A stretch of 64,000 nucleotides of DNA from positions 1 to 64,000 of the forward strand of contig NZ_KQ949120.1 in the NCBI RefSeq assembly GCF_001514305.1, given 5' to 3'. The number at the start of each line of letters is the position of its first letter. Within the stretch, counting starts at the first letter, position 1. The stretch is from Streptomyces dysideae. Lineage in GTDB: Bacteria; Actinomycetota; Actinomycetes; Streptomycetales; Streptomycetaceae. Both the position numbers and the translations under genes were made by a program. The notes under the pieces were generated by a model. That model saw only the letters and a list, made by a program, of their open reading frames with translations. It ran no database searches and had not been told where the DNA came from. Positions 1 through 64,000 of the stretch are shown one piece after another.

Positions 1-598
1 CGATCTGCTTGACCCAGAACGTTGTGCCCGTACGGCTGTTGACAGGCAGCTTCGCGGAGGCGGTACCGCCTGCGCCGGTGGTGAGAGTGAGAAGGGTGGT
101 GTCGCCCGTCCCGATGTTGACGGTGGATCCGGGCAGCAGCTTGCCGCTCTTGCTGTCCCTGGCCTTCAGGGTGACCGTGGCGGGCTTGAAGGGGTCGATG
201 ATCGTCAGCGGAGTGTTGGCGCCGGGGGTGACGATGACGTCCTGGTCGTCGACCACGTCATGCAGTGGGCTGCCGCTGGAAGCCTCCTTGAGCCGGTAGA
301 CCCCCGGCGGGAGGTCTTCGAAGGCCAGTTTGCCGTCGGCGTTGGTCTCGCCACTGGCGGCCTGCTGGCCTTGGGAGTCGAGCAGGGTGAACGACGCGCC
401 GGCGAGGACGTCTCCTCCGGGATCCTTTTTCAGGATGGTGACCCCGCCGGTCTCAGCCGCGCTCAGCGGGACAGTGGAGGTGGACGGGGTCGGCTCGGAG
501 GTCTGTGCCGCGGCGGCCGGTGCCAGGGACACGGTGCTGGCCACGGCGGCGAGGGTGACGGCTGTGGCGGGCAGGCGGCGGGCAGGGCGGGTGTGCAA
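1..598 (-). CDS. Secreted Cna_B/SpaA-like repeat protein, C-terminus off the left edge
   Basis: The minus strand is open from 598 to the window edge. It starts at TTG 598, 9 nt after an AGGAGA ribosome binding site. The N-terminus is a signal peptide: HTRPARR, then a hydrophobic stretch ending LAPAAAAQ. The mature part has a segment typical of prealbumin-fold collagen-binding B / SpaA domains (GGVTILKKDPGGDVLAGA, later GETNADGKLAFEDLPPGVY), followed by a second beta-rich segment (DPFKPATVTLKA). Such domains form rigid stalks of surface proteins; whether a sortase or membrane anchor follows cannot be seen. It is the last visible gene of a long minus-strand run and lies 62 bp after its upstream neighbour. 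Confidence 0.8.
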   Translation of the reverse strand, partial: MHTRPARRLPATAVTLAAVASTVSLAPAAAAQTSEPTPSTSTVPLSAAETGGVTILKKDPGGDVLAGASFTLLDSQGQQAASGETNADGKLAFEDLPPGVYRLKEASSGSPLHDVVDDQDVIVTPGANTPLTIIDPFKPATVTLKARDSKSGKLLPGSTVNIGTGDTTLLTLTTGAGGTASAKLPVNSRTGTTFWVKQI

Positions 599-660
599 GA
601 AGGGGAGTCTCCTGAGTGGGGCGCGGGCGGGGCTGCCCGTCGAGTGATGGCTGAGGCCGG

Positions 661-1170
661 TCAGCGGGTACGGCGCGGGGGCTGGACCCGTGGGGCAGTT
701 GGTACTTGACGTGTTCGTGCCGGGCGGCGTGACGGCTCGGTGGTCGCGTAGCGGCGGGCCGCTGCTCGTACGAGATTTTCCTGGTCTTCGATGGGCAGTG
801 TCTCGATGCGGGCCAGGCCCTGGGCGATGGTGGGGCCGAAGAGCGGGCCGGCGGGCTTGCCGGCGGCTTGGACGATCTGGGCGGCTGCGTCGGCTTCGAC
901 GAGGATGCCGTACTGGTCGGGGATGTTGAGCAGGTCGGCGGCGTGGTAGCGGAAGCCGTCGATGGCCTCGGTCAGGGTGAAGTCGTCGTGCATGACGTCC
1001 TCGACCAGGTCGAGCAGGGTCAGCGTGGCGGAATGCAGCCGGGCGGAGAAGTCCGGGTCCGTGAGCCAGGGACCCTGCGGTCCCAGCGGGGTACGGGACT
1101 CGGGTTCGACGGTGCGGGTGGCCTCGGGTTGCAGCCGGCGCCGGAAGGCAAGCCAGCGGGGCGGGGGCAT
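661..1170 (-). CDS. Hypothetical element protein, 169 aa
   Basis: Starts at ATG 1170, 6 nt after GGAG. I do not recognise the family. It is soluble, with an acidic alpha-helical centre (LLDLVEDVMHDDFTLTEAID) and an Arg-rich tail ending QPPRRTR. A longer frame reading upstream overlaps the neighbouring gene and lacks a ribosome binding site. The basic tail is shared with many proteins of the element. Confidence 0.7.
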   Translation of the reverse strand: MPPPRWLAFRRRLQPEATRTVEPESRTPLGPQGPWLTDPDFSARLHSATLTLLDLVEDVMHDDFTLTEAIDGFRYHAADLLNIPDQYGILVEADAAAQIVQAAGKPAGPLFGPTIAQGLARIETLPIEDQENLVRAAARRYATTEPSRRPARTRQVPTAPRVQPPRRTR

Positions 1171-1196
1171 GGGCTTCTCCGTGTTCGGGGAGCGGG

Positions 1197-1691
1197 TCAG
1201 CGTGTTCGGGTTCCTGTGGGGCCGGCCTGGGCTGTGGGGATGTTGCGCGCCGTACCGGCCGCTGGCCGGGAGCGTGCGGTGGTCGTCCAGGCTCCGGGGA
1301 ACCAGACCTGCGTGTACTGCTCGATCGCGGCCCGCAGTCCGCTGACGTCCGCGCCGCTCCACGGCGGCTGGCGGTTGTGGTGGCGCAGGTCGAGGATGCG
1401 GGCGTAGCCGCTGTAGCCGGGTTGGACCTCATGTGCGGCGTCGCGCCGGGTGAAGGTGTCGTGTTCGTCGAAGGTGAGGACCACGGCGTCGACGTCCCCC
1501 TTCTCGGGGTGGACGACGGCAAGGCGCAGACCGTCGTACTCCCTTTCGCGGATGGTGCGCGAGAAGTCGATCCGCAGCCGTAGCAGGGAGTTGGGCAGCG
1601 GGGTGGCGTAGTAGGTGTTGCCGACGATGGTGCTCTCGGTGAACGGGAGCGTGAGGTGCTCGGTGAAGAACTGCTGAGCGTGCAGGGACAC
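1197..1691 (-). CDS. Hypothetical element protein, 164 aa
   Basis: Starts at GTG 1691, directly abutting the TAA of the upstream DUF317 gene, so translation is probably coupled. The protein is predicted soluble and mixed alpha/beta (LRLRIDFSRTIREREYDGLRLAVVHPEKGDVDAVVLTFDEHDTF, given here only to show the strand pattern in pieces: hydrophobic strands alternate with charged turns). The family is not recognised. It ends in a disordered Pro/Ala/Thr stretch closing GPTGTRTR. Its place between DUF317 and other accessory genes suggests an element-maintenance or transfer-accessory role, but that is only context. Confidence 0.65.
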   Translation of the reverse strand: MSLHAQQFFTEHLTLPFTESTIVGNTYYATPLPNSLLRLRIDFSRTIREREYDGLRLAVVHPEKGDVDAVVLTFDEHDTFTRRDAAHEVQPGYSGYARILDLRHHNRQPPWSGADVSGLRAAIEQYTQVWFPGAWTTTARSRPAAGTARNIPTAQAGPTGTRTR

Positions 1692-2615
1692 TTACGGGTT
1701 GCCTTCTGACGTGCGGGGCAGGAGAGGCCGGTTCAGCGGCGTGGGCTGCTGCGGGCTGCTGCGGGCTGCGGCGGGAGCTGTGGCGACGGTGGTGGTGCTC
1801 CAGCGCGGGACACTGCGAGTTCCAAGGGCCGGCGGGCGGCGGGCGGCGGCGCGCTGGACGTCGAGGGGCGTGGGAACTCGCGGTGCGGGCGGCGTGATAG
1901 GGGTGAGCTGTGCGGATTCGCGCAGCCAGGGGAGCATGCCGTCTTTCCAGCGCGGCAGCGGTGTCGGGTCGGCGACGCTCTGGGTGATGGCCTTGACCAG
2001 GGCGGTCGGTGTGTGGGTGGTGGCGGTGGCGTACCAGCGGGCGTGGCCGCTCTTCGGGCCTCCCCAGAGGTGCCAGCGGGCCTGAAGGGTGGTGAGTTCC
2101 TTCTCCGGGTCGAGGCGGCCGGTGGTGTATTCGAGGGTGGCCATCCCGTCGGGGGGCTTCAGTTCCATCACGCCCCAGCGCGGGTGCTGGAACTGCCAGC
2201 CGTTCTTGATCAGCGGGACCACGGCGTCGAAGGCGCCGAGCTCGGGGTCCTTCAGGTCGGGCGGGGCGAGATAGGTGTCGGGGCCGGCGGTGTATGCCTG
2301 GGCGAGGGCTGTGGTGAAGGCGGTGACGAACTCCGTCGGGCAGTTGTCGTTGAAGCTCACGCCCCATGCGGGCGGGCCGAAGCGGTCACGGTAGGCGTTG
2401 ATCCTCCATAGTCCGTCGTCGTCTCCCTCGGGCAGGAATCCGAGTCGGATGCGGTGGTCGGGTGCGGTGACGTAGGCGTTGCCGAGGTCATCGTTACGCA
2501 GGTCGAAGCCGAGCGCGAGGAGCGGCTCCAGCGCGGGGTCGCCGACGGCGGTGCTGCCGGCGAGGTAGCGGGGAGAGACGAGGACGTCGCCGTCGATCTC
2601 TTCGGTATCGGGCAC
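1692..2615 (-). CDS. DUF317 domain protein
   Basis: 307 aa. The start of the first DUF317 repeat is clear: VSPRYLAGSTAVGDPALEPL, matching the family pattern (V/I)xPRxLAGxGD. A strand pattern ending DGLWRINAY follows. A second copy, with a WQFQHPRW core, occupies roughly residues 125-215. DUF317 proteins are largely confined to Streptomyces and are typical of its plasmids and integrated elements; their biochemical role is unknown. The C-terminal third is disordered and Pro/Ala/Arg-rich but ends SEGNP, without the terminal Arg seen in other members. Five other full or partial DUF317 genes lie in the window. Confidence 0.85.
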   Translation of the reverse strand: MPDTEEIDGDVLVSPRYLAGSTAVGDPALEPLLALGFDLRNDDLGNAYVTAPDHRIRLGFLPEGDDDGLWRINAYRDRFGPPAWGVSFNDNCPTEFVTAFTTALAQAYTAGPDTYLAPPDLKDPELGAFDAVVPLIKNGWQFQHPRWGVMELKPPDGMATLEYTTGRLDPEKELTTLQARWHLWGGPKSGHARWYATATTHTPTALVKAITQSVADPTPLPRWKDGMLPWLRESAQLTPITPPAPRVPTPLDVQRAAARRPPALGTRSVPRWSTTTVATAPAAARSSPQQPTPLNRPLLPRTSEGNP

Positions 2616-2660
2616 AAGGGTCCTGGGGTCAGCAGTGGTGTCGAGCAGGGGAAAGCGAGA

Positions 2661-3341
2661 TCAGCGGCTGGTGCCGCGCGGGGCTGCTGTCGGGCGCACG
2701 GAGGCCGGGCCGACGGAAAGGAGCTGCTCGGCCAGGTCGGCGGGTTGGCCGGTGTAGTGCAGGGTGCGCAGGCCGAGCTCGGCGGCAGCCTGGCAGTTGT
2801 CTTCGCGGTCGTCGATGAACAGCACACGTCCGGGATCGGTGATGCCGGTGGCCGTCAGGGCGTGTTCGTAGGCGGCCGGGTGGGGCTTGCACAGGCCCAG
2901 GCGGGCCGAGTACAGGGCGTCGGCCATCAGCTCGCGCCGCCAGCCGGTGGCATCCAGGACGTTGCTGAGGTAGGCAGGGGCGTTGGAGAGCAGCACCATG
3001 GGCAGCCCCGTGGCGCGGGCGCGGCGCAGGATGTCGAGGACGCGGTCGTCGGTGCGGATCCACATGGCGGTGTCGGCTGTGCGTAGGGTGCGCAGCCACC
3101 ACGCGCCAGGGTGGTGACCGAGGACCTTGGCCCAGTAGGCGAGATCGCTGAGTCCGCCGGAGTCGTACGCCTCCCGGGGTGCCCAGAAGGCGTCCTGGAA
3201 GGAGGCCACTTGCCCGCTGGGCCACTCGGCCAGATCAGCGAGGCGGGTCCACATGGCGGAGGTGGGCTGTCGGCCCAGGACACCGTTGTAGTCGATGATC
3301 ACGGCGTCCGCGCGGGTCGGCGTAAGGGAAGTGCTGGTCAA
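2661..3341 (-). CDS. HAD-superfamily hydrolase
   Basis: 226 aa, started at TTG 3341, which overlaps the TGA of the upstream MFS gene (TTGA) and follows GGAG. All four HAD motifs are visible: motif I IIDYNGV near residue 12 (nucleophile Asp), motif II VLLSNAP (Ser), motif III CKPHP (Lys) and motif IV FIDDRED (paired Asp). The cap is small and helical, as in subfamily IA. Motif I has Asn at the general acid/base position, a variant seen in several IA subgroups, so the substrate and even phosphatase activity are uncertain. It is the last enzyme of a regulator-MFS-ligase-MFS-HAD run. The tail ends TAAPRGTSR. Confidence 0.85.
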   Translation of the reverse strand: MTSTSLTPTRADAVIIDYNGVLGRQPTSAMWTRLADLAEWPSGQVASFQDAFWAPREAYDSGGLSDLAYWAKVLGHHPGAWWLRTLRTADTAMWIRTDDRVLDILRRARATGLPMVLLSNAPAYLSNVLDATGWRRELMADALYSARLGLCKPHPAAYEHALTATGITDPGRVLFIDDREDNCQAAAELGLRTLHYTGQPADLAEQLLSVGPASVRPTAAPRGTSR

Positions 3342-4501
3342 GGGGCGGAGTTCTCCAGGGCTTTGCGGGACAGGGTGGCGACGCCGGCTGCGAGGAGGGC
3401 TGGCAGCAGCAGCGCCATCGGCAGGGTGGTGAGGGTGGCGAGGGCGCCGATGAGAGCGGGTCCGGCGAGCAGGCCGACGTAGCCGGTGACCGCGACGGTG
3501 GCGACCGCGCGGGGGCCGCCGACGCCGGCGGCGGTGATCAGGCTGGGGATCGTGACCGACAGGCCCAGGCCGAAGGCCGCCCACCCGGCAAGGGCGAAGG
3601 CGATGGTGGAGCCGGCCAAGCCCGTGGCGAGGCCGAGGGCGGCCAGGGCGGCACCGGTTCGCACGACGGCGACAGCGCCGTAGCGGGTGGTGAGCCGGTC
3701 TCCGGCGAGTCGTCCGGCGGCCATGGCCGCGCTGTAGAGGGCGAACGCTGCCGCGCTGGTCGCGGCCGTCGCATCCAGGCTGTGCAGGTGGACGGCGGCC
3801 CAGTCAGCGGCGGCCCCCTCGCCCAGCAGGGTTGCTGCCGCCAGCGCGCCCAGCAGCCACAGACGGGGCCGGGACGAGCCCCCACGCTCGTCCGGACCAG
3901 GTGTGTCGGGGTTCTGGGCGGGCTCGAGTCCAGAGGCGGCAACGCAGCGCGTGAGCCGAGTCGTCGCGCAGGCCGCTGCCGTGGCGGTGGCCCCGACACC
4001 GGCGAACAGGACCGTGTGCGGGGTGTGCGCGGTGGCCGCGGCCACCGCGGCACCTGCGAGCGCGCCGAGGCTGTAGCTCGCATGGAGCCCGGCCATGATC
4101 GGGCGTCCCTGCGCATCCTGGCAGCGGACCGCCGAAGAGTTGGCTGCGACGTCGAGGACGCCGTGCGCGGCGCCGAAGACGAACGCCACCGCGAGGAGGG
4201 AATCCAGGCTCCGGCAGGCGCCGAGGGCGGCGAGGCAGACGGCCAGACCGAGGGCCCCGCCGGTCAGCAGGGCGGGGAGCCGGGCCGGGTGGGCGAGGCG
4301 TCCTCCCATCTGGAGGCCGACGACCATGCCGAGGGCGGCGGCCAGCAGGACCAGGGCGAGCTCGGCGGTGCTCAAGCCGGCACTCTGTTGGACGGCGGGC
4401 ATACGCGCGCCCCACACGGCCATCACCACACCGAGACCGGCGAAGTACCCGATCAACAGACGCCGGCTGCGCACCAGCTCGGTCGCCACAGTGCCGCTCA
4501 C
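3338..4501 (-). CDS. MFS transporter
   Basis: 387 aa, about 12 hydrophobic segments starting near residue 12 (LLIGYFAGLGVVMAVWGARM). The opening WGARMPAVQ and the GAAHGVLDVAANSSAV segment are typical of a sugar/drug-type MFS subgroup common in actinomycetes. GTG 4501 overlaps the TGA of the ATP-grasp gene (GTGA), so the two are translationally coupled. Coupling to a ligase and a HAD enzyme suggests export of a small molecule made by this cassette; the substrate is unknown. Confidence 0.9.
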   Translation of the reverse strand: MSGTVATELVRSRRLLIGYFAGLGVVMAVWGARMPAVQQSAGLSTAELALVLLAAALGMVVGLQMGGRLAHPARLPALLTGGALGLAVCLAALGACRSLDSLLAVAFVFGAAHGVLDVAANSSAVRCQDAQGRPIMAGLHASYSLGALAGAAVAAATAHTPHTVLFAGVGATATAAACATTRLTRCVAASGLEPAQNPDTPGPDERGGSSRPRLWLLGALAAATLLGEGAAADWAAVHLHSLDATAATSAAAFALYSAAMAAGRLAGDRLTTRYGAVAVVRTGAALAALGLATGLAGSTIAFALAGWAAFGLGLSVTIPSLITAAGVGGPRAVATVAVTGYVGLLAGPALIGALATLTTLPMALLLPALLAAGVATLSRKALENSAP

Positions 4502-5781
4502 TCGGCGAGACCCTCTCCAGCCTCATCCACCTGCGCAGCGGGGATGATCTGAACATTCAGGTGGCGGTACGCCTCCTGGGCGCGCGCCTGAGCGACGGCG
4601 GCACTCCGCCCGGTCGTCACCAGGAAGCCGATGCGCGCGGTGAACAGATCGCCGCCGTCCTGCGGCAGCACCAGTTCCTCGCCCACCTGCCGCTGGAAGC
4701 GGACCCGGTCCAGTCCCTCGGCCTGCTCGGCAAAGCCGTCGGTGAGACGGCAGGCGGTGAGCAGGCCCGAGTAGGCAGGGTAGACGAACCGGATGGCGGC
4801 AGCCTCGTGGCGGGTGGGCGTCAGGTCGGGAACGCGACCGCAGGCGATGTCGGCGGCGGCACGGGCGAGGTCGACGCCGGTGGCGAGGTAGACGAGGTGG
4901 CCGATCAGGTCGCCGGCGAGGCGCGCGTTGACCTCGATCAGCCGCGGACGGCCGTCGACCAGGCGCATCTCGACGTGGCTGATCCCATCGGTGATGCCCA
5001 GCGCGGCGATCGCGGCTTCTGCGGCCGGGGCCACGGTGGCCAGCAGCGGGTCGGCCGCGTCCACCGTGTGGGCGAGTTCCTCGAAGTAGGGCTCCAAGCC
5101 GACGGTCTTGCGGGTGACGGCGACCACCGTGGTCTGGCCCTGGAAGGTGGCGCACTCGACGCTCACCTCGTCCCCGTCGAGGTACTCCTCGACCAGGACC
5201 TCGGTGCTCTCCACGCCACGTCCTGCCGTCTGGGCGGCGATCGCGTACGCGGAGGGCAGTTCGCCGGAGGTGTTGACGCGGATCACGCCGATGCTGGCCG
5301 CGTGCGCGGCGGGCTTGAGGACCACCGGGTAGCCGATCCGTGCTGCGGCCTGCGCGGCCTCCTCAACGGTGCGGACCCGGGCGGATGCGGCCGAGGGAAC
5401 GCCGTGGCGGGCGAAGAGAGCGCGTGCGGTGGCCTTGTTGCGGCAGCCCTGCATCACCTCGGGAGGGGTTGTCGGCAGGCCGAGCCGGCGGGCGAGGCGC
5501 GCGACGGGAACGAGGTACCACTCGGTCCAGGTCGTGATCCCGTCCAGGCGATGGCGTTCGGCGAGGGCCTGACCGGCCGCAGTCAGGGCGGCCTGGTCCG
5601 TTGGGTCGGCAACTTCCCAGTCGGTGATGAAGGCGCGCTCCCACGTCGGTTCGACGCTGGTGATGAGGACCACGTCGTAGTGAGCGGCGACGTTCTCCAG
5701 ACAGAACGCGCGGTACGCCTCGGCCTCCATGTCCGCGGCGGCAACGATCAGGACGACCGGGTTACCGGTACGAGAGGGCAA
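4498..5781 (-). CDS. ATP-grasp domain ligase
   Basis: 427 aa from TTG 5781, preferred over TTG 5793 because GGAG lies 6 nt upstream. The N-terminal Rossmann-like pre-ATP-grasp domain (VVLIVAAADMEA) is followed by the ATP-grasp fold: GYPVVLKPAAHAASIGV with the adenine-phosphate lysine, EVLVEEYLDGDEVSVE, and the metal-binding EVNARLAGDLIGHL. The family joins a carboxylate to an amine or thiol through an acylphosphate; family members make dipeptides, antibiotic amides or siderophores. Sandwiched between two MFS genes, it may make a small peptide-like compound that they export. Confidence 0.88.
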   Translation of the reverse strand: MPSRTGNPVVLIVAAADMEAEAYRAFCLENVAAHYDVVLITSVEPTWERAFITDWEVADPTDQAALTAAGQALAERHRLDGITTWTEWYLVPVARLARRLGLPTTPPEVMQGCRNKATARALFARHGVPSAASARVRTVEEAAQAAARIGYPVVLKPAAHAASIGVIRVNTSGELPSAYAIAAQTAGRGVESTEVLVEEYLDGDEVSVECATFQGQTTVVAVTRKTVGLEPYFEELAHTVDAADPLLATVAPAAEAAIAALGITDGISHVEMRLVDGRPRLIEVNARLAGDLIGHLVYLATGVDLARAAADIACGRVPDLTPTRHEAAAIRFVYPAYSGLLTACRLTDGFAEQAEGLDRVRFQRQVGEELVLPQDGGDLFTARIGFLVTTGRSAAVAQARAQEAYRHLNVQIIPAAQVDEAGEGLAE

Positions 5782-5838
5782 GCAGGGCTCCAAACAGGGG
5801 GAAGGGAGAAGACGGTCGAGAGCTGGGCTCTCGGCGGA

Positions 5839-6095
5839 TCAGGGCGTTCGTCGGCGTCGCAGCTCGAATGCGGAGGCCCAATGGGGGTGATCGGCGATCA
5901 GCTTCCGCGCGTACAGGGCGGTGAAGTTGTTGTTGAGGCCGCGGATGCCCTCGGGCAGCTGCCAGCGCAGATCTTCGAAGAGGGCCTTGAGCCCGATACG
6001 GGTGGCCCCGGAAGCAAGCCGCTGGGCCGTCGACGTTCCAACGCCCGGTAGCCGTACGGGTGCTGGGCGTCAAAGGCGAGGAAGCGGTCCGTGAT
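5839..6095 (-). pseudogene. Degraded small helical protein gene (start codon and frame lost)
   Basis: Two frames together give a typical actinobacterial phage/plasmid protein: TDRFLAFDAQHPYGYRALER in one frame, then RLASGATRIGLKALFEDLRW and RGLNNNFTALYARKLI in another, ending at TGA 5839. The expected initiator before TDRF is ATC (6095), 7 nt after GAGG. The frame changes near 6030. Either the gene is dead, with a lost start and a frameshift, or an assembly error hides one frame and ATC is used as a start. It lies between an MFS gene and the ATP-grasp gene in the same orientation. Confidence 0.65.
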
Positions 6096-6227
6096 TGGAG
6101 GGCCTCGATCCCGCGCGGTGCGACGGACGGGTTGCCGACCTGGGGTTTTGGTGGGCGCAGGCGTGGGGCGTGGGCATCGGGTGGTCTCCGTGAGGACGAG
6201 CCGTCGGCAACGGCCGGCCGAGCGGGT

Positions 6228-7469
6228 TCAGGCGAAGGAGGTGCGCAGGCCGGGGAAGGTGCGCAAGCGCGCGAAGGTGACGGCGAGGCCCAGGGCCTGC
6301 AGGACGGCGAAGCCGGTGATCGCGTGGCCAAGCAGCGACGGCGGTACGGCGGCGACGAGGATCCCGGCGACGGGGAAGGGCAGCAGGAGCAGCAGGATGG
6401 TCAGCGAGAGGGTGGCGCCGAACACTTCCGGCGGGATGAGGTGGGTGCGCAGGGTGCGCAGCACCACGGTCAGGCCGCCTTCGCCGGCCATGAGGACAGC
6501 GGTGAGTGCGAGATAGGCGCTGTAGGTGTGAGTGAGGGAGATGGCCAGGCATGCAGTGGCGGCGATCGCCGCGGAGACGGCGCCCACCGGCCACAGGCCG
6601 TAGCGGTCGATGGCCTTGCGGCAGACGGCCACCGCCACGAGGGAGGCCAGGGCGGCTGCGGACCAGATGAGGCCCACGTCGGCGGCGGTGTGTCCGAGCT
6701 GCTTGACCACGATCACCGGGGCGGCGGCCTGCAGCAGTCCGACCGCCAGATTGGACAGGGTCAGGCCGGTCACCAGCCAGCTGAGTGTGGGCAGCGACCG
6801 AAGTGTGGACCAGCCGGTACGCAACCCCTTCCGGACGGTGGCTGCCTCGCGAGCCTGTTCGCGCAGTCTCCGGCACGGGACGAGGGCACAGCCGAGGAGA
6901 GAGAAACCGGCGATCGCGATCAGCATTCCGGTGGCGCCCGTGAAGTGGAGCAGCAGTCCGGCGAGCGCGGGGCCGGCCAAGGTCATCGTCTGGTCGATGC
7001 CGAGCAGGACCGCCTGCACACGGTGTGCACGCATGCCAGCTTCGCGGCCGGCCACGGCGCCCGCGGTCTCGGCGGCGACGTAGGAGAACTCGGTGAGCGC
7101 TCCGGTGCCGGCGGCGAGCAGCAGAACGGTGACGGTGGCCGCGGCGGGATCGCTCTGATGCGGCAGCACCAGCGCGGCGGTCACCACCACGAGCGCCCGC
7201 GCCGCTGAGGCGAGGCGGAAGACACGAGTGGTGCCGTGGCGGTCGACCAGGGAGCCGGCCAGCGCGAACGCCGCCAGGCGGGGAATCCACTCCAGTGCGA
7301 ACGCCAGCCCGGTCAGGGCCGCGGAGTTCGTGGTGGCCAGGACCAGCAGGGGGATGCCGTACGTCGTCATGGCGAACGCAGCGGCGTCCATGCTGCGCGG
7401 CAGGTAAATGCCGCGCAGCATGGTGGGGACCGTTCGGCGTGCGTGCCGGTGTCCGACACGGGATCTCAC
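6228..7469 (-). CDS. MFS transporter
   Basis: 413 aa from GTG 7469, which overlaps the TGA of the regulator upstream (GTGA). About 12 membrane segments begin near residue 25 (AFAMTTYGIPLLVLATTNSAA). The loop-2 signature LVDRHGTTRVFRL is characteristic of the drug-exporter-like MFS group. It is the second exporter of the cassette and is coupled to two HxlR-type regulators, an arrangement often seen for self-protection or product-efflux genes. Confidence 0.88.
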   Translation of the reverse strand: MRSRVGHRHARRTVPTMLRGIYLPRSMDAAAFAMTTYGIPLLVLATTNSAALTGLAFALEWIPRLAAFALAGSLVDRHGTTRVFRLASAARALVVVTAALVLPHQSDPAAATVTVLLLAAGTGALTEFSYVAAETAGAVAGREAGMRAHRVQAVLLGIDQTMTLAGPALAGLLLHFTGATGMLIAIAGFSLLGCALVPCRRLREQAREAATVRKGLRTGWSTLRSLPTLSWLVTGLTLSNLAVGLLQAAAPVIVVKQLGHTAADVGLIWSAAALASLVAVAVCRKAIDRYGLWPVGAVSAAIAATACLAISLTHTYSAYLALTAVLMAGEGGLTVVLRTLRTHLIPPEVFGATLSLTILLLLLPFPVAGILVAAVPPSLLGHAITGFAVLQALGLAVTFARLRTFPGLRTSFA

Positions 7470-8047
7470 GCAGCGCACTCCAGGTCCTGCGCCGCGTGGG
7501 ATGAGCGGGGTGCGGTCGAGCGCAGGATGTGGGGATGCGTCTGGAGCCACTCGGCCAGCGCCGCTTCGGCAGCGTCGGGTATCAAGGCCACGTCTGCGTC
7601 GGTTTCCGCCTCTAGATGGCCGGTCGCGGGCACGGCCGGCTTGCCGGCCTGGTCGGCTTCGCGTACGGCTGCCGTCGGCTGGGTGAGGAGCTTGAGGGTG
7701 TGTTGGACGCGGGTGACGAAGTCGCTGGTAGGGCTCGGGTATTGGTGGGTGCGGGCCCAGCGGGCCGCCACGTCGTACACGCCGGCCAGATCCTCGCCTG
7801 CTTCGGTGAGCCGGTAGCGGGTCGGTGCTTGGGGGTCGGCGTGCACTAGGCCGAGGTCGCGGGCGACCTCGATGGCGTAGCGCAGCTGGTTGACGGTGAG
7901 GTCGCCGAAGGCGCTCTGCAGGCTGCCGCGTCGGTGGCTGATGGGGCCGTTGTCGTCGATCTCGCTGACCAGCCGGATCAGGGACGGCAGAGACAGGGCG
8001 CTGATCGCCCGGCAGGTGTGCGGGTGGTTGAGCATTGTGCTGGTCAC
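7466..8047 (-). CDS. Winged-helix transcriptional regulator
   Basis: 193 aa from GTG 8047 overlapping the TGA of the HxlR gene (GTGA); ATG 8035 is an alternative start. A single winged-helix domain is seen at about residues 15-85 (FGDLTVNQLRYAIEVARDLG, then the wing PTRYRLTEAGEDL), resembling one half of the double-domain HxlR-like protein encoded just upstream. The C-terminal half is helical and acidic. It probably regulates the MFS/ATP-grasp cassette together with its neighbour. Confidence 0.75.
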   Translation of the reverse strand: MTSTMLNHPHTCRAISALSLPSLIRLVSEIDDNGPISHRRGSLQSAFGDLTVNQLRYAIEVARDLGLVHADPQAPTRYRLTEAGEDLAGVYDVAARWARTHQYPSPTSDFVTRVQHTLKLLTQPTAAVREADQAGKPAVPATGHLEAETDADVALIPDAAEAALAEWLQTHPHILRSTAPRSSHAAQDLECAA

Positions 8048-8931
8048 CGGCGCGGGCCTCCTGCCGGGGAGACCTGGAGAGGACGGGTGGGTATCTGGTG
8101 GGAGAAGAGGTCGCCGGTCCGCCACGCCGGAGCAGTGGCCGATGGGGCGGCGGGGCCTGCGGGGGCCGGGAGACGGGTCTGTGTGGTCAGCCACGGTCCG
8201 GACCGGGTCCGGGCGGAGGCGGGTGTCTGCCCCCACAGCGGGTGGGCGCCGGCGGTGCCGAGCGGGCGTCCGGCCGCCCAGGCCGAGAGGCTCTGGAAAA
8301 CGGGCGCGAGGGCCCGGCCGGTGGCGGTGAGCTGATACTCGCCGGCGCCCGCGGCCGTAGAGCGGTTGATGACCAGGCCGTCGGCGACCAGCCGGTCCAG
8401 CGGCAGGTAGACGGCGGGCAACAGGTAGGTAGGCATGGCCTCGGCGGCCAGAGCCTTCGCACTCGCCGCCCCTCGCGCCTTCAACGCCCACAGGATCGGG
8501 GTGGCGTGCCGCGGGCTGATCAGGGCAATGGTGTCCTCGGCGTTCTGGGCCGCGGCGATCGGCTCGGGCTCCGTCTCTCCCGTGCGCGCGTTGCGCACGA
8601 ACTCCTTCTCCAGGTGTTCGTCCCCCCAGGCAGCGATGACGGTCAGGACGGGCAGCAGCTCGGCGGCACGTGCCGTCAGGCCGTACGTGACGTGATTGCG
8701 GGCGTGTTCCGTGCGCTCGATCAGGCCCGAGTCGGTGAGCTTGCGCAGCCTCGGGTTGATCTGGCCTGACTGCAGCCACGACATCTGGGACTGGATCTCC
8801 TTGTAGCGCAGCGGCTGTTCGGCGAGCGTCATCAGCGTCCACACGCTCCAGCGCGGGGCGAGCATCTCCAGTGCCTCGGTGACGCGTGCGAGATCAGTAC
8901 GGGTGGTACGGGACAGACCGGTGGCGGCCAA
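8044..8931 (-). CDS. HxlR-family regulator with tandem winged-helix domains
   Basis: 295 aa, TTG 8931 start, 8 nt after GGAG. The first domain (about residues 12-100) is a clear HxlR winged helix: LAPRWSVWTLMTL, RYKEIQSQM, INPRLRKLTDSGLIERTEH. A second, more diverged copy (about residues 135-220) reads ILWALKARGAASAKAL and GEYQLTATGRAL. The tail is disordered and ends SPAGGPRR. HxlR proteins sense small molecules or redox state and bind as dimers; the tandem form could fill both half-sites alone. It heads the run of regulator, MFS, ligase and HAD genes. Confidence 0.85.
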   Translation of the reverse strand: MAATGLSRTTRTDLARVTEALEMLAPRWSVWTLMTLAEQPLRYKEIQSQMSWLQSGQINPRLRKLTDSGLIERTEHARNHVTYGLTARAAELLPVLTVIAAWGDEHLEKEFVRNARTGETEPEPIAAAQNAEDTIALISPRHATPILWALKARGAASAKALAAEAMPTYLLPAVYLPLDRLVADGLVINRSTAAGAGEYQLTATGRALAPVFQSLSAWAAGRPLGTAGAHPLWGQTPASARTRSGPWLTTQTRLPAPAGPAAPSATAPAWRTGDLFSHQIPTRPLQVSPAGGPRR

Positions 8932-8961
8932 GGGAGAACTCCTCAGGCAGGGGCGGGAAGA

Positions 8962-9384
8962 TCAGCGGGTGCGGGCGGCAGCACGCGCGGGAGCAGGAAC
9001 GACTGCAGTGCAAGGGGCCGGACCCTGCTCGGGTTCCGGGTCGGGGACGCGGTGCAAGCTGGCCAGGACGCCGTTCAGGGTTTTGGTGTGGGCGTCGCGG
9101 GTGGCGACGGAGTCGGCAAGCCGGCGGGCGCAGTCGAGGATGTGGACGGCCTCGACGGGGCCGATCTGACGCTCCGGGTGGGCCAGTTCACGTAGCCGCT
9201 GCAGCTGGAAGGCGATATTGCGTTCGGCGAACTGCAGGTCGGTGAGGCTGCCGATCAGGGCGGCCAGCATGCTGCCGTCGGGATTGGCCTCAGCGACGGT
9301 TTCGAGGTCGCGCAGGGGCTTGGCGTAGAGGTCCTCGATGCGCCCGGCGATCTGCTGCGAGTCGCTGGCGGAGGGCTGGGACAA
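8962..9384 (-). CDS. Hypothetical helical element protein, 140 aa
   Basis: TTG 9384 start. The body is almost entirely alpha-helical (IAGRIEDLYAKPLRDLETVA, LQFAERNIAFQLQRLRELAH), suggesting a four-helix bundle or coiled coil. A Pro/Ala tail ends ARAAARTR. No family is recognised. It sits next to two proteins of similar design, and the three together look like diverged members of one small-helical-protein group. Confidence 0.6.
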   Translation of the reverse strand: MSQPSASDSQQIAGRIEDLYAKPLRDLETVAEANPDGSMLAALIGSLTDLQFAERNIAFQLQRLRELAHPERQIGPVEAVHILDCARRLADSVATRDAHTKTLNGVLASLHRVPDPEPEQGPAPCTAVVPAPARAAARTR

Positions 9385-9399
9385 AGGTCAATGGGACTT

Positions 9400-9843
9400 T
9401 CAGTGGCGGTGGGTTCGCACCGCCCCGGCGCGCGGGGGCGCCGGGGCGGGCGCGGCAACAGCCGTGATCTTCTGCTGGGCGAACTGGAGAGGCCGAGCCG
9501 GGCGTTGGCCGGGCTCGGGCATGGTCCGCAGGAGCTCGCCGAGGGCGGCGACGTAGCCGTTGCGTCCGGACAGGGCGGCCTCCAGCCACTGGGCGTCGAA
9601 GCGCAGGTCGTCGGCGGACAGCTCGTTCATGTCCCGGTCAGCGGCGGTGGCGCCGTGGACGCGGTCCCGTACCTGGGCCACCTGCTCCTCAGCCACCACC
9701 AGGAAGCTGCGCAACTCCAGCGCACGCACCAGGGCCGCGGAGGCGTCGGGCCCTGTCGCCTGCGCGTACAGCTCCCGGACCGGGGCCCCGAACGCCTCCT
9801 CCAGAAGGGTGTCCCGTGTGGAGGTCTTGTCGATCACGCTCAT
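9400..9843 (-). CDS. Hypothetical helical element protein, 147 aa
   Basis: ATG 9843 start overlaps the TGA of the upstream gene (ATGA). The body is helical (DTLLEEAFGAPVRELYAQAT, LVRALELRSFLVVAEEQVAQ) and the tail is Pro/Ala-rich, ending GAVRTHRH. Translational coupling to its neighbour suggests the two act together; no function is recognised. Confidence 0.6.
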   Translation of the reverse strand: MSVIDKTSTRDTLLEEAFGAPVRELYAQATGPDASAALVRALELRSFLVVAEEQVAQVRDRVHGATAADRDMNELSADDLRFDAQWLEAALSGRNGYVAALGELLRTMPEPGQRPARPLQFAQQKITAVAAPAPAPPRAGAVRTHRH

Positions 9844-10307
9844 CGGACCGCTCCGCGTACGGGAGCCTGGCCAACGGCGGGCAGCGACGGTTCGGTGGTC
9901 GGCAGGGCCGGGCTCCGGCGCGCCGCTGGGGAGCGCCATACCGCTGTGCGGTTTCCGATCGCCTGGGGGTCGAGGAGGTGGCGCACCGTCATGGCACGTC
10001 CCTCACGCACCGTGTGCGCGCTGTTCACCGTGTGCGCGAACTGCATGATGTGCTCGGGCAACTCGACGAATTCGTCATCGGGTACGGCGTCCATGTGCTG
10101 GGCGAGGGCTTCGGCAAGGGCGTCTTCGGCCTGGTCCAGCACCTGCTGGGCCTCGGTGAGCATTCCGTGCCAGCGCACGATCGTGGCGGCTTCCGGGCTG
10201 GCCTGGGGGGCGGCGGCTACGGCTTGGCGCAGTTCGGCGATCGGCATCTGGAAGCGGGTCTCTATCTGCTCGGTGAGGACGCCCAGCACGTCGTCGGCAT
10301 CCGGCAC
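9840..10307 (-). CDS. Hypothetical helical element protein, 155 aa
   Basis: GTG 10307 start, 6 nt after GGAG. It is helical and acidic at the N-terminus (MPIAELRQAVAAAPQ, LTEAQQVLDQAEDALAEALA), with a basic disordered C-terminus ending APVRGAVR. It follows the secreted SH3 gene by 110 bp and is translationally coupled to the next gene. Family unknown. Confidence 0.6.
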   Translation of the reverse strand: MPDADDVLGVLTEQIETRFQMPIAELRQAVAAAPQASPEAATIVRWHGMLTEAQQVLDQAEDALAEALAQHMDAVPDDEFVELPEHIMQFAHTVNSAHTVREGRAMTVRHLLDPQAIGNRTAVWRSPAARRSPALPTTEPSLPAVGQAPVRGAVR

Positions 10308-10417
10308 AGCAAGCTCCTTTCCGTGGGCATTCGGGGAAACAGGGCCGACAATTCACGACCCAACCGCCTTACAGGTGGCGGCGATACAGCACGGACGGTG
10401 CCGGGGCAGCTTTCTGG

Positions 10418-10762
10418 CTAGTCCAGGCACATGCCGACGGAGCGGTAGACGTAGGTGGCGGAGACCCAGCCCTTGACGCCGGTCGTCTTGTCGGTGATGT
10501 AGCGCCACTTTCCGCTGGTCTTGTGCACGGTGAACTTGTGGCCCCGGTACAAGATCCCGACGGCGGTGGACGTGGCGGACGCCTTGGAGCGGATGGTGAC
10601 GGCGTTGGTGCCGATCACCCAGGGTCCCGGGCCGGTGCAGGACGGGTTGCCCATCGAGGCAGGCACCTGGGCGGGTGCGGCGCTCGCAGCGGTCGCGGAG
10701 ACCAGGGGCAGGGCGAGGGCGCCCAGAAGGGCAGCAGAGACGGCTATTCGGGTTGAGCGCAT
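10418..10762 (-). CDS. Secreted SH3-like (SH3_3) protein
   Basis: 114 aa from ATG 10762, chosen because it begins a textbook signal peptide: MRSTRIAVSAALLGALALPL, cleavage after ATAASAAPA. A longer frame to 10894 runs into the operator. The mature protein is one bacterial SH3 domain: VTIRSKASATSTAVGILYRG, then KWRYITDK and KGWVSATYVYR. Two cysteines (in NPSCTG and SVGMCLD) could form a disulfide. Such domains usually bind cell-wall peptides, so the protein may work at the wall during conjugation. It is the first gene after the 10851-10872 operator. Confidence 0.85.
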   Translation of the reverse strand: MRSTRIAVSAALLGALALPLVSATAASAAPAQVPASMGNPSCTGPGPWVIGTNAVTIRSKASATSTAVGILYRGHKFTVHKTSGKWRYITDKTTGVKGWVSATYVYRSVGMCLD

Positions 10763-10850
10763 GGGGAATTGGACTCCATAGAAGGGGAAGGAGAAATGCA
10801 GGAACAGGCCCGGGCAGATGCAGTGCGGGCCGAGTTCAAGAGTCCGGAGA

Positions 10851-10886
10851 ATCCCCGGTTTCGGTAACCGGGCATGTGCTGCTATA
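10851..10886 (-). promoter_or_regulatory. Promoter and palindromic operator, copy 1
   Basis: Read on the minus strand: a -10-like hexamer TATAGC (10886-10881), exactly 8 nt, then half-site CCCGGTT, spacer ACCGA and half-site AACCGGGGAT (10872-10851). The operator covers the expected transcription start, as a repressor site would. It lies 89 bp upstream of the SH3-protein gene. Four further copies with the same orientation and spacing occur in the window. Confidence 0.75.
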
Positions 10887-10964
10887 TTCCGCACTCACAT
10901 ACGCGGAACGACATCCGTTCCGGCGCGAAATGGCGTGACACAGGAGGAGGTTCTCGTATTCGGC

Positions 10965-11678
10965 TCAGCGCCTTGGGCTGCGTGGCGGCGTGGGGCGTGC
11001 CGGCGACGAGGGCAGCGTGGTGCGGTGGGTGGGTGGTGCGGGGGCGGGCAGCGGGATGTCCTCGCCGCTCCAGTGCGCCTCCCACCAGGTCGTGGCGGCC
11101 TCAGAGGTGGCGAAGCCGCCCTCGCGCAGCGTGTGCGTGAAGGTGTCGGTGTCGGCCTCTTCCAGCAGCACCCGGAACGGCACGGGCGCTCTCTCGTCGA
11201 GGGCGCGCAGGAGCACGGTCGTCTGGATGGGCTCGCTGTCGTTTGTGTAGCTGGTCAGGAGGGCGAAGTGGTCGCCGTCGCGGCGCAGCCGCTCCTCCAG
11301 CGCTCGGGTGGCGTCATCGGCGGGCGTGGTGCCCATGCCCTGCGGCAGGAGGATCTTCTCCTCGGGGCAGCCGCGGGCGATCAGCCACGACTGGGCCATG
11401 GCTGGCAGGGGCAGCTCGGCGCGGGCGAAGCGGAAGGTGCGCGCCGCGGTGTCGCGCTTGAGGTGCAGGGCGACGATCTGGGGCTCGCCGGGGATCCCCC
11501 AGGTGACGGCCCCGTTGTGCAGGACGTAGAAGCTGTGCTTGTCGTCGCTGGTGTGATGCTCGGCCAGGACGGTGAGCATGTCGTGCTCGCTGGCGATGTG
11601 CTGCCAGAACTGCTCGTCAACGCGTTCGTTGACGGCCTCGTAGCCGTCGAGGCGGAGGTCCGGGGTGGATCTGGGCAT
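10965..11678 (-). CDS. Hypothetical element protein, 237 aa
   Basis: ATG 11678 start. A mixed alpha/beta globular domain fills residues 1-210, with conserved-looking aromatic and acidic positions (DEQFWQHIASEHDMLTVLA, FYVLHNGAVTWGIPG, TTWWEAHWSGEDIPLP). The terminal 25 residues are disordered and end TPPRSPRR. I have no functional assignment. It is the last gene of the transcription unit that begins at 14691. Confidence 0.65.
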   Translation of the reverse strand: MPRSTPDLRLDGYEAVNERVDEQFWQHIASEHDMLTVLAEHHTSDDKHSFYVLHNGAVTWGIPGEPQIVALHLKRDTAARTFRFARAELPLPAMAQSWLIARGCPEEKILLPQGMGTTPADDATRALEERLRRDGDHFALLTSYTNDSEPIQTTVLLRALDERAPVPFRVLLEEADTDTFTHTLREGGFATSEAATTWWEAHWSGEDIPLPAPAPPTHRTTLPSSPARPTPPRSPRR

Positions 11679-11734
11679 CGATGCTTTCGGATCGAAGGCA
11701 GGAACGGGACTGTGCGAGTGGGCCGTTGAGGCGT

Positions 11735-12460
11735 TCAGCGCCGAGGGGCGGACGCAGTCGGCCAGGCTCCAGCTCGCCGCACGGGCGGCAAGGGCTGTGG
11801 TCCGGGTGGTCGTGGCGCGGCGAGGAGTGGGCGGCCGGCGTCGGTGAGGGTGACGGGCTGCCCGGCGTGCAGCGGGTGGGAGTCGTCGCGTGCGACGAGA
11901 CCAGCCTGCTCCAAGCGACGGAACTGGCTGTAGGTGACCCGGGTGCCAGAGGCGGTCACGACCGACAGGCGCTGGGTCAGCAGGTGTTCCCGCAGTGTGG
12001 CGCCCTGGGCGATGGCGAGCAGGGCCGCATGATCGGGCGGAGGCAGCTCTGCCGATGGACCGGTCCCGCGACTTCGGGTGGCGGCTTCCACGGGCTCCAG
12101 CGCCGCCTTGACCTGTTGTTCGCGATCATCGCGTGCGGCGGCGGCCTCCTCCAGCGTGGTGACGGTGCGGTTGATGCGCGTGAACAAGGCATGGTCGACG
12201 GCGAACTCACCGGAGGCCAGCCTCTGGAGCTGGACCCGGTAGAAGGTCACGGTGTGTTCGGCCTGGACAAGAGCGCGGTGTGCCTCAGCCAGGCGGGCAT
12301 GCGGCTCGTCGAGGAGGTCGCGGTCGCGGTGCTGCCACAGCTGATCGATGCTGTGGCCGACAGCCGCCTCAATGCGGTGATCGAGGGCCGTGAGCGCCTT
12401 CTTCGCAGGCGGAGGAGTGGGAGGCATAGGCGGGGTTGGTTTCTCGGTGGAAGTGATCAC
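11735..12460 (-). CDS. Hypothetical protein with C-terminal winged-helix-like segment, 241 aa
   Basis: GTG 12460 overlaps the TGA of the acetyltransferase gene (GTGA). The N-terminal 130 residues are long helices (ALDHRIEAAVGHSIDQLWQH, VTTLEEAAAARDDREQQVKA), probably a coiled coil. Residues 170-215 read like a winged helix (VTYSQFRRLEQAGLVARDD, then the wing GQPVTLTDAGRPLL). The tail ends PTASAPRR. It could be a DNA-binding accessory or partition protein; this is inference from the fold only. Confidence 0.6.
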   Translation of the reverse strand: MITSTEKPTPPMPPTPPPAKKALTALDHRIEAAVGHSIDQLWQHRDRDLLDEPHARLAEAHRALVQAEHTVTFYRVQLQRLASGEFAVDHALFTRINRTVTTLEEAAAARDDREQQVKAALEPVEAATRSRGTGPSAELPPPDHAALLAIAQGATLREHLLTQRLSVVTASGTRVTYSQFRRLEQAGLVARDDSHPLHAGQPVTLTDAGRPLLAAPRPPGPQPLPPVRRAGAWPTASAPRR

Positions 12461-12945
12461 GGTGGCCCGCTGTCGGCAGACGTCTCGCCGAGGGCAATGC
12501 GGACATCGAGGTGGGTGCCGTCGCGCGTGTGTACGGCTGGGCCGAGAGAAGCGAGAAGACGCAGCATCGGGATGTTGGAGGCGTCGGTGTACGCGGTCAG
12601 AGTGTGAGCGCCCCGGGAGCGGGCGGCGTCGGCCGCGTGCCGGGCCAGGGCAGTGCCGATGCCCTGGCGCTGGCGGGCGTCGGCGACCTGCAGTCCAAGG
12701 TCGACGACGCCCTCCTGGCGGCTGACAGGGCCGACGCAGACGAGGCCGACCGGTTCCTCGTCGACGTCGAGCCCGACCCAGCACTCCGCATGGGCGAGCA
12801 GCCGCGAAAGGTCACGGCGCGCGAAGCAGGTTCGGCCCCAGCGGCGCAGCAGGCTCGTCTCCGAGCAGTGCTGGTGGAAAGCATCGACCAGGTCCCAATC
12901 CCCGGCCGTCACCCGTCGCGTGCGCGCGAGAGCAGGGTGCGTCAG
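12457..12945 (-). CDS. GNAT-family N-acetyltransferase
   Basis: 162 aa if started at CTG 12945, which overlaps the TGA of the upstream gene (CTGA); GTG 12912 is the alternative but would cut into the first beta strand. GNAT hallmarks: first strand/helix RRVTAGDWDLVDAFHQHCS, a central strand ECWVGLDVDEEPVGLVCVG, and the acetyl-CoA pyrophosphate loop RQRQGIGTALARHA followed by LTAYTDASNIPMLRLLASLG. The substrate is unknown. It lacks the Arg tail and ends SADSGPP. Confidence 0.8.
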   Translation of the reverse strand: MTHPALARTRRVTAGDWDLVDAFHQHCSETSLLRRWGRTCFARRDLSRLLAHAECWVGLDVDEEPVGLVCVGPVSRQEGVVDLGLQVADARQRQGIGTALARHAADAARSRGAHTLTAYTDASNIPMLRLLASLGPAVHTRDGTHLDVRIALGETSADSGPP

Positions 12946-13577
12946 CAGGAGCAGCCCGCCCGTGCGTCCAGCAGATCGGTACGCCGGTACGCCTTGTAGC
13001 GGCGGCCGTCGTGGCCGGTGGTGTCGCGGGTGCGGACCCCGTAGGGAGCCAGGAGCTGGGCAAGGCGGACCTGGGTGAGGTCGGCGTACGGCCAGCGGCC
13101 CTCGGCGTCGCCCGGCAGGTCGCGCAGGCACAGGACAAGATCGGCGGAGGCCATGGTGTCCGGGTCACCGACGACGTCGAAGACATCGAGGCAGGCGTGG
13201 ACGATCGTCTTCGGCCGGCTCGGGCAGGACAGGAAGTCGGCGTCCTCATCCTCCGCCTCGTCCGGCACATCCTGCGCATCGTCTTCGTCGTCGCCCTCGG
13301 GTGCAGCGGCGCAGCAACACGAGGTGGACAGCAGCACGTTGAGCTCGGCGCCCGCGGCCATGCGCTCGACGAGGACGTCGGTGAGCTTCTCCAACTGCTC
13401 GGCGGCGCTGACGCCGTCGGGCAGCTTGTCGCCGGACAGGGCGCCGAGCTGCCGGTCGAGGTCCTGGACCTCGGTGAACACGTCGAGGATGGCGCGGTGG
13501 TGCGGGTTCTCGGTCGCCGCGACGGGCGCCAGGACGGCGGTGGCGACCTGGTCGATCAGGGTGGGGAACTGCGTCAA
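12942..13577 (-). CDS. DUF3631-like domain protein, 211 aa
   Basis: TTG 13577 overlaps the TGA of the RelE-like gene (TTGA). The C-terminal third (VRLAQLLAPYGVRTRDTTG, RRYKAYRRTDLLDA) matches the DUF3631 end domain, which in full-length relatives follows a primase/helicase-like ATPase. Here no P-loop precedes it, only a helical region and a very acidic linker (EGDDEDDAQDVPDEAEDEDA). A short CCC cluster (STSCCCAA) precedes the acidic part. It may be a detached DNA-binding end of a replication or helicase protein. Confidence 0.65.
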   Translation of the reverse strand: MTQFPTLIDQVATAVLAPVAATENPHHRAILDVFTEVQDLDRQLGALSGDKLPDGVSAAEQLEKLTDVLVERMAAGAELNVLLSTSCCCAAAPEGDDEDDAQDVPDEAEDEDADFLSCPSRPKTIVHACLDVFDVVGDPDTMASADLVLCLRDLPGDAEGRWPYADLTQVRLAQLLAPYGVRTRDTTGHDGRRYKAYRRTDLLDARAGCSC

Positions 13578-14065
13578 CGAAGGGGGCCCTTCAGGGGTGT
13601 GGTGGGTGCGGGGCGGGGAAGGCCGGGCATCGCGGACGGCGGCGGGCCCGGCTTGGGGATCGGCCGGGGTGCGTCCAGCTGGGGGGAGCGGGTGCGGGCG
13701 GCATGCGTCCGCGCGCCCGTTGGACGCCGGGCGATGCCGAGGCGGGTGCGGGCGGTGTCGTACACGTCGTGCCTGGCGCGCGGGCGGACGGCCACCACGT
13801 GGATCTCGGTGCGGTGTGTGGAGTTCGCGGGCGCCGGGCGCTGGGCGTAGACGATGCGCCACTCGTTGCGGTGATCGACGTACAGCTTTCGGCAGCCGGC
13901 GAGGTCGCGTTCGAGCTTGCTGCCGAACAGCCGGGCGTTGACGACGTCCTGGAGCTGGGCGAGTGCCAGATCGCGGATGCCTTCCGGGGCCTGGAGCAGG
14001 TCGGTCAGGGCGCGGGGGTCGAAGGACAGGCCGAAGGCCGGCCGTGCCTCGGGGCTGCCGGTCAT
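13574..14065 (-). CDS. RelE/ParE-like domain protein with long basic tail
   Basis: 163 aa, ATG 14065 overlapping the upstream TGA (ATGA). Residues 10-100 match a RelE/ParE-type mRNA-interferase fold: an amphipathic helix pair (DLLQAPEGIRDLALAQLQDV), then LAGCRKLYVDHRNEWRIVYA and IHVVAVRPRARHDVYDTA. The remaining 60 residues are Pro/Arg-rich and end TPLKGPLR. No antitoxin-like gene is adjacent; the partner upstream is a DUF4913 protein. It may have been recruited for another task or be neutralised by an unlinked antitoxin. Confidence 0.7.
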   Translation of the reverse strand: MTGSPEARPAFGLSFDPRALTDLLQAPEGIRDLALAQLQDVVNARLFGSKLERDLAGCRKLYVDHRNEWRIVYAQRPAPANSTHRTEIHVVAVRPRARHDVYDTARTRLGIARRPTGARTHAARTRSPQLDAPRPIPKPGPPPSAMPGLPRPAPTTPLKGPLR

Positions 14066-14691
14066 ACGGCCTGGCCTGGAGGGACGTCCTCCTCCGGCTC
14101 CCTGGAGGAGCGGGAGGAGGGCTTCGGGCCGGGCAGCAGGCGGTGGGCGGGCCGGTCCGGGTCCGTCATACACGCCGACAGCGGCCCGCCGGGCGCCCGT
14201 ACGGCGGCGATGGCGTGCGTGAGGAAATCGCGGTGCCACACGAACATGCCCGACAGGCCCGCCTCGGGTTCCCTGTGGTGCTGGTAGGCCAGCCACAGGG
14301 AGTGCAGCCAGGCCACGACGTCCTCGTGCTCCTGCCACTGCTCGCACCAGGGCGCCGCGGTGGTGACCTCCGAGCCGTACCGGACGAAGTAGCCGTTCAC
14401 CCAGTCCGTGAGGGCGTCGAGTTCGTCCTCGTACTCCTCGCCGTCCAGTTCCAGGATCGGTCGCGGCTCCGGCGGAGCGGGCGGCAGGGGCATGCCCGCG
14501 AATCCCGGCATGTCGTAGGCGGTGAACGGTGAGGGGGCGGGTGCGGAGGACAGGCTGTCGAGCTGGCGGGCCTGCTGTTCCGACTGATCGAGCAGCTTGC
14601 GGACCTTCGCCTCGATGCTCTCCAGATCGGATTCCGGCAGCCGGACCGGTTCCATCTCCCCGTCATCCGGGGTGTTTATGGATTCAGGCAC
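14062..14691 (-). CDS. DUF4913 domain protein
   Basis: 209 aa from GTG 14691, which follows AGGAGA by 8 nt; TTG 14742 lies in the leader and has no ribosome binding site. The DUF4913 signature occupies about residues 95-175: WVNGYFVRYGSEVTTAAPWC, then VVAWLHSLWLAYQHH and GMFVWHRDFLTHAIAAV. This domain is typical of Streptomyces mobile elements; its function is unknown. The N-terminus is coiled-coil-like (LESIEAKVRKLLDQSEQQAR). It is the first gene of a six-gene unit and sits under operator copy 2. Confidence 0.8.
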   Translation of the reverse strand: MPESINTPDDGEMEPVRLPESDLESIEAKVRKLLDQSEQQARQLDSLSSAPAPSPFTAYDMPGFAGMPLPPAPPEPRPILELDGEEYEDELDALTDWVNGYFVRYGSEVTTAAPWCEQWQEHEDVVAWLHSLWLAYQHHREPEAGLSGMFVWHRDFLTHAIAAVRAPGGPLSACMTDPDRPAHRLLPGPKPSSRSSREPEEDVPPGQAV

Positions 14692-14752
14692 GAAAGGGGG
14701 TCTCCTTGAAGGCGCAGCCGACGGGTGGGATTTCGGCTCCAACCATCCGGAC

Positions 14753-14789
14753 GATCCCCGGTTTCGGTAACCGGGACTTGCGTGCTACA
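14753..14789 (-). promoter_or_regulatory. Promoter and palindromic operator, copy 2
   Basis: On the minus strand: -10-like TGTAGC (14789-14784), 8 nt, then CCCGGTT, spacer ACCGA and AACCGGGGATC (14775-14753). It lies 62 bp upstream of the DUF4913 start and points toward it. The architecture matches copy 1. Confidence 0.75.
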
Positions 14790-14862
14790 ACGCCTCTGCG
14801 GGTGAGGGAGAAAGACGCCAGGCAGCATTCAGCGGGCCGCTCCGGGCATCGGAAGACGGCGG

Positions 14863-15618
14863 TCAGGACGTGAGGGTGACGTCGTCCTGGGTCAGGGTCT
14901 GCTGGAGCGTTTCGGTGAGCCGGGCGGCGGCGATTTCCGCATAATGGCGGGTCTTCTCGACGCCGATGAAATCGCGGCCCTCCAGCAGTGCGGCCACGCC
15001 GGTAGAGCCGGAGCCGCAGGTGAAGTCGAGCACAGTGCCACCCGGCGGGGCGATTTGCACCAGCTCACGCATGACCGAGACAGGCTTCTGCGTGATGTGC
15101 TGGCGGGCCTTGCCTGAGGGCTGCGAGGCGCTGTAGAGGCCCGGCAGGTAGACGGGATTACGGGAGCCGTCGATGGCCCCCTTGGACGCCCAGACGATGA
15201 ACTCGCAGTTCTGGGTGAAGCGGCCCTTCTGCGGCCTGGCCTGCGGCTTGTGCCAGGCCAGCACTCCACGCCACAGCCAGCCGGCCGCCTGGATCGCGTC
15301 CGTGGTGATCGGCAGCTGACGCCAGTCGGTGAACAGCAGCGCCGTGCCACCGCTCTTCGTCAGCCGGTGGGCCTCGGTCATGATCTGCGTCAGCCAGAAC
15401 CCATACGACCGCTGATCCATGTTCTCACCCGTGAAGTCCGGCAGGTCATGACCGGCGTCGACGGAGGTGTACTTCTGCTTGGCGCTGCGGCTCGTGCGCT
15501 CCTTCGCGGTCCGGCCGCCGGAGTTGTAGGGCGGGTCGGTGATGACGGAGTCGACGCAGTTGTCCGGCAGTTCGGCGAGAACGCTGAGCGCGTCGCCCTG
15601 ATGCAGGGAAAAAGGCAA
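14863..15618 (-). CDS. DNA methyltransferase (DPPY amino-MTase, beta-type order)
   Basis: 251 aa from TTG 15618; the frame is open to 15762 but the protein core starts here. Catalytic motif IV is ITDPPYNSGG near residue 30 and the AdoMet motif I is DFTCGSGSTG near residue 205, the order of beta-type N6-adenine/N4-cytosine methyltransferases. Other family features are FTDWRQLP, GWLWRGVLAWHK and the target loop KPQARPQKGRFTQNCEF. No restriction enzyme is next to it, so it is a solitary methyltransferase, likely for anti-restriction or regulation. It is transcribed divergently from the transfer operon. Confidence 0.88.
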   Translation of the reverse strand: MPFSLHQGDALSVLAELPDNCVDSVITDPPYNSGGRTAKERTSRSAKQKYTSVDAGHDLPDFTGENMDQRSYGFWLTQIMTEAHRLTKSGGTALLFTDWRQLPITTDAIQAAGWLWRGVLAWHKPQARPQKGRFTQNCEFIVWASKGAIDGSRNPVYLPGLYSASQPSGKARQHITQKPVSVMRELVQIAPPGGTVLDFTCGSGSTGVAALLEGRDFIGVEKTRHYAEIAAARLTETLQQTLTQDDVTLTS

Positions 15619-15752
15619 AGAGGTACCCCAGTTCGGATCGGTGAAGAGGACGGGACTGCCTCCAGACCCGCAGCAGTGATCCCGTCGTCGGCATTCGGGC
15701 GTGACAAGGCCCGCCGACGGAAGACGGGGATGCGAGGGGGAGGGACCAAAAC

Positions 15753-15773
15753 TGTAGGGCACGATCCCCGGTT
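15753..15773 (+). promoter_or_regulatory. Transfer-operon promoter and operator half-site, copy 3
   Basis: -10-like TGTAGG (15753-15758), 8 nt, then the half-site GATCCCCGGTT (15763-15773). The mirror half is missing here. A loose second half-site ATCCCCGG lies at 15793-15800. It points to the transfer operon, whose first gene starts at 16154. Confidence 0.6.
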
Positions 15774-15823
15774 GAGCGCTATCGCCGCCAAAATCCCCGG
15801 AATCAAGCCTTGATCACGAACGA

Positions 15824-15851
15824 TTTCGGCAACCGGGGATCCGCCCTTACT
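15824..15851 (-). promoter_or_regulatory. Methyltransferase promoter and operator, copy 4
   Basis: On the minus strand: -10-like AGTAAG (15851-15846), 8 nt, then CCCGGTT, spacer GCCGA and a degenerate second half AAATCG. It drives toward the solitary methyltransferase, leaving a leader of about 200 nt. With copy 3 it makes a divergent control region. Confidence 0.55.
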
Positions 15852-16153
15852 GTTTAGGGACTGCCCGGCGGAGACCGCCGATGGCCCACTCCCCTACCCC
15901 TGCCCCTGCCCTCGTGGAGGTTCCCCATGTCCCGGCACACCTGACCCAACACCCTGCAACGGCGTGAGGTGCAACTCCGCCCCGTTGCCCAAGGCATCCC
16001 GATTCACCCAGCCCGGCCGCCCGCTCCCTTTCCACCCTGCGTACGCGCGGCCAGGGCTTCGCTTCCAAGGACACCGTTGACATCGCTCTACCCTCCCCTG
16101 CCCACGGGCGCCCCGCCGCCGGATCGTAGCCGTCCGCCGGGAGGCCAGCCGGA
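15852..16153. other. Gene-free leader of the transfer operon
   Basis: About 300 bp between the divergent operators and the first transfer gene. I see no convincing ORF, RNA gene or strong hairpin. It presumably forms the untranslated leader of the transfer operon. A GGAGG ribosome binding site at its end precedes TTG 16154. Confidence 0.4.
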
Positions 16154-17263
16154 TTGAAGGGCATAGCCGCCGGCATTGGCGTCTTCGTCCTCTCCCCCTT
16201 CCTCCTCGCCGGCACGGCCATGCTGATGGCCTCCTCCAGCGAGGCTGCCCAGAGCACCTACTCGTCCCTCGCTTGCGTGGGCGACATCGACACCGATGCC
16301 GTCGTCGAGCAGGTCACCAAGATCCTCAACGGCGCGTCCGCCAAGGACGTCCACGTCGAGGGCCTGTCCCTGCCCGAGGAGCAGATCCCCAACGCCCGCA
16401 CCATCGTGGCCACCGGGATCAGCCTGAACGTGCCGAAGAAGGGCCAGATCATCGCGCTCGCCACCGCGATGCAGGAATCACGGCTGCGCAACCTCGCCTC
16501 CGGCGACCGCGACTCGCTCGGCCTGTTCCAGCAGCGCCCGAGCCAGGGCTGGGGCACCGCCGAGGAGATCCACGATCCCGTCTACGCCTCCACCCAGTTC
16601 TACAAGCACCTGCTCGCCGTGGACGGCTGGCAGCAAATGACCGTTGCCCAGGCCGCCCAGGCCGTGCAACGCTCCGCCTACCCCGACGCCTACGCGCAGT
16701 GGGAGGAGCTGGCGACCGCCCTGCAAAAGGCAATCGCCGCCACCTTCCCGGACGCCTCCGGCACGGACACGGACACCACCTCCAGCACCACGTCCTGCAC
16801 GGCGACCGAGGACGGCTCCGGGTACGGCACCATCCCTGAAGGCTCCGTGCCCAAGGGCTACTCGATCCCCAAGGACGCCGATCCGAAGGCGCGCAAGGCG
16901 ATCGCGTGGGCGATGGCGCAGCTCGGCACGATGTACCAGTGGGGCGGCACCTGCACCGCACCGCACGGCCCGGACCCGATGGGCCGCTGCGACTGCAGCT
17001 CGCTGACCCAGCAGGCGTATGCGCATGCCGGCATCCAGCTCACCCGCACCACGTACACGCAGGTCAACGAGGGCAAGGCCGTCTCCCCGAAGGCGCTGAA
17101 GCCCGGTGACCTGATCTTCTCCCGCGGCAGCGCCGCCCGCCCCGAACATGTCGGCATGTACATCGGCTCGGGTCTCGCGATCGAGGCACCCCGAACTGGA
17201 AAGCCTGTTCGAATCACGCCGCTTGCGGACTGGGACATCCTCGCCGCCCGCCGCGTCATCTGA
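16154..17263 (+). CDS. Bifunctional cell-wall hydrolase of the conjugation machinery (lysozyme-like + NlpC/P60)
   Basis: 369 aa, TTG 16154 after GGAGG. An N-terminal membrane anchor (GVFVLSPFLLAGTAMLMASS) is followed by a lysozyme-like transglycosylase domain at about residues 85-190, with candidate catalytic Glu108 (ATAMQESRLR) and SLGLFQQRPSQGWGT. A Ser/Thr linker leads to an NlpC/P60 domain from residue 245 with Cys281 (CDCSSL), His332 (EHVGMYIG) and a polar third residue nearby. Such VirB1-like proteins open peptidoglycan for a type IV channel. It is the first gene of the transfer operon. Confidence 0.9.
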   Translation: MKGIAAGIGVFVLSPFLLAGTAMLMASSSEAAQSTYSSLACVGDIDTDAVVEQVTKILNGASAKDVHVEGLSLPEEQIPNARTIVATGISLNVPKKGQIIALATAMQESRLRNLASGDRDSLGLFQQRPSQGWGTAEEIHDPVYASTQFYKHLLAVDGWQQMTVAQAAQAVQRSAYPDAYAQWEELATALQKAIAATFPDASGTDTDTTSSTTSCTATEDGSGYGTIPEGSVPKGYSIPKDADPKARKAIAWAMAQLGTMYQWGGTCTAPHGPDPMGRCDCSSLTQQAYAHAGIQLTRTTYTQVNEGKAVSPKALKPGDLIFSRGSAARPEHVGMYIGSGLAIEAPRTGKPVRITPLADWDILAARRVI

Positions 17264-17477
17264 CCCCGTCTGCCGGGGCGCGCAGCCCCCACGTGCTCGT
17301 CTCACTAGCACAGCACCGGCACGACTGGCCCGGCACCCGAACGGGGTCGACGCCGCCCCCTGAGCCGCTCCCTCACGCCCCTGGAGACGGCCCATCGGCA
17401 GGACCGAGCCGCTCGTCCGCTTCCCTCCCCCTTCTCTTGTCATTCGCGCGTCGCTTCGGCGCGCGCAAGGAGCACCT

Positions 17478-17786
17478 TTGCATCTGCTCGACACCGTGCA
17501 GTACCTGGCCTACGACCCCGGCATCACACCCTCGGGCGGTGGCCTGCCTGGCCTGGCCGTGCTGAAGAACGTCGTCAACTCGATCAACCTGTTCGCGATC
17601 GTCGCCGTGGTCGGCGCGCTCGCCGTTTCGCTCGGCGTGTGGGCCTGGGGCCACCACACCGGCGGCCACCAGGCCGAGGCCAACGGCAAGAAGGGCGCCG
17701 TCGTCTCGGCCGGCGCCGCACTCGGCCTCGGGGCGGCCAACGGCATCGTCGCGTTCTTCTCCGCCCTGGGATCGCAAGTCCATTGA
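17478..17786 (+). CDS. Small two-TM membrane protein of the T4SS
   Basis: 102 aa, TTG 17478 after AAGGAG. Two hydrophobic helices (INLFAIVAVVGALAVSLGVW and GAALGLGAANGIVAFF) flank a polar, glycine-rich loop. Size, topology and position between the wall hydrolase and the channel proteins resemble the small VirB2/TrbC-like or DUF6112-like proteins of actinobacterial transfer clusters. Whether it forms a pilus is unknown. Its TGA overlaps the next ATG by one base. Confidence 0.75.
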   Translation: MHLLDTVQYLAYDPGITPSGGGLPGLAVLKNVVNSINLFAIVAVVGALAVSLGVWAWGHHTGGHQAEANGKKGAVVSAGAALGLGAANGIVAFFSALGSQVH

Positions 17787-18469
17787 TGCCGAAACGACTT
17801 CCCTCCCTGTCCGGCTACGGCCTCGGATGGTCCACCCGGCAGCGCATCACGGTCATCGCGATCGGCCTCACTGTGCTGCTCGCACTCGCCGCCACCGTGG
17901 CCCTGTTCACCGGGCGCACCGGCAACAGCGCCAGCCACACCAACACTCCGACCGGAGCACGCAGCACCGCCTCAGCGTCCGCCGGTCCGACGGTGTCGGC
18001 CGGGGCCGGTTCGGTGGCCAAGCCTCCGCCGCTTGCGGACCCGGTCGCGTTCGCCAAGGCAGCCGCCGCGATGGTGTGGTCGTACGACACCCGGACCACC
18101 AGCCGCAGTGAGCAGCTCGCCGGGATGAAGGCGTGGCTGACGGCGGAGACCAAGTACGCCGACTGGCCGTCGATCGCCGCGCAGGTGCCGGATCCGGTGC
18201 TGTGGTCGCGGATGGCGGATCAGGACCAGTACGCCACCGCCACCGTGTCCGAGGCCCACTACCCCTCGGCGTTCAAGCAGGCCCTGGCCGATGACCCTGA
18301 CGCGATCACCGAAGCGTATATCTACGCCGTCACTGTCACCGGCAAGCAGCAGATCGCCTGGAAGCAGGGCGGTGCCGGCGCCGAGGACCGCTCGATCACC
18401 CTCGCCGTGCAGTGCCGCCCCAACGCGAACTGCTCCCTGGTCTCCATCGCTCCCCACGTCGTGCCCTGA
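17786..18469 (+). CDS. Membrane-tethered T4SS subunit
   Basis: 227 aa, ATG 17786 overlapping the upstream stop. One N-terminal membrane helix (ITVIAIGLTVLLALAATVAL) is followed by an extracytoplasmic Ser/Thr/Ala linker and a globular domain from about residue 85 (DPVAFAKAAAAMVWSYDTR, YIYAVTVTGKQQIAWKQGG). The layout resembles VirB8/TcpC-like proteins that build the channel outside the membrane. Two cysteines near the end (QCRPNANCSL) probably form a disulfide. The assignment rests on topology and operon position. Confidence 0.7.
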   Translation: MPKRLPSLSGYGLGWSTRQRITVIAIGLTVLLALAATVALFTGRTGNSASHTNTPTGARSTASASAGPTVSAGAGSVAKPPPLADPVAFAKAAAAMVWSYDTRTTSRSEQLAGMKAWLTAETKYADWPSIAAQVPDPVLWSRMADQDQYATATVSEAHYPSAFKQALADDPDAITEAYIYAVTVTGKQQIAWKQGGAGAEDRSITLAVQCRPNANCSLVSIAPHVVP

Positions 18470-18510
18470 CGTGCCCCGCGCCCACCTGAGAAAGGAGGGG
18501 TGACTCCCCT

Positions 18511-19875
18511 TTGGGCTTCTGTGACCTCCCCCTCGCGGACAAACTCTGCGCCGTCGGCGACGCGGTCGACTTCGCCTCCAACCCCGGCGAGGCCATCGGT
18601 AACTGGATGGCCAAGAGCGCCGGCGAACTCGCCGCCGCCGCTGCCGACCTGGCCGCCGAGGCGGTCAACACCACCACCAAGGTTGACCTGAACGCCGGAT
18701 GGTTCCGCGACAACTACGAGATGATCCTGCCGATCGGCCTGATCGTCCTCGTCGCCACGTTCTGCGCCCAGCTCGTGCGCGCCGCGATCCGCCGCGACGG
18801 CCAGGCCCTCACCCAGGCATTCACCGGCACCGCCACCGGCGTGCTGTTCGCCTTCACCGCGATCGCCTTCACCAGCGTCGCCATCGAAGTGGTCGACGCC
18901 CTCTCCGATGGCCTCTTCAAAGCCGCGCACCTGGACATCGCTACGGCGGTGCGACGCATCGTCAAGGTGGGCCAGATCGCCTCCCTGTCCGGCCTGGGCT
19001 GGCTGGTCACGGTCTTCGTCGGCGTCGGCGCCGCCCTGGGCGCCTTGCTCTACTGGTGCGTGATGATGGTCCGTAAGGTCGGCATCCTCGTCATGGTCAC
19101 CCTCGCTGTCTTCGCCGGAGCGGGCGGAGGCTGGGAGGTCGCCCGGCGCTGGCGCAAGGGCTGGATCGAAGCCACCGCCACCCTGGTCGTCTCCAAGCTC
19201 CTGATGACGGTGATCTTCGTGCTCGGTATCGCGGCGATGGGCAAGACCGAGGTGAAGGACGGCATCGCCGCGCTCGCCGACGTGATGGCCGGCATCGTCA
19301 TCCTGGCCCTGGTGTTGTTGTGCCCGTACGCGACGTTCAAGTTCGTGCACTGGGCCGCCTCCGAAGGCTCGGACGCCGAGACGCTGCACCGCTCCGGCGG
19401 CGCGGGCGCGCAGATGGCCCGCCAGCACGCCGAACGCGCCGGACGCAAGGCCGCCGCCGCTCTCGCCACCGCCGGAACAGGTGGTGCCGCGGCCGGAGCG
19501 GGCGCCGCTCCCCAGGGTCCGGATGCCGTGCCGGGCGGTTTCCCCGGCGACATCGCCACCAACCCCACGCCGGACACCGGTAACGAAGGCAGCAGCTCCA
19601 CAACGCCGTCGTCCGGAGGCGAGGGAATCAAGAGCGGCCTGGAGAAGGCGGTGCAGCCCGCGCCGACCAGCGCGCGCGACGACACCAGCGGCCACCTCGG
19701 CGGCACGCCCGGGCCCGGCGGGTCGGGTAGCGGGTCCACCCGTCAGGGCAGCGGGTTCATGTCCGCACCCCCCACCAGCGCCTCCGCCCCGCCGCCGCAG
19801 GGCTCTCCGCCGGCCACGGACTCCACGAGTACGGCCTCAACCGGCACGCCGCCGCCTCCGCCCACCGGCCTGTGA
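18511..19875 (+). CDS. Polytopic VirB6/TrbL-like T4SS membrane protein
   Basis: 454 aa, TTG 18511 after AAAGGAGG. Five to six membrane helices span residues 68-280 (MILPIGLIVLVATFCAQLV, VLFAFTAIAFTSVAIEVV, ILVMVTLAVFAGAGGG, LLMTVIFVLGIAAM, MAGIVILALVLLCPYA). The last 170 residues are a disordered Gly/Ser/Pro cytoplasmic tail. This matches the VirB6/TrbL inner-membrane channel subunits of actinobacterial type IV systems. It is followed by a strong hairpin before the next gene. Confidence 0.8.
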   Translation: MGFCDLPLADKLCAVGDAVDFASNPGEAIGNWMAKSAGELAAAAADLAAEAVNTTTKVDLNAGWFRDNYEMILPIGLIVLVATFCAQLVRAAIRRDGQALTQAFTGTATGVLFAFTAIAFTSVAIEVVDALSDGLFKAAHLDIATAVRRIVKVGQIASLSGLGWLVTVFVGVGAALGALLYWCVMMVRKVGILVMVTLAVFAGAGGGWEVARRWRKGWIEATATLVVSKLLMTVIFVLGIAAMGKTEVKDGIAALADVMAGIVILALVLLCPYATFKFVHWAASEGSDAETLHRSGGAGAQMARQHAERAGRKAAAALATAGTGGAAAGAGAAPQGPDAVPGGFPGDIATNPTPDTGNEGSSSTTPSSGGEGIKSGLEKAVQPAPTSARDDTSGHLGGTPGPGGSGSGSTRQGSGFMSAPPTSASAPPPQGSPPATDSTSTASTGTPPPPPTGL

Positions 19876-19886
19876 CCCATCCCCGC

Positions 19887-19932
19887 GCCGGGACGGCGCC
19901 CCGCACTCCGCGTGTGGGTGCGCCGTCCCGGC
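19887..19932 (+). terminator. Strong intercistronic hairpin in the transfer operon
   Basis: Arms GCCGGGACGGCGC (19887-19899) and GCGCCGTCCCGGC (19920-19932) pair perfectly. Inside them CCCGCAC pairs with GTGTGGG around a 5-nt loop, with one unpaired T, giving a stem of about 20 bp. No U-tract follows. It lies 12 bp after the VirB6-like stop and 30 bp before the next start. It may attenuate transcription or protect the upstream message so that downstream genes are expressed less. Confidence 0.6.
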
Positions 19933-19962
19933 CCCGCCCCGCGCCTCACCGGAAACCGGCTC

Positions 19963-21435
19963 TTGTCTGAACTCTCCGTCTCCCCGATCACGGTCAAATT
20001 CCCGCACCGCTCCAGGCGCGGCATCCTCCTCGGCCTCTCCCTGCCCCAGCTCCTGCTCGTCTCTTCGGCGTTGGCCCTGCTGCTCATCACGGTGGTGACC
20101 ACCGGGCTGCTCGGCGCGATCGCGCTGACCCCGCTGTGGGCAATCGTCGCTGCCCTGGTCGCCATCCGCCGCAACGGCCAGTCCCTGATCGACTGGGCTC
20201 CGATCGTCGCCCGCTACGCCCACCGCCGCCGCACCGGCCAGACGCTGTGGCTGGCCCACCCGGTCTCCCGGCCCCGCCAGGACGGCGTGCTGCACCTGCC
20301 CGGCACCACCGCCTCGTTGAAGGTCGTCACCCCCGGCGACTCAGCCAACCAGGCTGCTGCCGTACACGACCCACAACGCCAGACCCTCACCGCTGTCGCC
20401 CGCGTCAGCAGCCGCGCGTTCGCCCTGCTCGACCCCGCCACGCAGAACTCGAACGTGGCGGGCTGGGGCAGGGCCCTGGCCGGCATCGCCCGCACCGGAC
20501 ACGTCGCCACCGTGCAAGTCCTCGAACGCACCGTCCCCGACTCCGGCGACACCCTCGCCCGCCACTGGGCACAGCACGGCCGCCCCGACACCCCCGTCGC
20601 GGGGCAGGTGTACTCCGAGCTGGTCTCTTCCGCCGGCCCGGCCGCCGCTCCGCACGAGGCGTACCTGGCCATCTCGCTGGATCTCAAGGCCGCCAAGCGC
20701 CTCGTCAGCCAGGCCGGTGGCGGGCTGCCGGGCGCATTCACGGTCATGGAGCAGACCACGTCGGCCATCGCGCTCGCGGCGCGCAGCGCGGGATTGATGG
20801 TGACCGGCTGGCTTAATGCGCGGGAGATCGCTGCGGTCATCCGCACCGCCTACGACCCCCACGCCCTGTCCGCGCTGCAGCAGTGGTCGCCGACCGGGCG
20901 GGCCGAAGCCGAGCCTGCTGCGGCCGGGCCCGTCGTCCAGGTCGAGGAGTACGACCGCCTCGGCACCGACAGCGCCCGCCATGCCACCTACTGGATTGAG
21001 AACTGGCCCCGCACCGAGACCACCCCCGGTTTCCTGCACGGGCTGATGTTCACCGCCGGTGTGCGCCGCAGCCTGTCCCTCATATACGTGCCGCAAGGAC
21101 TCGAGTCCGCGCTGCGCGATGTTCAGCGCAAGAAGGCCGCCATCATCGCCGACGCCAACGAACGCGCCCGCCGCGGACAAGTCGACTCCGAGGCCGACTC
21201 CGTCGAGTACGCGGACGTCAAGGTCCGCGAGCGGCAACTGATCGCCGGTCATGCCGACGTCGCCCTGACCGGCCTGCTCACCGTCAGCGCCGAAACCGAC
21301 GCCGCCCTCGACGCCGCGTGCGCGCAGATCGAGACCGCCGCCGTCACCGCCCAGGTCGACCTGCGCCGCCTGTACTACCAGCAGCCCGACGCCTTCACCC
21401 TCGCTGCCCTGCCGCTCGCCCGCACGGCGCTGTGA
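19963..21435 (+). CDS. SCO6880-type protein: PrgI-like helices plus VirB4 N-terminal half
   Basis: 490 aa from TTG 19963; an in-frame GTG at 19912 falls inside the hairpin. Two hydrophobic helices near the N-terminus (LLGLSLPQLLLVSSALALLL, TGLLGAIALTPLWAIVAALV) resemble PrgI/TcpE-like proteins. The rest reads like the N-terminal domain of VirB4-family ATPases: TYWIENWPRTETTPGFLHGL, HADVALTGLLTVSAETDAAL, VDLRRLYYQQPDAF and ALPLART. No P-loop is present; the ATPase half is the separate gene at 22559. It belongs to the SCO6880-like family. Confidence 0.8.
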   Translation: MSELSVSPITVKFPHRSRRGILLGLSLPQLLLVSSALALLLITVVTTGLLGAIALTPLWAIVAALVAIRRNGQSLIDWAPIVARYAHRRRTGQTLWLAHPVSRPRQDGVLHLPGTTASLKVVTPGDSANQAAAVHDPQRQTLTAVARVSSRAFALLDPATQNSNVAGWGRALAGIARTGHVATVQVLERTVPDSGDTLARHWAQHGRPDTPVAGQVYSELVSSAGPAAAPHEAYLAISLDLKAAKRLVSQAGGGLPGAFTVMEQTTSAIALAARSAGLMVTGWLNAREIAAVIRTAYDPHALSALQQWSPTGRAEAEPAAAGPVVQVEEYDRLGTDSARHATYWIENWPRTETTPGFLHGLMFTAGVRRSLSLIYVPQGLESALRDVQRKKAAIIADANERARRGQVDSEADSVEYADVKVRERQLIAGHADVALTGLLTVSAETDAALDAACAQIETAAVTAQVDLRRLYYQQPDAFTLAALPLARTAL

Positions 21436-21451
21436 CCAGCCCTCCACCCCG

Positions 21452-22051
21452 TTGCCGATGACGATCACCGACCACGCCCGACTCATCCACGCCTTGCATG
21501 GCCTCCTCGCCGCCTGCCAGGACCTCGCCGCCCGTCACCAGGCAGCCCTCGACCAGTACCGCGACCTCGACGGCTATGTGCGAGAAGACGCGTATGCCGA
21601 CTACGAAGACGCACGGATCGTCACAGCCATCGAGGCCAGCGACCACCTCGACACGGTCGTCGCACAGCTCACCCGGCTCGTTGGGCCGCTACCGCCGCGC
21701 ACATTCACCCTGACCTTTGCCGGACGCGAGCGGCACGACGGCGAACGGCCCACCAGCTTCGCCCTCCGGGCCGCCGACCTACACGAGGCCCGCCGTGTCA
21801 TCGAACAGATCCCCGGCTTCCAGCAGTGGTGCCAGGACAACGCACCCGACGACGCGCCAGGCCCAGCGGGCCCGGACGTGGTCTTCCTGTCTGACCAGAG
21901 TCACCCCGGGCTGCGCGCCCCCGGTGAGTACGTCGACCTGCGGCCCGAACAGGCATCCTCCGCCCCGGCCGCCACCGGCCACTCGTCGCCGGCCGGTCTA
22001 CGGCCGCCGCCCATCACCTCGCTGCCCGGGCCCCGCTCCCGCCCGCGATGA
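21452..22051 (+). CDS. Hypothetical transfer-operon protein, 199 aa
   Basis: TTG 21452 or ATG 21458 start; neither has a convincing ribosome binding site, so coupling to the upstream gene is likely. The N-terminal half is helical (LIHALHGLLAACQDLAARHQ) and the middle has a strand-helix unit (FTLTFAGRERHDGE, LHEARRVIEQIPGFQQW). The C-terminus is Pro/Ser-rich and ends GPRSRPR. No family is recognised. Its position between the two VirB4 halves suggests a link to the secretion ATPase. Confidence 0.6.
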   Translation: MPMTITDHARLIHALHGLLAACQDLAARHQAALDQYRDLDGYVREDAYADYEDARIVTAIEASDHLDTVVAQLTRLVGPLPPRTFTLTFAGRERHDGERPTSFALRAADLHEARRVIEQIPGFQQWCQDNAPDDAPGPAGPDVVFLSDQSHPGLRAPGEYVDLRPEQASSAPAATGHSSPAGLRPPPITSLPGPRSRPR

Positions 22052-22081
22052 ACGTGCCGCTCTGCGGCACCAAGGACCCCT

Positions 22082-22531
22082 TTGAACGCACCCCGCACCA
22101 CCGACGCGCACCCCTACCTCCGTGCCGCCACCGCTGGCCTGCGCCACCACACCCGCACCGCGACCGGTACACCGGCCGACCGCATGCACCTGGACACGCT
22201 GCACGCCCACCTCACCGCAGCCCATCAGCTCCTCGACCAGCTCACCGACAGCACCCGGCCCCCGAACCCCGCCGCCGGGCGTCACCTGGCCGCAGCCCAC
22301 CTGCGGCTCTGGCAGGCCACCGCCGCCGTGCACGACGCCTTCCACACCGTGCCAGCCGACGCGGAAGGTCCCATCGACGAGGAGTGCCGGCCCGAACGTC
22401 TGCCGGACGGCCCGCTGGTGCTGACCATCTGCCAGCGGCACCTGGCGGCCTCCCATGCGATCCGCCGCAAGACCACCCCCACCGACCTCAACACCCCGCT
22501 GCACGGCCACACCACCACCTGCAGTCAGTGA
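22082..22531 (+). CDS. DUF6238-like helical protein, 149 aa
   Basis: TTG 22082 start. The helical body (YLRAATAGLRHHTRTATG, LDTLHAHLTAAHQLLDQLTD, LRLWQATAAVHDAFHTV) resembles a small family (DUF6238-like, from memory) often encoded next to VirB4 genes in Streptomyces. Two cysteines (EECRPER, TICQRH) and several His residues are present, and a metal site is possible. It lacks the Arg tail. Confidence 0.6.
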   Translation: MNAPRTTDAHPYLRAATAGLRHHTRTATGTPADRMHLDTLHAHLTAAHQLLDQLTDSTRPPNPAAGRHLAAAHLRLWQATAAVHDAFHTVPADAEGPIDEECRPERLPDGPLVLTICQRHLAASHAIRRKTTPTDLNTPLHGHTTTCSQ

Positions 22532-22558
22532 CCCCCGCTCCGTGAAAGCCGCTCCGTC

Positions 22559-24073
22559 ATGACCCACCGGCCCGCGCGCCGAGCCCGCCACGCCTCGGCC
22601 TCCCCCCTGTTCACCCCGCACGGCACCGACCGGGCCAGCCGCAAGGCCGCGCGCCGTCAGCTCGCCGAAGCCGCTGCCAAGGCCCGCGCCGAAGCAGGCG
22701 CCCACCCGGACGGCCATGCAACTGTCGAACCCGAGATGCCGCCGCCGCTGTTCCCGCCCCGCGGCCGTCCCGGGCCCGCCTCCGCACGCGGCGGACGACT
22801 GAAACTGCCACAGCACCGCATGACCACCGCCACCGCCAGCGGGGCGTATCCCTTCCTCGCCGAGGGCGGCCTGGGCGCCGAGGGCATCTACATCGGCCGT
22901 GACGTCCACGCCGAGGCCAGTTTCACCTTCGACCCGTTCTCCCTGTACGGGCGCCTCGAAGGGTTCACCAACCCCAACGTCCTGCTCGCTGGAGTGATCG
23001 GCCAGGGCAAGAGCGCGCTGGCCAAGTCCTTCGCCCTGCGGTCGATCGCCCACGGGTACCGCGTCTACGTGCCCTGCGACCCCAAGGGCGAATGGACCCC
23101 GGTCGCCTCCGCGCTCGGCGGCACCTCCATCGCACTGGGCCCCGGCCTGCCCGGCAAACTCAACCCTCTGGACGCCGCCCCGCGACCGGCCGGCGTGCCG
23201 GAGGCCGATTGGGCGGGCGAGATCCGCAAGCGCCGCCTGCTCCTGCTCGGCTCCCTCGCGCGGACTGTCCTGGGGCGCGATCTGCTGCCCATGGAGCACA
23301 CCGCGCTTGACGTCGCCCTCGACGCGGTCGTCACCCAGGCCACTGCCGTCCACCGCACACCCCTGCTGGGCGATATCGCCGCCACCCTCAACAACCCCGA
23401 CCAGCTCGATGCCGCCGCCGGGACCATGTCCGGACGGCTCGGTGAGGCCGCCCGCGACCTCGCCCACGCCATGCGCCGCCTCGTCCACGGCGACCTGGCC
23501 GGCATGTTCGACGCCCCCTCCACCGTCGCCTTCGACCCCAGCTCCCCGATGCTGACCATCGACCTGTCCCGGCTCGGCGGCTCCGGCGACGACACCGCCC
23601 TCGTCCTCGCCATGACCTGCGCAAGCGCCTGGATGGAATCCGCCCTCACCGACCCGCACGGCGGCAGGCGCTGGATCGTCTACGACGAAGCCTGGCGCCT
23701 GATGCGCCACCCCGGACTCCTCCAGCGCATGCAGTCCCAGTGGAAACTCTCCCGCGGCCTGGGCATCGCCAACCTCATGGTCATCCACCGGCTGTCCGAC
23801 CTGCTCACCGCAGGCGACGCCGGCTCCCAGGGCCGCGCGCTCGCCGAGGGACTCCTGGCCGACTGCTCCACCCGCATCATCTACCGCCAGGAAACCGACC
23901 AACTCCACGCCGCAGCCGCCCTGCTGGGCCTGACGAGCGTGGAGACCGAAGCCATAGCCCACCTCAACCGCGGACGCGGACTATGGCGCGTCGCCGGACG
24001 ATCTTTCATCGTCCAACATCAACTCCACCCGCACGAGCTGGCGCTGTTCGATACGGACGCCCGTATGCAGTAA
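22559..24073 (+). CDS. VirB4-like T4SS ATPase (ATPase half)
   Basis: 504 aa, ATG 22559. The RecA-like ATPase shows Walker A GVIGQGKSALAKS (Lys151, Ser152), DPKGEW just after, and Walker B RWIVYDEAWRLM (Asp376, Glu377), followed by ANLMVIHRLSDL and the Arg-containing TRIIYRQETDQL. These are standard VirB4/TraC features; the enzyme powers assembly of, or transport through, the conjugation channel. The VirB4 N-terminal domain is missing and appears to be supplied by the gene at 19963. A disordered basic N-terminus (about 100 residues) precedes the ATPase. The core protein has no Arg tail. Confidence 0.9.
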   Translation: MTHRPARRARHASASPLFTPHGTDRASRKAARRQLAEAAAKARAEAGAHPDGHATVEPEMPPPLFPPRGRPGPASARGGRLKLPQHRMTTATASGAYPFLAEGGLGAEGIYIGRDVHAEASFTFDPFSLYGRLEGFTNPNVLLAGVIGQGKSALAKSFALRSIAHGYRVYVPCDPKGEWTPVASALGGTSIALGPGLPGKLNPLDAAPRPAGVPEADWAGEIRKRRLLLLGSLARTVLGRDLLPMEHTALDVALDAVVTQATAVHRTPLLGDIAATLNNPDQLDAAAGTMSGRLGEAARDLAHAMRRLVHGDLAGMFDAPSTVAFDPSSPMLTIDLSRLGGSGDDTALVLAMTCASAWMESALTDPHGGRRWIVYDEAWRLMRHPGLLQRMQSQWKLSRGLGIANLMVIHRLSDLLTAGDAGSQGRALAEGLLADCSTRIIYRQETDQLHAAAALLGLTSVETEAIAHLNRGRGLWRVAGRSFIVQHQLHPHELALFDTDARMQ

Positions 24074-24122
24074 GCCGCCGCGAGGCGCACCCCAAGCCCC
24101 CACCGAATGAAAGAAGACCACA

Positions 24123-24671
24123 CTGCAGCACCCCGACTTCGAGCTGTACGACAACGTCGGCCGGACCGCCCAACAGATCCACGCCTACCACACGCGGTCC
24201 GCCACCACGGATGACCTGTACCGCTGGGCGAAGCGAGACGCCGAAGGCTTCCGCACCGAACACCCATTGCCTGACAAGCCGTTGCCCGTGCCGGACCTGG
24301 ACCCGTACCTGACGGCGCTGGCCGCAGCCGAGACTCCCGCCGAGTTCAGCACGGTCACCAACGCCCTGCTAGATGCCGCCGAACCCCTTCTCAACACGGT
24401 CGTCGACTACCTGGCCGCAGCCGCGCAATGGCGCCGACAGAACCGCGGCGCCGCCCCCGGCTCCCCGCCCAAACTGCTGAGGGATGCCGCCAGCCGGATC
24501 AAGACCGCCGTGGCCATGGCCGCCGACGCCGACCTGCAGATCCTGCGTGCCCACTACGACCCGCCCCCGGACCTCGACGCACTCACCAAGCAGGCCCGCG
24601 CAGCCCACGACACGCCACCGGCTCCCCCACCGCCCGTTCAGCAGCCAGGTCCGGGTGGGCCACGGCGGTGA
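24123..24671 (+). CDS. Hypothetical helical element protein, CTG start
   Basis: 182 aa from CTG 24123, 6 nt after AAGAAG. The coding pattern is continuous from this codon, and no ATG/GTG/TTG occurs until TTG at 24267, which would remove 48 conserved-looking residues (LYDNVGRTAQQIHAYHTRSA, DDLYRWAKRDAEGF). The rest is helical (YLAAAAQWRRQNRG, LLRDAASRIKTAVAMAADAD). The tail ends QPGPGGPRR. The start overlaps nothing; the stop overlaps the next GTG. Function unknown. Confidence 0.65.
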   Translation: MQHPDFELYDNVGRTAQQIHAYHTRSATTDDLYRWAKRDAEGFRTEHPLPDKPLPVPDLDPYLTALAAAETPAEFSTVTNALLDAAEPLLNTVVDYLAAAAQWRRQNRGAAPGSPPKLLRDAASRIKTAVAMAADADLQILRAHYDPPPDLDALTKQARAAHDTPPAPPPPVQQPGPGGPRR

Positions 24672-25144
24672 CCGAAGCATCATCACCGACCGCCGCTGAA
24701 ACCGGAGAAACCCACCTGCCACCCCAGCCCGACACCCCTGCCGCCCAGGACTGGGCGGCCGATGCCGTACGTGATCTCACCGACCGGCTGAACGCCGCCC
24801 GCTCGTACGACGAAGCCGCCGGCCTCCTCGATGAGGTCCTGGAGCCGACCGAGGGACTCCTCGCCGGCCTCGAAGACTTCTTCGAAGCGGCAGCCAAGAC
24901 GGCCAAGGCAGCCGAACGCCAGGACGGCTTCGACCTCTACCACGACCTCCAATCGGCCGCGCTCACGCTGCGCCGGCTCGGCGAAGACCTGCACGTCGCC
25001 GTCGACCGCATGCATGCCCTCGCCGTTCCCCGGCGCCGGAGCTGGCAGGAAGCCGTGGCCGACTACTACGCCGCCCCCAGCGCTCCCAGCCATTCGGCAC
25101 CAGCGGCCCCGCCCGCCGGACCGTCCCCCGGCCGCACCCGCTGA
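24668..25144 (+). CDS. Hypothetical helical element protein, 158 aa
   Basis: GTG 24668 overlaps the upstream TGA (GTGA). The central helices (DAVRDLTDRLNAARSYDEAA, GLEDFFEAAAKTAKAAERQD, LTLRRLGEDLHVAVDRMHAL) suggest a four-helix bundle. The tail is Pro/Ala/Ser-rich and ends PGPSPGRTR... more exactly SPGRTR. It resembles the other small helical proteins of the element. Function unknown. Confidence 0.62.
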   Translation: MTEASSPTAAETGETHLPPQPDTPAAQDWAADAVRDLTDRLNAARSYDEAAGLLDEVLEPTEGLLAGLEDFFEAAAKTAKAAERQDGFDLYHDLQSAALTLRRLGEDLHVAVDRMHALAVPRRRSWQEAVADYYAAPSAPSHSAPAAPPAGPSPGRTR

Positions 25145-25161
25145 CAGCGCCTCAGGAACCC

Positions 25162-25950
25162 ATGACCGCATCCCGCACCGACCTGTCCGCCTTCGCCACC
25201 GCCCTCGCCCAGCACCTGCCTGGGCAGTGGTACCGCAAGTACGAAGGCTTCCCTCCTCCCAAGGACCACCGGTTGATCGCCGACCGCGTGTGGGACTGCG
25301 GTCCCGCCAACTCGGCCGTCCTGGACTTCCTCGACGCCCCCATCCCGCTCCTCGAAGGGCCCGACGACGCACAGCTCTGTGTCATCGAACGACCCCGCTA
25401 CCCCCGCCAGTACCTGGTCGCCCCGCTGGAGCCCGAGGGCTTCAAGCCACACCACTTCCGCATGGTGGACGAGCCGAACGGCATCGCCGTCCCCGACGAC
25501 CCGGTCCGAGCCGCCGCCGCGGTCTCCCGCCGCGTGCTGCCCCGCTACCGCCAAGCCATGGACGCGGTCCGTCACAACGCCCGGACCCAGCCCGAGCCCC
25601 CGCACCGGCTGCCCGCACCGGAGGTCACCCAGACCCTCACGCTGAACTGGTACCCCGACGGGGTCGTGGGCGCACCGTATAAGTCGGTGCCCGAAGACGC
25701 CCGCATGGTGCTGTACGGCTGCCGTTTCCAGTACAGCCCGCACGAGGCTGCCTTCGTGCTGCCCGCCTCATACAGCACCAGCGACCGCGCCCTGCTGATC
25801 CAGACCGCCGTCCGGCTCCTCACCGCCCAAGGCATCGGCGTCAACTTCCGCCACGCTGCCCCCGCCTCGGCGGGCCCACCGACCCGCCCGCCCACAGCAG
25901 CGCCCTGCACGCAGCCAACAGCGGGCACGCCGTCCTCAGCGCGGCGGTAG
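25162..25950 (+). CDS. LPGxW-family element protein (paralogue 1)
   Basis: 262 aa, ATG 25162. It belongs to a four-member family in this window marked by ALAQHLPGQW near the N-terminus, a VWDCG-type motif, CVIERPRYPRQYLVAPL, and EPNGIAVPDDPVRAA followed by VLPRYRQAMDAV. A second domain (RMVLYGCRFQYSPHEAAFVL) follows in this copy. LPGxW is at the N-terminus and is not a sortase signal. The protein is cytoplasmic by sequence. The tail ends AGTPSSARR. The biochemical role is unknown. Confidence 0.7.
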   Translation: MTASRTDLSAFATALAQHLPGQWYRKYEGFPPPKDHRLIADRVWDCGPANSAVLDFLDAPIPLLEGPDDAQLCVIERPRYPRQYLVAPLEPEGFKPHHFRMVDEPNGIAVPDDPVRAAAAVSRRVLPRYRQAMDAVRHNARTQPEPPHRLPAPEVTQTLTLNWYPDGVVGAPYKSVPEDARMVLYGCRFQYSPHEAAFVLPASYSTSDRALLIQTAVRLLTAQGIGVNFRHAAPASAGPPTRPPTAAPCTQPTAGTPSSARR

Positions 25951-25971
25951 ACGACCCCACCTCTCCTGGAG

Positions 25972-26508
25972 TTGCCGCTGTCCGATCCTGACCAGCGGAT
26001 GCTGCTGCACGACGTGGCCGACCGGCTCAATACCGTGGCTGACCACCTCCCGCTCCCCGACCAGATCCAACCGGACCCGGCCCTGAGCGAGATCCTGGAC
26101 GACGAAGTCCGCCACCTGGCCCGGCTGCTGGGCTATCTGGTCGGGGAGAGCGCCTTCCGCCACCGGGCCGCCGCCCGCTACCCGACCCGCGTCACGGAAA
26201 CCCACCGCCGCACCACCCTCGCGCTCGCCCAAGCGGCCGAGCCCACCAGTGCCGCGCTCGCCGCCCTCGGCTCGGCCGTGCACCACCTCGGCCTCCTCGC
26301 CGACCGCACCCACCAAGCACCTGGTCCCGCCCGCAGCCGGGCGATCGCCTCCACGTACCAGGGTCTCGTGGACCGGCTCGGTGAGAGCCGCACCTGCCTC
26401 GCCCGCGCCGCGAAGCAACTACGTGCCGCCGCCGATACCCGGGCAACACCGGCCGTGACCGCGCCGTCCACGCCGACGGCATCGGCCACCGCATCCCGTA
26501 CCCGCTGA
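25972..26508 (+). CDS. Hypothetical helical element protein, 178 aa
   Basis: TTG 25972 start. It is helical (LLHDVADRLNTVADHLPLPD, RHLARLLGYLVGESAFRHRA, LAALGSAVHHLGLLADRTHQ), with a probable bundle fold and a Thr/Ala tail ending TASRTR. It looks paralogous to the gene at 28346, which likewise follows an LPGxW-family gene, suggesting a duplicated two-gene module. Confidence 0.62.
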   Translation: MPLSDPDQRMLLHDVADRLNTVADHLPLPDQIQPDPALSEILDDEVRHLARLLGYLVGESAFRHRAAARYPTRVTETHRRTTLALAQAAEPTSAALAALGSAVHHLGLLADRTHQAPGPARSRAIASTYQGLVDRLGESRTCLARAAKQLRAAADTRATPAVTAPSTPTASATASRTR

Positions 26509-26533
26509 TCCGCTACTTTCCCGGAGCTCCCTC

Positions 26534-27598
26534 ATTCCCCTGAACACCTCCGCCCGCCGCACCGCCCTCGTACTCACCGCCGTATCCGTCGCGCTGACCG
26601 CGTCCGCCTGCGCCACCTCCGGCAGCCCGGACGCCGACACCATGGCCACGGTCACGGCCACCCGCAGCGCCTCCCCCACGCCGACCGCCGAGCCGGCGCT
26701 GACGAAGAAGGAGGCCCTCGCCCAGATCGCCCATTACTCCAAGATCAACAACGAGGCCAACGCCGACAACAACCGAAAGCTCCTCGACACCATCGAGGAC
26801 GGTCCGCTGTACGCGATGTCGGTCGCGGACTACAAGCAGGACGAGGGCCTGCCCAAGGCCGACCGCGAGAAGTACAAGCCGTGGTCGTACAACCTCGCCT
26901 CCACCGACGTCTACATCCCCCGCTTCACCGCTGGCCAGCCCAAGTGGTTCGCCGCCGTCACCTACAGCGGCAAGAACAACAAGTACGCCCGCGTCCTGAT
27001 CATGGCCGAGCAGCCCAAGGCGCAGCGGTGGGAGATGGTCGCCGCCGTCGACCTCGACGACACCAAGCAGGTCCCGAAGATCGCTCTCGACGCAGACGGC
27101 TACGCCACCGCCATCGACGCGACCTCCCCCAAGGCCGTCGCCGCCCCGGCCGACGTGCTGCGTTCCGCCGTGATCGACAACTTCTCAACCGGCGGCGACC
27201 TGACCGGCAAGAAGGTCTTCGCCACGACGAAGACATCGAAGCGGCAGATCAAGGTCCACGACGAGACGATCCACAAGTTCGGCAGCCGCGGCACCACCGA
27301 GTTCTCCTCCGCCGTCACCGAGTTCCCCGACAGCTACGCGCTCAAGACAGCCGATGGCCGTGCCCTCGTGGTCCTCGCTCACGCGCACACCCAGCGCGAC
27401 GCCGTTGCCCACTTGGGGCTGCAGATCGTGCCGGACAAGGAAGACCGCGCCTGGCTCGGCACCACCCCGAGCCCTTCCTTCACGTACACGTTCACCTGCT
27501 CCGACGTGGCCACCGTCCCCACCACGCCGGGGAAGTCGCAGCTGATCGGCTACACCTGCCGCCGAACCGCCGCCGAGGGCCTGTCCACCTCCGCGTGA
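26534..27598 (+). CDS. Secreted lipoprotein with near-cognate start
   Basis: About 354 aa. The protein clearly begins upstream of ATG 26642, because a complete lipoprotein signal peptide precedes it: SARRTALVLTAVSVALTASAC, given in parts as a basic end, a hydrophobic core and the lipobox TASAC. Candidate starts are ATT 26534, 7 nt after GGAG, or CTG 26540. The mature domain (HYSKINNEANADNNRKLLDT, FTAGQPKWFAAVTY, HDETIHKFGSRGTTEF) is extracellular with no recognised family. It may act at the mating contact or in entry exclusion; this is context-based. It ends LSTSA with no Arg tail. Confidence 0.75.
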   Translation: MPLNTSARRTALVLTAVSVALTASACATSGSPDADTMATVTATRSASPTPTAEPALTKKEALAQIAHYSKINNEANADNNRKLLDTIEDGPLYAMSVADYKQDEGLPKADREKYKPWSYNLASTDVYIPRFTAGQPKWFAAVTYSGKNNKYARVLIMAEQPKAQRWEMVAAVDLDDTKQVPKIALDADGYATAIDATSPKAVAAPADVLRSAVIDNFSTGGDLTGKKVFATTKTSKRQIKVHDETIHKFGSRGTTEFSSAVTEFPDSYALKTADGRALVVLAHAHTQRDAVAHLGLQIVPDKEDRAWLGTTPSPSFTYTFTCSDVATVPTTPGKSQLIGYTCRRTAAEGLSTSA

Positions 27599-27638
27599 GC
27601 ACCGCCCCCCCAGAAGCCACGTGGACGAGGAACCACCC

Positions 27639-28349
27639 TTGCATGTAACCGAGTTCGCCACCGCGCTCGCCGACCGCCTGCCCGGCCGGTGGCAGCCCGA
27701 TCCGGCGATCACGCTCATCGCCCAGGACGTCGCCAGCAACCGCATCTGGGACAGCGGCCCCCTGGCGTACACCGCCTTCGAAGCCGCCGACGTGCAGCGA
27801 TGCGTACTCACTTCCCCGCACGGACTCCAGCTGTACGTCATGCCTCGCCCCCACCGCCCGGAGCAGTACCTTGTGCTGCCGATGCTGCCCGCCGGCACCA
27901 GCCACGAACACGTCCAGGGCCTGCCGGATGCCCCGCGCGGCATCGCCGTTCCCGCGCATCCCGCCCGCGCCGCAGCCGCCGTACGCCGCCGCTTCCTGAT
28001 CGACTACCGTCTCGCGGCCATGCCGGCGTGGCGCCGCGCGAGTCCCGGCCGTCTGCGGGTGGAGATCCGGTTCGACGCCGGGGCCCGCCCGCGCATCACG
28101 TGCACCTACGGCCGCGCCCTCATTCATCTCCTCGCGTACGGCGGCTTCCTTCTCGACCCCGCCACGGGCGAGTGCCACCTGCCGCAGGACCTCCCGCCCG
28201 AGCAGGCCTCCCGCCAGCTCCACCGCGGCGTCGCACGCCTGGAAAGCCTGGACTTCACCGTGGCCGTCCGGCCCCCGCACAGCCCGGCACCAACCGCCGA
28301 CCGGCCCGTGCCGCCACCGGCCGACCCGCACCCGGGCAGGCGCCGATGA
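27639..28349 (+). CDS. LPGxW-family element protein (paralogue 2)
   Basis: 236 aa from TTG 27639, 8 nt after GAGG; GTG 27621 is possible. Family marks: ALADRLPGRW, RIWDSGPLAYTAFEAAD, QLYVMPRPHRPEQYLVLPML, RGIAVPAHPARAAAAVRRRF. A short second domain (RLRVEIRFDAGARPRITCTY) follows. The tail ends PHPGRRR. It is translationally coupled to the following helical gene, as a repeat of the 25162-25972 pair. Confidence 0.7.
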   Translation: MHVTEFATALADRLPGRWQPDPAITLIAQDVASNRIWDSGPLAYTAFEAADVQRCVLTSPHGLQLYVMPRPHRPEQYLVLPMLPAGTSHEHVQGLPDAPRGIAVPAHPARAAAAVRRRFLIDYRLAAMPAWRRASPGRLRVEIRFDAGARPRITCTYGRALIHLLAYGGFLLDPATGECHLPQDLPPEQASRQLHRGVARLESLDFTVAVRPPHSPAPTADRPVPPPADPHPGRRR

Positions 28350-28891
28350 GTCTTGCCGACGACGCCTTCATCGACGCTCGCCTGGCCTACTGGCAGCGCC
28401 ACATCACGCAGACGGCCGCGAGCCTCATCCCGCCGCAGACCGGTCCGGCACGCGCTGCACTCGGGCCTGTGCTGGACCAGCTCGTCGCCGTGTACAACCT
28501 GGCGGGCGGCCTCGTCGCCGACCTGCGCCAGTCCGCCGACGGCTCCCTCGCGACGAGCGACGCGGGATGCGCGTACCTGGCCCAGTTGGCCACCGCGCTC
28601 GCGCACAGCAACCGTGCCGCAACTCACCTGAGCACGGCCGTGATCGGCCTCGCCGACACGCACCGGCTCACCCCAAGTCCCGGCACCGCCGCCCCCGTCG
28701 AGAGCCGGCTGGCCGTGACGCTCGGCCACGCCGCCGCGCTGCGCAGCCTGAACCGGGCACTGGCAGCCGTCACCATCCCACTCTCCGACGCTCAGCCCTG
28801 CACAAGGCCGGCGCCAGCGCCCGCTGCCGCCGAGCAGCACCGCCGTGCCGCCGACAGCACCAGCGCCCACCCCGTGCGCCGCCGCCCCTGA
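28346..28891 (+). CDS. Hypothetical helical element protein, 181 aa
   Basis: ATG 28346 overlaps the upstream TGA (ATGA). The helical bundle pattern (FIDARLAYWQRHITQTAASL, LVAVYNLAGGLVADLRQSAD, LAHSNRAATHLSTAVIGLAD) is similar in length and spacing to the gene at 25972. The tail ends AHPVRRRP. Function unknown. Confidence 0.62.
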   Translation: MSLADDAFIDARLAYWQRHITQTAASLIPPQTGPARAALGPVLDQLVAVYNLAGGLVADLRQSADGSLATSDAGCAYLAQLATALAHSNRAATHLSTAVIGLADTHRLTPSPGTAAPVESRLAVTLGHAAALRSLNRALAAVTIPLSDAQPCTRPAPAPAAAEQHRRAADSTSAHPVRRRP

Positions 28892-28936
28892 ATTTCGGGG
28901 TCAACCACCCACCGTCCGAACGTCCTTGGAGAACTC

Positions 28937-29515
28937 CTGGCCACCCGTTCCTTCATCGCCCGCCCCACCGACACCGGGTACGCCGGCGTCTACGTCCACT
29001 GGGACGGCTACCCCAGCCACCATCTCCCCTTGCTGCTCGGCGCCTACCAGTACCGCTTCGGCGGTGATGTCGACGCCCTGTGCCGGCACCTGATCGACGA
29101 GGCGCCCGACGGCTGGTCCCAGCTGGGCACCGACCTCCTCGACGGCGCCCCCGAACCCCTGCGCGCCGAACTCGTCGGCAGCGACGAACACCCCAGCAGG
29201 AAGCTCGACAACGTCCACGTCATCACCGTCGGCGCAGCCGAGGCCGAGCCGTGGACCGTCACCGAGACCTCCCACCGGGGCCTGGACTGGGGGTACGTCC
29301 TGCACCCGCACGGCATCGAAGTCATCCCGCTCGACGCGGAGGACCGCGGTCCCGTCGTGGCCTGGGACACCGACCCCAGAGCCCGGTTCAGCAACAGCCC
29401 TTACCGGTGGCGCCCCGGCCACCCGGTCCCAGCGACCCTGCCGCCCCGCACGACGGCCTCGACCATCAGCCCCGCCGCTGCGGCGCCCACCGCCCGGACC
29501 GCTCCCCGCCGCTGA
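28937..29515 (+). CDS. Conserved actinobacterial plasmid/phage protein, CTG start
   Basis: 192 aa from CTG 28937, 5 nt after GGAG. The N-terminus LATRSFIARPTDTGYAGVYV followed by HWDGYPSHHLPLLLGAY matches a conserved family whose members normally begin M-A-T-R-S, so CTG replaces ATG at the initiator. Other conserved parts are ELVGSDEHPSRK and RGLDWGYVLHPHGIEVI. The function is unknown; I recall similar proteins from actinophages and Streptomyces plasmids. The tail ends TARTAPRR. Confidence 0.72.
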   Translation: MATRSFIARPTDTGYAGVYVHWDGYPSHHLPLLLGAYQYRFGGDVDALCRHLIDEAPDGWSQLGTDLLDGAPEPLRAELVGSDEHPSRKLDNVHVITVGAAEAEPWTVTETSHRGLDWGYVLHPHGIEVIPLDAEDRGPVVAWDTDPRARFSNSPYRWRPGHPVPATLPPRTTASTISPAAAAPTARTAPRR

Positions 29516-29556
29516 CGCAACTGTCCTCGCCCCGTTTACCTGTCCCGGAGAACTTC

Positions 29557-30330
29557 CTGCCCGCGCCATCCCCCGCCAAGATCACGGTCGTCATCGCCAC
29601 CCAGCTCAAGCCCGAGCGGCTCGGCCACCTGACGGCCATGTACGAAAGCCTCACCCGCCAGCAGGTGTCCTGGGAGGCGGTCGTCGCGCTCGACGGCGCC
29701 GACCCCGCCCGGCTCCCGGCCCCGCTCGCCACCGATGACCGCGTCCGGGTCCTGCCGCTGCCCCGCCCGGTAGGGGCAGCGTGCGCCCGCAACCTCGCGC
29801 TCAACGACGTGCGCACCGACTACACCAACTGGGCCGATGATGATGACGAGTTCAGCGACCATGCGATGGCCGTACGGCTCGGCGTATTGGAGGCGACAGG
29901 TGTGGGCTGGTGCGCGGGATACAGCCAGGACGTGCACGCGGACGGGTCGACGACGCTGTGGCGGTGCCCGACTCCGCCCGGCCGGCACGAGGCCGGGGAC
30001 GTGTGGACGTACTGGAAGAAGCCCGAGGACACCATCCCGATCGGCCCCACCACCATCCTCGCCCGCACCGACCTCGTTCGCGCCGCTCCCATGGGTGGGC
30101 CCGTCCAGGGCGAGGACTACGTCGCCGCCCTCGGCGTCACCAGCCTCGCGCCCGGCATCCTGGTGCCCGTCCCGGTTTACCGGTACCGCAAACACCCTGG
30201 CCAGATGACTCGCCAGGACGCGTACGACGCCCTGGAGGCAAGCGCTCGGCGGCATGCGTGGAACTTCGGACGCAGCCTGCGGGCCGCCCTGTCCCGCCTG
30301 GAGCCGAGCGATGTGAGCGAGGCGGTCTGA
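29557..30330 (+). CDS. GT2-family glycosyltransferase, CTG start
   Basis: 257 aa from CTG 29557, 6 nt after GGAG. It has a GT-A fold: first strand ITVVIATQLKPERLGHLTAM, nucleotide-binding acidic motif NWADDDDEF (DxD-like), and a later GPVQGEDYVAAL with a catalytic-type Asp/Glu pair. The sugar donor and acceptor are unknown. Within a conjugative element it could modify a surface polymer or another element protein. It lacks the Arg tail (ends DVSEAV) and its stop overlaps the next ATG by one base. Confidence 0.8.
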   Translation: MPAPSPAKITVVIATQLKPERLGHLTAMYESLTRQQVSWEAVVALDGADPARLPAPLATDDRVRVLPLPRPVGAACARNLALNDVRTDYTNWADDDDEFSDHAMAVRLGVLEATGVGWCAGYSQDVHADGSTTLWRCPTPPGRHEAGDVWTYWKKPEDTIPIGPTTILARTDLVRAAPMGGPVQGEDYVAALGVTSLAPGILVPVPVYRYRKHPGQMTRQDAYDALEASARRHAWNFGRSLRAALSRLEPSDVSEAV

Positions 30331-30863
30331 TGCGCGCCTCCGCCACCCAGGCCGCTCTTAACTACCTGGGCCGGCGCCTGGACGAACTCGCCGACGCCTT
30401 CCCCACCAACGCCGCGGCGGTCGACGTGGTCGCGTTGACGGACGACATCAACGTCCTGGTCCACCATCTTGAGTACGCCACCGAGCGCGCGCAGGAACGG
30501 TTCGCTGTGCCGGAGACGGTCTACCTTCCGGAACGCGTCGGCTTGGCCCGGCCCGCCGAGGCCGCTGCCGGGATCGCGGGTGCCCTGAACATGCTCACCG
30601 AGGCCCTGACCTACGCCGCGACCGGCTTCCACCGGGAGGCCCTGCCGAACCTCGCCGCCTCCCCTCTACGTAACGACCCGGAAGTCATGCGGAGTATCGC
30701 GGCCGACAAGTACGCCGAGGCCGCCGCCCGGCTTCGCGAAACCGCCACGCTCCTGCGCCCTGCGCCCGTCCCGGCGGCACCTTCCACACCGCCCTCAGCC
30801 GCGCTACGGACGCAACCGCCTGCCCATGCCGGGTCTCAGCCATGGCAGCGAGCGCAGCGCTGA
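30330..30863 (+). CDS. Hypothetical helical element protein, 177 aa
   Basis: ATG 30330 overlaps the upstream TGA by one base. It is helical throughout (ALNYLGRRLDELADAFPTNA, DDINVLVHHLEYATERAQER, KYAEAAARLRETATLLRPAP), with a Pro/Ala tail ending QPWQRAQR. It is another member of the small helical set, adjacent to an LPGxW-family gene downstream. Confidence 0.62.
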   Translation: MRASATQAALNYLGRRLDELADAFPTNAAAVDVVALTDDINVLVHHLEYATERAQERFAVPETVYLPERVGLARPAEAAAGIAGALNMLTEALTYAATGFHREALPNLAASPLRNDPEVMRSIAADKYAEAAARLRETATLLRPAPVPAAPSTPPSAALRTQPPAHAGSQPWQRAQR

Positions 30864-30883
30864 GTCCACCGAAAGAACCCCGC

Positions 30884-32062
30884 ATGCCTTGGAAACCCCC
30901 GGCCGAGATCGCGCTCGCGTTGAGTCCCCGCGCCGGCATCGTCGCCGTCGCTCACGGCGAGCACTACCAATGGGCCCAGACCGCACTGAAGCTCGTCGGA
31001 TTCCACCGACGCGACGACGGCGCGTTCGCCCTGGCGGTCGACGATCCGCAGGCGGCGCGTGACGCCGTGCACCAGCTGATCCGCACCGCCCGCCGCCACC
31101 AGGCCACCGTCACAACCAGCAACAGGCGCTACCTCGGCGACGTCGCCGACGAGATAGCCGCCCACCTACCGGGCCCTTGGAGCGCCAAGGTAGGTGTGCA
31201 CAGCCACCCGGTATGGCAGCACGACCTGCTCCCGTGGCTGTGGGATGCCGGCGAACTGATCCACGCCGTCCAAACCGAGCGGCTCCCCTACACGGCGATC
31301 CTGACCGACGACACGGGGATCGAACTGCTGCTCATTGAACGGCCCAGACACCAACACGACTACGTGCTCGGCGCGTTCGCACCGAACGGCTTCGATGAAC
31401 ACGTCGCAAAGACGAGCCCGCCGAGAAGCATCGTCCTGCCCGCCGCGCCCGGGCAGGCCGCCCAAGCGATCGCCAACCGGTTCCTGCCCGCCTACCACCA
31501 CGCCCTTCACACACGGCGGTGGGCCACCGTCGCCTTCGCACTCGAGCGGATCCGCGAGGAGTACGACGCACGGCAGGCGATCACGGAGTCCGGCCGCTCC
31601 AGCGACAGCAGCCCCATGAACCCCGACCACATCCCGGACCTGGAAGGGCAGTCAGCCAACTTCACCTGGCAGGAGTTCCTCGACGTCCTCACCCACGCAC
31701 CGGCCCTGCTCGATCAGTGCCGCCCCGCCACGACCACCTGGCCCGAAGACGCCGCCGCACTGCACCGGCTGCGCGACGCCCTGGCGCAGGGCACCGGGAT
31801 CCTGGCCAACTGGAACGCCCGGCTGGACGATCTCCGCCAGACTCCGGCCGGACTGCCGGCCGAGACGTACGGGGACGCGAAGGCCGAGCGCGACGCGCTC
31901 ATGCTGCCCGTGATCGAGGCATGGATGGCCGAACGCGAAGTGTTCCTGCGCCAAGCCCGCGCCGCCGCCCCGCTCCACCCACTCGCCGCACACGACCACG
32001 CTGTCCGCGCGCTCACGCCAGTCCCTACCCACGCTCCCGGTGCGAGTTCCGCGCGCCGGTGA
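30884..32062 (+). CDS. LPGxW-family element protein with extra domains (paralogue 3)
   Basis: 392 aa from ATG 30884, after GAAAG; an in-frame GTG/ATG region at 30842 overlaps the previous gene. An extra N-terminal domain (LALSPRAGIVAVAHGEHYQW, TALKLVGFHRRDDGAF) precedes the family core at about residue 85 (EIAAHLPGPW, LLIERPRHQHDYVLGAF, PRSIVLPAAPGQAAQAI, FLPAYHHALHTR). A C-terminal helical region (DVLTHAPALLDQCRPATTTW) resembles the separate small helical proteins, so this copy looks like a fusion of the two module types. The tail ends PGASSARR. Confidence 0.68.
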   Translation: MPWKPPAEIALALSPRAGIVAVAHGEHYQWAQTALKLVGFHRRDDGAFALAVDDPQAARDAVHQLIRTARRHQATVTTSNRRYLGDVADEIAAHLPGPWSAKVGVHSHPVWQHDLLPWLWDAGELIHAVQTERLPYTAILTDDTGIELLLIERPRHQHDYVLGAFAPNGFDEHVAKTSPPRSIVLPAAPGQAAQAIANRFLPAYHHALHTRRWATVAFALERIREEYDARQAITESGRSSDSSPMNPDHIPDLEGQSANFTWQEFLDVLTHAPALLDQCRPATTTWPEDAAALHRLRDALAQGTGILANWNARLDDLRQTPAGLPAETYGDAKAERDALMLPVIEAWMAEREVFLRQARAAAPLHPLAAHDHAVRALTPVPTHAPGASSARR

Positions 32063-32084
32063 CCCGAGAAGAAAGACCCCGCAC

Positions 32085-32513
32085 CTGTCTGACCACTTCC
32101 GCTTCAGCGCCCACCCCGAACACGGCTTCGTGGCCACCGCCACGGCGAACATCCCCCCACACCTGGCCCAGTGGTTTCTGATCCGTGAGCAGTTCGAGCC
32201 GGTCCCCGATACGCCGGGTCTGTACCGGCTGACTCATCCCGAGAAGGACGGCCTGCGCCGCACCCGCCAGGCGGTGAAGGACCTTCGCCGCCACGGCTAC
32301 CAAGTGCACACCGAGCCCGCCCTCGACCCCGGCCCGCCTCAACCGAACGTGCAGCAGGGGCTGGCGACACCCCGCGCCCGCGTCGCGCAAGCCGCCGCAC
32401 GCCCTGCGTACCTGCCTCCCGCTCTCACCACCACGCCCGTCCCGGCGCCCCGGCCAACCACCGTCCCCGGCACCGGCATCGGTCCCTCCTCCAGACCCGG
32501 GCGAGGCAGGTGA
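32085..32513 (+). CDS. Hypothetical element protein, CTG start, 142 aa
   Basis: CTG 32085 start after GAAAG; coding begins there (LSDHFRFSAHPEHGFVATAT). A compact alpha/beta domain spans residues 1-75 (PPHLAQWFLIREQFEPVPDT, TRQAVKDLRRHGYQVHTEPA), ending in the 'GYxVHTEPA' signature seen also in genes at 32510 and 41586. A long Pro-rich tail ends SSRPGRGR. Function unknown. Confidence 0.62.
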   Translation: MSDHFRFSAHPEHGFVATATANIPPHLAQWFLIREQFEPVPDTPGLYRLTHPEKDGLRRTRQAVKDLRRHGYQVHTEPALDPGPPQPNVQQGLATPRARVAQAAARPAYLPPALTTTPVPAPRPTTVPGTGIGPSSRPGRGR

Positions 32514-32857
32514 GCATGACCAGCACGCCGATCCGCATCCTCCGCGGCCCTGGTGGCGAGGTTGAGGTCGAGGGCCCGTATGACGCCTTCGCCGCGAGCG
32601 TCCTGGCCCGCGCCGGATTCGAGACCTACCCCACCCTGCGCGGGCAGTGGGTCCGTCTCCCGTTCGACCTAGGCCGCACCTGGGAGAACGACCGCGCCAC
32701 GTGGGCGGCCGACATGCTCACCGCCGCCTGCTACAACGTCGACCTCGACCCGGACCTGCGCAGCAGCCCGCCCGGTACGTCCACGCCGCCCTCGGCACCA
32801 CACCGCACGAAGGCCGCGATGACCGCACAGCCCACCCGTCGCGGCAGCCGCCGCTGA
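32510..32857 (+). CDS. Small GFE/VDLDPDL-family element protein
   Basis: 115 aa, GTG 32510 overlapping the upstream TGA (GTGA). The family core is a strand-turn-strand start (IRILRGPGGEVEVEG), a helix (DAFAASVLARAGFETYPTLR), a strand pair with LPFDLGRTWENDRATWAA, and the end motif ACYNVDLDPDL. The same plan is seen in the gene at 41586 and in the broken gene at 35010. The tail ends TRRGSRR. Function unknown. Confidence 0.65.
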   Translation: MSMTSTPIRILRGPGGEVEVEGPYDAFAASVLARAGFETYPTLRGQWVRLPFDLGRTWENDRATWAADMLTAACYNVDLDPDLRSSPPGTSTPPSAPHRTKAAMTAQPTRRGSRR

Positions 32858-33010
32858 GGTACGGCCACGGCACCCGAGATATCACCAGGCCGCCCTCCAC
32901 AGCACCCGTGCCGGCGCGAGTCCGTACAACACCGTCGCCCGCACCCCTGGTGTCCGCCAACAGCACCGCCCTACGCCGCTGACCCCTTGAATGGAAGCCC
33001 CTCTCTCCAA

Positions 33011-34225
33011 TTGACCACCACCGATCATGTGCCGGCCCAGGTCCCGGCCGCCGCCTCGACTTCCTATCGCGCTGTGCTGGGCAGCCGGCATGTCGCCCGG
33101 CTGCTCGGTGGCACCCTCGTCGGACGCATGCCCAACGGCATGGCGCCCGTCGCCATCGTGCTGCTGATCACCTCCCAAGGCGCCTCCCTGGCCTCAGCCG
33201 GACTGCTGAGCGCCCTGTACGGGCTGGCTGGCGCGCTCTCCCAGCCGGTCAAAGGCCGCCTGATGGACCGCCATGGCCAGATGCCGGTGTCCGCGCCCGG
33301 CGCAGTCATCAGCTCCGGCTGTCTGCTGCTCTTGCTGGTCGGGGACGATCCGACCCTCGCGCTCTTCGCCGTCGTGCTTGCGGGCCTGTGCTCCCCTCCC
33401 CTGGAGGCGGGACTGCGGGCTCTGTGGCCCACCGTCCTGCCTGACCCTGGCCGGCGCCGGGTCGCCCTCGCGCTCGACACCGGCTCCCAGGGCCTGCTCT
33501 ACATCGCCGGCCCGCTCATGGTCTCCGCGCTCGCCACCGCCTACGGTCCCCCCACCGCGATTCTCGCGACTGTCGCGCTCGGCCTCGTGGGCACGGCCGT
33601 GGTGCTCACGGCGCCCCCGTCCCGCGCCTTGCGCCCGCAGCACACCGCTGGCTCCACCGCGACCGGGCTGCACAGCACACCCCTGTCGCTGGTCTTCCTG
33701 GCCCATGCCGGCTTCGGGATCGTCCTCGGCGCCATGAACGTCTGGGCGGTGGCCATGGCCGAACTGCACGAGGTGGAGCTGCTGTCCGGCCTTATCCCCG
33801 CAGCCTTCGCCACCGGCAGCTTCCTCGGCGGCCTCCTCTACGCCCGCCGAGACTGGCCGGGCTCGCCCATCGTCCAGTTGCTCACAGCCGCGGCCGGATT
33901 CTGCGCCGGGTGGCTGCCGCTGCTCGCCCTTCCCGGCCCTCGCATGGCGACCGTCGTGGTCACCGTGCCGGGCGTGTTCCTCACCGTGGTGATCGCCTGC
34001 GGCTTCACGACCGCGGATGTCCTCGTGCCACCTCTTCGGAGAACCGAAGCGTACGCCTGGCTGATCGCCTCGGTCGGCGTCGGACAGGCCGTCGGCACCG
34101 CCCTGGCCGGGGCCCTCGCCACCCACCGCATCACCGCCGCGGCCCTGCCCACGGCCGGAGCCGCCCTCGCCCTGGCGGTCCTGGCCGCCGCCCGCCACCG
34201 CATCACCGCCCGCGGTGAGCACTGA
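33011..34225 (+). CDS. MFS transporter
   Basis: 404 aa from TTG 33011; TTG 32987 is possible. About 12 membrane helices are seen (PVAIVLLITSQGASLASAGL, FGIVLGAMNVWAVAMAELHE, VVVTVPGVFLTVVIACGF), with loop RLMDRHGQMP. The substrate is unknown. It is the third MFS gene of the window and is not coupled to an enzyme gene here. No Arg tail (ends TARGEH). Confidence 0.88.
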   Translation: MTTTDHVPAQVPAAASTSYRAVLGSRHVARLLGGTLVGRMPNGMAPVAIVLLITSQGASLASAGLLSALYGLAGALSQPVKGRLMDRHGQMPVSAPGAVISSGCLLLLLVGDDPTLALFAVVLAGLCSPPLEAGLRALWPTVLPDPGRRRVALALDTGSQGLLYIAGPLMVSALATAYGPPTAILATVALGLVGTAVVLTAPPSRALRPQHTAGSTATGLHSTPLSLVFLAHAGFGIVLGAMNVWAVAMAELHEVELLSGLIPAAFATGSFLGGLLYARRDWPGSPIVQLLTAAAGFCAGWLPLLALPGPRMATVVVTVPGVFLTVVIACGFTTADVLVPPLRRTEAYAWLIASVGVGQAVGTALAGALATHRITAAALPTAGAALALAVLAAARHRITARGEH

Positions 34226-34305
34226 GCCCACCGCCGTCGTCCCCCTGCCCCGGGGACGTCGCCACCGCCTCGCTTCCCATGCCCCAACTGAAAGGACCTT
34301 CCGCC

Positions 34306-34749
34306 ATGCCCCGCCCCTCTTCGCCCGCCTGGGACCACCACATCGAGGACTGCCCGGTCTGCACCTCGCCCGACCGAGACGAGCCCACCCTGCTGCGCTG
34401 CGCCGTCCTGACACTCCTGCAGCACGGCGTCTTCATGGCCGAGGACGACATCCCGCTGCCCAAGATCCTCAGCGACGGCGGCCACTACCTGCGCGGCCTG
34501 GCTTCGTCCTTGGGCGGCGACGAGACCACGCCGGTGCCCAAGACCGAGCAGTGGCCCTGGGTCGACGCCGAACTGCGCCTGGCCGTCGCCCGCGCCGCAG
34601 GTCTGGACGCCGTCAGCACCCTCGATGCCCGTATCGACGGCGCCCTGGCCACCGCTGCCCGCAAGGCCCCGCGGCGCCAGGCGGACCTCCTCGAACGCGC
34701 CGCCGAGCAGTTCGCCCAGCAGCACGCACCCGCCTCCCGCACCCCCTGA
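34306..34749 (+). CDS. Hypothetical element protein, 147 aa
   Basis: ATG 34306, 8 nt after AAAGGA. It opens with a metal-site-like cluster (DHHIEDCPVCTSPDRDEPTL) followed by helices (RCAVLTLLQHGVFMAEDDIP, AELRLAVARAAGLDAVS). The CPVC pair with the flanking His/Asp suggests a small zinc site. The tail is basic and ends PASRTP. Function unknown. Confidence 0.6.
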   Translation: MPRPSSPAWDHHIEDCPVCTSPDRDEPTLLRCAVLTLLQHGVFMAEDDIPLPKILSDGGHYLRGLASSLGGDETTPVPKTEQWPWVDAELRLAVARAAGLDAVSTLDARIDGALATAARKAPRRQADLLERAAEQFAQQHAPASRTP

Positions 34750-34796
34750 CCCCGCCGACGCCCGCGCCGCCCCAACGCAAAAGAGAATTCCCGCCC

Positions 34797-35009
34797 ATGG
34801 CCGTTGTTGGTACACCCGGCTATCGGAACGTGCGGAAAGGCGAGTCAGGTAGCTGCGGGGCGGTGAGGCCCGCCCTGGAGCAGGTCGGCAGTCATTGCCC
34901 ATCGTTCGTGGTCCAGCCACGCACCGTTGGTGTGCTGGAAGCTCCGGGCCCGCCTCGCCTTCGCCCAACACCCCACCGCTTTCCCGCCACCACCGATAGG
35001 GGATCCGCC
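34797..35009. other. Spacer with a weak operator-like sequence and a possible gene fragment
   Basis: No convincing gene. A weak relative of the operator (CCCGGCTATCGGAACG at 34815-34830) lies here, with about five mismatches to the consensus. On the minus strand, residues such as HTNGAWLDHERWAMTADLL (about 34850-34945) look protein-like and could be the end of a lost gene; I cannot name it. Confidence 0.3.
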
Positions 35010-35377
35010 TTGCCCGAAGCACCAGCAGAGCCGTTCATGACGATCCGGCACACCATCACCGGCGAGATCACCACCACCGGCTACAACGCCGCCGCCCGGC
35101 GGATCCTGCTCCAGGCCGGCTTCGAAGAGACGCCAGGCTGCGCCTGCCGGGCGACGGAACCCGGTACGGAGCGGACGCACGGGCCTGCTCGGCAGTCAGC
35201 GAGCTGCTCGTCGTCGGCCATCCCGTGCACCTGGACCGAGCCCTCGGTCGGCCGGTGAGTGCCGACGGTACGCCCCGGTTGGCCCGGTCGCCGATGTCGG
35301 CACAGTCCGTGATCCGCTCCGAGAGCGGCCAGCCTCTCCAGCGCATCGCCCACCCCGCCCGCACCCGCACCTGTTGA
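35010..35377 (+). pseudogene. Frameshifted GFE-family element gene
   Basis: From TTG 35010 the protein reads LPEAPAEPFMTIRHTITGEI, then AARRILLQAGFEETPG, matching the family of the 32510 and 41586 genes. About position 35140 the frame must shift to continue LRLPGDGTRYGADARACSAV, SELLVVGHPVHLDRAL and a tail ending ARTRTC at TGA 35377. The length is not a multiple of three. It is either a decayed paralogue or a sequencing error of one or two bases. Confidence 0.65.
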
Positions 35378-35389
35378 AGGATCCTCGTT

Positions 35390-36595
35390 TTGACCACACC
35401 CGGAACGCCTACCAGTCCAGCGCGCACCAAGGGCGGCGAACTACGGGCCAAGGTGGCCCGACTGCTGGCCGACCGGCCGGCGGACACGCTCACCATCGGG
35501 GACATGGTCAGGCAGCTGGGCCACTCCCACGGCGCCGTCCGCAACGCCGCCCTCACCCTGGTGCGACGCGGCGAGGCCGACCAAGGCGGAACCGGACAAC
35601 CGGAGTTCCGCGCGAACGCGAAAACCGCCGCAGCCGCGCAGACCGCTGTGATCAGCCCACCGGGCACCCACTCTCCCCGCGCCCAGGCGGCCACGGCCCG
35701 CACCACCACTCCCGCAGCAGCCACGCCCAGGCAGACCGGCCCGATCCGCCGCGCGGGGGGCCAGCTCTACCACCCCCGGGAGCTGGCCGATCTGCCCGAC
35801 GTCGAGGCGTTGAATCGCCTGCGCGACGCCGACGTGCCGGTGCTGCTCTACGGCCCTCCGGGCACCGGCAAGACGAGTCTGGTCGAGGCGGCGTTCCCGG
35901 ACCTGCTCACCGTCGCCGGTGACGGCGACACCACGGTCGGCGACTTGATCGGCGAGTACACACAGGACGACGCGGGAGCCTACGTCTTCCAGTACGGTCC
36001 GCTGGTCACCGCGATGACCGAGGGCCGCGCCCTGCTGATCGACGATGCCACCCTGATCTCACCGAAGGTCCTGGCGGCGCTGTATCCCGCGATGGACGGG
36101 CGCAGGCAGATCCAGGTCAAGGCCCACAAGGGCGAGACCATCAAGGCCGAGCCCGGCTTCTACGTGGTGGCGGGCCACAATCCCGGCGTCCACGGCGCGG
36201 TTCTGACGGAGGCGCTCGCGAGCCGGTTCAGCGTGCAGATCCAGATCGGCACGGACTATGACCTCGCCCTGGCGCTGAGGATCGATGCCCGGGTGGTCCG
36301 GGTCGCCCGACACCTCGCCCACCAGGTCGAACTCGGCGAGCTGGGCTGGGCCCCCCAACTGCGGGAACTGCTCAGCTACCAGAAGACCGAGGCCGTCCTC
36401 GGCACCAAAGCCGCGCTCGCGAACCTCGTCGGCATCGCTCCTCTGGAGGATCGCGACGCCGTCGCCGCCGCCGTCATCAAGGCTGTCGGCGTCAAGAAGA
36501 TCGCTCCCCTCACCCTCGGCAAGCAGCTCCCCGCCTCGGCCGCCCGGCAGCCCCCGGGCAGCACCGGCTCCGCACACCGGGGCCGCTCGCGATGA
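35390..36595 (+). CDS. MoxR-type AAA+ ATPase with N-terminal winged-helix segment
   Basis: 401 aa, TTG 35390, 8 nt after GAAGGA. A short N-terminal winged helix (TIGDMVRQLGHSHGAVRNAA) and a Pro/Thr linker lead to the AAA+ core: Walker A GPPGTGKTSL (Lys161), Walker B ALLIDDATLI, sensor 1 VVAGHNPG and a sensor-2-like LASRFSVQIQI. Walker B has Asp where MoxR proteins normally carry the catalytic Glu, so hydrolysis may be slow. Family members remodel client proteins, usually with a VWA partner. That partner is encoded next, with ATGA coupling. The tail ends AHRGRSR. Confidence 0.88.
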   Translation: MTTPGTPTSPARTKGGELRAKVARLLADRPADTLTIGDMVRQLGHSHGAVRNAALTLVRRGEADQGGTGQPEFRANAKTAAAAQTAVISPPGTHSPRAQAATARTTTPAAATPRQTGPIRRAGGQLYHPRELADLPDVEALNRLRDADVPVLLYGPPGTGKTSLVEAAFPDLLTVAGDGDTTVGDLIGEYTQDDAGAYVFQYGPLVTAMTEGRALLIDDATLISPKVLAALYPAMDGRRQIQVKAHKGETIKAEPGFYVVAGHNPGVHGAVLTEALASRFSVQIQIGTDYDLALALRIDARVVRVARHLAHQVELGELGWAPQLRELLSYQKTEAVLGTKAALANLVGIAPLEDRDAVAAAVIKAVGVKKIAPLTLGKQLPASAARQPPGSTGSAHRGRSR

Positions 36596-38391
36596 GCGCC
36601 CACCACCACGTCCAGTCCCCCGCCACCACGCCGGACGACGACGCCGACCTCGCTCGATGGGACGACGACGGCGCCCCGCCCGCGCAACCCCGTTCCTCCC
36701 CGCACTTGTGGCTGCGCGTGGGAGCCGAACTCGGCGACCGGCTGGTCGACCTCTCCGGCCGCCAGGACCTCCTCGTCACCTGCCGCCCCGGCACGCGCAG
36801 CGGCGCACCGGCCGCGTTCTTCCCCACGCTGGGCGAGGTCGAGTTCGACGCCGGCCTGTTCGCCCCGCTCCAGCCCCACGAGATCCATCCGCGGATCGTG
36901 GGTGACGAGGAGCGGTATCCCGCCGCCTGGGGAGTGTTCGTCCACGAGGCCGCGCACGCGGCCCACTCCGTCTGGACACAGCCTGCCGGAGCGAACCCCC
37001 GTGTCGTCGAGGCCGCGCTCCTGCTGGAGGAGAGCCGTGTCGAAGGCGCACACCTGATCACGCGGCCCACGGACCGCACATACCTGCGCACCAGTGCCCG
37101 AACCCTGGTCATGCCCGACATCGCCCACCCCACCCTCCAGGGCATCGAGCACGCCGCCGCCGTGGCGGCCCTGGTCCTCGGCCGCCGTGACGTCGGCATC
37201 CTGGACGCCGGCGAGACCCGGGCCGTCGCCGATCTGTGCGAAAAGGTGCTGGGCGCAGACCTGCTGGCCACACTCACCCGCATCTGGACCGCAGCCCACC
37301 AGTGCGCCGACCACGACGCCACGACCATGCTCGCGCACGCTCAAAAATGGTGCGACGCTCTGGACACCGCGGCCCCCGCCCTGCCCGTGCCGGAGAACCT
37401 CACCGATCTGCTGTCCGGCGCCGTGGGGGTCGTCATGGACAGCACGGCAGCCACCGACGCCGCCGACCTCGCGGCACAGGCCGCAGCGACCAACGCCATG
37501 GCCGCGCAGTCCAAGGCGCAGGCTCAGGACCGCGCCCAGCGGGCCGGCCAGCGACGCAAAGCCGCCGCCACCGCCAAGTCGGTCTTCAACGCCCGTGGCA
37601 CCACCGTCACCCCCGACGGCACACCGGCGCCCTACGGCAACCCGGTCACCGGCACCCGCAGGCCCACCGCCGCCGAGCAGAGTGCCGCCGCGCGCCTGAG
37701 CCGCGCCCTGCGTGCCGCCGCCTACCGCGAACGGACCGAGGAGCGGACCACCAGCCCCACCCCGCCCGGCCGCCTCAACATGCGCGCGGCCCTCGCCCGC
37801 GACGCTCAGCGCGCGGCCGGGTCGGTCCCCACCGCGGAACCGTTCACCCACACCCGCCGCCGGAACTCCCCCACCCCACCGCTGCGTGTGGGTATCGCCG
37901 TCGACGTCTCCGGCTCCATGCGTGCCGCCTGCGCGCCCGTCGCGTCCGCTGCCTGGATCGTGGCACGCGCAGCAGCCCTGACCGACCCCGACTCCCGTAC
38001 CGCCACCATCGCCTATGACAGGCACCTGACCGCATTGACCCGGCCCACCCACCGAGCACCAGAGCGCGTGACGACGTTCGATGCCACCGGCGGCCACCAC
38101 AACCTCGGCGACGCCATCGACGCACTCGACCACGGCCTCGAACTCAGCCGACCCGGCGCCGGCCGCCTCCTCGTGATCGTCACCGACGCCCGGTACGGCA
38201 GCGACGAAACCGCTCAAGCCGTCACCCGCGTCAAGCAGCTCACGACCGCCGGCTGCGCCGTACTCCAGCTCACCCTCACCGCGAAGTCCCACCACTTGCC
38301 GGGGACCACCTTGCTGCACCTGCCCCAGCCCTCCAGCGCTCCCGTCGCCATCGCCACGGCGGCCACAGACGCCATCCGCAGGACACGCTGA
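36592..38391 (+). CDS. HExxH metallopeptidase-like and VWA domain protein, MoxR partner
   Basis: 599 aa, ATG 36592 overlapping the MoxR stop. An N-terminal zinc-peptidase-like part has HEAAHAAHS (His118, Glu119, His122) with a downstream LLLEESRVEGAHL that may give the third ligand. The middle is a basic coiled coil (QAQDRAQRAGQRRKAAATAK). The C-terminal VWA domain has an intact MIDAS: DVSGSM (Asp438), with later Thr and Asp positions (TFDATGGHHNLGDAI, VIVTDARYG). The pair resembles RavA-ViaA-like or cobalt-chelatase-like chaperone pairs; the substrate is unknown. Confidence 0.85.
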   Translation: MSAHHHVQSPATTPDDDADLARWDDDGAPPAQPRSSPHLWLRVGAELGDRLVDLSGRQDLLVTCRPGTRSGAPAAFFPTLGEVEFDAGLFAPLQPHEIHPRIVGDEERYPAAWGVFVHEAAHAAHSVWTQPAGANPRVVEAALLLEESRVEGAHLITRPTDRTYLRTSARTLVMPDIAHPTLQGIEHAAAVAALVLGRRDVGILDAGETRAVADLCEKVLGADLLATLTRIWTAAHQCADHDATTMLAHAQKWCDALDTAAPALPVPENLTDLLSGAVGVVMDSTAATDAADLAAQAAATNAMAAQSKAQAQDRAQRAGQRRKAAATAKSVFNARGTTVTPDGTPAPYGNPVTGTRRPTAAEQSAAARLSRALRAAAYRERTEERTTSPTPPGRLNMRAALARDAQRAAGSVPTAEPFTHTRRRNSPTPPLRVGIAVDVSGSMRAACAPVASAAWIVARAAALTDPDSRTATIAYDRHLTALTRPTHRAPERVTTFDATGGHHNLGDAIDALDHGLELSRPGAGRLLVIVTDARYGSDETAQAVTRVKQLTTAGCAVLQLTLTAKSHHLPGTTLLHLPQPSSAPVAIATAATDAIRRTR

Positions 38392-38536
38392 GACGACGCA
38401 GAAGGCGGAAGCGTCCCCGAGACCACCGCCAAGCACTCCAGACCGCCTCCGTCCGCCGCATGAATCGTGCATCTGATGCACGACCCGCCGCAACGACGCA
38501 GGCCACCACCCCAACCGCCAACGAAAGGCACTCGAT

Positions 38537-39091
38537 TTGAAGCCCCAGACCAGCAGCCCGACCTCGAACGTAACGCCCATCAAACGGAATTCCCCGGGGG
38601 TCCAGAAGACCTGGACCGTCGTCCACGCCTGTGGACACGAGATCACGCACGACCTGTCCGACCGTCCCGCCGACCAGCGTGCCGGATTCGCCCGCTGGCT
38701 CACCGAACGCGACTGCACCGACTGCTGGAAGGCCGCCCGTGACGGCGACAGTGCCAGCAAGGAGGAGTGGCTCGCCGCCCGGCGCACCGAAGAGCAGCAG
38801 GCCGCCGCTCAGTGGGCCGAGCAGTTCGACATGCCGCCGCTGGAGGGCACCGAACGCGCCCAAGGCTGGGGCGAGCGCTGCCGCCATCAGCTGGCCACCC
38901 GCGCGTATGCCGCCCTGGTCACCGAGGGCACCTGGGACGAGACCGACTGGACGGTGCTGGAGGAAAAGATCCGCACCGTCACCCGGGCCGGATGGTGGAT
39001 CGACCAGCGCGATGCCGAGGGCACCGATCTGCCCGAACTCCTCGACGCCGCCACCGAACACGACCGGAGCACCGAGAACCCCTTCCGGTAG
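38537..39091 (+). CDS. Hypothetical element protein with Cys/His site, 184 aa
   Basis: TTG 38537 start after AAAGG. The N-terminal part has a possible metal site (VVHACGHEITHDLSDRPAD, then ERDCTDCWKAA: Cys, His, His, Cys, Cys). The C-terminal half is helical and acidic (QLATRAYAALVTEGTWDETD, VLEEKIRTVTRAGWWIDQRD). No family is recognised. It ends TENPFR. It is the last gene before operator copy 5. Confidence 0.62.
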   Translation: MKPQTSSPTSNVTPIKRNSPGVQKTWTVVHACGHEITHDLSDRPADQRAGFARWLTERDCTDCWKAARDGDSASKEEWLAARRTEEQQAAAQWAEQFDMPPLEGTERAQGWGERCRHQLATRAYAALVTEGTWDETDWTVLEEKIRTVTRAGWWIDQRDAEGTDLPELLDAATEHDRSTENPFR

Positions 39092-39103
39092 CCGACCAGC
39101 GGT

Positions 39104-39140
39104 TATACCCGACGATCCCCGGTTACCGAAACCGGGGATC
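39104..39140 (+). promoter_or_regulatory. Promoter and perfect palindromic operator, copy 5
   Basis: -10-like TATACC (39104-39109), 8 nt, then the perfect palindrome: half-site GATCCCCGGTT, spacer ACCGA, half-site AACCGGGGATC (39114-39140). It lies 57 bp upstream of GTG 39198 and points toward the large 39-55 kb gene block. It is the most complete copy and defines the consensus. Confidence 0.8.
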
Positions 39141-39197
39141 CGCCGGAGCATTGAGCCTCCCACCGCCATCCGTGCCGCTCGTGGAAGGACCCATGCT

Positions 39198-39635
39198 GTG
39201 CCCGACGCTCCCGGCCCCTCGCACATACCCGCCGCCTGGACGCCGTCCCTGGAGACGCTCACCGCCAGGCGGGACATCACCCACGCCCATTTCGTCCCGG
39301 GCGACACCGTCGTGATCCCCACCGGCGTCGCCGACGGCCATCTGTCGGGCGACGTCATGACCATCGTCGCCCCCTCCTGGCACACACCGACGGACGAGGA
39401 CGGCTGGCGGCTGCGCAATCCCAAGGGCGGCGAGCGCACCTTCATCACCGCCCACCCCCGCTACATGATCCACCTCTCCCGTCACTGCCCCGACTGCCTG
39501 ATCTACCGCCGGGCCCTGGAGGACTACGTCCTGCCCAAGGTGCCCTCGGCCAGTGGGTCCTTCGACTGCGGCTGGTACTCGCTCACCCACCTCAACCAGC
39601 TCGTCCACCGCGCCGACGCCCGAGGTGGCCGGTGA
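39198..39635 (+). CDS. Hypothetical element protein, 145 aa
   Basis: GTG 39198, 9 nt after GGAAGGA. A beta-rich domain (FVPGDTVVIPTGVADGHLSG, DVMTIVAPSW) is followed by a possible zinc site (HLSRHCPDCLIYRRALEDYV, CGWY). It is the first gene under operator copy 5 and overlaps the next GTG, so it is probably a partner of the relaxase-like protein. It ends ADARGGR. Confidence 0.62.
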   Translation: MPDAPGPSHIPAAWTPSLETLTARRDITHAHFVPGDTVVIPTGVADGHLSGDVMTIVAPSWHTPTDEDGWRLRNPKGGERTFITAHPRYMIHLSRHCPDCLIYRRALEDYVLPKVPSASGSFDCGWYSLTHLNQLVHRADARGGR

Positions 39636-40378
39636 CCCTCCAGCGGATCCGGACGTCCAAGGACTGGGCGGACCACCCGGACGCGCCGTCGTGGGAGCAT
39701 CCCCGCGCCAAGGGCCCGCAGAAGGAACGCTTCGCCATCTGGCACGCCGACGTGCGTCTGGCCCCCCGCGACCGCCAGTTCACCGGCCCGGAATGGTCCG
39801 AGATCGCGCACCGCCTGGCCCGCGCCGCGGGTACCGCCGCCCCCGGCGACACCAAGGGCTGCCGCTGGATCGCCCTCCAGGCTCAGCCCCGGCGGCTCGA
39901 CCTGATCGCCAACCTCATTCGCCCCGACGGCACCTGGACCGTCCAGGCCAGCTTGCTCCTCCGGATGGCGGCGGAATGCCGACTCCTGGAGACCGCCCTC
40001 AGCCTCCTTGCGCCCCTGCCCGCCCGGTCGTCGCGGCGCACCGCCGCTCCCCCGGCCGCCGTGCGCGCGGCTGTCGGGACGACGGGGCAGCTCGGCGAGC
40101 TGTTGCACCAGCTCGCCGACGAGACCACCGGGCCGCTGGCCACCGCGCGCGGGCTCGTCGAGCACGCGGCGCACCGCCTCGGCGCCCTTCCCCACCCCGA
40201 TGGCCTGGTCACAGAACACCAGTTGGAGTGGATCGCTCGCCGCCTGTACGGCATCCAGCAGGACCTGGACAGCGTTGCCGCGGACCTGGCCGCCCCATTC
40301 CGCCCGCCCGTCCCCGCCCCCGGGGCGTCTGTCCCCCGTTCCACGTCCGCGTCCGCTCGTACTCGATCAACTCCTTAG
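39632..40378 (+). CDS. Relaxase-like protein lacking the HUH histidines
   Basis: 248 aa, GTG 39632 overlapping the upstream TGA. Residues 35-120 match the start of Streptomyces MobA/VirD2-type relaxases: FAIWHADVRLAPRDRQFTGP, WSEIAHRLARAAG, GDTKGCRWIALQ. In active enzymes the next motif carries the metal-binding His cluster (RHADDHIHIV-like); here it reads AQPRRLDLIANLIRPDG, with no histidines. The protein is therefore likely inactive as a nickase. It may be a regulator or an oriT-binding accessory. The tail ends ARTRSTP. No active relaxase is seen in the window. Confidence 0.68.
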   Translation: MTLQRIRTSKDWADHPDAPSWEHPRAKGPQKERFAIWHADVRLAPRDRQFTGPEWSEIAHRLARAAGTAAPGDTKGCRWIALQAQPRRLDLIANLIRPDGTWTVQASLLLRMAAECRLLETALSLLAPLPARSSRRTAAPPAAVRAAVGTTGQLGELLHQLADETTGPLATARGLVEHAAHRLGALPHPDGLVTEHQLEWIARRLYGIQQDLDSVAADLAAPFRPPVPAPGASVPRSTSASARTRSTP

Positions 40379-40382
40379 AAAG

Positions 40383-40627
40383 TTGCCGCTCTTTACCGAC
40401 CGCCGCGAAGCGTACGAGCTTCCGCTCGGCGTCCAGGTCGCACATCTCGCCGAGCGCCTACGCCAGGCCATCACCACGGACGAAGCCACTGATGTCCTCA
40501 TCGAGTTACCGCCACCCACGACGGCATCCTGACCGCCCTGGGCGACGTACTCGCCACTACTGCCGACTTCTACGAACACCTCGGCCACCCCGCCGACTGG
40601 CACACCACCAGCGGCTGCAGATCGTCT
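40383..40627 (+). pseudogene. Broken helical accessory gene
   Basis: TTG 40383 opens PLFTDRREAYELPLGVQVAH and LAERLRQAITTDEATDVLIE, stopping at TGA 40532. The protein-like sequence continues in another frame as THDGILTALGDVLATTADFY and EHLGHPADWHTT to about 40627. A frameshift near 40508 explains both parts. The region has the composition of the neighbouring accessory genes. Confidence 0.55.
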
Positions 40628-40839
40628 GAACCGACCTGGCCCACAGGCGCGCCGACCTCGCCGACCGGCATCAACACCCCGGGCGGCGGCCGTTGCACCG
40701 TCGAGACCGGGCCGGGCGAGAGGGAAGCCTCCGCCGTCTGCTCCTGCCCGCCGCCCCACATCCCCACCACACTGCATCCCCTCCCCGCCGTGCCGACTCC
40801 CACCGGCCGCCGAAGATGCCCCATCCCTTGAGGAAACTC

Positions 40840-41589
40840 TTGCCCGCCACCGATGACTCTCTCGCCTCCTTCGCTGCCGTCCTCGCCGGCGAACTGCCCG
40901 GCCAATGGAGCAGCGAGTACCACCCCGACCGCGGCGGCTCCACCGACCACGGCGAACTGACCGCCGAGGTCTGGGACCTGGACCAGGTCGCCGCCGCTCT
41001 CGCCGAGCACTCCCTCGACCACTGCGCGGTTCTGACCCGGCGCGCGGACGGCACCCGGCTGTTCGTCATGGACCGCAACGACGACGGCTTCCTCATCTCC
41101 GCCATGGCCCCCAACGACCTGCCCACCGAGGCGTACCGCGGGGTCCGCGAGCCCGACGGCATCGCCGTCGTCGCGAACCCCTTCCGCGCCGCCAAGCACG
41201 TCTCGCTGCGCCTGCTGCCCCGCTACGAGCAAGCCCTCGCCCAGGTGCGGGACAACGCCGCCCGCCTCTCCGCCCAGGCGACCGACCAGCAGGAGCGTGT
41301 GGTGCTGACCTGGTCCGGCGAGGACATCGTGACCGCCCGGCCCGACCGCGCAGACATCGCCAAGGCCCTTACCGAGCACGGCTTCGTGTCCGACGAGGCA
41401 CGCAACCTGTTCGTGCTGTCCGACGGCGATTCAGCCCAGGTGGCGGCATCCGTCCGCGCCGTCGGCCACCGGCTGTCCGCGCTGGGCCTCGGCGTCCTGC
41501 TCTCCCGCCCGACAGGCCGGCCCGCGCCGGACATCACCCACGCCCAGCCTCCCGCCAGGCCAGTTCCGGCCTCTCACCGCACGCGGTGA
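40840..41589 (+). CDS. LPGxW-family element protein (paralogue 4)
   Basis: 249 aa from TTG 40840, after GAGGAAA. Family marks: VLAGELPGQW, EVWDLDQVAAALAEHSLD, RLFVMDRNDDGFLISAMAP, EPDGIAVVANPFRAAKHV, LLPRYEQALAQVRDNA. A second small domain (ERVVLTWSGEDIVTARPDRA, FVSDEARNLFVLSDGDSAQV) follows, as in paralogue 1. The tail ends PASHRTR. It is coupled to the next gene by a GTGA overlap. Confidence 0.7.
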   Translation: MPATDDSLASFAAVLAGELPGQWSSEYHPDRGGSTDHGELTAEVWDLDQVAAALAEHSLDHCAVLTRRADGTRLFVMDRNDDGFLISAMAPNDLPTEAYRGVREPDGIAVVANPFRAAKHVSLRLLPRYEQALAQVRDNAARLSAQATDQQERVVLTWSGEDIVTARPDRADIAKALTEHGFVSDEARNLFVLSDGDSAQVAASVRAVGHRLSALGLGVLLSRPTGRPAPDITHAQPPARPVPASHRTR

Positions 41590-42344
41590 ACGGCCGCGCA
41601 CAGGGGGGCGAGCCGGACTTCTTCGTCCTCGACTACATCACCATCACCCGCGATCCGCGCACGCAGCTGGTCGTCGCCATCGGCGGCGACGACCGCGCGG
41701 CCGGCATTCTGCAGGCGGCCGGGGGGTTCATCGACGCCCCCGGCCCTCGCGGCCCGTACCACCGCCAGCCCCACACCATGGCCGTCGACCAGCAGCGAAC
41801 CGGCGCCACGGCCGCAGCCCTCGCGCTGTTGCAGGCCGGATACAGCGTCCACATCGACCCCGACCTCAACACGCTGAACACCTCGGACGGGGACCGCAAG
41901 GCCGCCCACCGTTACCTTCACCGGCTCGCCGAGCGCGCCCGCGAAGCCGACAGCGATCGCGACGTGGCCGGTTACCGCAAACCCCTGACCGACACCGTCC
42001 ACGCCGACACCCCCACCGGCGCACCCGAGCAGCTCCTCGCGCTGCTCGACCGGCTCGGCTTCGATCGCAACACCGTCCAGCCCGCGGGCCCTTCGGGCCC
42101 GGCCTACCTCTGGCACGAAGCCCCCGCCCACCTCGGCGAGGACGAGAAGAAGCAGCTCGCCTCCCGCGCCGTTCCCACGCTGTTGATGGCCGGATACGTC
42201 GTCCACATCCCCGACTACCTCTTCGACGAAGCCGCCTACCGCAGCGCCGCCGCCCAGATCCGGGCCCAGCGCGCCGCACCCACCACACCCGCGCCCTCAG
42301 CCGGGGCGTCCTCCCGGGCCCGCAGCGCGCGCCGCGCCGGCTGA
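41586..42344 (+). CDS. GFE/HIDPDL-family element protein, duplicated domain
   Basis: 252 aa, GTG 41586 overlapping the upstream TGA. Two copies of a small alpha/beta unit are seen. The first has YITITRDPRTQLVVAIGG, ILQAAGGFIDAP and ALLQAGYSVHIDPDL. The second has LLALLDRLGFDRNTVQ and TLLMAGYVVHIPDYL. The genes at 32510 and 35010 hold single copies. The tail ends SSRARSARRAG. Function unknown. Confidence 0.65.
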   Translation: MNGRAQGGEPDFFVLDYITITRDPRTQLVVAIGGDDRAAGILQAAGGFIDAPGPRGPYHRQPHTMAVDQQRTGATAAALALLQAGYSVHIDPDLNTLNTSDGDRKAAHRYLHRLAERAREADSDRDVAGYRKPLTDTVHADTPTGAPEQLLALLDRLGFDRNTVQPAGPSGPAYLWHEAPAHLGEDEKKQLASRAVPTLLMAGYVVHIPDYLFDEAAYRSAAAQIRAQRAAPTTPAPSAGASSRARSARRAG

Positions 42345-42381
42345 CGTCGCCCAAGCCCTCTGTTCGTTCCGCAGGAGCCCC

Positions 42382-43128
42382 ATGCACCACCCCACCGTCC
42401 CCTATGTCCTGGCGGCGCCCGGCTACCTCGCCGGCGGCAGCGACTGGGAGCATCTGACCGAATGGCTGCTGCGCGGCCACGGCTGGCGGGACGTGTCCAC
42501 GATCGACCAGCACACCGCCCTGGCCAGCCCCGACGGCCGCCTGCACGTCGCCCTCAACCGCCGGGGAGCCTGGACCTGGACCCTGCGCGCCACCGCCCCC
42601 GCTGGCCGCGAATGGGCAGCGATCCTCGGCGCGCACCTTCCCGTCGAGTACATCACCGCGCTCGTGGACACCATGCTGCGGCCTGACCCCCACCACCGCC
42701 CTGATGTCCTCGGCTCGTTGCACGCGGCAGGCTGGACCGCGGACGCCGCGGCCCCCACGCCTACGGTCGTCTCGCCGGACGGCCTGGTCCGCTTCACCGA
42801 GGAGAGCGCACTAAGCCCCACGCGCGGGCCGTGGCGCGCCGCCTGCACGGTCGACGGACATACCTGGTGGACAGCCGTCTTCAGCACCCACACCCCGCCC
42901 GGCGTCGTCGCCGCGTTCACCCGCAGCCTCGCCTCCGACGACCCGCTGCCGCGCATGGCCATCGGAACACCGCTGTACGGATGCGGGCCCTACACCCGCC
43001 TCACCCAGACCCTCTACGGATACAACGACGAGCAGGCACAGCTCGAAGCGCGGATCACCGAAGCCCGCGGCCACCGCCTCGCCGTCGCACCGCCGCCCTC
43101 CTCCCGTCGCACGCCCCGCACCCGCTGA
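42382..43128 (+). CDS. DUF317 domain protein
   Basis: 248 aa, ATG 42382 after AGGAG. Two DUF317 units are visible: VLAAPGYLAGGSDWEHLTEW with WTWTLRATAPAGREW, then VLGSLHAAGWTADAAAPTP with HTWWTAVFSTHTPPGVVAAF. DUF317 is a Streptomyces mobile-element family of unknown activity. The tail ends RRTPRTR. Confidence 0.85.
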   Translation: MHHPTVPYVLAAPGYLAGGSDWEHLTEWLLRGHGWRDVSTIDQHTALASPDGRLHVALNRRGAWTWTLRATAPAGREWAAILGAHLPVEYITALVDTMLRPDPHHRPDVLGSLHAAGWTADAAAPTPTVVSPDGLVRFTEESALSPTRGPWRAACTVDGHTWWTAVFSTHTPPGVVAAFTRSLASDDPLPRMAIGTPLYGCGPYTRLTQTLYGYNDEQAQLEARITEARGHRLAVAPPPSSRRTPRTR

Positions 43129-43171
43129 CTGCCCCTCCCTTCCGCTCATCACCTCGTCTCAGGAGCTTTCC

Positions 43172-43360
43172 GTACCTCTCGTACCGCATCGAACCCCGCC
43201 GCCGATCACAGCTGAACGTCCGCCCCGCCTGGCTGTCTTCCTCTTCCGCCGATACCTGCGTGCCCTCGTCCTGAGTCCTCGTGAGGGGGCCACTCCGCTG
43301 GCCGCCGGCCGACCCGAAGCCGCCCTGGACGAATCCCGCCGCCTCGGCCACCACATCTGA
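43172..43360 (+). CDS. Possible small protein with GTA start, 62 aa
   Basis: An open frame begins at GTA 43172, 6 nt after a perfect AGGAG, and ends at TGA 43360. It reads ITAERPPRLAVFLFRRYLRA then LVLSPREGATPLAAGRPEAA and DESRRLGHHI. The ribosome binding site has no ATG, GTG, TTG or CTG at a usable distance in any frame. The gene would need GTA as a start, or a GTG has mutated. The third-position base pattern fits coding DNA moderately well. Confidence 0.4.
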   Translation, partial: VPLVPHRTPPPITAERPPRLAVFLFRRYLRALVLSPREGATPLAAGRPEAALDESRRLGHHI

Positions 43361-43392
43361 CTCCCACGCCCCGCATCCCGACCAGGAGGCCC

Positions 43393-43782
43393 GTGACCGA
43401 CCACTCTGTTCACCCCGTGAGATTCGCCCAGGAGATAGCCGACCAGATCGGCTGGCTGACCGAACATCTCGCGCTCGCGCCGCCGCGCGAGGCCGCCCAC
43501 ATCCTCGCCACCGTCCTCGACCAGGACGTCGGTGTACTGGGCCGGTTCACCGCTTTGATGGCCACCGGCTCGCAATTCGCCAAGCACCACTCCGAGCGCG
43601 GCATTCTCCCGCCCGAGGTCTGGCTCGCGGTGGGCCGCGCCGCCAACGAACTCCACAGCATCGGCCAAGACCTCGACGAGCACGTCGAACAACTCGACGC
43701 CCTCGCCAACCCCGCCGCCCCGCCCCGGCCGGCAACACCGCCACCGGCCGCTTCAGCGCTCGTCGTCAGACGGCGCCGATGA
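43393..43782 (+). CDS. Hypothetical helical element protein, 129 aa
   Basis: GTG 43393, after AGGAGG. It is helical (RFAQEIADQIGWLTEHLALA, AHILATVLDQDVGVLGRFTA, VGRAANELHSIGQDLDEHVE), with a short Pro/Ala tail ending ALVVRRRR. It is coupled to the DUF317 gene downstream by an ATGA overlap. Function unknown. Confidence 0.65.
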   Translation: MTDHSVHPVRFAQEIADQIGWLTEHLALAPPREAAHILATVLDQDVGVLGRFTALMATGSQFAKHHSERGILPPEVWLAVGRAANELHSIGQDLDEHVEQLDALANPAAPPRPATPPPAASALVVRRRR

Positions 43783-44579
43783 AGAAGCAGTGGACCGGCT
43801 GGGGGCCGGGGCAGCAGCCAGAGCAGCACTACCTCATCCAGCCCCGCCATCTCGCCGGTGGCGGCGACCTGCGGCACGTCACGGAGTTCCTGCGCGCCTC
43901 AGGCTGGAAGGACAAGTCCACCACCGGGGGCCGTCTCGTCTTCGACAGCCCTGACCGTACGGTCCGTGTCGGCTACGACCCGTTCACCCAGCCCGGCGGC
44001 TGGACGGTCTCCGGCAAGCCGACCGCGCAGCAGCACGCGTGGCATGCGACCTTCGGACGACAGGTACCTGTGGAGATCGTCGCCGGGTTCACCGACGCGC
44101 TCACCCAGCCCCGCTCCGCGCACGCGCCCAACGTCTGGGCACCGCTTCAGCAGCAGGGCTGGAGGACCGAACGCGACGGGCAGTTCACCGCGACGAGCCC
44201 GGACGGCGACGCGTTCGTGCAGTTCTACTCCGACGGGGCCGGTCAGGCCCACTGGTTCGCCGGAGCCGGTACCGAGCACGGCCGGAGCTGGGACGCGACG
44301 TTCACGCCGACCACCCCGATGCATCTCATCCAGGCGTTCGCTACCGCTCTGGCCGACCCACGGCCGGTGATGCGTCCGCGCGGGCACGTCCCGCCGTCTA
44401 CCCGGATCCGCACCACCTCCGTCTCCGTGCTGCCCTCCGAGCTCGGAGCCTGGCAGCAGGCCCGGATCACCGCCGCCCGCGCCGCGACCTGGGCGCGCAA
44501 CTCCTGGACTACCGCCCGGCCCCGGCGTACCCCCGCCCCGGGCCCCTACTCCGCAGCGGGCAGCGCACGCCGCCGCTGA
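43779..44579 (+). CDS. DUF317 domain protein
   Basis: 266 aa, ATG 43779 overlapping the upstream stop. It is a canonical DUF317 protein: YLIQPRHLAGGGDLRHVTEF at the first unit, GWTVSGKPTAQQHAWHATFG as its core, and a second unit with VWAPLQQQGWRTERDGQFTA and AHWFAGAGTEHGRSWDATF. The tail is basic and ends SAAGSARRR. Confidence 0.88.
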   Translation: MKKQWTGWGPGQQPEQHYLIQPRHLAGGGDLRHVTEFLRASGWKDKSTTGGRLVFDSPDRTVRVGYDPFTQPGGWTVSGKPTAQQHAWHATFGRQVPVEIVAGFTDALTQPRSAHAPNVWAPLQQQGWRTERDGQFTATSPDGDAFVQFYSDGAGQAHWFAGAGTEHGRSWDATFTPTTPMHLIQAFATALADPRPVMRPRGHVPPSTRIRTTSVSVLPSELGAWQQARITAARAATWARNSWTTARPRRTPAPGPYSAAGSARRR

Positions 44580-44690
44580 TTACACACCGTCGCCATTCGC
44601 ACAGCCGGACCCGATGCCAGCCCGACGGGCGACGCACTCCCACCCGCGGTCTTCCGCCGGGCCCGCTCCCACTCAACCCGAGGACCCTTC

Positions 44691-45056
44691 ATGCCCGACC
44701 ACTTCCCGGACGACGTCACCCCCACCCCCGACGACATCCGCGACGCCGCCGAGACCCTGTCGCAGCTCACGGAGTATCTGCGCACCAACCCCGACCTGCG
44801 CACGGCACTCGCCCTCATGGAGCCGCTGCTCGACGAATACGCCGGCCTTCCCATCCAACTCGGCGACACGCTGCGGGCCTTCGCCCGGGCCCTCACCGAC
44901 AACCCCACCATCCCGCACGGCGCTGCCCCCACCCTCGTCGCCGACCTGCGCAGCGCAGCGTGGGAGCAGACTGGCCACCACAGCCTGCACTACACGCTCG
45001 ACGAACTGCGGGCCATCCTGCGCTCCGAACTCGGCACTGCACAGGGCCGTTCGTGA
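44691..45056 (+). CDS. Hypothetical helical element protein, 121 aa
   Basis: ATG 44691 start. It is acidic and helical (DIRDAAETLSQLTEYLRTNP, ALMEPLLDEYAGLPIQLGDT, SLHYTLDELRAILRSELG). It ends TAQGRS, with no strong basic tail. It overlaps the following truncated DUF317 gene (GTGA). Function unknown. Confidence 0.62.
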   Translation: MPDHFPDDVTPTPDDIRDAAETLSQLTEYLRTNPDLRTALALMEPLLDEYAGLPIQLGDTLRAFARALTDNPTIPHGAAPTLVADLRSAAWEQTGHHSLHYTLDELRAILRSELGTAQGRS

Positions 45057-45256
45057 CGCACGCGGAGCGGCAGCTGACCGAGCACTCCGTCCAGATCTCC
45101 TGGAGCATCCGGCACGACACCAATCCCCGTCACCTGGCTGGAACCGGTGACGCCCGCCGTCGCACGCCCACCGGCACACCGGCCAACGCCGATCAATCCG
45201 AGCGGACTGGCAACGGTCTGGCCCTCTCCATCCCTCTCCCATCCACAGCCCAGTGA
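45053..45256 (+). CDS. Truncated DUF317 remnant, 67 aa
   Basis: GTG 45053 overlaps the upstream TGA, and its own TGA overlaps the next GTG. Residues 12-37 (VQISWSIRHDTNPRHLAGTG) match only the start of a DUF317 unit and then run into unrelated sequence. It looks like a remnant left by duplication next to the complete copy at 45253. Confidence 0.5.
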   Translation: MTHAERQLTEHSVQISWSIRHDTNPRHLAGTGDARRRTPTGTPANADQSERTGNGLALSIPLPSTAQ

Positions 45257-46080
45257 CCCACCCCTACTTCCCCACCCGCGCCAACGAGCCGCACAACACC
45301 ATCTGGTTCGAGACCCGGCCTCGGCACCTGGCCGGACGCGGCGATCCCCGACGCATCACGCAGACGCTGCGCGCCGCCGGGTGGAAGAACGATTCCGACC
45401 CGGACTATCCCCACGTCCTCCTGGCCAGCCCCGACTACCAGCACACCCTGGTCCTGGAACCCGGACCAGAGCCGTACGCAGCATGGTGGCGCATCCGCAG
45501 CGGATCCCAAGAGCGGCGCTGGTACACCGAGTTCGGCGGCAACACCCCTGTCGAGATCCTCGCCTCACTCACCGACGCCCTGCTTCAGCCCGCACCCGAG
45601 ACCACCCCAGACATCTGGCCGACCCTCACCTCGGCGGGCTGGACCTACGAGCGCGACGAGAACGGCAACGAGAGCGCCGCGCATCCGGACGGCATCCTGA
45701 GCCTGCGCCGCTGGACCGTCTCCCCTGCTGAGCGCTTCTTCTGGACCGCGGAAGCCACCCTCTCCACCGGGCTCGGCGGCCTTAACCGGCTGTGGCGCGC
45801 CTCCCTCGACGACAACATGCCGCAGCATCTGATCGCCGCGTTCGCCGCCGCCCTGGCCAGCGACGAGCCCGTGCAGCGCGGCCGTTACGACGTGCCCCAC
45901 TCCCATCTGGTCACCCAGCACCAGCGTGGACCACAGGGCGAACAACTCGCCGCCGCCCACGAGGCACGTCTGAAGGCCGCCCGCACCGCTGCCCGCAAAA
46001 TCCGACGCAGCACCGCCCTGCCGACGCACAGCGGACCAGCTCCCGCCACCGCCTCCCCGGCCACCGTGCGGGGTCGCTGA
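45253..46080 (+). CDS. DUF317 domain protein
   Basis: 275 aa, GTG 45253 (GTGA overlap). The first unit begins IWFETRPRHLAGRGDPRRIT and includes WWRIRSGSQERRWYTEFGG. The second includes IWPTLTSAGWTYERDENGNE and FWTAEATLSTGLG. The tail ends ASPATVRGR. Function unknown. Confidence 0.87.
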   Translation: MTHPYFPTRANEPHNTIWFETRPRHLAGRGDPRRITQTLRAAGWKNDSDPDYPHVLLASPDYQHTLVLEPGPEPYAAWWRIRSGSQERRWYTEFGGNTPVEILASLTDALLQPAPETTPDIWPTLTSAGWTYERDENGNESAAHPDGILSLRRWTVSPAERFFWTAEATLSTGLGGLNRLWRASLDDNMPQHLIAAFAAALASDEPVQRGRYDVPHSHLVTQHQRGPQGEQLAAAHEARLKAARTAARKIRRSTALPTHSGPAPATASPATVRGR

Positions 46081-46148
46081 CCCGGCCAGGCGGCCCGGCC
46101 GCCCGGCTCACCACCCACCCTGCCCTCACACCAGACCCTGCACCCGGA

Positions 46149-46745
46149 ATGCCTTTGATCCCCACCACGCCCACCCCGAACGAGATCCACCAGTTGCAAC
46201 TGGACCAGTTGGACGCCTTCCTGCGCGAGAGCGAACTCATCCTCGAAGCCTGGAACATCTACTCCGACGAACACACCGACCTCGACGGCTGGCCACACGA
46301 CGATGACGCCTACGGTCGGCGAGCCGCCCAGCGCGACGCCGACACAGCCAACGCGTTCGAGGCAGTCCGCGAGCAAGTTCACCAGCTGCTCGCCACGGCC
46401 GAGATCCAGCTCGCCTCCCTGCCCGCCCGCGCGGTGCAGAACCGCTGGGTATGGCAACTGGGCACCCTGCGCGACGCGCTCGACAGGCTCGACGCCCTGC
46501 ATGACGAGGGGCACCAGGCCCTCGACGGCTTGCCTGCCGACGCCCGTCCCGGGACCGAGTTCTTCGACGACGCGCTCGCCATCCACCATGCCGAGGCATG
46601 GAGCTCGCTCGACGACTGGGCCACCCACGGACACGTCATCCGTGACATTCACGCCGCCGCCCGCCACGCGCCCTCGGCCCTGGCCCCGGCGCCGACCACG
46701 ACCGCGGCCTCCGTTCCCGGCCGGCACAGCCCGGCGCGGAGGTGA
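46149..46745 (+). CDS. Hypothetical helical element protein, 198 aa
   Basis: ATG 46149 or TTG 46155 start. Long amphipathic helices (LQLDQLDAFLRESELILEAW, ADTANAFEAVREQVHQLLAT, LRDALDRLDALHDEGHQALD) suggest a coiled-coil bundle. The tail ends GRHSPARR. It immediately precedes the coupling protein gene. Function unknown. Confidence 0.62.
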   Translation: MPLIPTTPTPNEIHQLQLDQLDAFLRESELILEAWNIYSDEHTDLDGWPHDDDAYGRRAAQRDADTANAFEAVREQVHQLLATAEIQLASLPARAVQNRWVWQLGTLRDALDRLDALHDEGHQALDGLPADARPGTEFFDDALAIHHAEAWSSLDDWATHGHVIRDIHAAARHAPSALAPAPTTTAASVPGRHSPARR

Positions 46746-46868
46746 CGGTGTCCGGCATCGCCCCGTCACGTACGTCGCCCCGCGCCACCTCGCCGACGCG
46801 GGGCGACAGCGGCCGCGTCCTCGCTCACCGCGCGAGCCCCCTCGACTCCCCATCACAGGAACCGCACC

Positions 46869-48656
46869 CTGTCCGATAACTCCGCCAACAGCACCGACGG
46901 CTACGACATCGTCCTCCGGCTCCTCCTGGCAGTCCTCGCCGTCTTCGTTCCCCTCTCCCACCTCGCCTGGCTGTCCGGCAACGTCACCGCCTACCTCACT
47001 GAGGGTGCCTGGGCTCCCTACCAGCCGACCGCTGCCCTGCTCCACCCCGACCAGCTCTGGCCCAAGGCCGGAGAAACGTCCCTGCTCATCGGGGCCCGCA
47101 TCGTCCCGACTGTCGTCCTCCTCGCGCTCGGTGCCACGGCCGGAGCCCTGTGGGCCCGCCACAAGAACCGCAGCGGCGGCCGGAAGAAGATCAACGGAAT
47201 GGCCAAACCGCGGGACATCGAGCCGCTCATGGCCAAAGCGATCACCGCCAAGGCCCGCTCCCTGCGCCCAAGTCTCAAGAACGCCAAACACGTTGAAGCC
47301 CGGGACACGGGCATCCTCCTCGGCAACCTTCAGGGGACCCGTCATGAGGTGCGCATGGGGTACGAGGACGTCGCCGTCGCCATCATGGCGCCGCGCTCCG
47401 GCAAGACCACCAGCCTCGCCATCCCCTCCATCCTCAACGCCCCCGGCCCGGTGCTCCTGACCTCGAACAAGGCCGCAGGCGACGCCTTCACCGCCACATA
47501 CGACGCCCGCGCGAGCGTAGGGCAGGTGTGGGCCATGGACCCACAGCAGATCGCGCACACTGCCCGCGAGATGTGGTGGAACCCCCTTGCCGACGCCAAG
47601 ACCCTCGACGGAGCGGGCAGACTGGCCGGCCACTTCCTCGCCGCCTCGGTGGACGCCTCCCAACAGGGCGACTTCTGGTCCAAGGCTGGCAGCAACATCC
47701 TGTCGCAGCTGTTCCTCGCCGCAGCGCTCGACGACCGCGCGATCACGGACGTCATGCAGTGGCTGGCCTTCCCCGCTGACCGCACACCGCTGGACATCCT
47801 CCGGGACCACGGTTTCACTGCCGTCGCCGCGCAGCTCAAAGGCACCGTGGAAGGCCCGCCCGAGACTCGCGACGGCATCTACGAAACCGCCCGCCAGTAC
47901 GCCGCCGCGCTGCTCAACAGCGAGATCGCCGCATGGGTCACACCACAGAAGGATGTCCCCGAGTTCCGGCCGACGGAGTTCGTCACCTCCACCGACACGC
48001 TCTACCTGCTCTCGAAGGACGGCGGAGGAGGAGCCTCAGCGTTGATCGCCGCATGTGCGGACTCCGTGATGCGGGCCGCGACTGCTCAGGCCGAACGCGC
48101 CGGCGGACGGCTCGACCCGCCGATGCTCGCGATCCTCGACGAGGCCGCCAACGTCTGCAAGATCAGCGACCTGCCCGACCTGTACTCCCACCTCGGCAGC
48201 CGAGGCATCATCCCGATCACCATCCTCCAGTCTTACCGCCAGGGCCAGAAAGTCTGGGGCGACGCGGGCATGGACGCCATGTGGTCCGCCTCCACCGTCA
48301 AGGTCATCGGCTCCGGCATCGACGACCCTGACTTCGCCGACAAGCTGAGTCGGCTGATCGGCGACCACGACGTCGAGACCACCTCCACCTCCCACTCCGA
48401 GTCCGGCAAGTCCACCTCCGTATCGATGCGACAGGAGCGGATCCTGCCCGCCGACGCGATCCGCGCCCTGCCCAAGGGCACCGCGCTGTGCTTCGCCACC
48501 GGCATGCGCGCCGCGATGCTCGACCTGCGCCCCTGGTACCTCGAGCCCGGCGCCGACGAGCTATCAGCCGCCTCCGCCCGCGCCTCAAAGGCCATCACCG
48601 CCCGCGCCGTAGCCAAGGCAGCGCCGAATCAGAGCGACTACCGGCCCGCGGCCTAG
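46869..48656 (+). CDS. VirD4/TraD-like conjugative coupling ATPase, CTG start
   Basis: 595 aa from CTG 46869, 8 nt after AGGA. This start restores two N-terminal membrane helices (IVLRLLLAVLAVFVPLSHLA and ARIVPTVVLLALGATAGALW) that a start at ATG 47199 would remove, and VirD4 proteins need them. The ATPase core has Walker A MAPRSGKTTSLAIP (Lys179), Walker B LAILDEAANV (Asp424, Glu425) and a TraM/TraG-like C-terminus (IPITILQSYRQGQKVWGDAG). It delivers DNA-protein substrates to the type IV channel. No Arg tail. Confidence 0.9.
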   Translation: MSDNSANSTDGYDIVLRLLLAVLAVFVPLSHLAWLSGNVTAYLTEGAWAPYQPTAALLHPDQLWPKAGETSLLIGARIVPTVVLLALGATAGALWARHKNRSGGRKKINGMAKPRDIEPLMAKAITAKARSLRPSLKNAKHVEARDTGILLGNLQGTRHEVRMGYEDVAVAIMAPRSGKTTSLAIPSILNAPGPVLLTSNKAAGDAFTATYDARASVGQVWAMDPQQIAHTAREMWWNPLADAKTLDGAGRLAGHFLAASVDASQQGDFWSKAGSNILSQLFLAAALDDRAITDVMQWLAFPADRTPLDILRDHGFTAVAAQLKGTVEGPPETRDGIYETARQYAAALLNSEIAAWVTPQKDVPEFRPTEFVTSTDTLYLLSKDGGGGASALIAACADSVMRAATAQAERAGGRLDPPMLAILDEAANVCKISDLPDLYSHLGSRGIIPITILQSYRQGQKVWGDAGMDAMWSASTVKVIGSGIDDPDFADKLSRLIGDHDVETTSTSHSESGKSTSVSMRQERILPADAIRALPKGTALCFATGMRAAMLDLRPWYLEPGADELSAASARASKAITARAVAKAAPNQSDYRPAA

Positions 48657-48705
48657 GAACGGCGACCCGGTCCTGAGCGCCCTGATCAAGCGAGGACTCG
48701 TCGCG

Positions 48706-48861
48706 GTGGACACCACGACACTTTTGCACCCGGGCCAGCGCCTCCGCGTCACCGCCGAAGGCCATCGCGCCCTCGCCCATCACAAGCCCACCACGGCCCC
48801 CACCCGAACAGCGGCGGTGACGCCACCAGCAGCGCAGCAGGCCGCGGGACGTACGCGATGA
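48706..48861 (+). CDS. Small winged-helix remnant
   Basis: The frame is coding-like from about 48673 (SALIKRGLVAVDTTTLLHPG, then the wing RLRVTAEGHRALAHH) to TGA 48861. The first usable start is GTG 48706, which leaves only the end of a winged helix; the earlier part runs directly out of the VirD4 stop region. It resembles the N-terminal domain of the next gene, with which it overlaps (ATGA). It is probably a truncated duplicate. The tail ends QQAAGRTR. Confidence 0.4.
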   Translation: MDTTTLLHPGQRLRVTAEGHRALAHHKPTTAPTRTAAVTPPAAQQAAGRTR

Positions 48862-50447
48862 CCAGCACCGACCCACCTGGCCCGCCATCTCCTTCCACCG
48901 GGCACAGCGACACCCAACCCTGCGGTCCTGCCGAACCGCCCTTCTCCGCCGCCGAGCTGTCCGCCATCGCACGCCGTATGACGTGGCAGCAGCGCGCCGC
49001 CCTACGGGTCCTCGCCCGGACACCCAGTCGAGTCCGGCAGCGGAACAACGGCTCGCCGTACGTGGACACCCAGACCTCATCACACATCGCGATCACCACG
49101 TGGCACGCCCTGGAACGCAAGGGCCTGGCCTACCGCGACGCAACCGCCCACCCCGCATCCCTCATCGGTCAACGCCTGGCACTGACTCCCAAGGGACTGG
49201 CCGTCCTCAACCACCTCGCCCAGGCCACCTTCCCTCCCTCGGCGACCCAACTCTGGCCACCCACTCCGCCGCGTCATTTCCGCACACCCCAGCGCCCACA
49301 ACGCCCGCGCACCCCACGCCCGGCGCAGCGGCTGACCACCCGCGCCCCACGAGGCCCGCTCCTCGCCATCCGCCCGCCCGCTCACGCGGCCAGCCGACAT
49401 CCAGGCCGAACAGCTTCCACCAGCGCCGAGTGGGCGGGGCACGGCGGCGGCCCTCAACTGATCCCCCTCCGGAGTTCCTCTGTGCTCAATCTGCCCTATG
49501 CCACCGAGGTGTTGTCGGTCCCCACCGCTGACGGCACTGCACTGTCCGTCTACCGCGACACCCCAGCCCGCCCGCAGCCCGACGGCGCGACGATCGTGCT
49601 GGTGCACGGCGCGTCGGTCACCGCCGACCTGTGGCGCCTCCACACCCGGCACCTGACCAGCCTGGGCTTCAACGTGCTGCGCTACGACCAGCGCGCGCAC
49701 GGCCGCACCCCGCGCGGTCAAGCACCGCTGACCATCGAGCAGCTCGCCGACGACCTGCACCACATCCTGCGCGCCCTCACCCCCACCGGGCCGCTGGTGC
49801 TCGCCGGCCACTCCCTGGGCGCGCTCGTTCTCCAGGAACTTGCCGCCCTGCACCCCCAGCTCCTGCCACGGATCCGGGGCATGGTACTGCTGTCGGCCAC
49901 CGCCCACGGCGCGAGCGTTATGCCCGGCCACAGCCCGCGCGCCCTCCTTCTGGCCACTGGACGCAGCCTGTTCGCTCTGACCTGCACCCACGCGCCCCAG
50001 GCGGTGGACCGGGTGCGACGCCTGCTGCCCGACACTCACCCCTACACCCTCACACCCCGCCCCGGCACCGGACCGGACGACAGACCGCTGCCGTGCCGCC
50101 ACGGCGTACGTCACACCACCACCGCGGATCTCGCCGCGCTCTGGCAGTCCCTGCGCCGCTACCGGGCACGGCACTTGCCCGTGCTGGAGCAGCTCGGCGG
50201 GCGTCTGCTGCTGATGGCCGGCGCGGAGGACCGGCACATCCCCGCCGCCCACACCGCGCAGCTGGCCGACCGACTGTGCGGCGCCCGCCTGGAGATCCTT
50301 CCGCGCACCTCGCACGCCCTGCCCATCCGCCACCCAGCACTCATCAGCGCCCGCATCGCACACCTTGCCACCGGGCCGCACTCTGAGTCTCACTTCCCGA
50401 AGGACCCGCCATTTCCGAACTCTCAGCTTTTCGAGCAATTTCACTAG
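48858..50447 (+). CDS. Winged-helix segment fused to alpha/beta hydrolase
   Basis: 529 aa. Residues 25-115 look like a winged helix (MTWQQRAALRVLARTPSRVR, AITTWHALERKGLAYRD, LALTPKGLAVLNHLA). From residue 209 (VLNLPYATEVLSVPTADGTA) a complete alpha/beta hydrolase follows: oxyanion-side VLVHGASVTADLW, nucleophile LAGHSLGALV, acid GAEDRHIP and base TSHALP. GTG 49482 has its own GGAG and may start a separate 321-aa hydrolase, so this can be one fused protein or two genes in one frame. The substrate is unknown. The end overlaps the next gene by 37 nt. Confidence 0.78.
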   Translation: MTSTDPPGPPSPSTGHSDTQPCGPAEPPFSAAELSAIARRMTWQQRAALRVLARTPSRVRQRNNGSPYVDTQTSSHIAITTWHALERKGLAYRDATAHPASLIGQRLALTPKGLAVLNHLAQATFPPSATQLWPPTPPRHFRTPQRPQRPRTPRPAQRLTTRAPRGPLLAIRPPAHAASRHPGRTASTSAEWAGHGGGPQLIPLRSSSVLNLPYATEVLSVPTADGTALSVYRDTPARPQPDGATIVLVHGASVTADLWRLHTRHLTSLGFNVLRYDQRAHGRTPRGQAPLTIEQLADDLHHILRALTPTGPLVLAGHSLGALVLQELAALHPQLLPRIRGMVLLSATAHGASVMPGHSPRALLLATGRSLFALTCTHAPQAVDRVRRLLPDTHPYTLTPRPGTGPDDRPLPCRHGVRHTTTADLAALWQSLRRYRARHLPVLEQLGGRLLLMAGAEDRHIPAAHTAQLADRLCGARLEILPRTSHALPIRHPALISARIAHLATGPHSESHFPKDPPFPNSQLFEQFH

Positions 50448-51343
50448 GCGCCGGGATTCAGTCCAGCGCTATGCTCGCCCTGTCAGCCGAAGGCATTCTC
50501 CCGAAGGTCGACTACGCGATTTTCGCCGACACAGGATGGGAACCCAAGGCCGTCTATGCCCACCTGGACCGCCTGGAACGCGAGATAGCCGAACCCGCAG
50601 GCATACCCGTTCTGCGTGTCTCCTCGGGAAACATTCGCAAGGACGCCCTGGACCCAGAACACCGCTTTGCGTCCATGCCGCTCTACGTCCTCAACAAGGA
50701 TGGCAGACCCGGTATGACCAGGCGCCAATGTACAGGGGAATACAAAATAAAGCCGATCAAGAAGAAGGTGCGGGAACTCCTCGGCTACCCCTATCCGGCA
50801 CGCATTCCCAAGGGCGTATTCGTCGAGCAGTGGGTGGGTATTTCCACCGATGAATTCCATCGGGCCAAGGACGCCGATGTGAAGTACATGCGCAACCGGC
50901 ATCCGCTCATCGACATGGGCTGGTCGCGATCCGACTGCGTGCGCTACCTGACCTCGCTCGGACTGGCCGACACGCCGAAGTCGAGCTGCCTCGGTTGCCC
51001 ATTCCACGGAAACGCCCAATGGCGGCATATCCGCGACAACTCTCCTGAGGAATGGCAGGACGTGGTGGAGTTCGATGCGGCCATCCGAATGGGGAACGCC
51101 CGCGCCAACGCCACCGGCAACAGGCTGCTCGGTGAGGCGTTTCTCCACCGCTCCCGCGTCCCTCTCAGCGAAGCCCCGATCGACCACGTCACCGCCGCCG
51201 AGTGGGCGGCGATGCAGCAGGAACTCACCGACACCGGACCGGACCTTGAGGAACTGGAGCAGGGCGTCATCGACGGCTGTTCCCCGTGGGCCTGCCGCGG
51301 TGAAGTCGAACCGGTGCAGGACGACTTCGGACTGGCCTCTTGA
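50411..51343 (+). CDS. PAPS-reductase-like (adenine alpha-hydrolase fold) protein, ATT start
   Basis: About 310 aa. The conserved N-terminus RAISLGAGIQSSAMLALSAE (PP-loop variant) lies upstream of the first ATG (50471). The only start consistent with an in-frame stop just before and a ribosome binding site (AAGGA, 6 nt) is ATT 50411. Other family parts are IFADTGWEPKAVYAHLDRLE, TRRQCTGEYKIKPIKK and a SSCLGCPFHG cysteine pair. The family includes sulfur-transfer and DNA-sulfur enzymes, but no Dnd partners are present. It is coupled to the C5-methyltransferase by a TTGA overlap. Confidence 0.8.
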   Translation: MSELSAFRAISLGAGIQSSAMLALSAEGILPKVDYAIFADTGWEPKAVYAHLDRLEREIAEPAGIPVLRVSSGNIRKDALDPEHRFASMPLYVLNKDGRPGMTRRQCTGEYKIKPIKKKVRELLGYPYPARIPKGVFVEQWVGISTDEFHRAKDADVKYMRNRHPLIDMGWSRSDCVRYLTSLGLADTPKSSCLGCPFHGNAQWRHIRDNSPEEWQDVVEFDAAIRMGNARANATGNRLLGEAFLHRSRVPLSEAPIDHVTAAEWAAMQQELTDTGPDLEELEQGVIDGCSPWACRGEVEPVQDDFGLAS

Positions 51344-52611
51344 TCACCCTGGACCTGTTCGCGGGACCGGGTGGATGGAGCCACGCACTGAACGTCCTCG
51401 GCGTACGGGACGTGGGCCTGGAATGGGACGAGTGGGCCTGCAAGACTCGTGCGGCAGCAGGGCAGTTGACGATTCGCACGGACGTGGCCATGTATCCCGT
51501 CTGGCCTTTCCTCGAACGGACCACCGGGCTCATCGCGAGCCCGCCCTGCCAGGCATGGTCCATGGCCGGCAAACGCCTCGGCCTGGTGGACCAGCCGCTG
51601 GTGCACCAGGCTGTCGCGGATCTTGCCGCCGGCCGCGACACCCGCGCCAAGCTGCTCGCCTCCTGCCAGGACGAGCGCAGCCTCCTGGCCGCCGAGCCCA
51701 TGCGCTACCTCCACGCCCTGAACACGGTGGGCCAACCGGAGTGGGTCGCTATGGAGGAGGTCCCCGACGTCCTGCCGCTCTGGCGCCAGTACGGGGTCAT
51801 CCTCCGCCGCTGGGGATTCTCCGTATGGACCGGCATCCTCAACGCCGCCGACTACGGCGTACCCCAGACACGAAAGCGCGCGATCCTGCTCGCCTCCCGC
51901 GTCCGTACGGCCGAACCGCCCGCGCCCACCCACGCCCAGCTCGCCGAGCCTGATTCGCTGTTCGGGCCGGGCCGCGCCCGCTGGGTGTCCATGGCCGAGG
52001 CCCTCGGCTGGGGCGCCACCGACCGGCCCGTCCCCACCGTGTGCGCCGGCGGCGGACCAGGAGGCGGCCCCGAGCCCTTCCCTTCCGGCTCACGAAAGAC
52101 CCTCTCCGACGCCCGTGACCGGGGAACCTGGGCACCCCGTGCCGACGGGATCGTCCTGCAGCCCCGCCGGGAAGGAGCAGGCTGGGCCGTCCGGCACGGA
52201 GTCCGAGACAGCCGGCCCGCTGACACACCCGCTCCGACCTTCACGGCGGAAGCGCACCGCTGGTCCTGGTCCCTGCGCAGCAACAACCAGGCCAACGCCA
52301 CGGTCAGGTCGATCGAGGAGCCGGCCGGGACGCTGTTCTTCGGGCACCGCGCGAACGAGTGCACCTGGATCGCCGAGCCCGTCGGCACCCCGCCGGAGAA
52401 TGAGACGGAAGCCGCGCCGGAGCCGATCCGGATCACCGCACGCGAGGCCGGCATCCTCCAGACCTTCCCCGCCGACTACCCGTGGCAGGGCAACAAGGGC
52501 CAGCAGTTCTCCCAGATCGGCAACGCCGTGCCCCCGCTGCTCGCCGGCCACCTCCTCGCTCCGCACCTGCGCGTTCCGCTCAACCCCGACGACTTCACCC
52601 TGGCCGCCTGA
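51340..52611 (+). CDS. C5-cytosine DNA methyltransferase
   Basis: 423 aa, TTG 51340 overlapping the upstream TGA. Motifs are clear: I DLFAGPGGWSHAL, IV ASPPCQAWS (catalytic Cys70), VI AMEEVPDVL (Glu), VIII GVPQTRKRAILLAS, and IX/X FSQIGNAVPPLLA. The target-recognition region runs roughly from residue 200 to 340. No restriction enzyme adjoins, so it probably provides anti-restriction during transfer or works with the PAPS-reductase-like neighbour on modified bases. Confidence 0.92.
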   Translation: MITLDLFAGPGGWSHALNVLGVRDVGLEWDEWACKTRAAAGQLTIRTDVAMYPVWPFLERTTGLIASPPCQAWSMAGKRLGLVDQPLVHQAVADLAAGRDTRAKLLASCQDERSLLAAEPMRYLHALNTVGQPEWVAMEEVPDVLPLWRQYGVILRRWGFSVWTGILNAADYGVPQTRKRAILLASRVRTAEPPAPTHAQLAEPDSLFGPGRARWVSMAEALGWGATDRPVPTVCAGGGPGGGPEPFPSGSRKTLSDARDRGTWAPRADGIVLQPRREGAGWAVRHGVRDSRPADTPAPTFTAEAHRWSWSLRSNNQANATVRSIEEPAGTLFFGHRANECTWIAEPVGTPPENETEAAPEPIRITAREAGILQTFPADYPWQGNKGQQFSQIGNAVPPLLAGHLLAPHLRVPLNPDDFTLAA

Positions 52612-53738
52612 TGCCCCGCACCCCCGCCCTCGACGAACCCGAGGACGACCTCGCCGACCTGCCCGACACGCATCCGCCGCAGCCCGTGTACTACGCCGAA
52701 CAGGCCCTCCTCGGCGCCCTCCTCCTCGAACCGCGCCGCCTCACCGACATCGCTGGGATCGGGCCCGACTCGTTCTCCAACTACGCGCACTGCGCGCTGT
52801 TCGCCGCAATCCGTTCCCTGCCGGCCCCCGACCCGCACCAGCACGCACAGGACACCAGTTGGCTGAACGCGGTACTCACCGCCGCACGCGAGCACGCCCG
52901 CGGGCTGACCGCCTCCTACCTGCACACGCTCATCCAGGTCTGCCCGTGGCCCCGGCATGCGTCCGCGTACGCCCGGATGATCGAGACCGAGCATGCCCGC
53001 CGTACCCTGCGCGCCCGCGCCGAGCGCCTCGCGCTGACCGCGACGGACGTCACGCTCCCGCACCCGGTGCCCACCACCCTCGCCGAAGCCGACGCCCTCG
53101 CCCGCGCCGTGGACGACATCGCCGCCAGGTTCCCGGCACACGCCGGCTCCCTGCCCCGCACCCCCGCACCCCCGTCGGCAACCAACTCCGACCACGATGA
53201 GGAAGCGGTCGAGGAGGAGCGGCTGCTGCTCGCGACCGCGACGGCGTACCCTGCTGACGTCGAGCAGATGCGGTGGCTGACCGCCGACGACTTCACCCAC
53301 CCTCTGCACGCCGGGCTGTGGCAGTGCCTGACAGCTCTGGCCCGGCGCCGTGCTCCCGTTGACCCGGTCACCGTCCTGTGGGAGGCCCAGCAGCGCGGCC
53401 TCCTCGCATCCGGGGCCGAACCGGCCGAACTGCTCGACCTCCTCGGAGCACCGGCCGGTTCCGCTGAGTACTGGGGCGAGCGGATCCTCCAGCGCTCCGT
53501 CCTCGCGACCGCGCGTCACGTGGGCCTGCGTATCGAGGCGCTCACCGATGACCCGGCGACCACGCCGTACCAGCTCATCCTCGGCAGCCGCCGCGCGCTC
53601 GCCGATCTGTCCGCCGTACGCGCCCGCTGGCACCACGCCACCTCACCCACACCAACGACCACGCGCACCAAGACCACGGCACCGCCCCGGGCCGGCCCGC
53701 CACGGACCACGGCATCCCCCGCCCGTATCTCCCGCTGA
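52611..53738 (+). CDS. Protein with two DnaB N-terminal-like domains
   Basis: 375 aa, ATG 52611 sharing one base with the upstream stop. Two helical units resemble the N-terminal domain of replicative helicase DnaB: VYYAEQALLGALLLEPRRLT with FSNYAHCALFAAIRSL, then EERLLLATATAYPADVEQMR with HPLHAGLWQCLTALARRRAP. No RecA ATPase domain follows. It could bind the host primase or helicase to favour element replication or to interfere with it. The tail ends ASPARISR. Confidence 0.72.
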   Translation: MPRTPALDEPEDDLADLPDTHPPQPVYYAEQALLGALLLEPRRLTDIAGIGPDSFSNYAHCALFAAIRSLPAPDPHQHAQDTSWLNAVLTAAREHARGLTASYLHTLIQVCPWPRHASAYARMIETEHARRTLRARAERLALTATDVTLPHPVPTTLAEADALARAVDDIAARFPAHAGSLPRTPAPPSATNSDHDEEAVEEERLLLATATAYPADVEQMRWLTADDFTHPLHAGLWQCLTALARRRAPVDPVTVLWEAQQRGLLASGAEPAELLDLLGAPAGSAEYWGERILQRSVLATARHVGLRIEALTDDPATTPYQLILGSRRALADLSAVRARWHHATSPTPTTTRTKTTAPPRAGPPRTTASPARISR

Positions 53739-53802
53739 CCCCGAACCCGCCGGTGGCCTGGCCTCCAACGGTCCGGCCACCGGCAGAAGCGAGCACCCCT
53801 TC

Positions 53803-55173
53803 GTGACGTCCCCCTCCGCCGACGCGTATGTCCGCCTCGACGCCCACCCCAGGCACACCAGCGCCGTTACCGCCACGATCACCGGCCCCCGACGAGGGCA
53901 CGCCCGTGCTGCGCTGACCGTCCATGGCTTCGAAATCCTCGGCGAAGACACCCTGGTCATGGCCCGCATCGACCACGAAGAGCCCTACTGGGCCGAGAAG
54001 GCCGCACAGGCCCTGACCGTAGACGGCTTCATCACCGAGATCACCCCCCGGCTCCGCGAAGCCATGGAGGAGGAGTGGACCTGGGCCAACTACCCGATGC
54101 CCTGGTGTACCCGGGCGGAGATCCGGGAGGTCTCCAACGAAGCGCAGAAGATCTACGACGACATCCGTCACGGCCGGCTCATCATCCACGCCCACGCCGA
54201 CGACAGCGGCACCACCGTCGCCGTCGGCACTTACCGCGAGACCGGCAAGAGCGTCTACCTCCACGGCGAGAACCACCTGCGGCAGATCACCGACACCTTT
54301 GATTCACCTGCCCAGGCTCTCACCGCCTTCGAACGCCTCCATGGCGACACCATGTGCCCCGGCCCTGCGCCCGTGACCGACACCGAGCGCGCCGTCGCCG
54401 AAGCCCGCATCTCGCTCGACATACCCGCCACAGAAGCCGAACCAGCCGCCCCGGAACCAGAGATCGTGCCCGCTTACACCGCCGATGCCGGCGACCACGA
54501 CGCGCTCCTCGACCAGTTCCTCGCGGCACACAGCGACTGGGAGAAATGGCGCACCTGGACCGACGACACCACCCACGCCATCCACGAATCACAAACCCTG
54601 CGGGTCGAACGCGTCCACGAGGCCGATCCCCGCGAGACTGCCTGGACCGTCGCCGCCTACGAAACCCCCGTCTCCGACCGGATGTGGCACCTCACCGCGA
54701 CCGGCACCACCCCTGCCCCCGTGCTCCAGACCCTGCTGCACCACCTCGCTGAAGGCGACGGGTGGGACACCGCCATGGGTAGCCCCGTCAACCAGAAGAC
54801 CGTCACCGCCGCCACGAAGCCCCTCTCTGACGCCGGATGGAAGCACACCGTCGACGGACGCTGGATCGGCTGGACAACTCCGTCCGGGGACGTTGGCATC
54901 CAGTTCGACGCCTTCGCGGCCCAGCAGCCGAACAGCACGCTCGTCACCTGGACCATCTGGGCTGGCCCCAGCATCGACCGCCCAACCTGGACCGTCACGG
55001 CTTCCCCCTATACCCCCAGCTCGCTGCTGGCCGATCTCGCCGAGACCCTCGTCCACGGCACCGGACCCCGGACGCACACCGCCGTGAAGGTGAGGCACAC
55101 CACGCACCTCATCACCACTCCCACAGCACCGCCCCCGAGTGCAGCCACGGCACAGGCCAGCCGATCCCGCTGA
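53803..55173 (+). CDS. Large DUF317-related protein
   Basis: 456 aa, GTG 53803. The N-terminal 200 residues are a separate domain (ARAALTVHGFEILGEDTLVM, RLIIHAHADDSGTTVAVGTY). The C-terminal half has two DUF317-like units: AWTVAAYETPVSDRMWHLTA and, after KPLSDAGWKHTVDGRWIGWT, a WTIWAGPSIDRPTWTVTASP core. The tail ends TAQASRSR. It is the last gene with element features; the region after it changes in composition and content. Confidence 0.75.
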   Translation: MTSPSADAYVRLDAHPRHTSAVTATITGPRRGHARAALTVHGFEILGEDTLVMARIDHEEPYWAEKAAQALTVDGFITEITPRLREAMEEEWTWANYPMPWCTRAEIREVSNEAQKIYDDIRHGRLIIHAHADDSGTTVAVGTYRETGKSVYLHGENHLRQITDTFDSPAQALTAFERLHGDTMCPGPAPVTDTERAVAEARISLDIPATEAEPAAPEPEIVPAYTADAGDHDALLDQFLAAHSDWEKWRTWTDDTTHAIHESQTLRVERVHEADPRETAWTVAAYETPVSDRMWHLTATGTTPAPVLQTLLHHLAEGDGWDTAMGSPVNQKTVTAATKPLSDAGWKHTVDGRWIGWTTPSGDVGIQFDAFAAQQPNSTLVTWTIWAGPSIDRPTWTVTASPYTPSSLLADLAETLVHGTGPRTHTAVKVRHTTHLITTPTAPPPSAATAQASRSR

Positions 55174-55375
55174 CAGAGTTTGTGCTCGGGGTGCCCATCA
55201 CTGCGCGTATCACGGCCAGGTGGCTGGTTATCTCGCGGCACGGACGGAACCCTGGTTCGCCGAGAACTGACTTGCGCACCGTGGAAGCCGAATACATATC
55301 TTTCTTGGATCTTTTGGACTCTATCTGTTGCGGGCCGGTTGCATGGAACTGTTCCATGCTGTTCTCTGGAGCGGT
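55174..55375. promoter_or_regulatory. Promoter region of the pPIWI-RE cassette
   Basis: 202 bp, more AT-rich than its surroundings (AATACATATCTTTCTTGG near 55289-55307). It marks the switch from element genes to the defence cassette. Likely -35/-10 elements lie in the AT-rich part, but no single pair is convincing. The palindrome at 55341-55359 lies near its right end. Confidence 0.45.
55341..55359. promoter_or_regulatory. Perfect 19-bp palindrome, likely XRE operator
   Basis: GCATGGAAC, one central T, GTTCCATGC. It is a perfect inverted repeat 16 bp before ATG 55376 of the XRE gene. Size, symmetry and position fit an autoregulatory site for a dimeric XRE-type repressor controlling the whole four-gene cassette. 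Confidence 0.7.
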
Positions 55376-56647
55376 ATGGGACGAGAAGAGTCGTTCAAAC
55401 CTGAAGTTCTTCGGCAGTTGCGGGAACTAGGGGGAGTGAGCCGTCATGCGCTCGCTGACGCGGTAGGCGTCACTCAGCGGACGGTCGCGTACTGGGAGAG
55501 CGGTCAGCGCAAACCGGAAGCCCGCCAACTACACGCTCTGATGAGCTTCTTCAAGGTCGATGTTCACTACCTCACGAACCGGCCCAGGGGGAGTGCGACT
55601 CTCCGCGATCTTCGGCGGGAAGGCGGGTTCAGCAGTGCTGACCACGCGGCGCAGGCCGTGTCCGGCAAGAAAGTCATGCGCGGTGTCAGCTTTGACGGCA
55701 CGAAGCTGCTTCGCCTTGAACGTGGCCTGCCCGTACGCGGCGTAGTCTGCTCCACCCCCGAGCACGCCGGACGCCTGGCCAAGGCCCTCGCCTTGGTTTA
55801 CAAACTCCCCGAGCACGTGGTCGTTGATGCCTGGCGCAGAACCCGACCTGACGAGCCCGCCCCGGTGCTGCCGAGGCCGGGCCCCCGCCAGGAACGCTCC
55901 GCTCTCATGGAAACGTGGAACAGCCTCAATGACCGCCAGCGGATCTACCTGGAAGCCTGCTTCCTCCAGGACATGGAAGAAGAGCGGGTAGAGCGTGAGC
56001 GCTACGCGCACACCGGCCAGCGTCGCCCCGCCGTCGAGTGGCGGAAGATGACGCTCGCCCTCTACGCCCCGCCGGAGATCACGGGCTACAGCCGTCTTCA
56101 GGAACGCCTCCGCGACCAGGGCGTCCATGACCCCGGTACTGGCCCCTCCATCGCCGCACTGAACCGGCGCGGCCTGATCGCTGTTCACCACGACACCGTC
56201 ACGATTGCCGGAGCCGGGCTGATCAAACGGACCCAGGTCGAGATGACCAAGCGGGGCAGGGCGGTTGCCCGCGCCGGCCTCGGCGTCTCACGTAGCCAGA
56301 GTGCTCCCGCCCCGATGATGTCGGTGTGGTTGTGGCGGACACTGGTGCGTGTTGCCTTTGCCAGTCAGCACGGCGGCGATTACGACCTGGTCGGCCGGGC
56401 ACGTCTCCACCTGACGGTAAAGACCGGACCTGGCCAGGAGGCGCCCTCTCGGGGCTATCTCGAGCATAGGCTCCCCGACGGCGCTACCTGGGGGCGGCAT
56501 GCCTGGTATCCCTCAGCCTCCGGCTGGAGACACATCGCCGACTACCTCTCCCAGTACCGGGAGTTGTATCCGACGGTTCCCACCGACGGCCTCGAAGACC
56601 TCATCCCGCCGCCGTACCGGACCCCGACTGTCAGTGGTGGCCCGTAG
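55376..56647 (+). CDS. XRE-family regulator linked to the pPIWI-RE cassette
   Basis: 423 aa from ATG 55376, after GGAG; ATG 55343 lies inside the palindrome. Residues 6-65 form an XRE helix-turn-helix: LRQLRELGGVSRHALADAVG, TQRTVAYWESGQRKPEARQL. A second HTH-like segment follows (VMRGVSFDGTKLLRLERGLP, STPEHAGRLAKALALVYKLP). The rest is a large domain with a probable winged helix (LALYAPPEITGYSRLQERLR, IAALNRRGLIAVHHDTVTIA) and a C-terminal part I do not recognise. It lies 10 bp before the REase gene, so it is cotranscribed. It may repress the cassette or sense invasion. Confidence 0.8.
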   Translation: MGREESFKPEVLRQLRELGGVSRHALADAVGVTQRTVAYWESGQRKPEARQLHALMSFFKVDVHYLTNRPRGSATLRDLRREGGFSSADHAAQAVSGKKVMRGVSFDGTKLLRLERGLPVRGVVCSTPEHAGRLAKALALVYKLPEHVVVDAWRRTRPDEPAPVLPRPGPRQERSALMETWNSLNDRQRIYLEACFLQDMEEERVERERYAHTGQRRPAVEWRKMTLALYAPPEITGYSRLQERLRDQGVHDPGTGPSIAALNRRGLIAVHHDTVTIAGAGLIKRTQVEMTKRGRAVARAGLGVSRSQSAPAPMMSVWLWRTLVRVAFASQHGGDYDLVGRARLHLTVKTGPGQEAPSRGYLEHRLPDGATWGRHAWYPSASGWRHIADYLSQYRELYPTVPTDGLEDLIPPPYRTPTVSGGP

Positions 56648-56657
56648 GCTGCCCGGC

Positions 56658-57905
56658 ATGCCCGAGCACGATGAAGTACACCCGGAAGAATGGCAGTTCG
56701 ACGAGACAGTCCTGCGGGCCGCCAGCGCGTTTGCGCTGTGCGAGGAGGCCCGCTACAACGACGGTCTCTCTTCCGGGCAGCGCGTCGAGAAGCTGATGGA
56801 GGCCCAGGGAGTGATCATGGCGACCGTGGGCCCCCGGTTCCGCGTCACTTTCCGGGATCTCCTCAACCGTCTTTCCGGGGACCAGGCCGGGAGCCTCGTC
56901 GGTATCTTCCCCGACGAGGCTCTCGCCGGCCCTCTGCGTAACCTCCGCTTCCTGGACAGTGTGGGCGTGTCTACTCAGGAGGGCTGCGACCTGCTGTGGG
57001 AAGCCGCGGAGATTTTCAAGATCGTCGACAAGAAGCAGAGACGTGGGGAGAGGTTTACTCACTTCGAGCTGGAGAGTGAGTTCGGCCAGGAGCAAGTATT
57101 CAAAGCCATTAAGGGTGGCCTCTACGAGCGGCACCGCCGGAACATCATCGAATACCCTGTCTGCGACAAGGAACAGCTGGAGGAACTCGGATTTCCTCCT
57201 GCCGTGGCTCAGGTCTTCTATCAGGACATCCCGTCTTACTGCCTCTACAAGCGGCAGTGGTGGTTCGGATGCCCTGCCTGCGCCTATCCCATGCAGGTGA
57301 TTCCGCACGACGACGGCAGGACCTACGCCGTCAGGTGCCTCTACCCGTGGCACCAGGACACCGGAGCCCGCTTCAGCTTCACTGCCACCCGCGACCAGGT
57401 CCCGGTCCTCCATGCCGAGGACCGCATCTACATCCCCAGCAAGGCCGAGATGCCGCTCTATACGGGAGCATCGCGTGAAACCCCAAAGGCCCGGCCTGCT
57501 GAGGGATACCGTGCGCTGGTGCGCCGTGTCTGGCGCAGCACCTGCATCCCCGGACTCCCGGAACTCAGGCTTGCCGACGTCCTCACGGAAGCCGCTGCAG
57601 GGACCCGGTTGACGGTCGAGATCTGGCCGGACAACGACCGCGTCGACATCGAGGTCAAAGACGGTGACACGGTCGTCTTCTCCATCGACGTTAAGGACTA
57701 CACCTGGCCCGGAACCCTGGCCAAGAAGCTCATCGAGGACCGCGGTGACAAGGGCGGAGCCACCTGGCTCGTAGTGCCCGACCACCGCCGCCAGCAGGTC
57801 GGCTACCTCACATCCGTCATTCACCGTGAACGTATTGGGATGACGGTCATGGCCGCGTCCGACTTCCTGGCGCTGTTCACCGACCGCCTGAAGGAGTACA
57901 TGTGA
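56658..57905 (+). CDS. pPIWI-RE-associated zinc-ribbon/REase protein
   Basis: 415 aa, ATG 56658. The N-terminal half (about 170 residues) is helical. Residues 195-235 form a zinc ribbon: WWFGCPACAYPMQVIP, then AVRCLYPWH. The C-terminal domain is a restriction-endonuclease fold: WPDNDRVDIEVKDGDTVVF, then SIDVKDYTWPG, with acidic residues followed by D-x-K (PD-(D/E)xK type), and ATWLVVPDHRRQQVGYL. This matches the endonuclease gene that accompanies pPIWI-RE proteins. It should cut or nick DNA. GTGA overlap with the helicase gene indicates one operon. Confidence 0.82.
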   Translation: MPEHDEVHPEEWQFDETVLRAASAFALCEEARYNDGLSSGQRVEKLMEAQGVIMATVGPRFRVTFRDLLNRLSGDQAGSLVGIFPDEALAGPLRNLRFLDSVGVSTQEGCDLLWEAAEIFKIVDKKQRRGERFTHFELESEFGQEQVFKAIKGGLYERHRRNIIEYPVCDKEQLEELGFPPAVAQVFYQDIPSYCLYKRQWWFGCPACAYPMQVIPHDDGRTYAVRCLYPWHQDTGARFSFTATRDQVPVLHAEDRIYIPSKAEMPLYTGASRETPKARPAEGYRALVRRVWRSTCIPGLPELRLADVLTEAAAGTRLTVEIWPDNDRVDIEVKDGDTVVFSIDVKDYTWPGTLAKKLIEDRGDKGGATWLVVPDHRRQQVGYLTSVIHRERIGMTVMAASDFLALFTDRLKEYM

Positions 57906-60900
57906 GCAGTGGACGCTCCCCCGAGCAGAACGCCCTCCTCGCCGCGTTCGCCCTGGCATGTCACCTCTTCCCGGCAACCAGCGACGACGGCACTCCCATC
58001 GCGTCCTTCCGGCACGTGGCCCTGCTCGCCGAACGCAAACCCTGGTCGTTGAAACAATGGGACCAGCTCACCACGGACGAATACCGCGTCTTCGGGCGCG
58101 TCATCAGGAAGCTGCCCTCTTCCTACACGTCGGCCGACGCTGTCCGCGTCGCGTTCCGGGCCATGCTGGGCGACGACAGCGAACATTCCGTGGACCTGAC
58201 CGACGGACTGTTTGCGCTGCCCTCCGACGGCACGACCGGGCATGTGCTCTGCTACCTGCCCGAGCCGCCACTGGACTACGCCGGCAGCATCATTCGGGGC
58301 TACTACACCATGGGCAAACGCCCGCGCGCGCTGGAATTCGCCGGCCCCGGCCACTACACGACCCGCGTCGCCTACCTCGGCAAGGATCTCGGCCGGGCCG
58401 CTGTCGGCCTCACCTTCCCCTCAGCCCCGGACTTCGAGGAGGCCCCCGGTCACGACGCCCTTCCCCACATCGTCACCGTCCCTGAGACACCCGAGCTCTC
58501 GTTCAGCAAGAAAGAGATCCTGGAGGTCGCCGAACTCCTCAGCCGTCCCGAACGCAAGGCCGGGACCAAGTACATCCGCCGGACCGTGAAGAAGTTCCTG
58601 AAGAAGCTCCGTTGCCCCAGCGGCAAGGTCAAGGCCCTTGAGCTGATGAACGGAAGCTTCCAGATCCTCAACGCGCCCACGGGCAGCGGGAAGACGGTCC
58701 TGGTGCGGGTGCTGGCCGCGTTGATGGCCAAGCGGGACCTGCGTCTGGGGATTGTCGTCCCGGACGTCAAGGCCACCTTGAAGATGAAGCGGGACATCGG
58801 CAGCGATCTCGACTGGCTGTACCAGTTGAAGGAGCTCCCTGAGCCCAAGACCTGCGCTGCGCTGATGTCCCCGGCCAAGCGGCACGAACGTGCCTTGGAG
58901 TACGGGGCGCTCATGAAGGACACGCCCATCGAGCAGTGGGACGGTAAGAACCTGGAAGATCTCGCCGAAGTGGGCTACGCGTGCGCCCAGAAGGCGTACA
59001 TGACGGTCCAGGACCCGTTCCCGGCCGGCGAGGAGAACTGCCTGACGCTGAGCAAGCCCGGAGAGAGTGGCACCTACGCCTGTCCGTTCATCCCGGTGTG
59101 CGACAAGTTCCGGCCCCTCTACGAGGCGACCCGTGCCAGCGTCATCATCACCAACCACATGAACTTCGTGGAAGGAACTCTGCGAACCGGAGTCGTCTTC
59201 GACGGCGATTCCTTCCAGGACAAGCCCCGAGGGACCCGTGGGGCGTCCGTGTTCGAAGCAATGGCGCGCATGTGTCATTTGCTCGTCGTGGACGAGGTGG
59301 ACGCCCTCCAACTCAGTGCCATCAAGGGATGCGCCAAGGAGGCGGTCCTCGCGTCCCTGATGAAGAAGTCCCTGCTGGACGTCGTCGATGACGACAGGCG
59401 AAATCTCCCGCCACACCTGCGCGAACTGCTCACGAACCCCCTCAGCCACGCCCGCTTGACCGCCGAGAACCTGCTTCTGTGGCTGGCGAACAAACAGTTG
59501 ATCCTCAACCCGCCAGCGCTCAGCAAAGCCCGGGACGACAAGGACGACGCCTACCGCGACAACAAGGGATGGCGGACCGCGACGTCCCGGGACCGGGAGA
59601 TCATTAACTACCTGTTCCCCGACGACCACGACGTCGACGAGCCGATCCCCGATGAGCTGTTCACCCTGCTCAACCAGCTCATGCCCGGCAAAGACTCTGA
59701 CGAAGACCAGCCCGTGGAACTGCTGCCGATGCCGGAGGGAGCCGACTGGGAGCGTCTTACCGACCAACTCTACGACCTCGTCTCTCCACGCGGCCGGCAC
59801 AACCTGCTTCCCGTAAAGCAGGCCATGCACCAGTCCATTGAGGAGACGGTCACCGAGGACACCGTACGTGCCCGTCTCGTCAACCTCATCACCGTGCGCG
59901 CCATCCTGCTGGAACTGGGACAGGCTCTTTCTCTCCTGCGTGAACAAGCGCAGAAGGTCCAGGACCACGACAGCGCCGCAGCCCGGGACATCCTCGCCAT
60001 GACGTACCGGAGCACGGTCTCCAAGCTGTACCCGACCGGCATGCTAGGCCGCGACATCCACGGATACCAGGTGACTGGAATCGGTGACGACAGCAAGCCG
60101 ACAGCCGAACTCCGCGAGAGCGCCACCATCGGTGACCCTCACACGTTCATCAGCGAACTGGGCCGTCTGACCTCGCTGATGGAGGCCGGGGTACGACGTC
60201 CCGTCCTTGGCCTGTCGGCCACTGCGTTCTTTCCCCACGCCTCCGGAGAGCACGTCCACGCGCCCGTGGCCTGGTGGATGCCCGACGTCAAGGAATCCAT
60301 CAGGGCCAACAGACTGCCGGTCACCAACAGCGACGTGCCAGGCGGAGAGGGAATCCAGATCGCCGGCCTTTACGACGAGCACAAGCTTTCGGCACTGCGG
60401 GAGATGGGCCAGGCGATCTACGAGCAACAGCTTCGGGGGCGTCTCGACTGGCTTGCACGCAACGACCAGGACCGAGCCCGCTGCATCCTCCAGGTCAACG
60501 GCTACAAGCAAGGGCTCTACCTCGCTATCGGCATGGCGCAGGCGGAAGGGATGACACATCGCGTATGCGTGCTGCTGCGCCGTGAAGATCTCGCGGAGTA
60601 CAGAAACATCCTCCCCAAGGGCGTGCGCGCGATCGTCGCCGAGGAACTGGAGGACTTCCACGAGTTCGGCGACATCCTCATTGCCCCCATGGCCCGGATC
60701 GCCCGCGGCCTGAACATCGTGGTCGAGACCCGATCGGCCATCAGCGACGTCTACCTGTGCGTCCGGCCAGTCCTCAGCATCGAGGACCCAGCGTGGATGC
60801 ATGGCAGCGTCAACGCATGCGGCCAACGTGCCGCGCGTTCCTTCAGCGGGGACGACCCATACGAGGCGATCGAGCACGCCCGCACCGCATCCCGTGAGCA

Positions 60901-61213
60901 CCTGGTGAAAATCCTGCGCTCTCCCACGCGGTTCTCCAGCATGCATCAAGACCTTCAGATGGAGTTGATCAGCTCCATGCTCGTGGAGCTGATCCAACTC
61001 GCCGGACGGGCACGACGCGGCGACACCGACATGGATCTATTCGTAGTCGATCAGGCCGCGTTGGGCACCAAATACACGACGGGCCTCGCAGAGGTCATTC
61101 GGCTCATCTACGATGCTTGGTCACCGGAGGAACGCGAGATGATGAACCGTTTGTACGGTCGAGCCATCATCGAATTCCTGCGCTACGCCGAGGTCTCGCA
61201 CTCTTTCTCCTGA
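57902..61213 (+). CDS. pPIWI-RE-associated DinG/XPD-like helicase
   Basis: 1103 aa, GTG 57902 overlapping the upstream TGA. An N-terminal cassette-specific region (about 1-240) precedes an SF2 helicase: Walker A APTGSGKTVL (Lys264), a four-cysteine set at Cys361, Cys380, Cys394 and Cys400 with XPD/DinG-like spacing for a 4Fe-4S cluster, ITNHMNFVEG, DEVD box at 464-467 (LVVDEVDAL), and motif VI QLAGRARRGD at 1032-1041. It should unwind DNA, R-loops or D-loops. It lies between the nuclease and pPIWI-RE genes, the order known for this system. Confidence 0.88.
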   Translation: MSSGRSPEQNALLAAFALACHLFPATSDDGTPIASFRHVALLAERKPWSLKQWDQLTTDEYRVFGRVIRKLPSSYTSADAVRVAFRAMLGDDSEHSVDLTDGLFALPSDGTTGHVLCYLPEPPLDYAGSIIRGYYTMGKRPRALEFAGPGHYTTRVAYLGKDLGRAAVGLTFPSAPDFEEAPGHDALPHIVTVPETPELSFSKKEILEVAELLSRPERKAGTKYIRRTVKKFLKKLRCPSGKVKALELMNGSFQILNAPTGSGKTVLVRVLAALMAKRDLRLGIVVPDVKATLKMKRDIGSDLDWLYQLKELPEPKTCAALMSPAKRHERALEYGALMKDTPIEQWDGKNLEDLAEVGYACAQKAYMTVQDPFPAGEENCLTLSKPGESGTYACPFIPVCDKFRPLYEATRASVIITNHMNFVEGTLRTGVVFDGDSFQDKPRGTRGASVFEAMARMCHLLVVDEVDALQLSAIKGCAKEAVLASLMKKSLLDVVDDDRRNLPPHLRELLTNPLSHARLTAENLLLWLANKQLILNPPALSKARDDKDDAYRDNKGWRTATSRDREIINYLFPDDHDVDEPIPDELFTLLNQLMPGKDSDEDQPVELLPMPEGADWERLTDQLYDLVSPRGRHNLLPVKQAMHQSIEETVTEDTVRARLVNLITVRAILLELGQALSLLREQAQKVQDHDSAAARDILAMTYRSTVSKLYPTGMLGRDIHGYQVTGIGDDSKPTAELRESATIGDPHTFISELGRLTSLMEAGVRRPVLGLSATAFFPHASGEHVHAPVAWWMPDVKESIRANRLPVTNSDVPGGEGIQIAGLYDEHKLSALREMGQAIYEQQLRGRLDWLARNDQDRARCILQVNGYKQGLYLAIGMAQAEGMTHRVCVLLRREDLAEYRNILPKGVRAIVAEELEDFHEFGDILIAPMARIARGLNIVVETRSAISDVYLCVRPVLSIEDPAWMHGSVNACGQRAARSFSGDDPYEAIEHARTASREHLVKILRSPTRFSSMHQDLQMELISSMLVELIQLAGRARRGDTDMDLFVVDQAALGTKYTTGLAEVIRLIYDAWSPEEREMMNRLYGRAIIEFLRYAEVSHSFS

Positions 61214-61252
61214 CCCCGGCCGGTCTAATCGAAGAGAGGTTCCGGCAGCCGC

Positions 61253-64000
61253 ATGGCAAAGCTCACCACCATCTACACCTCGTCTCTCCTCCTGAACGAC
61301 GCTGTGCTGTCGGGCCAGTACGCGTACCTGTGGTCCTTCCACGACTGGAGCGACTTCGGCGGAGAAGGACGAAAAGACAAGCCGGAGATTCTCGTCGAGT
61401 GGCACAAGTATGGTGCGTGGGCTGGGGAGAGCCGGAAGAACAAGAATCTCCCCGAGGGTGTGGACGTGGCGATGCTGTGGCCGCTCAGTATCGCCACCAC
61501 CGCCCTGCAAGCCCTCGCCGAGGGCTACGTCCACCTCGACAAGCACTTCCGCTACATGATCTCCCTCAAGGAGATCGACCCCGTCAAGCTCGCCAAGCTG
61601 TTCACCTACCTCGAAGCCGCGGTCAAGGGCACGTCGCTCGACAGCGCCTCCGACACCGGGAGGTCCACACTGCCGGGCCTTGTCCGTGCCACCACGCCGG
61701 CGAAGCTCTCCCTGGCCGATGTCATCCTCAACCGCGGCAGCCTGGCCCCCAGCCCGCCTGACTGGGCCTACCAGGCCGTGCGCTGGTGTATGGCCGACAA
61801 GTTCGCCGGGACTCCCTTCACCGAGTACGCCATGAAGCCGGTGACCTCGAAGAGCAAGGAGTCCGAACAGGCAGAGGACGAGAGGGAATCAGAGGAGACA
61901 GCCAAGCCCCGGCAAGCGGGATGGGCAAAGGACACCGAAACCGCCGTCACTCTCGCCTACCGGCCACTCAGCGACGGCAGCGTCATCGCCTGGGACCACC
62001 CCTTCGGACCCGCCTTCTCACACATCGGGCACCCCCCAGGCGCCGAAGCGACACAACAGATCGCTGACAACTGGTCCGAACTCCCCGATGAGTGGAGCGC
62101 CCGGGACTACGCGCTCTCCCGCGTTGACACCAAGATGGCCACCTTCACCGGCTACGCCAACCCCGTCATCCACTTCCACGGCAGCAACCGGCGTATCAGC
62201 AACGCCGTCATCTACGCCAAGACGGCCATGGTCGACTGCGGCGGCGACAAGCCGGTCCTCTCCCTCAAGCTGGACGGCCCCGGAGGCTTGAAGTCCGCCA
62301 ACCGATACGGACTGGAGATCGCCGCCCGTCTGGACGTCGACCACACGGGCCTGCTCGCTGTCCAGACCCGGGCCAATACGGAGATCGACAAACGCGGCAG
62401 CGGCAAATCACTCACCATGGAGGCGCCCGGCAAGGTCCGGCCCCTGCACGCCACCATGCCCAAGAGCAACGGTGTCGGAACCGGCACCGGCACCCATCAC
62501 CACCGTCTGATCATGGAGCACCTCCACGCCTCCTTCGCCCCGGAACTGACCGGGAACGGCGAAAGTGACAGCGAAAGCGGCGCGGCACCCGTGATGACCC
62601 TGGTCAGTGACAGCAAAGGCTTCGGCAAGCGGTACTTCCAGGACACATCCCACCTGCAGTGGGCGCAGGGGAAGGCAAGCGACGACGAGAGCAGCAAGAA
62701 GGCAGCTGCCCGTTTCCAGGACAAGGTCGGCCTCCCCTCCCCAGAATCCATCCAGCGCTCCATCGAAGAGCAGGGTGAGGGCGAGCTGGTGTATCTCGGC
62801 CTGTGGTACCGGTACCCCACGCGGCGGCGCATGGTGCAGGCCCTCGCCTGCGCCTATGGCATCGATCCCGAGACGATCAAACCCTCCCTCAGCGAGGTCG
62901 AACTCCGCCCCGGTATCCGCCTGGTGCTTCACAAGGCAGAAGAACTCCTTCAGCACGGCACAGGACGCGCTGGCATCCGCCGCGCTGAAGTCAACGCGCT
63001 CATCAACCGCTACAAGGAGCCGGGGACCCGCCTGGTTGTCTGGTGCGAAACCGAGATGCCCCGCGCCGACCAGGACGGTGCAAACACGCCGGCCAACGGC
63101 AGCCGCATGCGGAAGAGGGCTGAGGAGACCGAGAGGAACGAGAAGGACGCCAAGCACGCGGTGCGTGGTCTCTTCGCTGAAGCACGCGTGCCCAGCCAGT
63201 TCACCATCGGCGCCAGGCTCCAGTACCGCAAGGGAACGGCCGAACCCGTCCTGACCGAGATTCAGCCCCAGAAGAAGGAGTACCACAAGGACCACGCCGC
63301 GTTCGCCGCTGTCCTTGACATGCACCGCAGCCTCGGCGTTGTCGACGACCGGTACGAGGCCATCCTGCACCCCGAGAAGAACCCGCTGCCCCGCATCGCC
63401 TACTGCGGCCTGCACTGCCGGATGCAGACCAAGAGCAACAGCTACCGGGGCGAGCCCCTCTGGATCACCACTGCTGCCGTGCTCATCCCACCCAGCAAGC
63501 CCGGCGGCGTGTGGTCCATGCTCGGCTGGAGCAACATCACCAACACCTGGGCCCCGTATTACGACGCGAACACCGCTTTCCACGCCAAGAACTACCCCCT
63601 GCACAACGAAAGAGACGCGAGCAAGACGCGAATGGACCGGTGGTGCGAGGTCGGCAGCGACGCTGCCCGTGCGCTGGTACAGCTTCAGCAGAGGCCCGAA
63701 ATGGCCGGTCTCGATCTCGCCGTCATGCTCGATGGCCATGCATGGCGTCGCATTTACCCTGGCTTCCACAACAGGAGCTTCGGTCTGACCCGCGACAGCC
63801 TGCCCGAGGACGACAAGCGTCTGTGGACTCCGCACCAGGACATCGCGGACGAGCGTCTGCACCCGATCAGCTACATCCGCGTCAACACCATGCAGGACGA
63901 ACTTCCCCGCTTCGTCTACGCCGAGAAAGAGGGCATGGCCAAGAGCCGGCTGGCCAAGGGACTCGACCCCTTCATCAAGGTCAGCCAGTATCTCGCCTGG
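61253..64000 (+). CDS. pPIWI-RE protein (Argonaute/Piwi-like), 3' end beyond window
   Basis: The frame is open from ATG 61253 to the window edge, 916 residues. An N-terminal domain (MLWPLSIATTALQALAEG, HFRYMISLKEIDP) and an acidic linker (SKESEQAEDERESEE) lead to a middle region (VLSLKLDGPGGLKSANRYGL, AVQTRANTEIDKRGSG). The C-terminal RNaseH/PIWI part shows YCGLHCRMQTKSNSYRGEPL, LDLAVMLDGHAWRRIYPG and PISYIRVNTMQDELPRF. Arg876 and Glu883 in the last segment are candidates for the family's name-giving R and E. By family size only about 50-150 residues are missing. A nucleic-acid-guided role is predicted for the family. Confidence 0.88.
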   Translation, partial: MAKLTTIYTSSLLLNDAVLSGQYAYLWSFHDWSDFGGEGRKDKPEILVEWHKYGAWAGESRKNKNLPEGVDVAMLWPLSIATTALQALAEGYVHLDKHFRYMISLKEIDPVKLAKLFTYLEAAVKGTSLDSASDTGRSTLPGLVRATTPAKLSLADVILNRGSLAPSPPDWAYQAVRWCMADKFAGTPFTEYAMKPVTSKSKESEQAEDERESEETAKPRQAGWAKDTETAVTLAYRPLSDGSVIAWDHPFGPAFSHIGHPPGAEATQQIADNWSELPDEWSARDYALSRVDTKMATFTGYANPVIHFHGSNRRISNAVIYAKTAMVDCGGDKPVLSLKLDGPGGLKSANRYGLEIAARLDVDHTGLLAVQTRANTEIDKRGSGKSLTMEAPGKVRPLHATMPKSNGVGTGTGTHHHRLIMEHLHASFAPELTGNGESDSESGAAPVMTLVSDSKGFGKRYFQDTSHLQWAQGKASDDESSKKAAARFQDKVGLPSPESIQRSIEEQGEGELVYLGLWYRYPTRRRMVQALACAYGIDPETIKPSLSEVELRPGIRLVLHKAEELLQHGTGRAGIRRAEVNALINRYKEPGTRLVVWCETEMPRADQDGANTPANGSRMRKRAEETERNEKDAKHAVRGLFAEARVPSQFTIGARLQYRKGTAEPVLTEIQPQKKEYHKDHAAFAAVLDMHRSLGVVDDRYEAILHPEKNPLPRIAYCGLHCRMQTKSNSYRGEPLWITTAAVLIPPSKPGGVWSMLGWSNITNTWAPYYDANTAFHAKNYPLHNERDASKTRMDRWCEVGSDAARALVQLQQRPEMAGLDLAVMLDGHAWRRIYPGFHNRSFGLTRDSLPEDDKRLWTPHQDIADERLHPISYIRVNTMQDELPRFVYAEKEGMAKSRLAKGLDPFIKVSQYLAW

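What the first reader, a model, noticed from the sequence alone, without database searches (positions are those of the whole stretch)
39632..40378. Relaxase-like protein that has lost its HUH motif
The N-terminal half follows Streptomyces MobA-type relaxases up to GCRWIALQ, then shows RRLDLIANLI where the metal-binding histidines should be. A dead relaxase at the head of an operon under the perfect operator suggests a DNA-binding regulator or a transfer-immunity protein.
Basis: partly seen in the sequence, partly recalled or inferred. Interest (0 to 1): 0.58.

Follow-up and report, generated by a model that had tools for sequence, protein, structure and literature searches.

The report
Conserved dead relaxase in Streptomyces elements
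Many mobile DNA elements of Streptomyces carry, besides a normal DNA-nicking transfer enzyme, a second gene that keeps that enzyme's shape but has lost its active site and is still kept by evolution, which suggests a new non-cutting helper or brake in bacterial DNA transfer.

Summary
Window 39632-40378 encodes a protein homologous to Streptomyces Mob relaxases whose HUH site (RHADDHIHI in actives) reads QAQPRRLDLI; the catalytic-tyrosine motif is gone too. It is not a one-off: one scan gave 65 loci with an orthologue, 64 titled Streptomyces or a close genus, usually near a TraG coupling-protein gene (58 of 59 testable). Among 58 aligned copies none has HxH, the former catalytic site is unusually well conserved, and 29 of 29 independent pairs show purifying selection. 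An AlphaFold model of a full-length orthologue matches solved HUH relaxases. An active relaxase of one clade lies 32-87 kb upstream on the same strand in 29 of 34 elements with enough contig. So this is a conserved pseudo-relaxase of a conjugative element, not random decay. The window's own copy lacks about 50 N-terminal residues and may be failing. The 'perfect operator' is real (64 of 65 loci) but precedes the gene before the relaxase; an element-encoded HxlR-type protein is the likelier binder. The acidic core argues against DNA binding. Best reading: a non-catalytic, protein-binding accessory of DNA transfer (adaptor or brake between relaxase and coupling protein). Function is inferred, not shown.

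The parts
39632..40378 (+). pseudo-relaxase (N-terminally truncated copy): residual relaxase core ~residues 1-125, linker, helical C-terminal domain
39878..39916 (+). former HUH (motif III) site, now QAQPRRLDLIANL
40055..40291 (+). conserved C-terminal helical domain (three helices, pLDDT about 90 in the window model)
39198..39635 (+). preceding small gene (g39183; GTG start inferred), its stop overlaps the pseudo-relaxase start; 51-68% identical in 65 of 65 relatives
39114..39140 (+). perfect palindromic operator GATCCCCGGTT-ACCGA-AACCGGGGATC
39102..39161 (+). 60-bp conserved promoter-like element: -10-like ATA box, operator, TCCGGA..ATTG leader
38537..39091 (+). conserved 184-aa gene upstream of the operator (64 of 65 relatives)
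36592..38391 (+). VWA-domain protein (weak Pfam hit, below cut-off); found in 26 of 65 relatives' stretches, 85-98% identical
35390..36595 (+). MoxR-like AAA ATPase (AAA_5); found in 24 of 65 relatives' stretches, 88-98% identical
40816..41589 (+). downstream gene (g40816) whose divergence tracks the pseudo-relaxase most closely (r = 0.87, 29 elements)
47199..48656 (+). TraG/VirD4-type coupling protein (T4CP)
8044..8931 (-). HxlR-type helix-turn-helix protein with two matched stretches, candidate operator-binding regulator
14757..14775 (-). second operator copy, upstream of the DUF4913 gene
10854..10872 (-). third operator copy, upstream of a small secreted-looking gene (by eye)

Best explanation
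A catalytically dead paralogue of a Mob-type relaxase has become a fixed, co-regulated part of a family of Streptomyces T4SS conjugative elements. Shown here: homology; relaxase fold (orthologue model); loss of both HUH and tyrosine motifs; replacement of the catalytic site by a new, highly conserved motif; purifying selection; and a usual co-occurrence with an intact relaxase of one clade in the same element. Inferred: it no longer cuts DNA and acts through protein contacts, most likely as an adaptor or brake where the active relaxase meets the TraG coupling protein, together with the products of adjacent genes. Its transcription is probably switched by the element's HxlR-type regulator through the palindrome. 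The copy in this window lacks the first beta-strand region and may already be impaired.
For: Homology to active relaxases; one clade, support 100/99. VIA-align: the ten best rows for the orthologue model (mean pLDDT 82.6) are HUH relaxases, Z 9.4-8.6: MobA, MobM, pCU1 TraI, NES. HxH absent in 58 of 58; residues 129-142 have majority frequency 0.91 against 0.72 overall and 0.76 in the core. dN/dS below 1 in 29 of 29 independent pairs, 0.20-0.68. TraG (84-95% identical) within about 10 kb in 11 of the first 12 loci and in 58 of the 59 later loci with at least 9 kb held downstream (62-95%). Active partner on the same strand, 32-87 kb upstream, in 29 of 34 elements with >=70 kb of contig; 36 of 36 verified partners keep HIH (35 match RHA[DE]DHIH[IL], L097 reads RHAGDHIHI); with those of the first eight elements and the window genome's own they form one side of a branch against 17 other actives (45 rows, local support 0.99). 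Acidic core. Divergence closely shared with neighbours g40816 (r 0.87) and g39183 (0.72).
Against: No specific co-evolution with the active relaxase: r 0.56, lower than that of neighbours g39183 (0.67) and g40816 (0.63) with the partner; partial r 0.11, p 0.046 after three controls. The gene is dispensable: two elements with TraG 82-83% identical (G035, G060) and six with TraG 68-71% (G040, G067, G086, G066, G072, G010) have no relaxase-like ORF in the stretch read. Five of 34 elements have the gene and no partner within 150 kb (L074, L080, L087, L089, L124); G012 and G019 likewise. The partner clade also occurs in genomes without the gene. Some copies are broken or shortened (L123, L125; G055 keeps only the C-terminal part). 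The tree warns of long branches within and next to the family. No interaction or transfer data exist.
Confidence: 0.45

Rival explanations
1. DNA-binding transcription regulator derived from a relaxase: the pseudo-relaxase itself binds the palindrome and controls its own operon and one or two other promoters.
For: Operator present in 64 of 65 loci and not found near g39183 in four related elements that lack the gene or have a very divergent copy (G035, G060, G014, G083). Operator class changes once on its tree (57 rows), and distal operator copies match the class in trans.
Against: Acidic core, median net -11. The element encodes an HxlR HTH protein with one class change on its tree (37 rows), against two for the pseudo-relaxase in a nearly identical set (39 rows). 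Class also changes once on trees of several other linked genes. L101 has the gene but no operator was found. HUH relaxases recognise single-stranded or hairpin DNA next to a nick site (established knowledge).
Confidence: 0.12
2. Transfer-immunity or exclusion protein: the dead relaxase made in a recipient blocks entry or establishment of a sister element, for instance by sitting on incoming DNA, relaxase or TraG.
For: Fast divergence (mean distance 0.41 against 0.08 for TraG, 29 elements) fits a specificity factor; some genomes hold two such elements (L073 and L094 in S. scabiei; two loci in G057).
Against: Neighbour g40816 diverges as fast (0.44); genomes with two elements show that coexistence is possible. 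Transmembrane or secretion features were not looked for.
Confidence: 0.15
3. Accessory that binds oriT or the transferred strand inside the relaxosome (non-catalytic DNA-binding subunit).
For: Relaxase fold of an orthologue, same element as an active relaxase.
Against: Acidic core; the gene lies on the TraG side, while a NikA/MobC-like gene sits beside the active relaxase in G083, the one element checked; no extra correlation with the partner.
Confidence: 0.14
4. Non-functional remnant of a second relaxase on its way out.
For: Window copy lacks about 50 N-terminal residues and has a core charge of +5, outside the range -11..+1 of 58 relatives; several broken copies elsewhere; some related elements lack the gene.
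Against: dN/dS 0.20-0.68 in 29 of 29 independent pairs; new motif 91% conserved; window core dN/dS 0.39-0.45 against two near relatives, C-terminal part 0.25-0.26.
Confidence: 0.08

Closest known systems
Streptomyces Mob relaxases (PF03432, MobA/VirD2-like), e.g. window genome C2:679792-680733
   Same: Shared core columns: VWHxxVR, PxDR, EW, GI..GD..CRWxA, AxLxRxDG, ExRxIE; same fold in the orthologue model
   Different: No HUH, no tyrosine motif; 55 of 58 copies are 270-330 aa against open frames mostly of 540-830 aa in actives; own C-terminal helical domain; gene on the TraG side of the element
MobA of R1162 (2ns6), MobM of pMV158 (4lvj), NES (4ht4), TraI of pCU1 (3l6t), TrwC (1omh)
   Same: Best solved-structure matches of the orthologue model (VIA-align Z 8.1-9.4, rmsd 3.8-4.6, 145-171 residues)
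   Different: Active HUH nucleases (established knowledge); 8-10% sequence identity
MOB-HEN relaxases (MbeA of ColE1; recalled, from no call)
   Same: Altered HUH signature within a relaxase fold
   Different: As recalled, MbeA keeps metal ligands, a nucleophile and activity; here the three histidines and the tyrosine motif are all gone
Type 2 pseudo-relaxases found here (L043-L046, L126)
   Same: Same place upstream of TraG, relaxase core, degraded HUH (RNQxRxxHVVAT or RNQAxGLDIVAT)
   Different: Separate clades; the T2b form keeps the tyrosine motif; two tandem genes in L044 and L045; TraG only about 70% identical
MobK of pIGRK (PMC8152469: title and start of abstract seen only)
   Same: Described as a novel-type relaxase, i.e. 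departs from the standard kind
   Different: Described as functioning in mobilisation; nothing here suggests catalysis

Membership tests
HUH relaxase, MobA/VirD2 type (PF03432) | Sequence homology to relaxase core | tested here: met
   Best E 1e-18 to a long-frame relaxase with intact HUH among 150 genomes; residue-level alignment; tree
HUH relaxase, MobA/VirD2 type (PF03432) | Relaxase fold | tested here: met
   Orthologue L061 model: ten best VIA-align rows are relaxases, Z 9.4-8.6; next row an unrelated helical bundle at 8.4 matching only the C-terminal helices. Foldseek top rows MobM, but E 0.15. For the window's truncated model: inconclusive
HUH relaxase, MobA/VirD2 type (PF03432) | HUH metal-binding histidines (motif III) | tested here: not met
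   0 of 58 have HxH; two divergent copies outside that set read LHIV (G083) and LEIL (G014)
HUH relaxase, MobA/VirD2 type (PF03432) | Catalytic tyrosine motif I | tested here: not met
   YLYGPG region replaced in the 15 rows aligned; best Tyr column only 52% in 58 sequences; segment absent in the window copy
HUH relaxase, MobA/VirD2 type (PF03432) | Pfam gathering score for PF03432 | tested here: not met
   Window: no family at E<=1; 2 of 38 members match, best E 0.001
HUH relaxase, MobA/VirD2 type (PF03432) | Site-specific nicking of oriT | not testable with these tools
   needs biochemistry; oriT not mapped
Helix-turn-helix transcription regulator | HTH domain | tested here: not met
   No HTH family for the window protein nor among the families matched by 38 members
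T4SS conjugative element (ICE type) | Coupling protein plus relaxase in one element | tested here: met
T4SS conjugative element (ICE type) | Integrase and att sites | not tested
   A tyrosine-integrase-like ORF at contig 69.2-70.6 kb seen by eye only; att sites not sought

The most novel reading that the evidence does not exclude
Conjugative elements of Streptomyces have domesticated a dead copy of their relaxase as a control subunit of transfer: an acidic relaxase mimic that docks where the active relaxase meets TraG (or pairs with the relaxase), through the new conserved QAxPGRLDL site, and sets when or which DNA is sent, while the element's HxlR repressor sets its level. A separate set of degraded relaxases at the same place in sister elements (type 2) would make this a recurrent strategy.
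Probability: 0.3. Interest if true: 0.8.

Novelty: new variant of a known kind. Interest (0 to 1): 0.6.

Why it matters
Relaxases are treated as the defining enzymes of conjugation and are used to type mobile elements. A conserved relaxase fold without any catalytic residue, kept near the coupling protein, would be a pseudo-enzyme layer in conjugation that profile-based surveys miss (Pfam's relaxase model matches 2 of 38 members). It gives a concrete, testable entry into how large Streptomyces T4SS elements control transfer.

Tried and rejected
Rejected: sequencing error or chance ORF (65 orthologous loci). Rejected: plain decay of the family. Weakened: pseudo-relaxase as the operator binder. 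Led nowhere: Pfam on the window protein; solved structures by sequence gave only designed or coiled-coil peptides for the C-terminal helices; viral contigs none; PLSDB plasmids gave 50 records, none covering 80% of the query, and the four I opened (H1, H16, H19, H24) keep HIH. C58 of the window genome was tried as the partner contig and dropped, because its relaxase lies outside the partner clade. Mirror-tree test for pseudo-relaxase and active partner: no excess. The window model's structure search listed helical bundles and unrelated rows, no relaxase. No palindrome like the operator was found upstream of g39183 in G083, G014, G035, G060 (a different 7-bp one in G014).

Rows dropped: 7 of the 65 type-1 loci (L100, L110, L120, L122, L123, L124, L125: no start where expected, cut by contig end, or interrupted) and L126 (type 2) were left out of the 58-row statistics; A2/A3 used 37 of the 65 plus the window. 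One search was given 50 of the 65 loci; the 15 left out were loci on short contigs plus L070, L078, L094 and L118, which lie on long ones. L094 lies in the same chromosome as L073 and was added by place, making 51 elements. The partner table was copied by hand (rows of about 59% identity and up); weaker rows were left out. L068, L088 and L106 had same-coordinate candidates; for L068 and L088 the contig lengths differ and for L106 it was not checked, so none of the three is counted. The tree left out the window row and one type-2 row, and warned of long branches (T1L117 with T1L041; T2a with T1). The operator-class counts use FastTree trees without support values, and poorly varying genes (VWA, MoxR) resolve badly there. 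The mirror-tree matrices hold 29 of 36 elements.

Literature: (inactive, vestigial or paralogous relaxase wordings) found 0 papers in the held library; one search listed 12 of 13, none read. So 'not in print' means only not found by these searches.

Full report
WHAT IS THERE. The window is part of contig C46 (74,416 bp) of a genome of 10.77 Mb in 152 contigs whose relatives by locus titles are Streptomyces. ORF 39632-40378 encodes 248 aa. No Pfam family matches it at E<=1, but a direct search of 150 related genomes finds it homologous to long-frame Mob relaxases. In a residue-level alignment the shared core is unmistakable (VWHxxVR, PxDR, EW, GI, GD, CRWxA, AxLxR, DG), and the active site is not: actives read RHADDHIHIVAT, the window reads QAQPRRLDLIANL. 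The tyrosine-motif segment YLYGPG is also missing.

A FAMILY, NOT AN ACCIDENT. Among 150 relatives the first search gave 12 further loci with wide-ranging matches at 37-63% identity. A collection scan gave 66 loci, 65 of this type; titles read Streptomyces except one Actinacidiphila and one 'Actinobacteria bacterium'. The constant neighbours are the two small genes before it (g38537 in 64 of 65, g39183 in 65 of 65), g40816 (61 of 65) and TraG (58 of 59 with at least 9 kb held downstream; 62-95% identical). The MoxR and VWA genes that stand upstream in the window are found in only 24 and 26 of 65 stretches (VWA in 23 of 58 with at least 9 kb held upstream), there 85-98% identical. The pseudo-relaxase itself is 41-60% identical to the window's. 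Orthologues (55 of 58 between 270 and 330 aa) start with about 50 residues (VIPRxHxR...) that resemble the N-terminus of actives; the window copy lacks these.

DEAD BUT CONSERVED. In 58 aligned sequences none has HxH; residues 129-142, where the histidines should be, have a mean majority frequency of 0.91 against 0.72 for the whole protein and 0.76 for the core. The commonest reading is VQAQPGRLDLI (21 of 58). The best tyrosine column reaches only 52%. dN/dS (Nei-Gojobori) has median 0.44 over 1,638 of 1,653 pairs; 29 of 29 independent pairs lie between 0.20 and 0.68; medians are core 0.37, C-terminal domain 0.38, N-terminus 0.45, linker 0.60. A gene drifting without function would approach 1.

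FOLD. For the AlphaFold2 model of orthologue L061 (mean pLDDT 82.6, pTM 0.61) Foldseek's top rows are MobM, but at E 0.15, not significant. With VIA-align the ten best rows are all HUH relaxases (MobA 2ns6 Z 9.4, 145 residues, 3.8 A; MobM; pCU1 TraI; NES); the next row, a designed helical bundle at Z 8.4, matches only the C-terminal helices. The margin is modest. The window's own truncated protein modelled poorly in the core (mean pLDDT 71.8) and no relaxase is among its 50 listed rows.

AN ACTIVE PARTNER IN THE SAME ELEMENT. Of ten copies lying on long contigs in the first set (G013, G019, two in G057, G079, G047, G015, G012, G038, G083), eight have an active relaxase 37-108 kb upstream on the same strand; G012 and G019 do not. 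These eight form one clade (96/98). In the named set, of 51 elements examined, 34 have at least 70 kb of contig upstream; 29 of these 34 have such a relaxase 32-87 kb upstream on the same strand, contig identity checked by length; counting shorter contigs, 36 of 51. All 36 keep HIH. With the first eight and the window genome's own, these 45 form one side of a branch against 17 other active relaxases (FastTree local support 0.99). In G083 the partner is preceded by a NikA/MobC-like gene and a WhiB gene. The window genome's own partner-type relaxase is at C2:679792-680733 (78% identical to G013's), has an intact HUH and lies about 12 kb from the end of C2. Gene order in G057 and G013 places the C2 end before the window start, which would make about 52 kb; the junction itself is not assembled. 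Relaxases as similar also occur in genomes without the pseudo-relaxase, so the partner clade is not exclusive to these elements.

IT IS DISPENSABLE IN SOME. Of 17 loci with TraG at least 82% identical, 13 have a pseudo-relaxase nearby, counting the window and a divergent copy in G014; two have none in the stretch read (G035, G060), in G012 TraG and pseudo-relaxase lie apart, and one contig is too short (G033). Of 12 loci with near-complete TraG 68-72% identical, five have their own degraded relaxases (type 2: G000 C6, G057, G023, G084, G070; tandem in G057 and G023; motifs RNQxRxxHVVAT and RNQAxGLDIVAT), six have no relaxase-like ORF in the stretch read (G040, G067, G086, G066, G072, G010), and in G028 too little contig lies upstream.

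THE OPERATOR. The perfect palindrome at 39114-39140 is real and conserved: 64 of 65 loci have it (up to one mismatch) within 3.5 kb upstream, against a background of 0.047 per 3.5 kb (14 sites in 1.05 Mb). It sits in a 60-bp conserved element with a -10-like box just before it (55 distinct sites). Two half-site classes exist (C or G outside the CCGG core: 22 and 42 loci). In regions 15-34 kb upstream, 38 of 39 elements with a proximal site have distal copies. In 31 every one has the proximal class; two more (L092, L094) have one such copy plus an unrelated one-mismatch match; five (L038, L112, L113, L115, L123) have a copy with mixed arms; none has a copy fully of the other class. A trans-acting protein tied to the element probably reads it. 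On gene trees the class changes once for an HxlR HTH protein at window 8044-8931 and for four genes near it, once (57 rows) or twice (39 rows) for the pseudo-relaxase, 1-2 times for g39183 and g40816, 2-3 for g38537, 3 for the partner, 2-5 for TraG and 5-8 for VWA. HxlR is the simplest candidate regulator, and the pseudo-relaxase operon one of its targets. This is inference from linkage; no binding was tested.

HOW IT MOST LIKELY WORKS. The core is acidic (net -11, pI 5.3) compared with the partner's first 200 residues (-3, pI 6.4), so protein contact is likelier than DNA contact. The gene sits on the TraG side of the element, away from the active relaxase. Its divergence tracks its neighbour g40816 (r 0.87) and g39183 (0.72), not the partner in particular (0.56) (29 elements). 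I therefore favour a non-catalytic adaptor or brake acting at the coupling step, at 0.45, with exclusion, oriT accessory and DNA-binding regulator as rivals.

THE WINDOW COPY ITSELF. It lacks about 50 N-terminal residues, and its core charge is +5 where 58 relatives range from -11 to +1. Its dN/dS against two near relatives is still 0.39-0.45 (core) and 0.25-0.26 (C-terminal part). It may be a recent, possibly failing, variant; conclusions about function rest on the orthologues.

KNOWN LITERATURE. I saw passages (term search) of PMC3218068 (actinobacterial ICE survey limited to MOBF relaxases), PMC9513070 (Streptomyces ICEs detected by relaxase, coupling protein and VirB4 profiles) and PMC10711302; none of these passages mentions a dead relaxase. 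Targeted searches found no paper.

Noticed in passing
window 10854, 14757, 39118; L235-L274: Element-wide operator regulon with two half-site classes that mostly match between promoters some 15-34 kb apart; a natural data set for co-evolution of an HxlR-type regulator and its operators.
   Followed up: partly
L044:9141-11834, L045:9202-11176; also L043, L046, L126: Sister elements carry other degraded relaxases at the same place, one form keeping the tyrosine motif with a single His, in L044 and L045 preceded by a second with neither; the window genome has a copy on C6.
   Followed up: partly
window 40379-40815: The stretch after the pseudo-relaxase looks like a decayed coding fragment (read by eye).
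   Followed up: no
window 35390-38391: MoxR/VWA pair is 85-98% identical where present (24 and 26 of 65 stretches) although its neighbours are far less alike, and its trees show little or no link to the operator class (they also resolve badly): strong constraint or frequent exchange.
   Followed up: partly
13 of 64 loci, e.g. L063, L064, L065, L066, L068, L088, L097, L098: Operator lies 1.26-1.30 kb instead of mostly about 0.5 kb upstream of the pseudo-relaxase; in L063 and L064 an extra ORF fills the gap.
   Followed up: partly
L050:13219 (contig C46 ~67.6 kb): A G-class operator-like site on the contig of a C-class element, beside a nuclease-like and an integrase-like ORF (by eye); homologous site in G057 (L134:5948).
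   Followed up: partly
G060 (L169): TraG 82% identical with the two small genes next to it, but no relaxase match in that genome.
   Followed up: no
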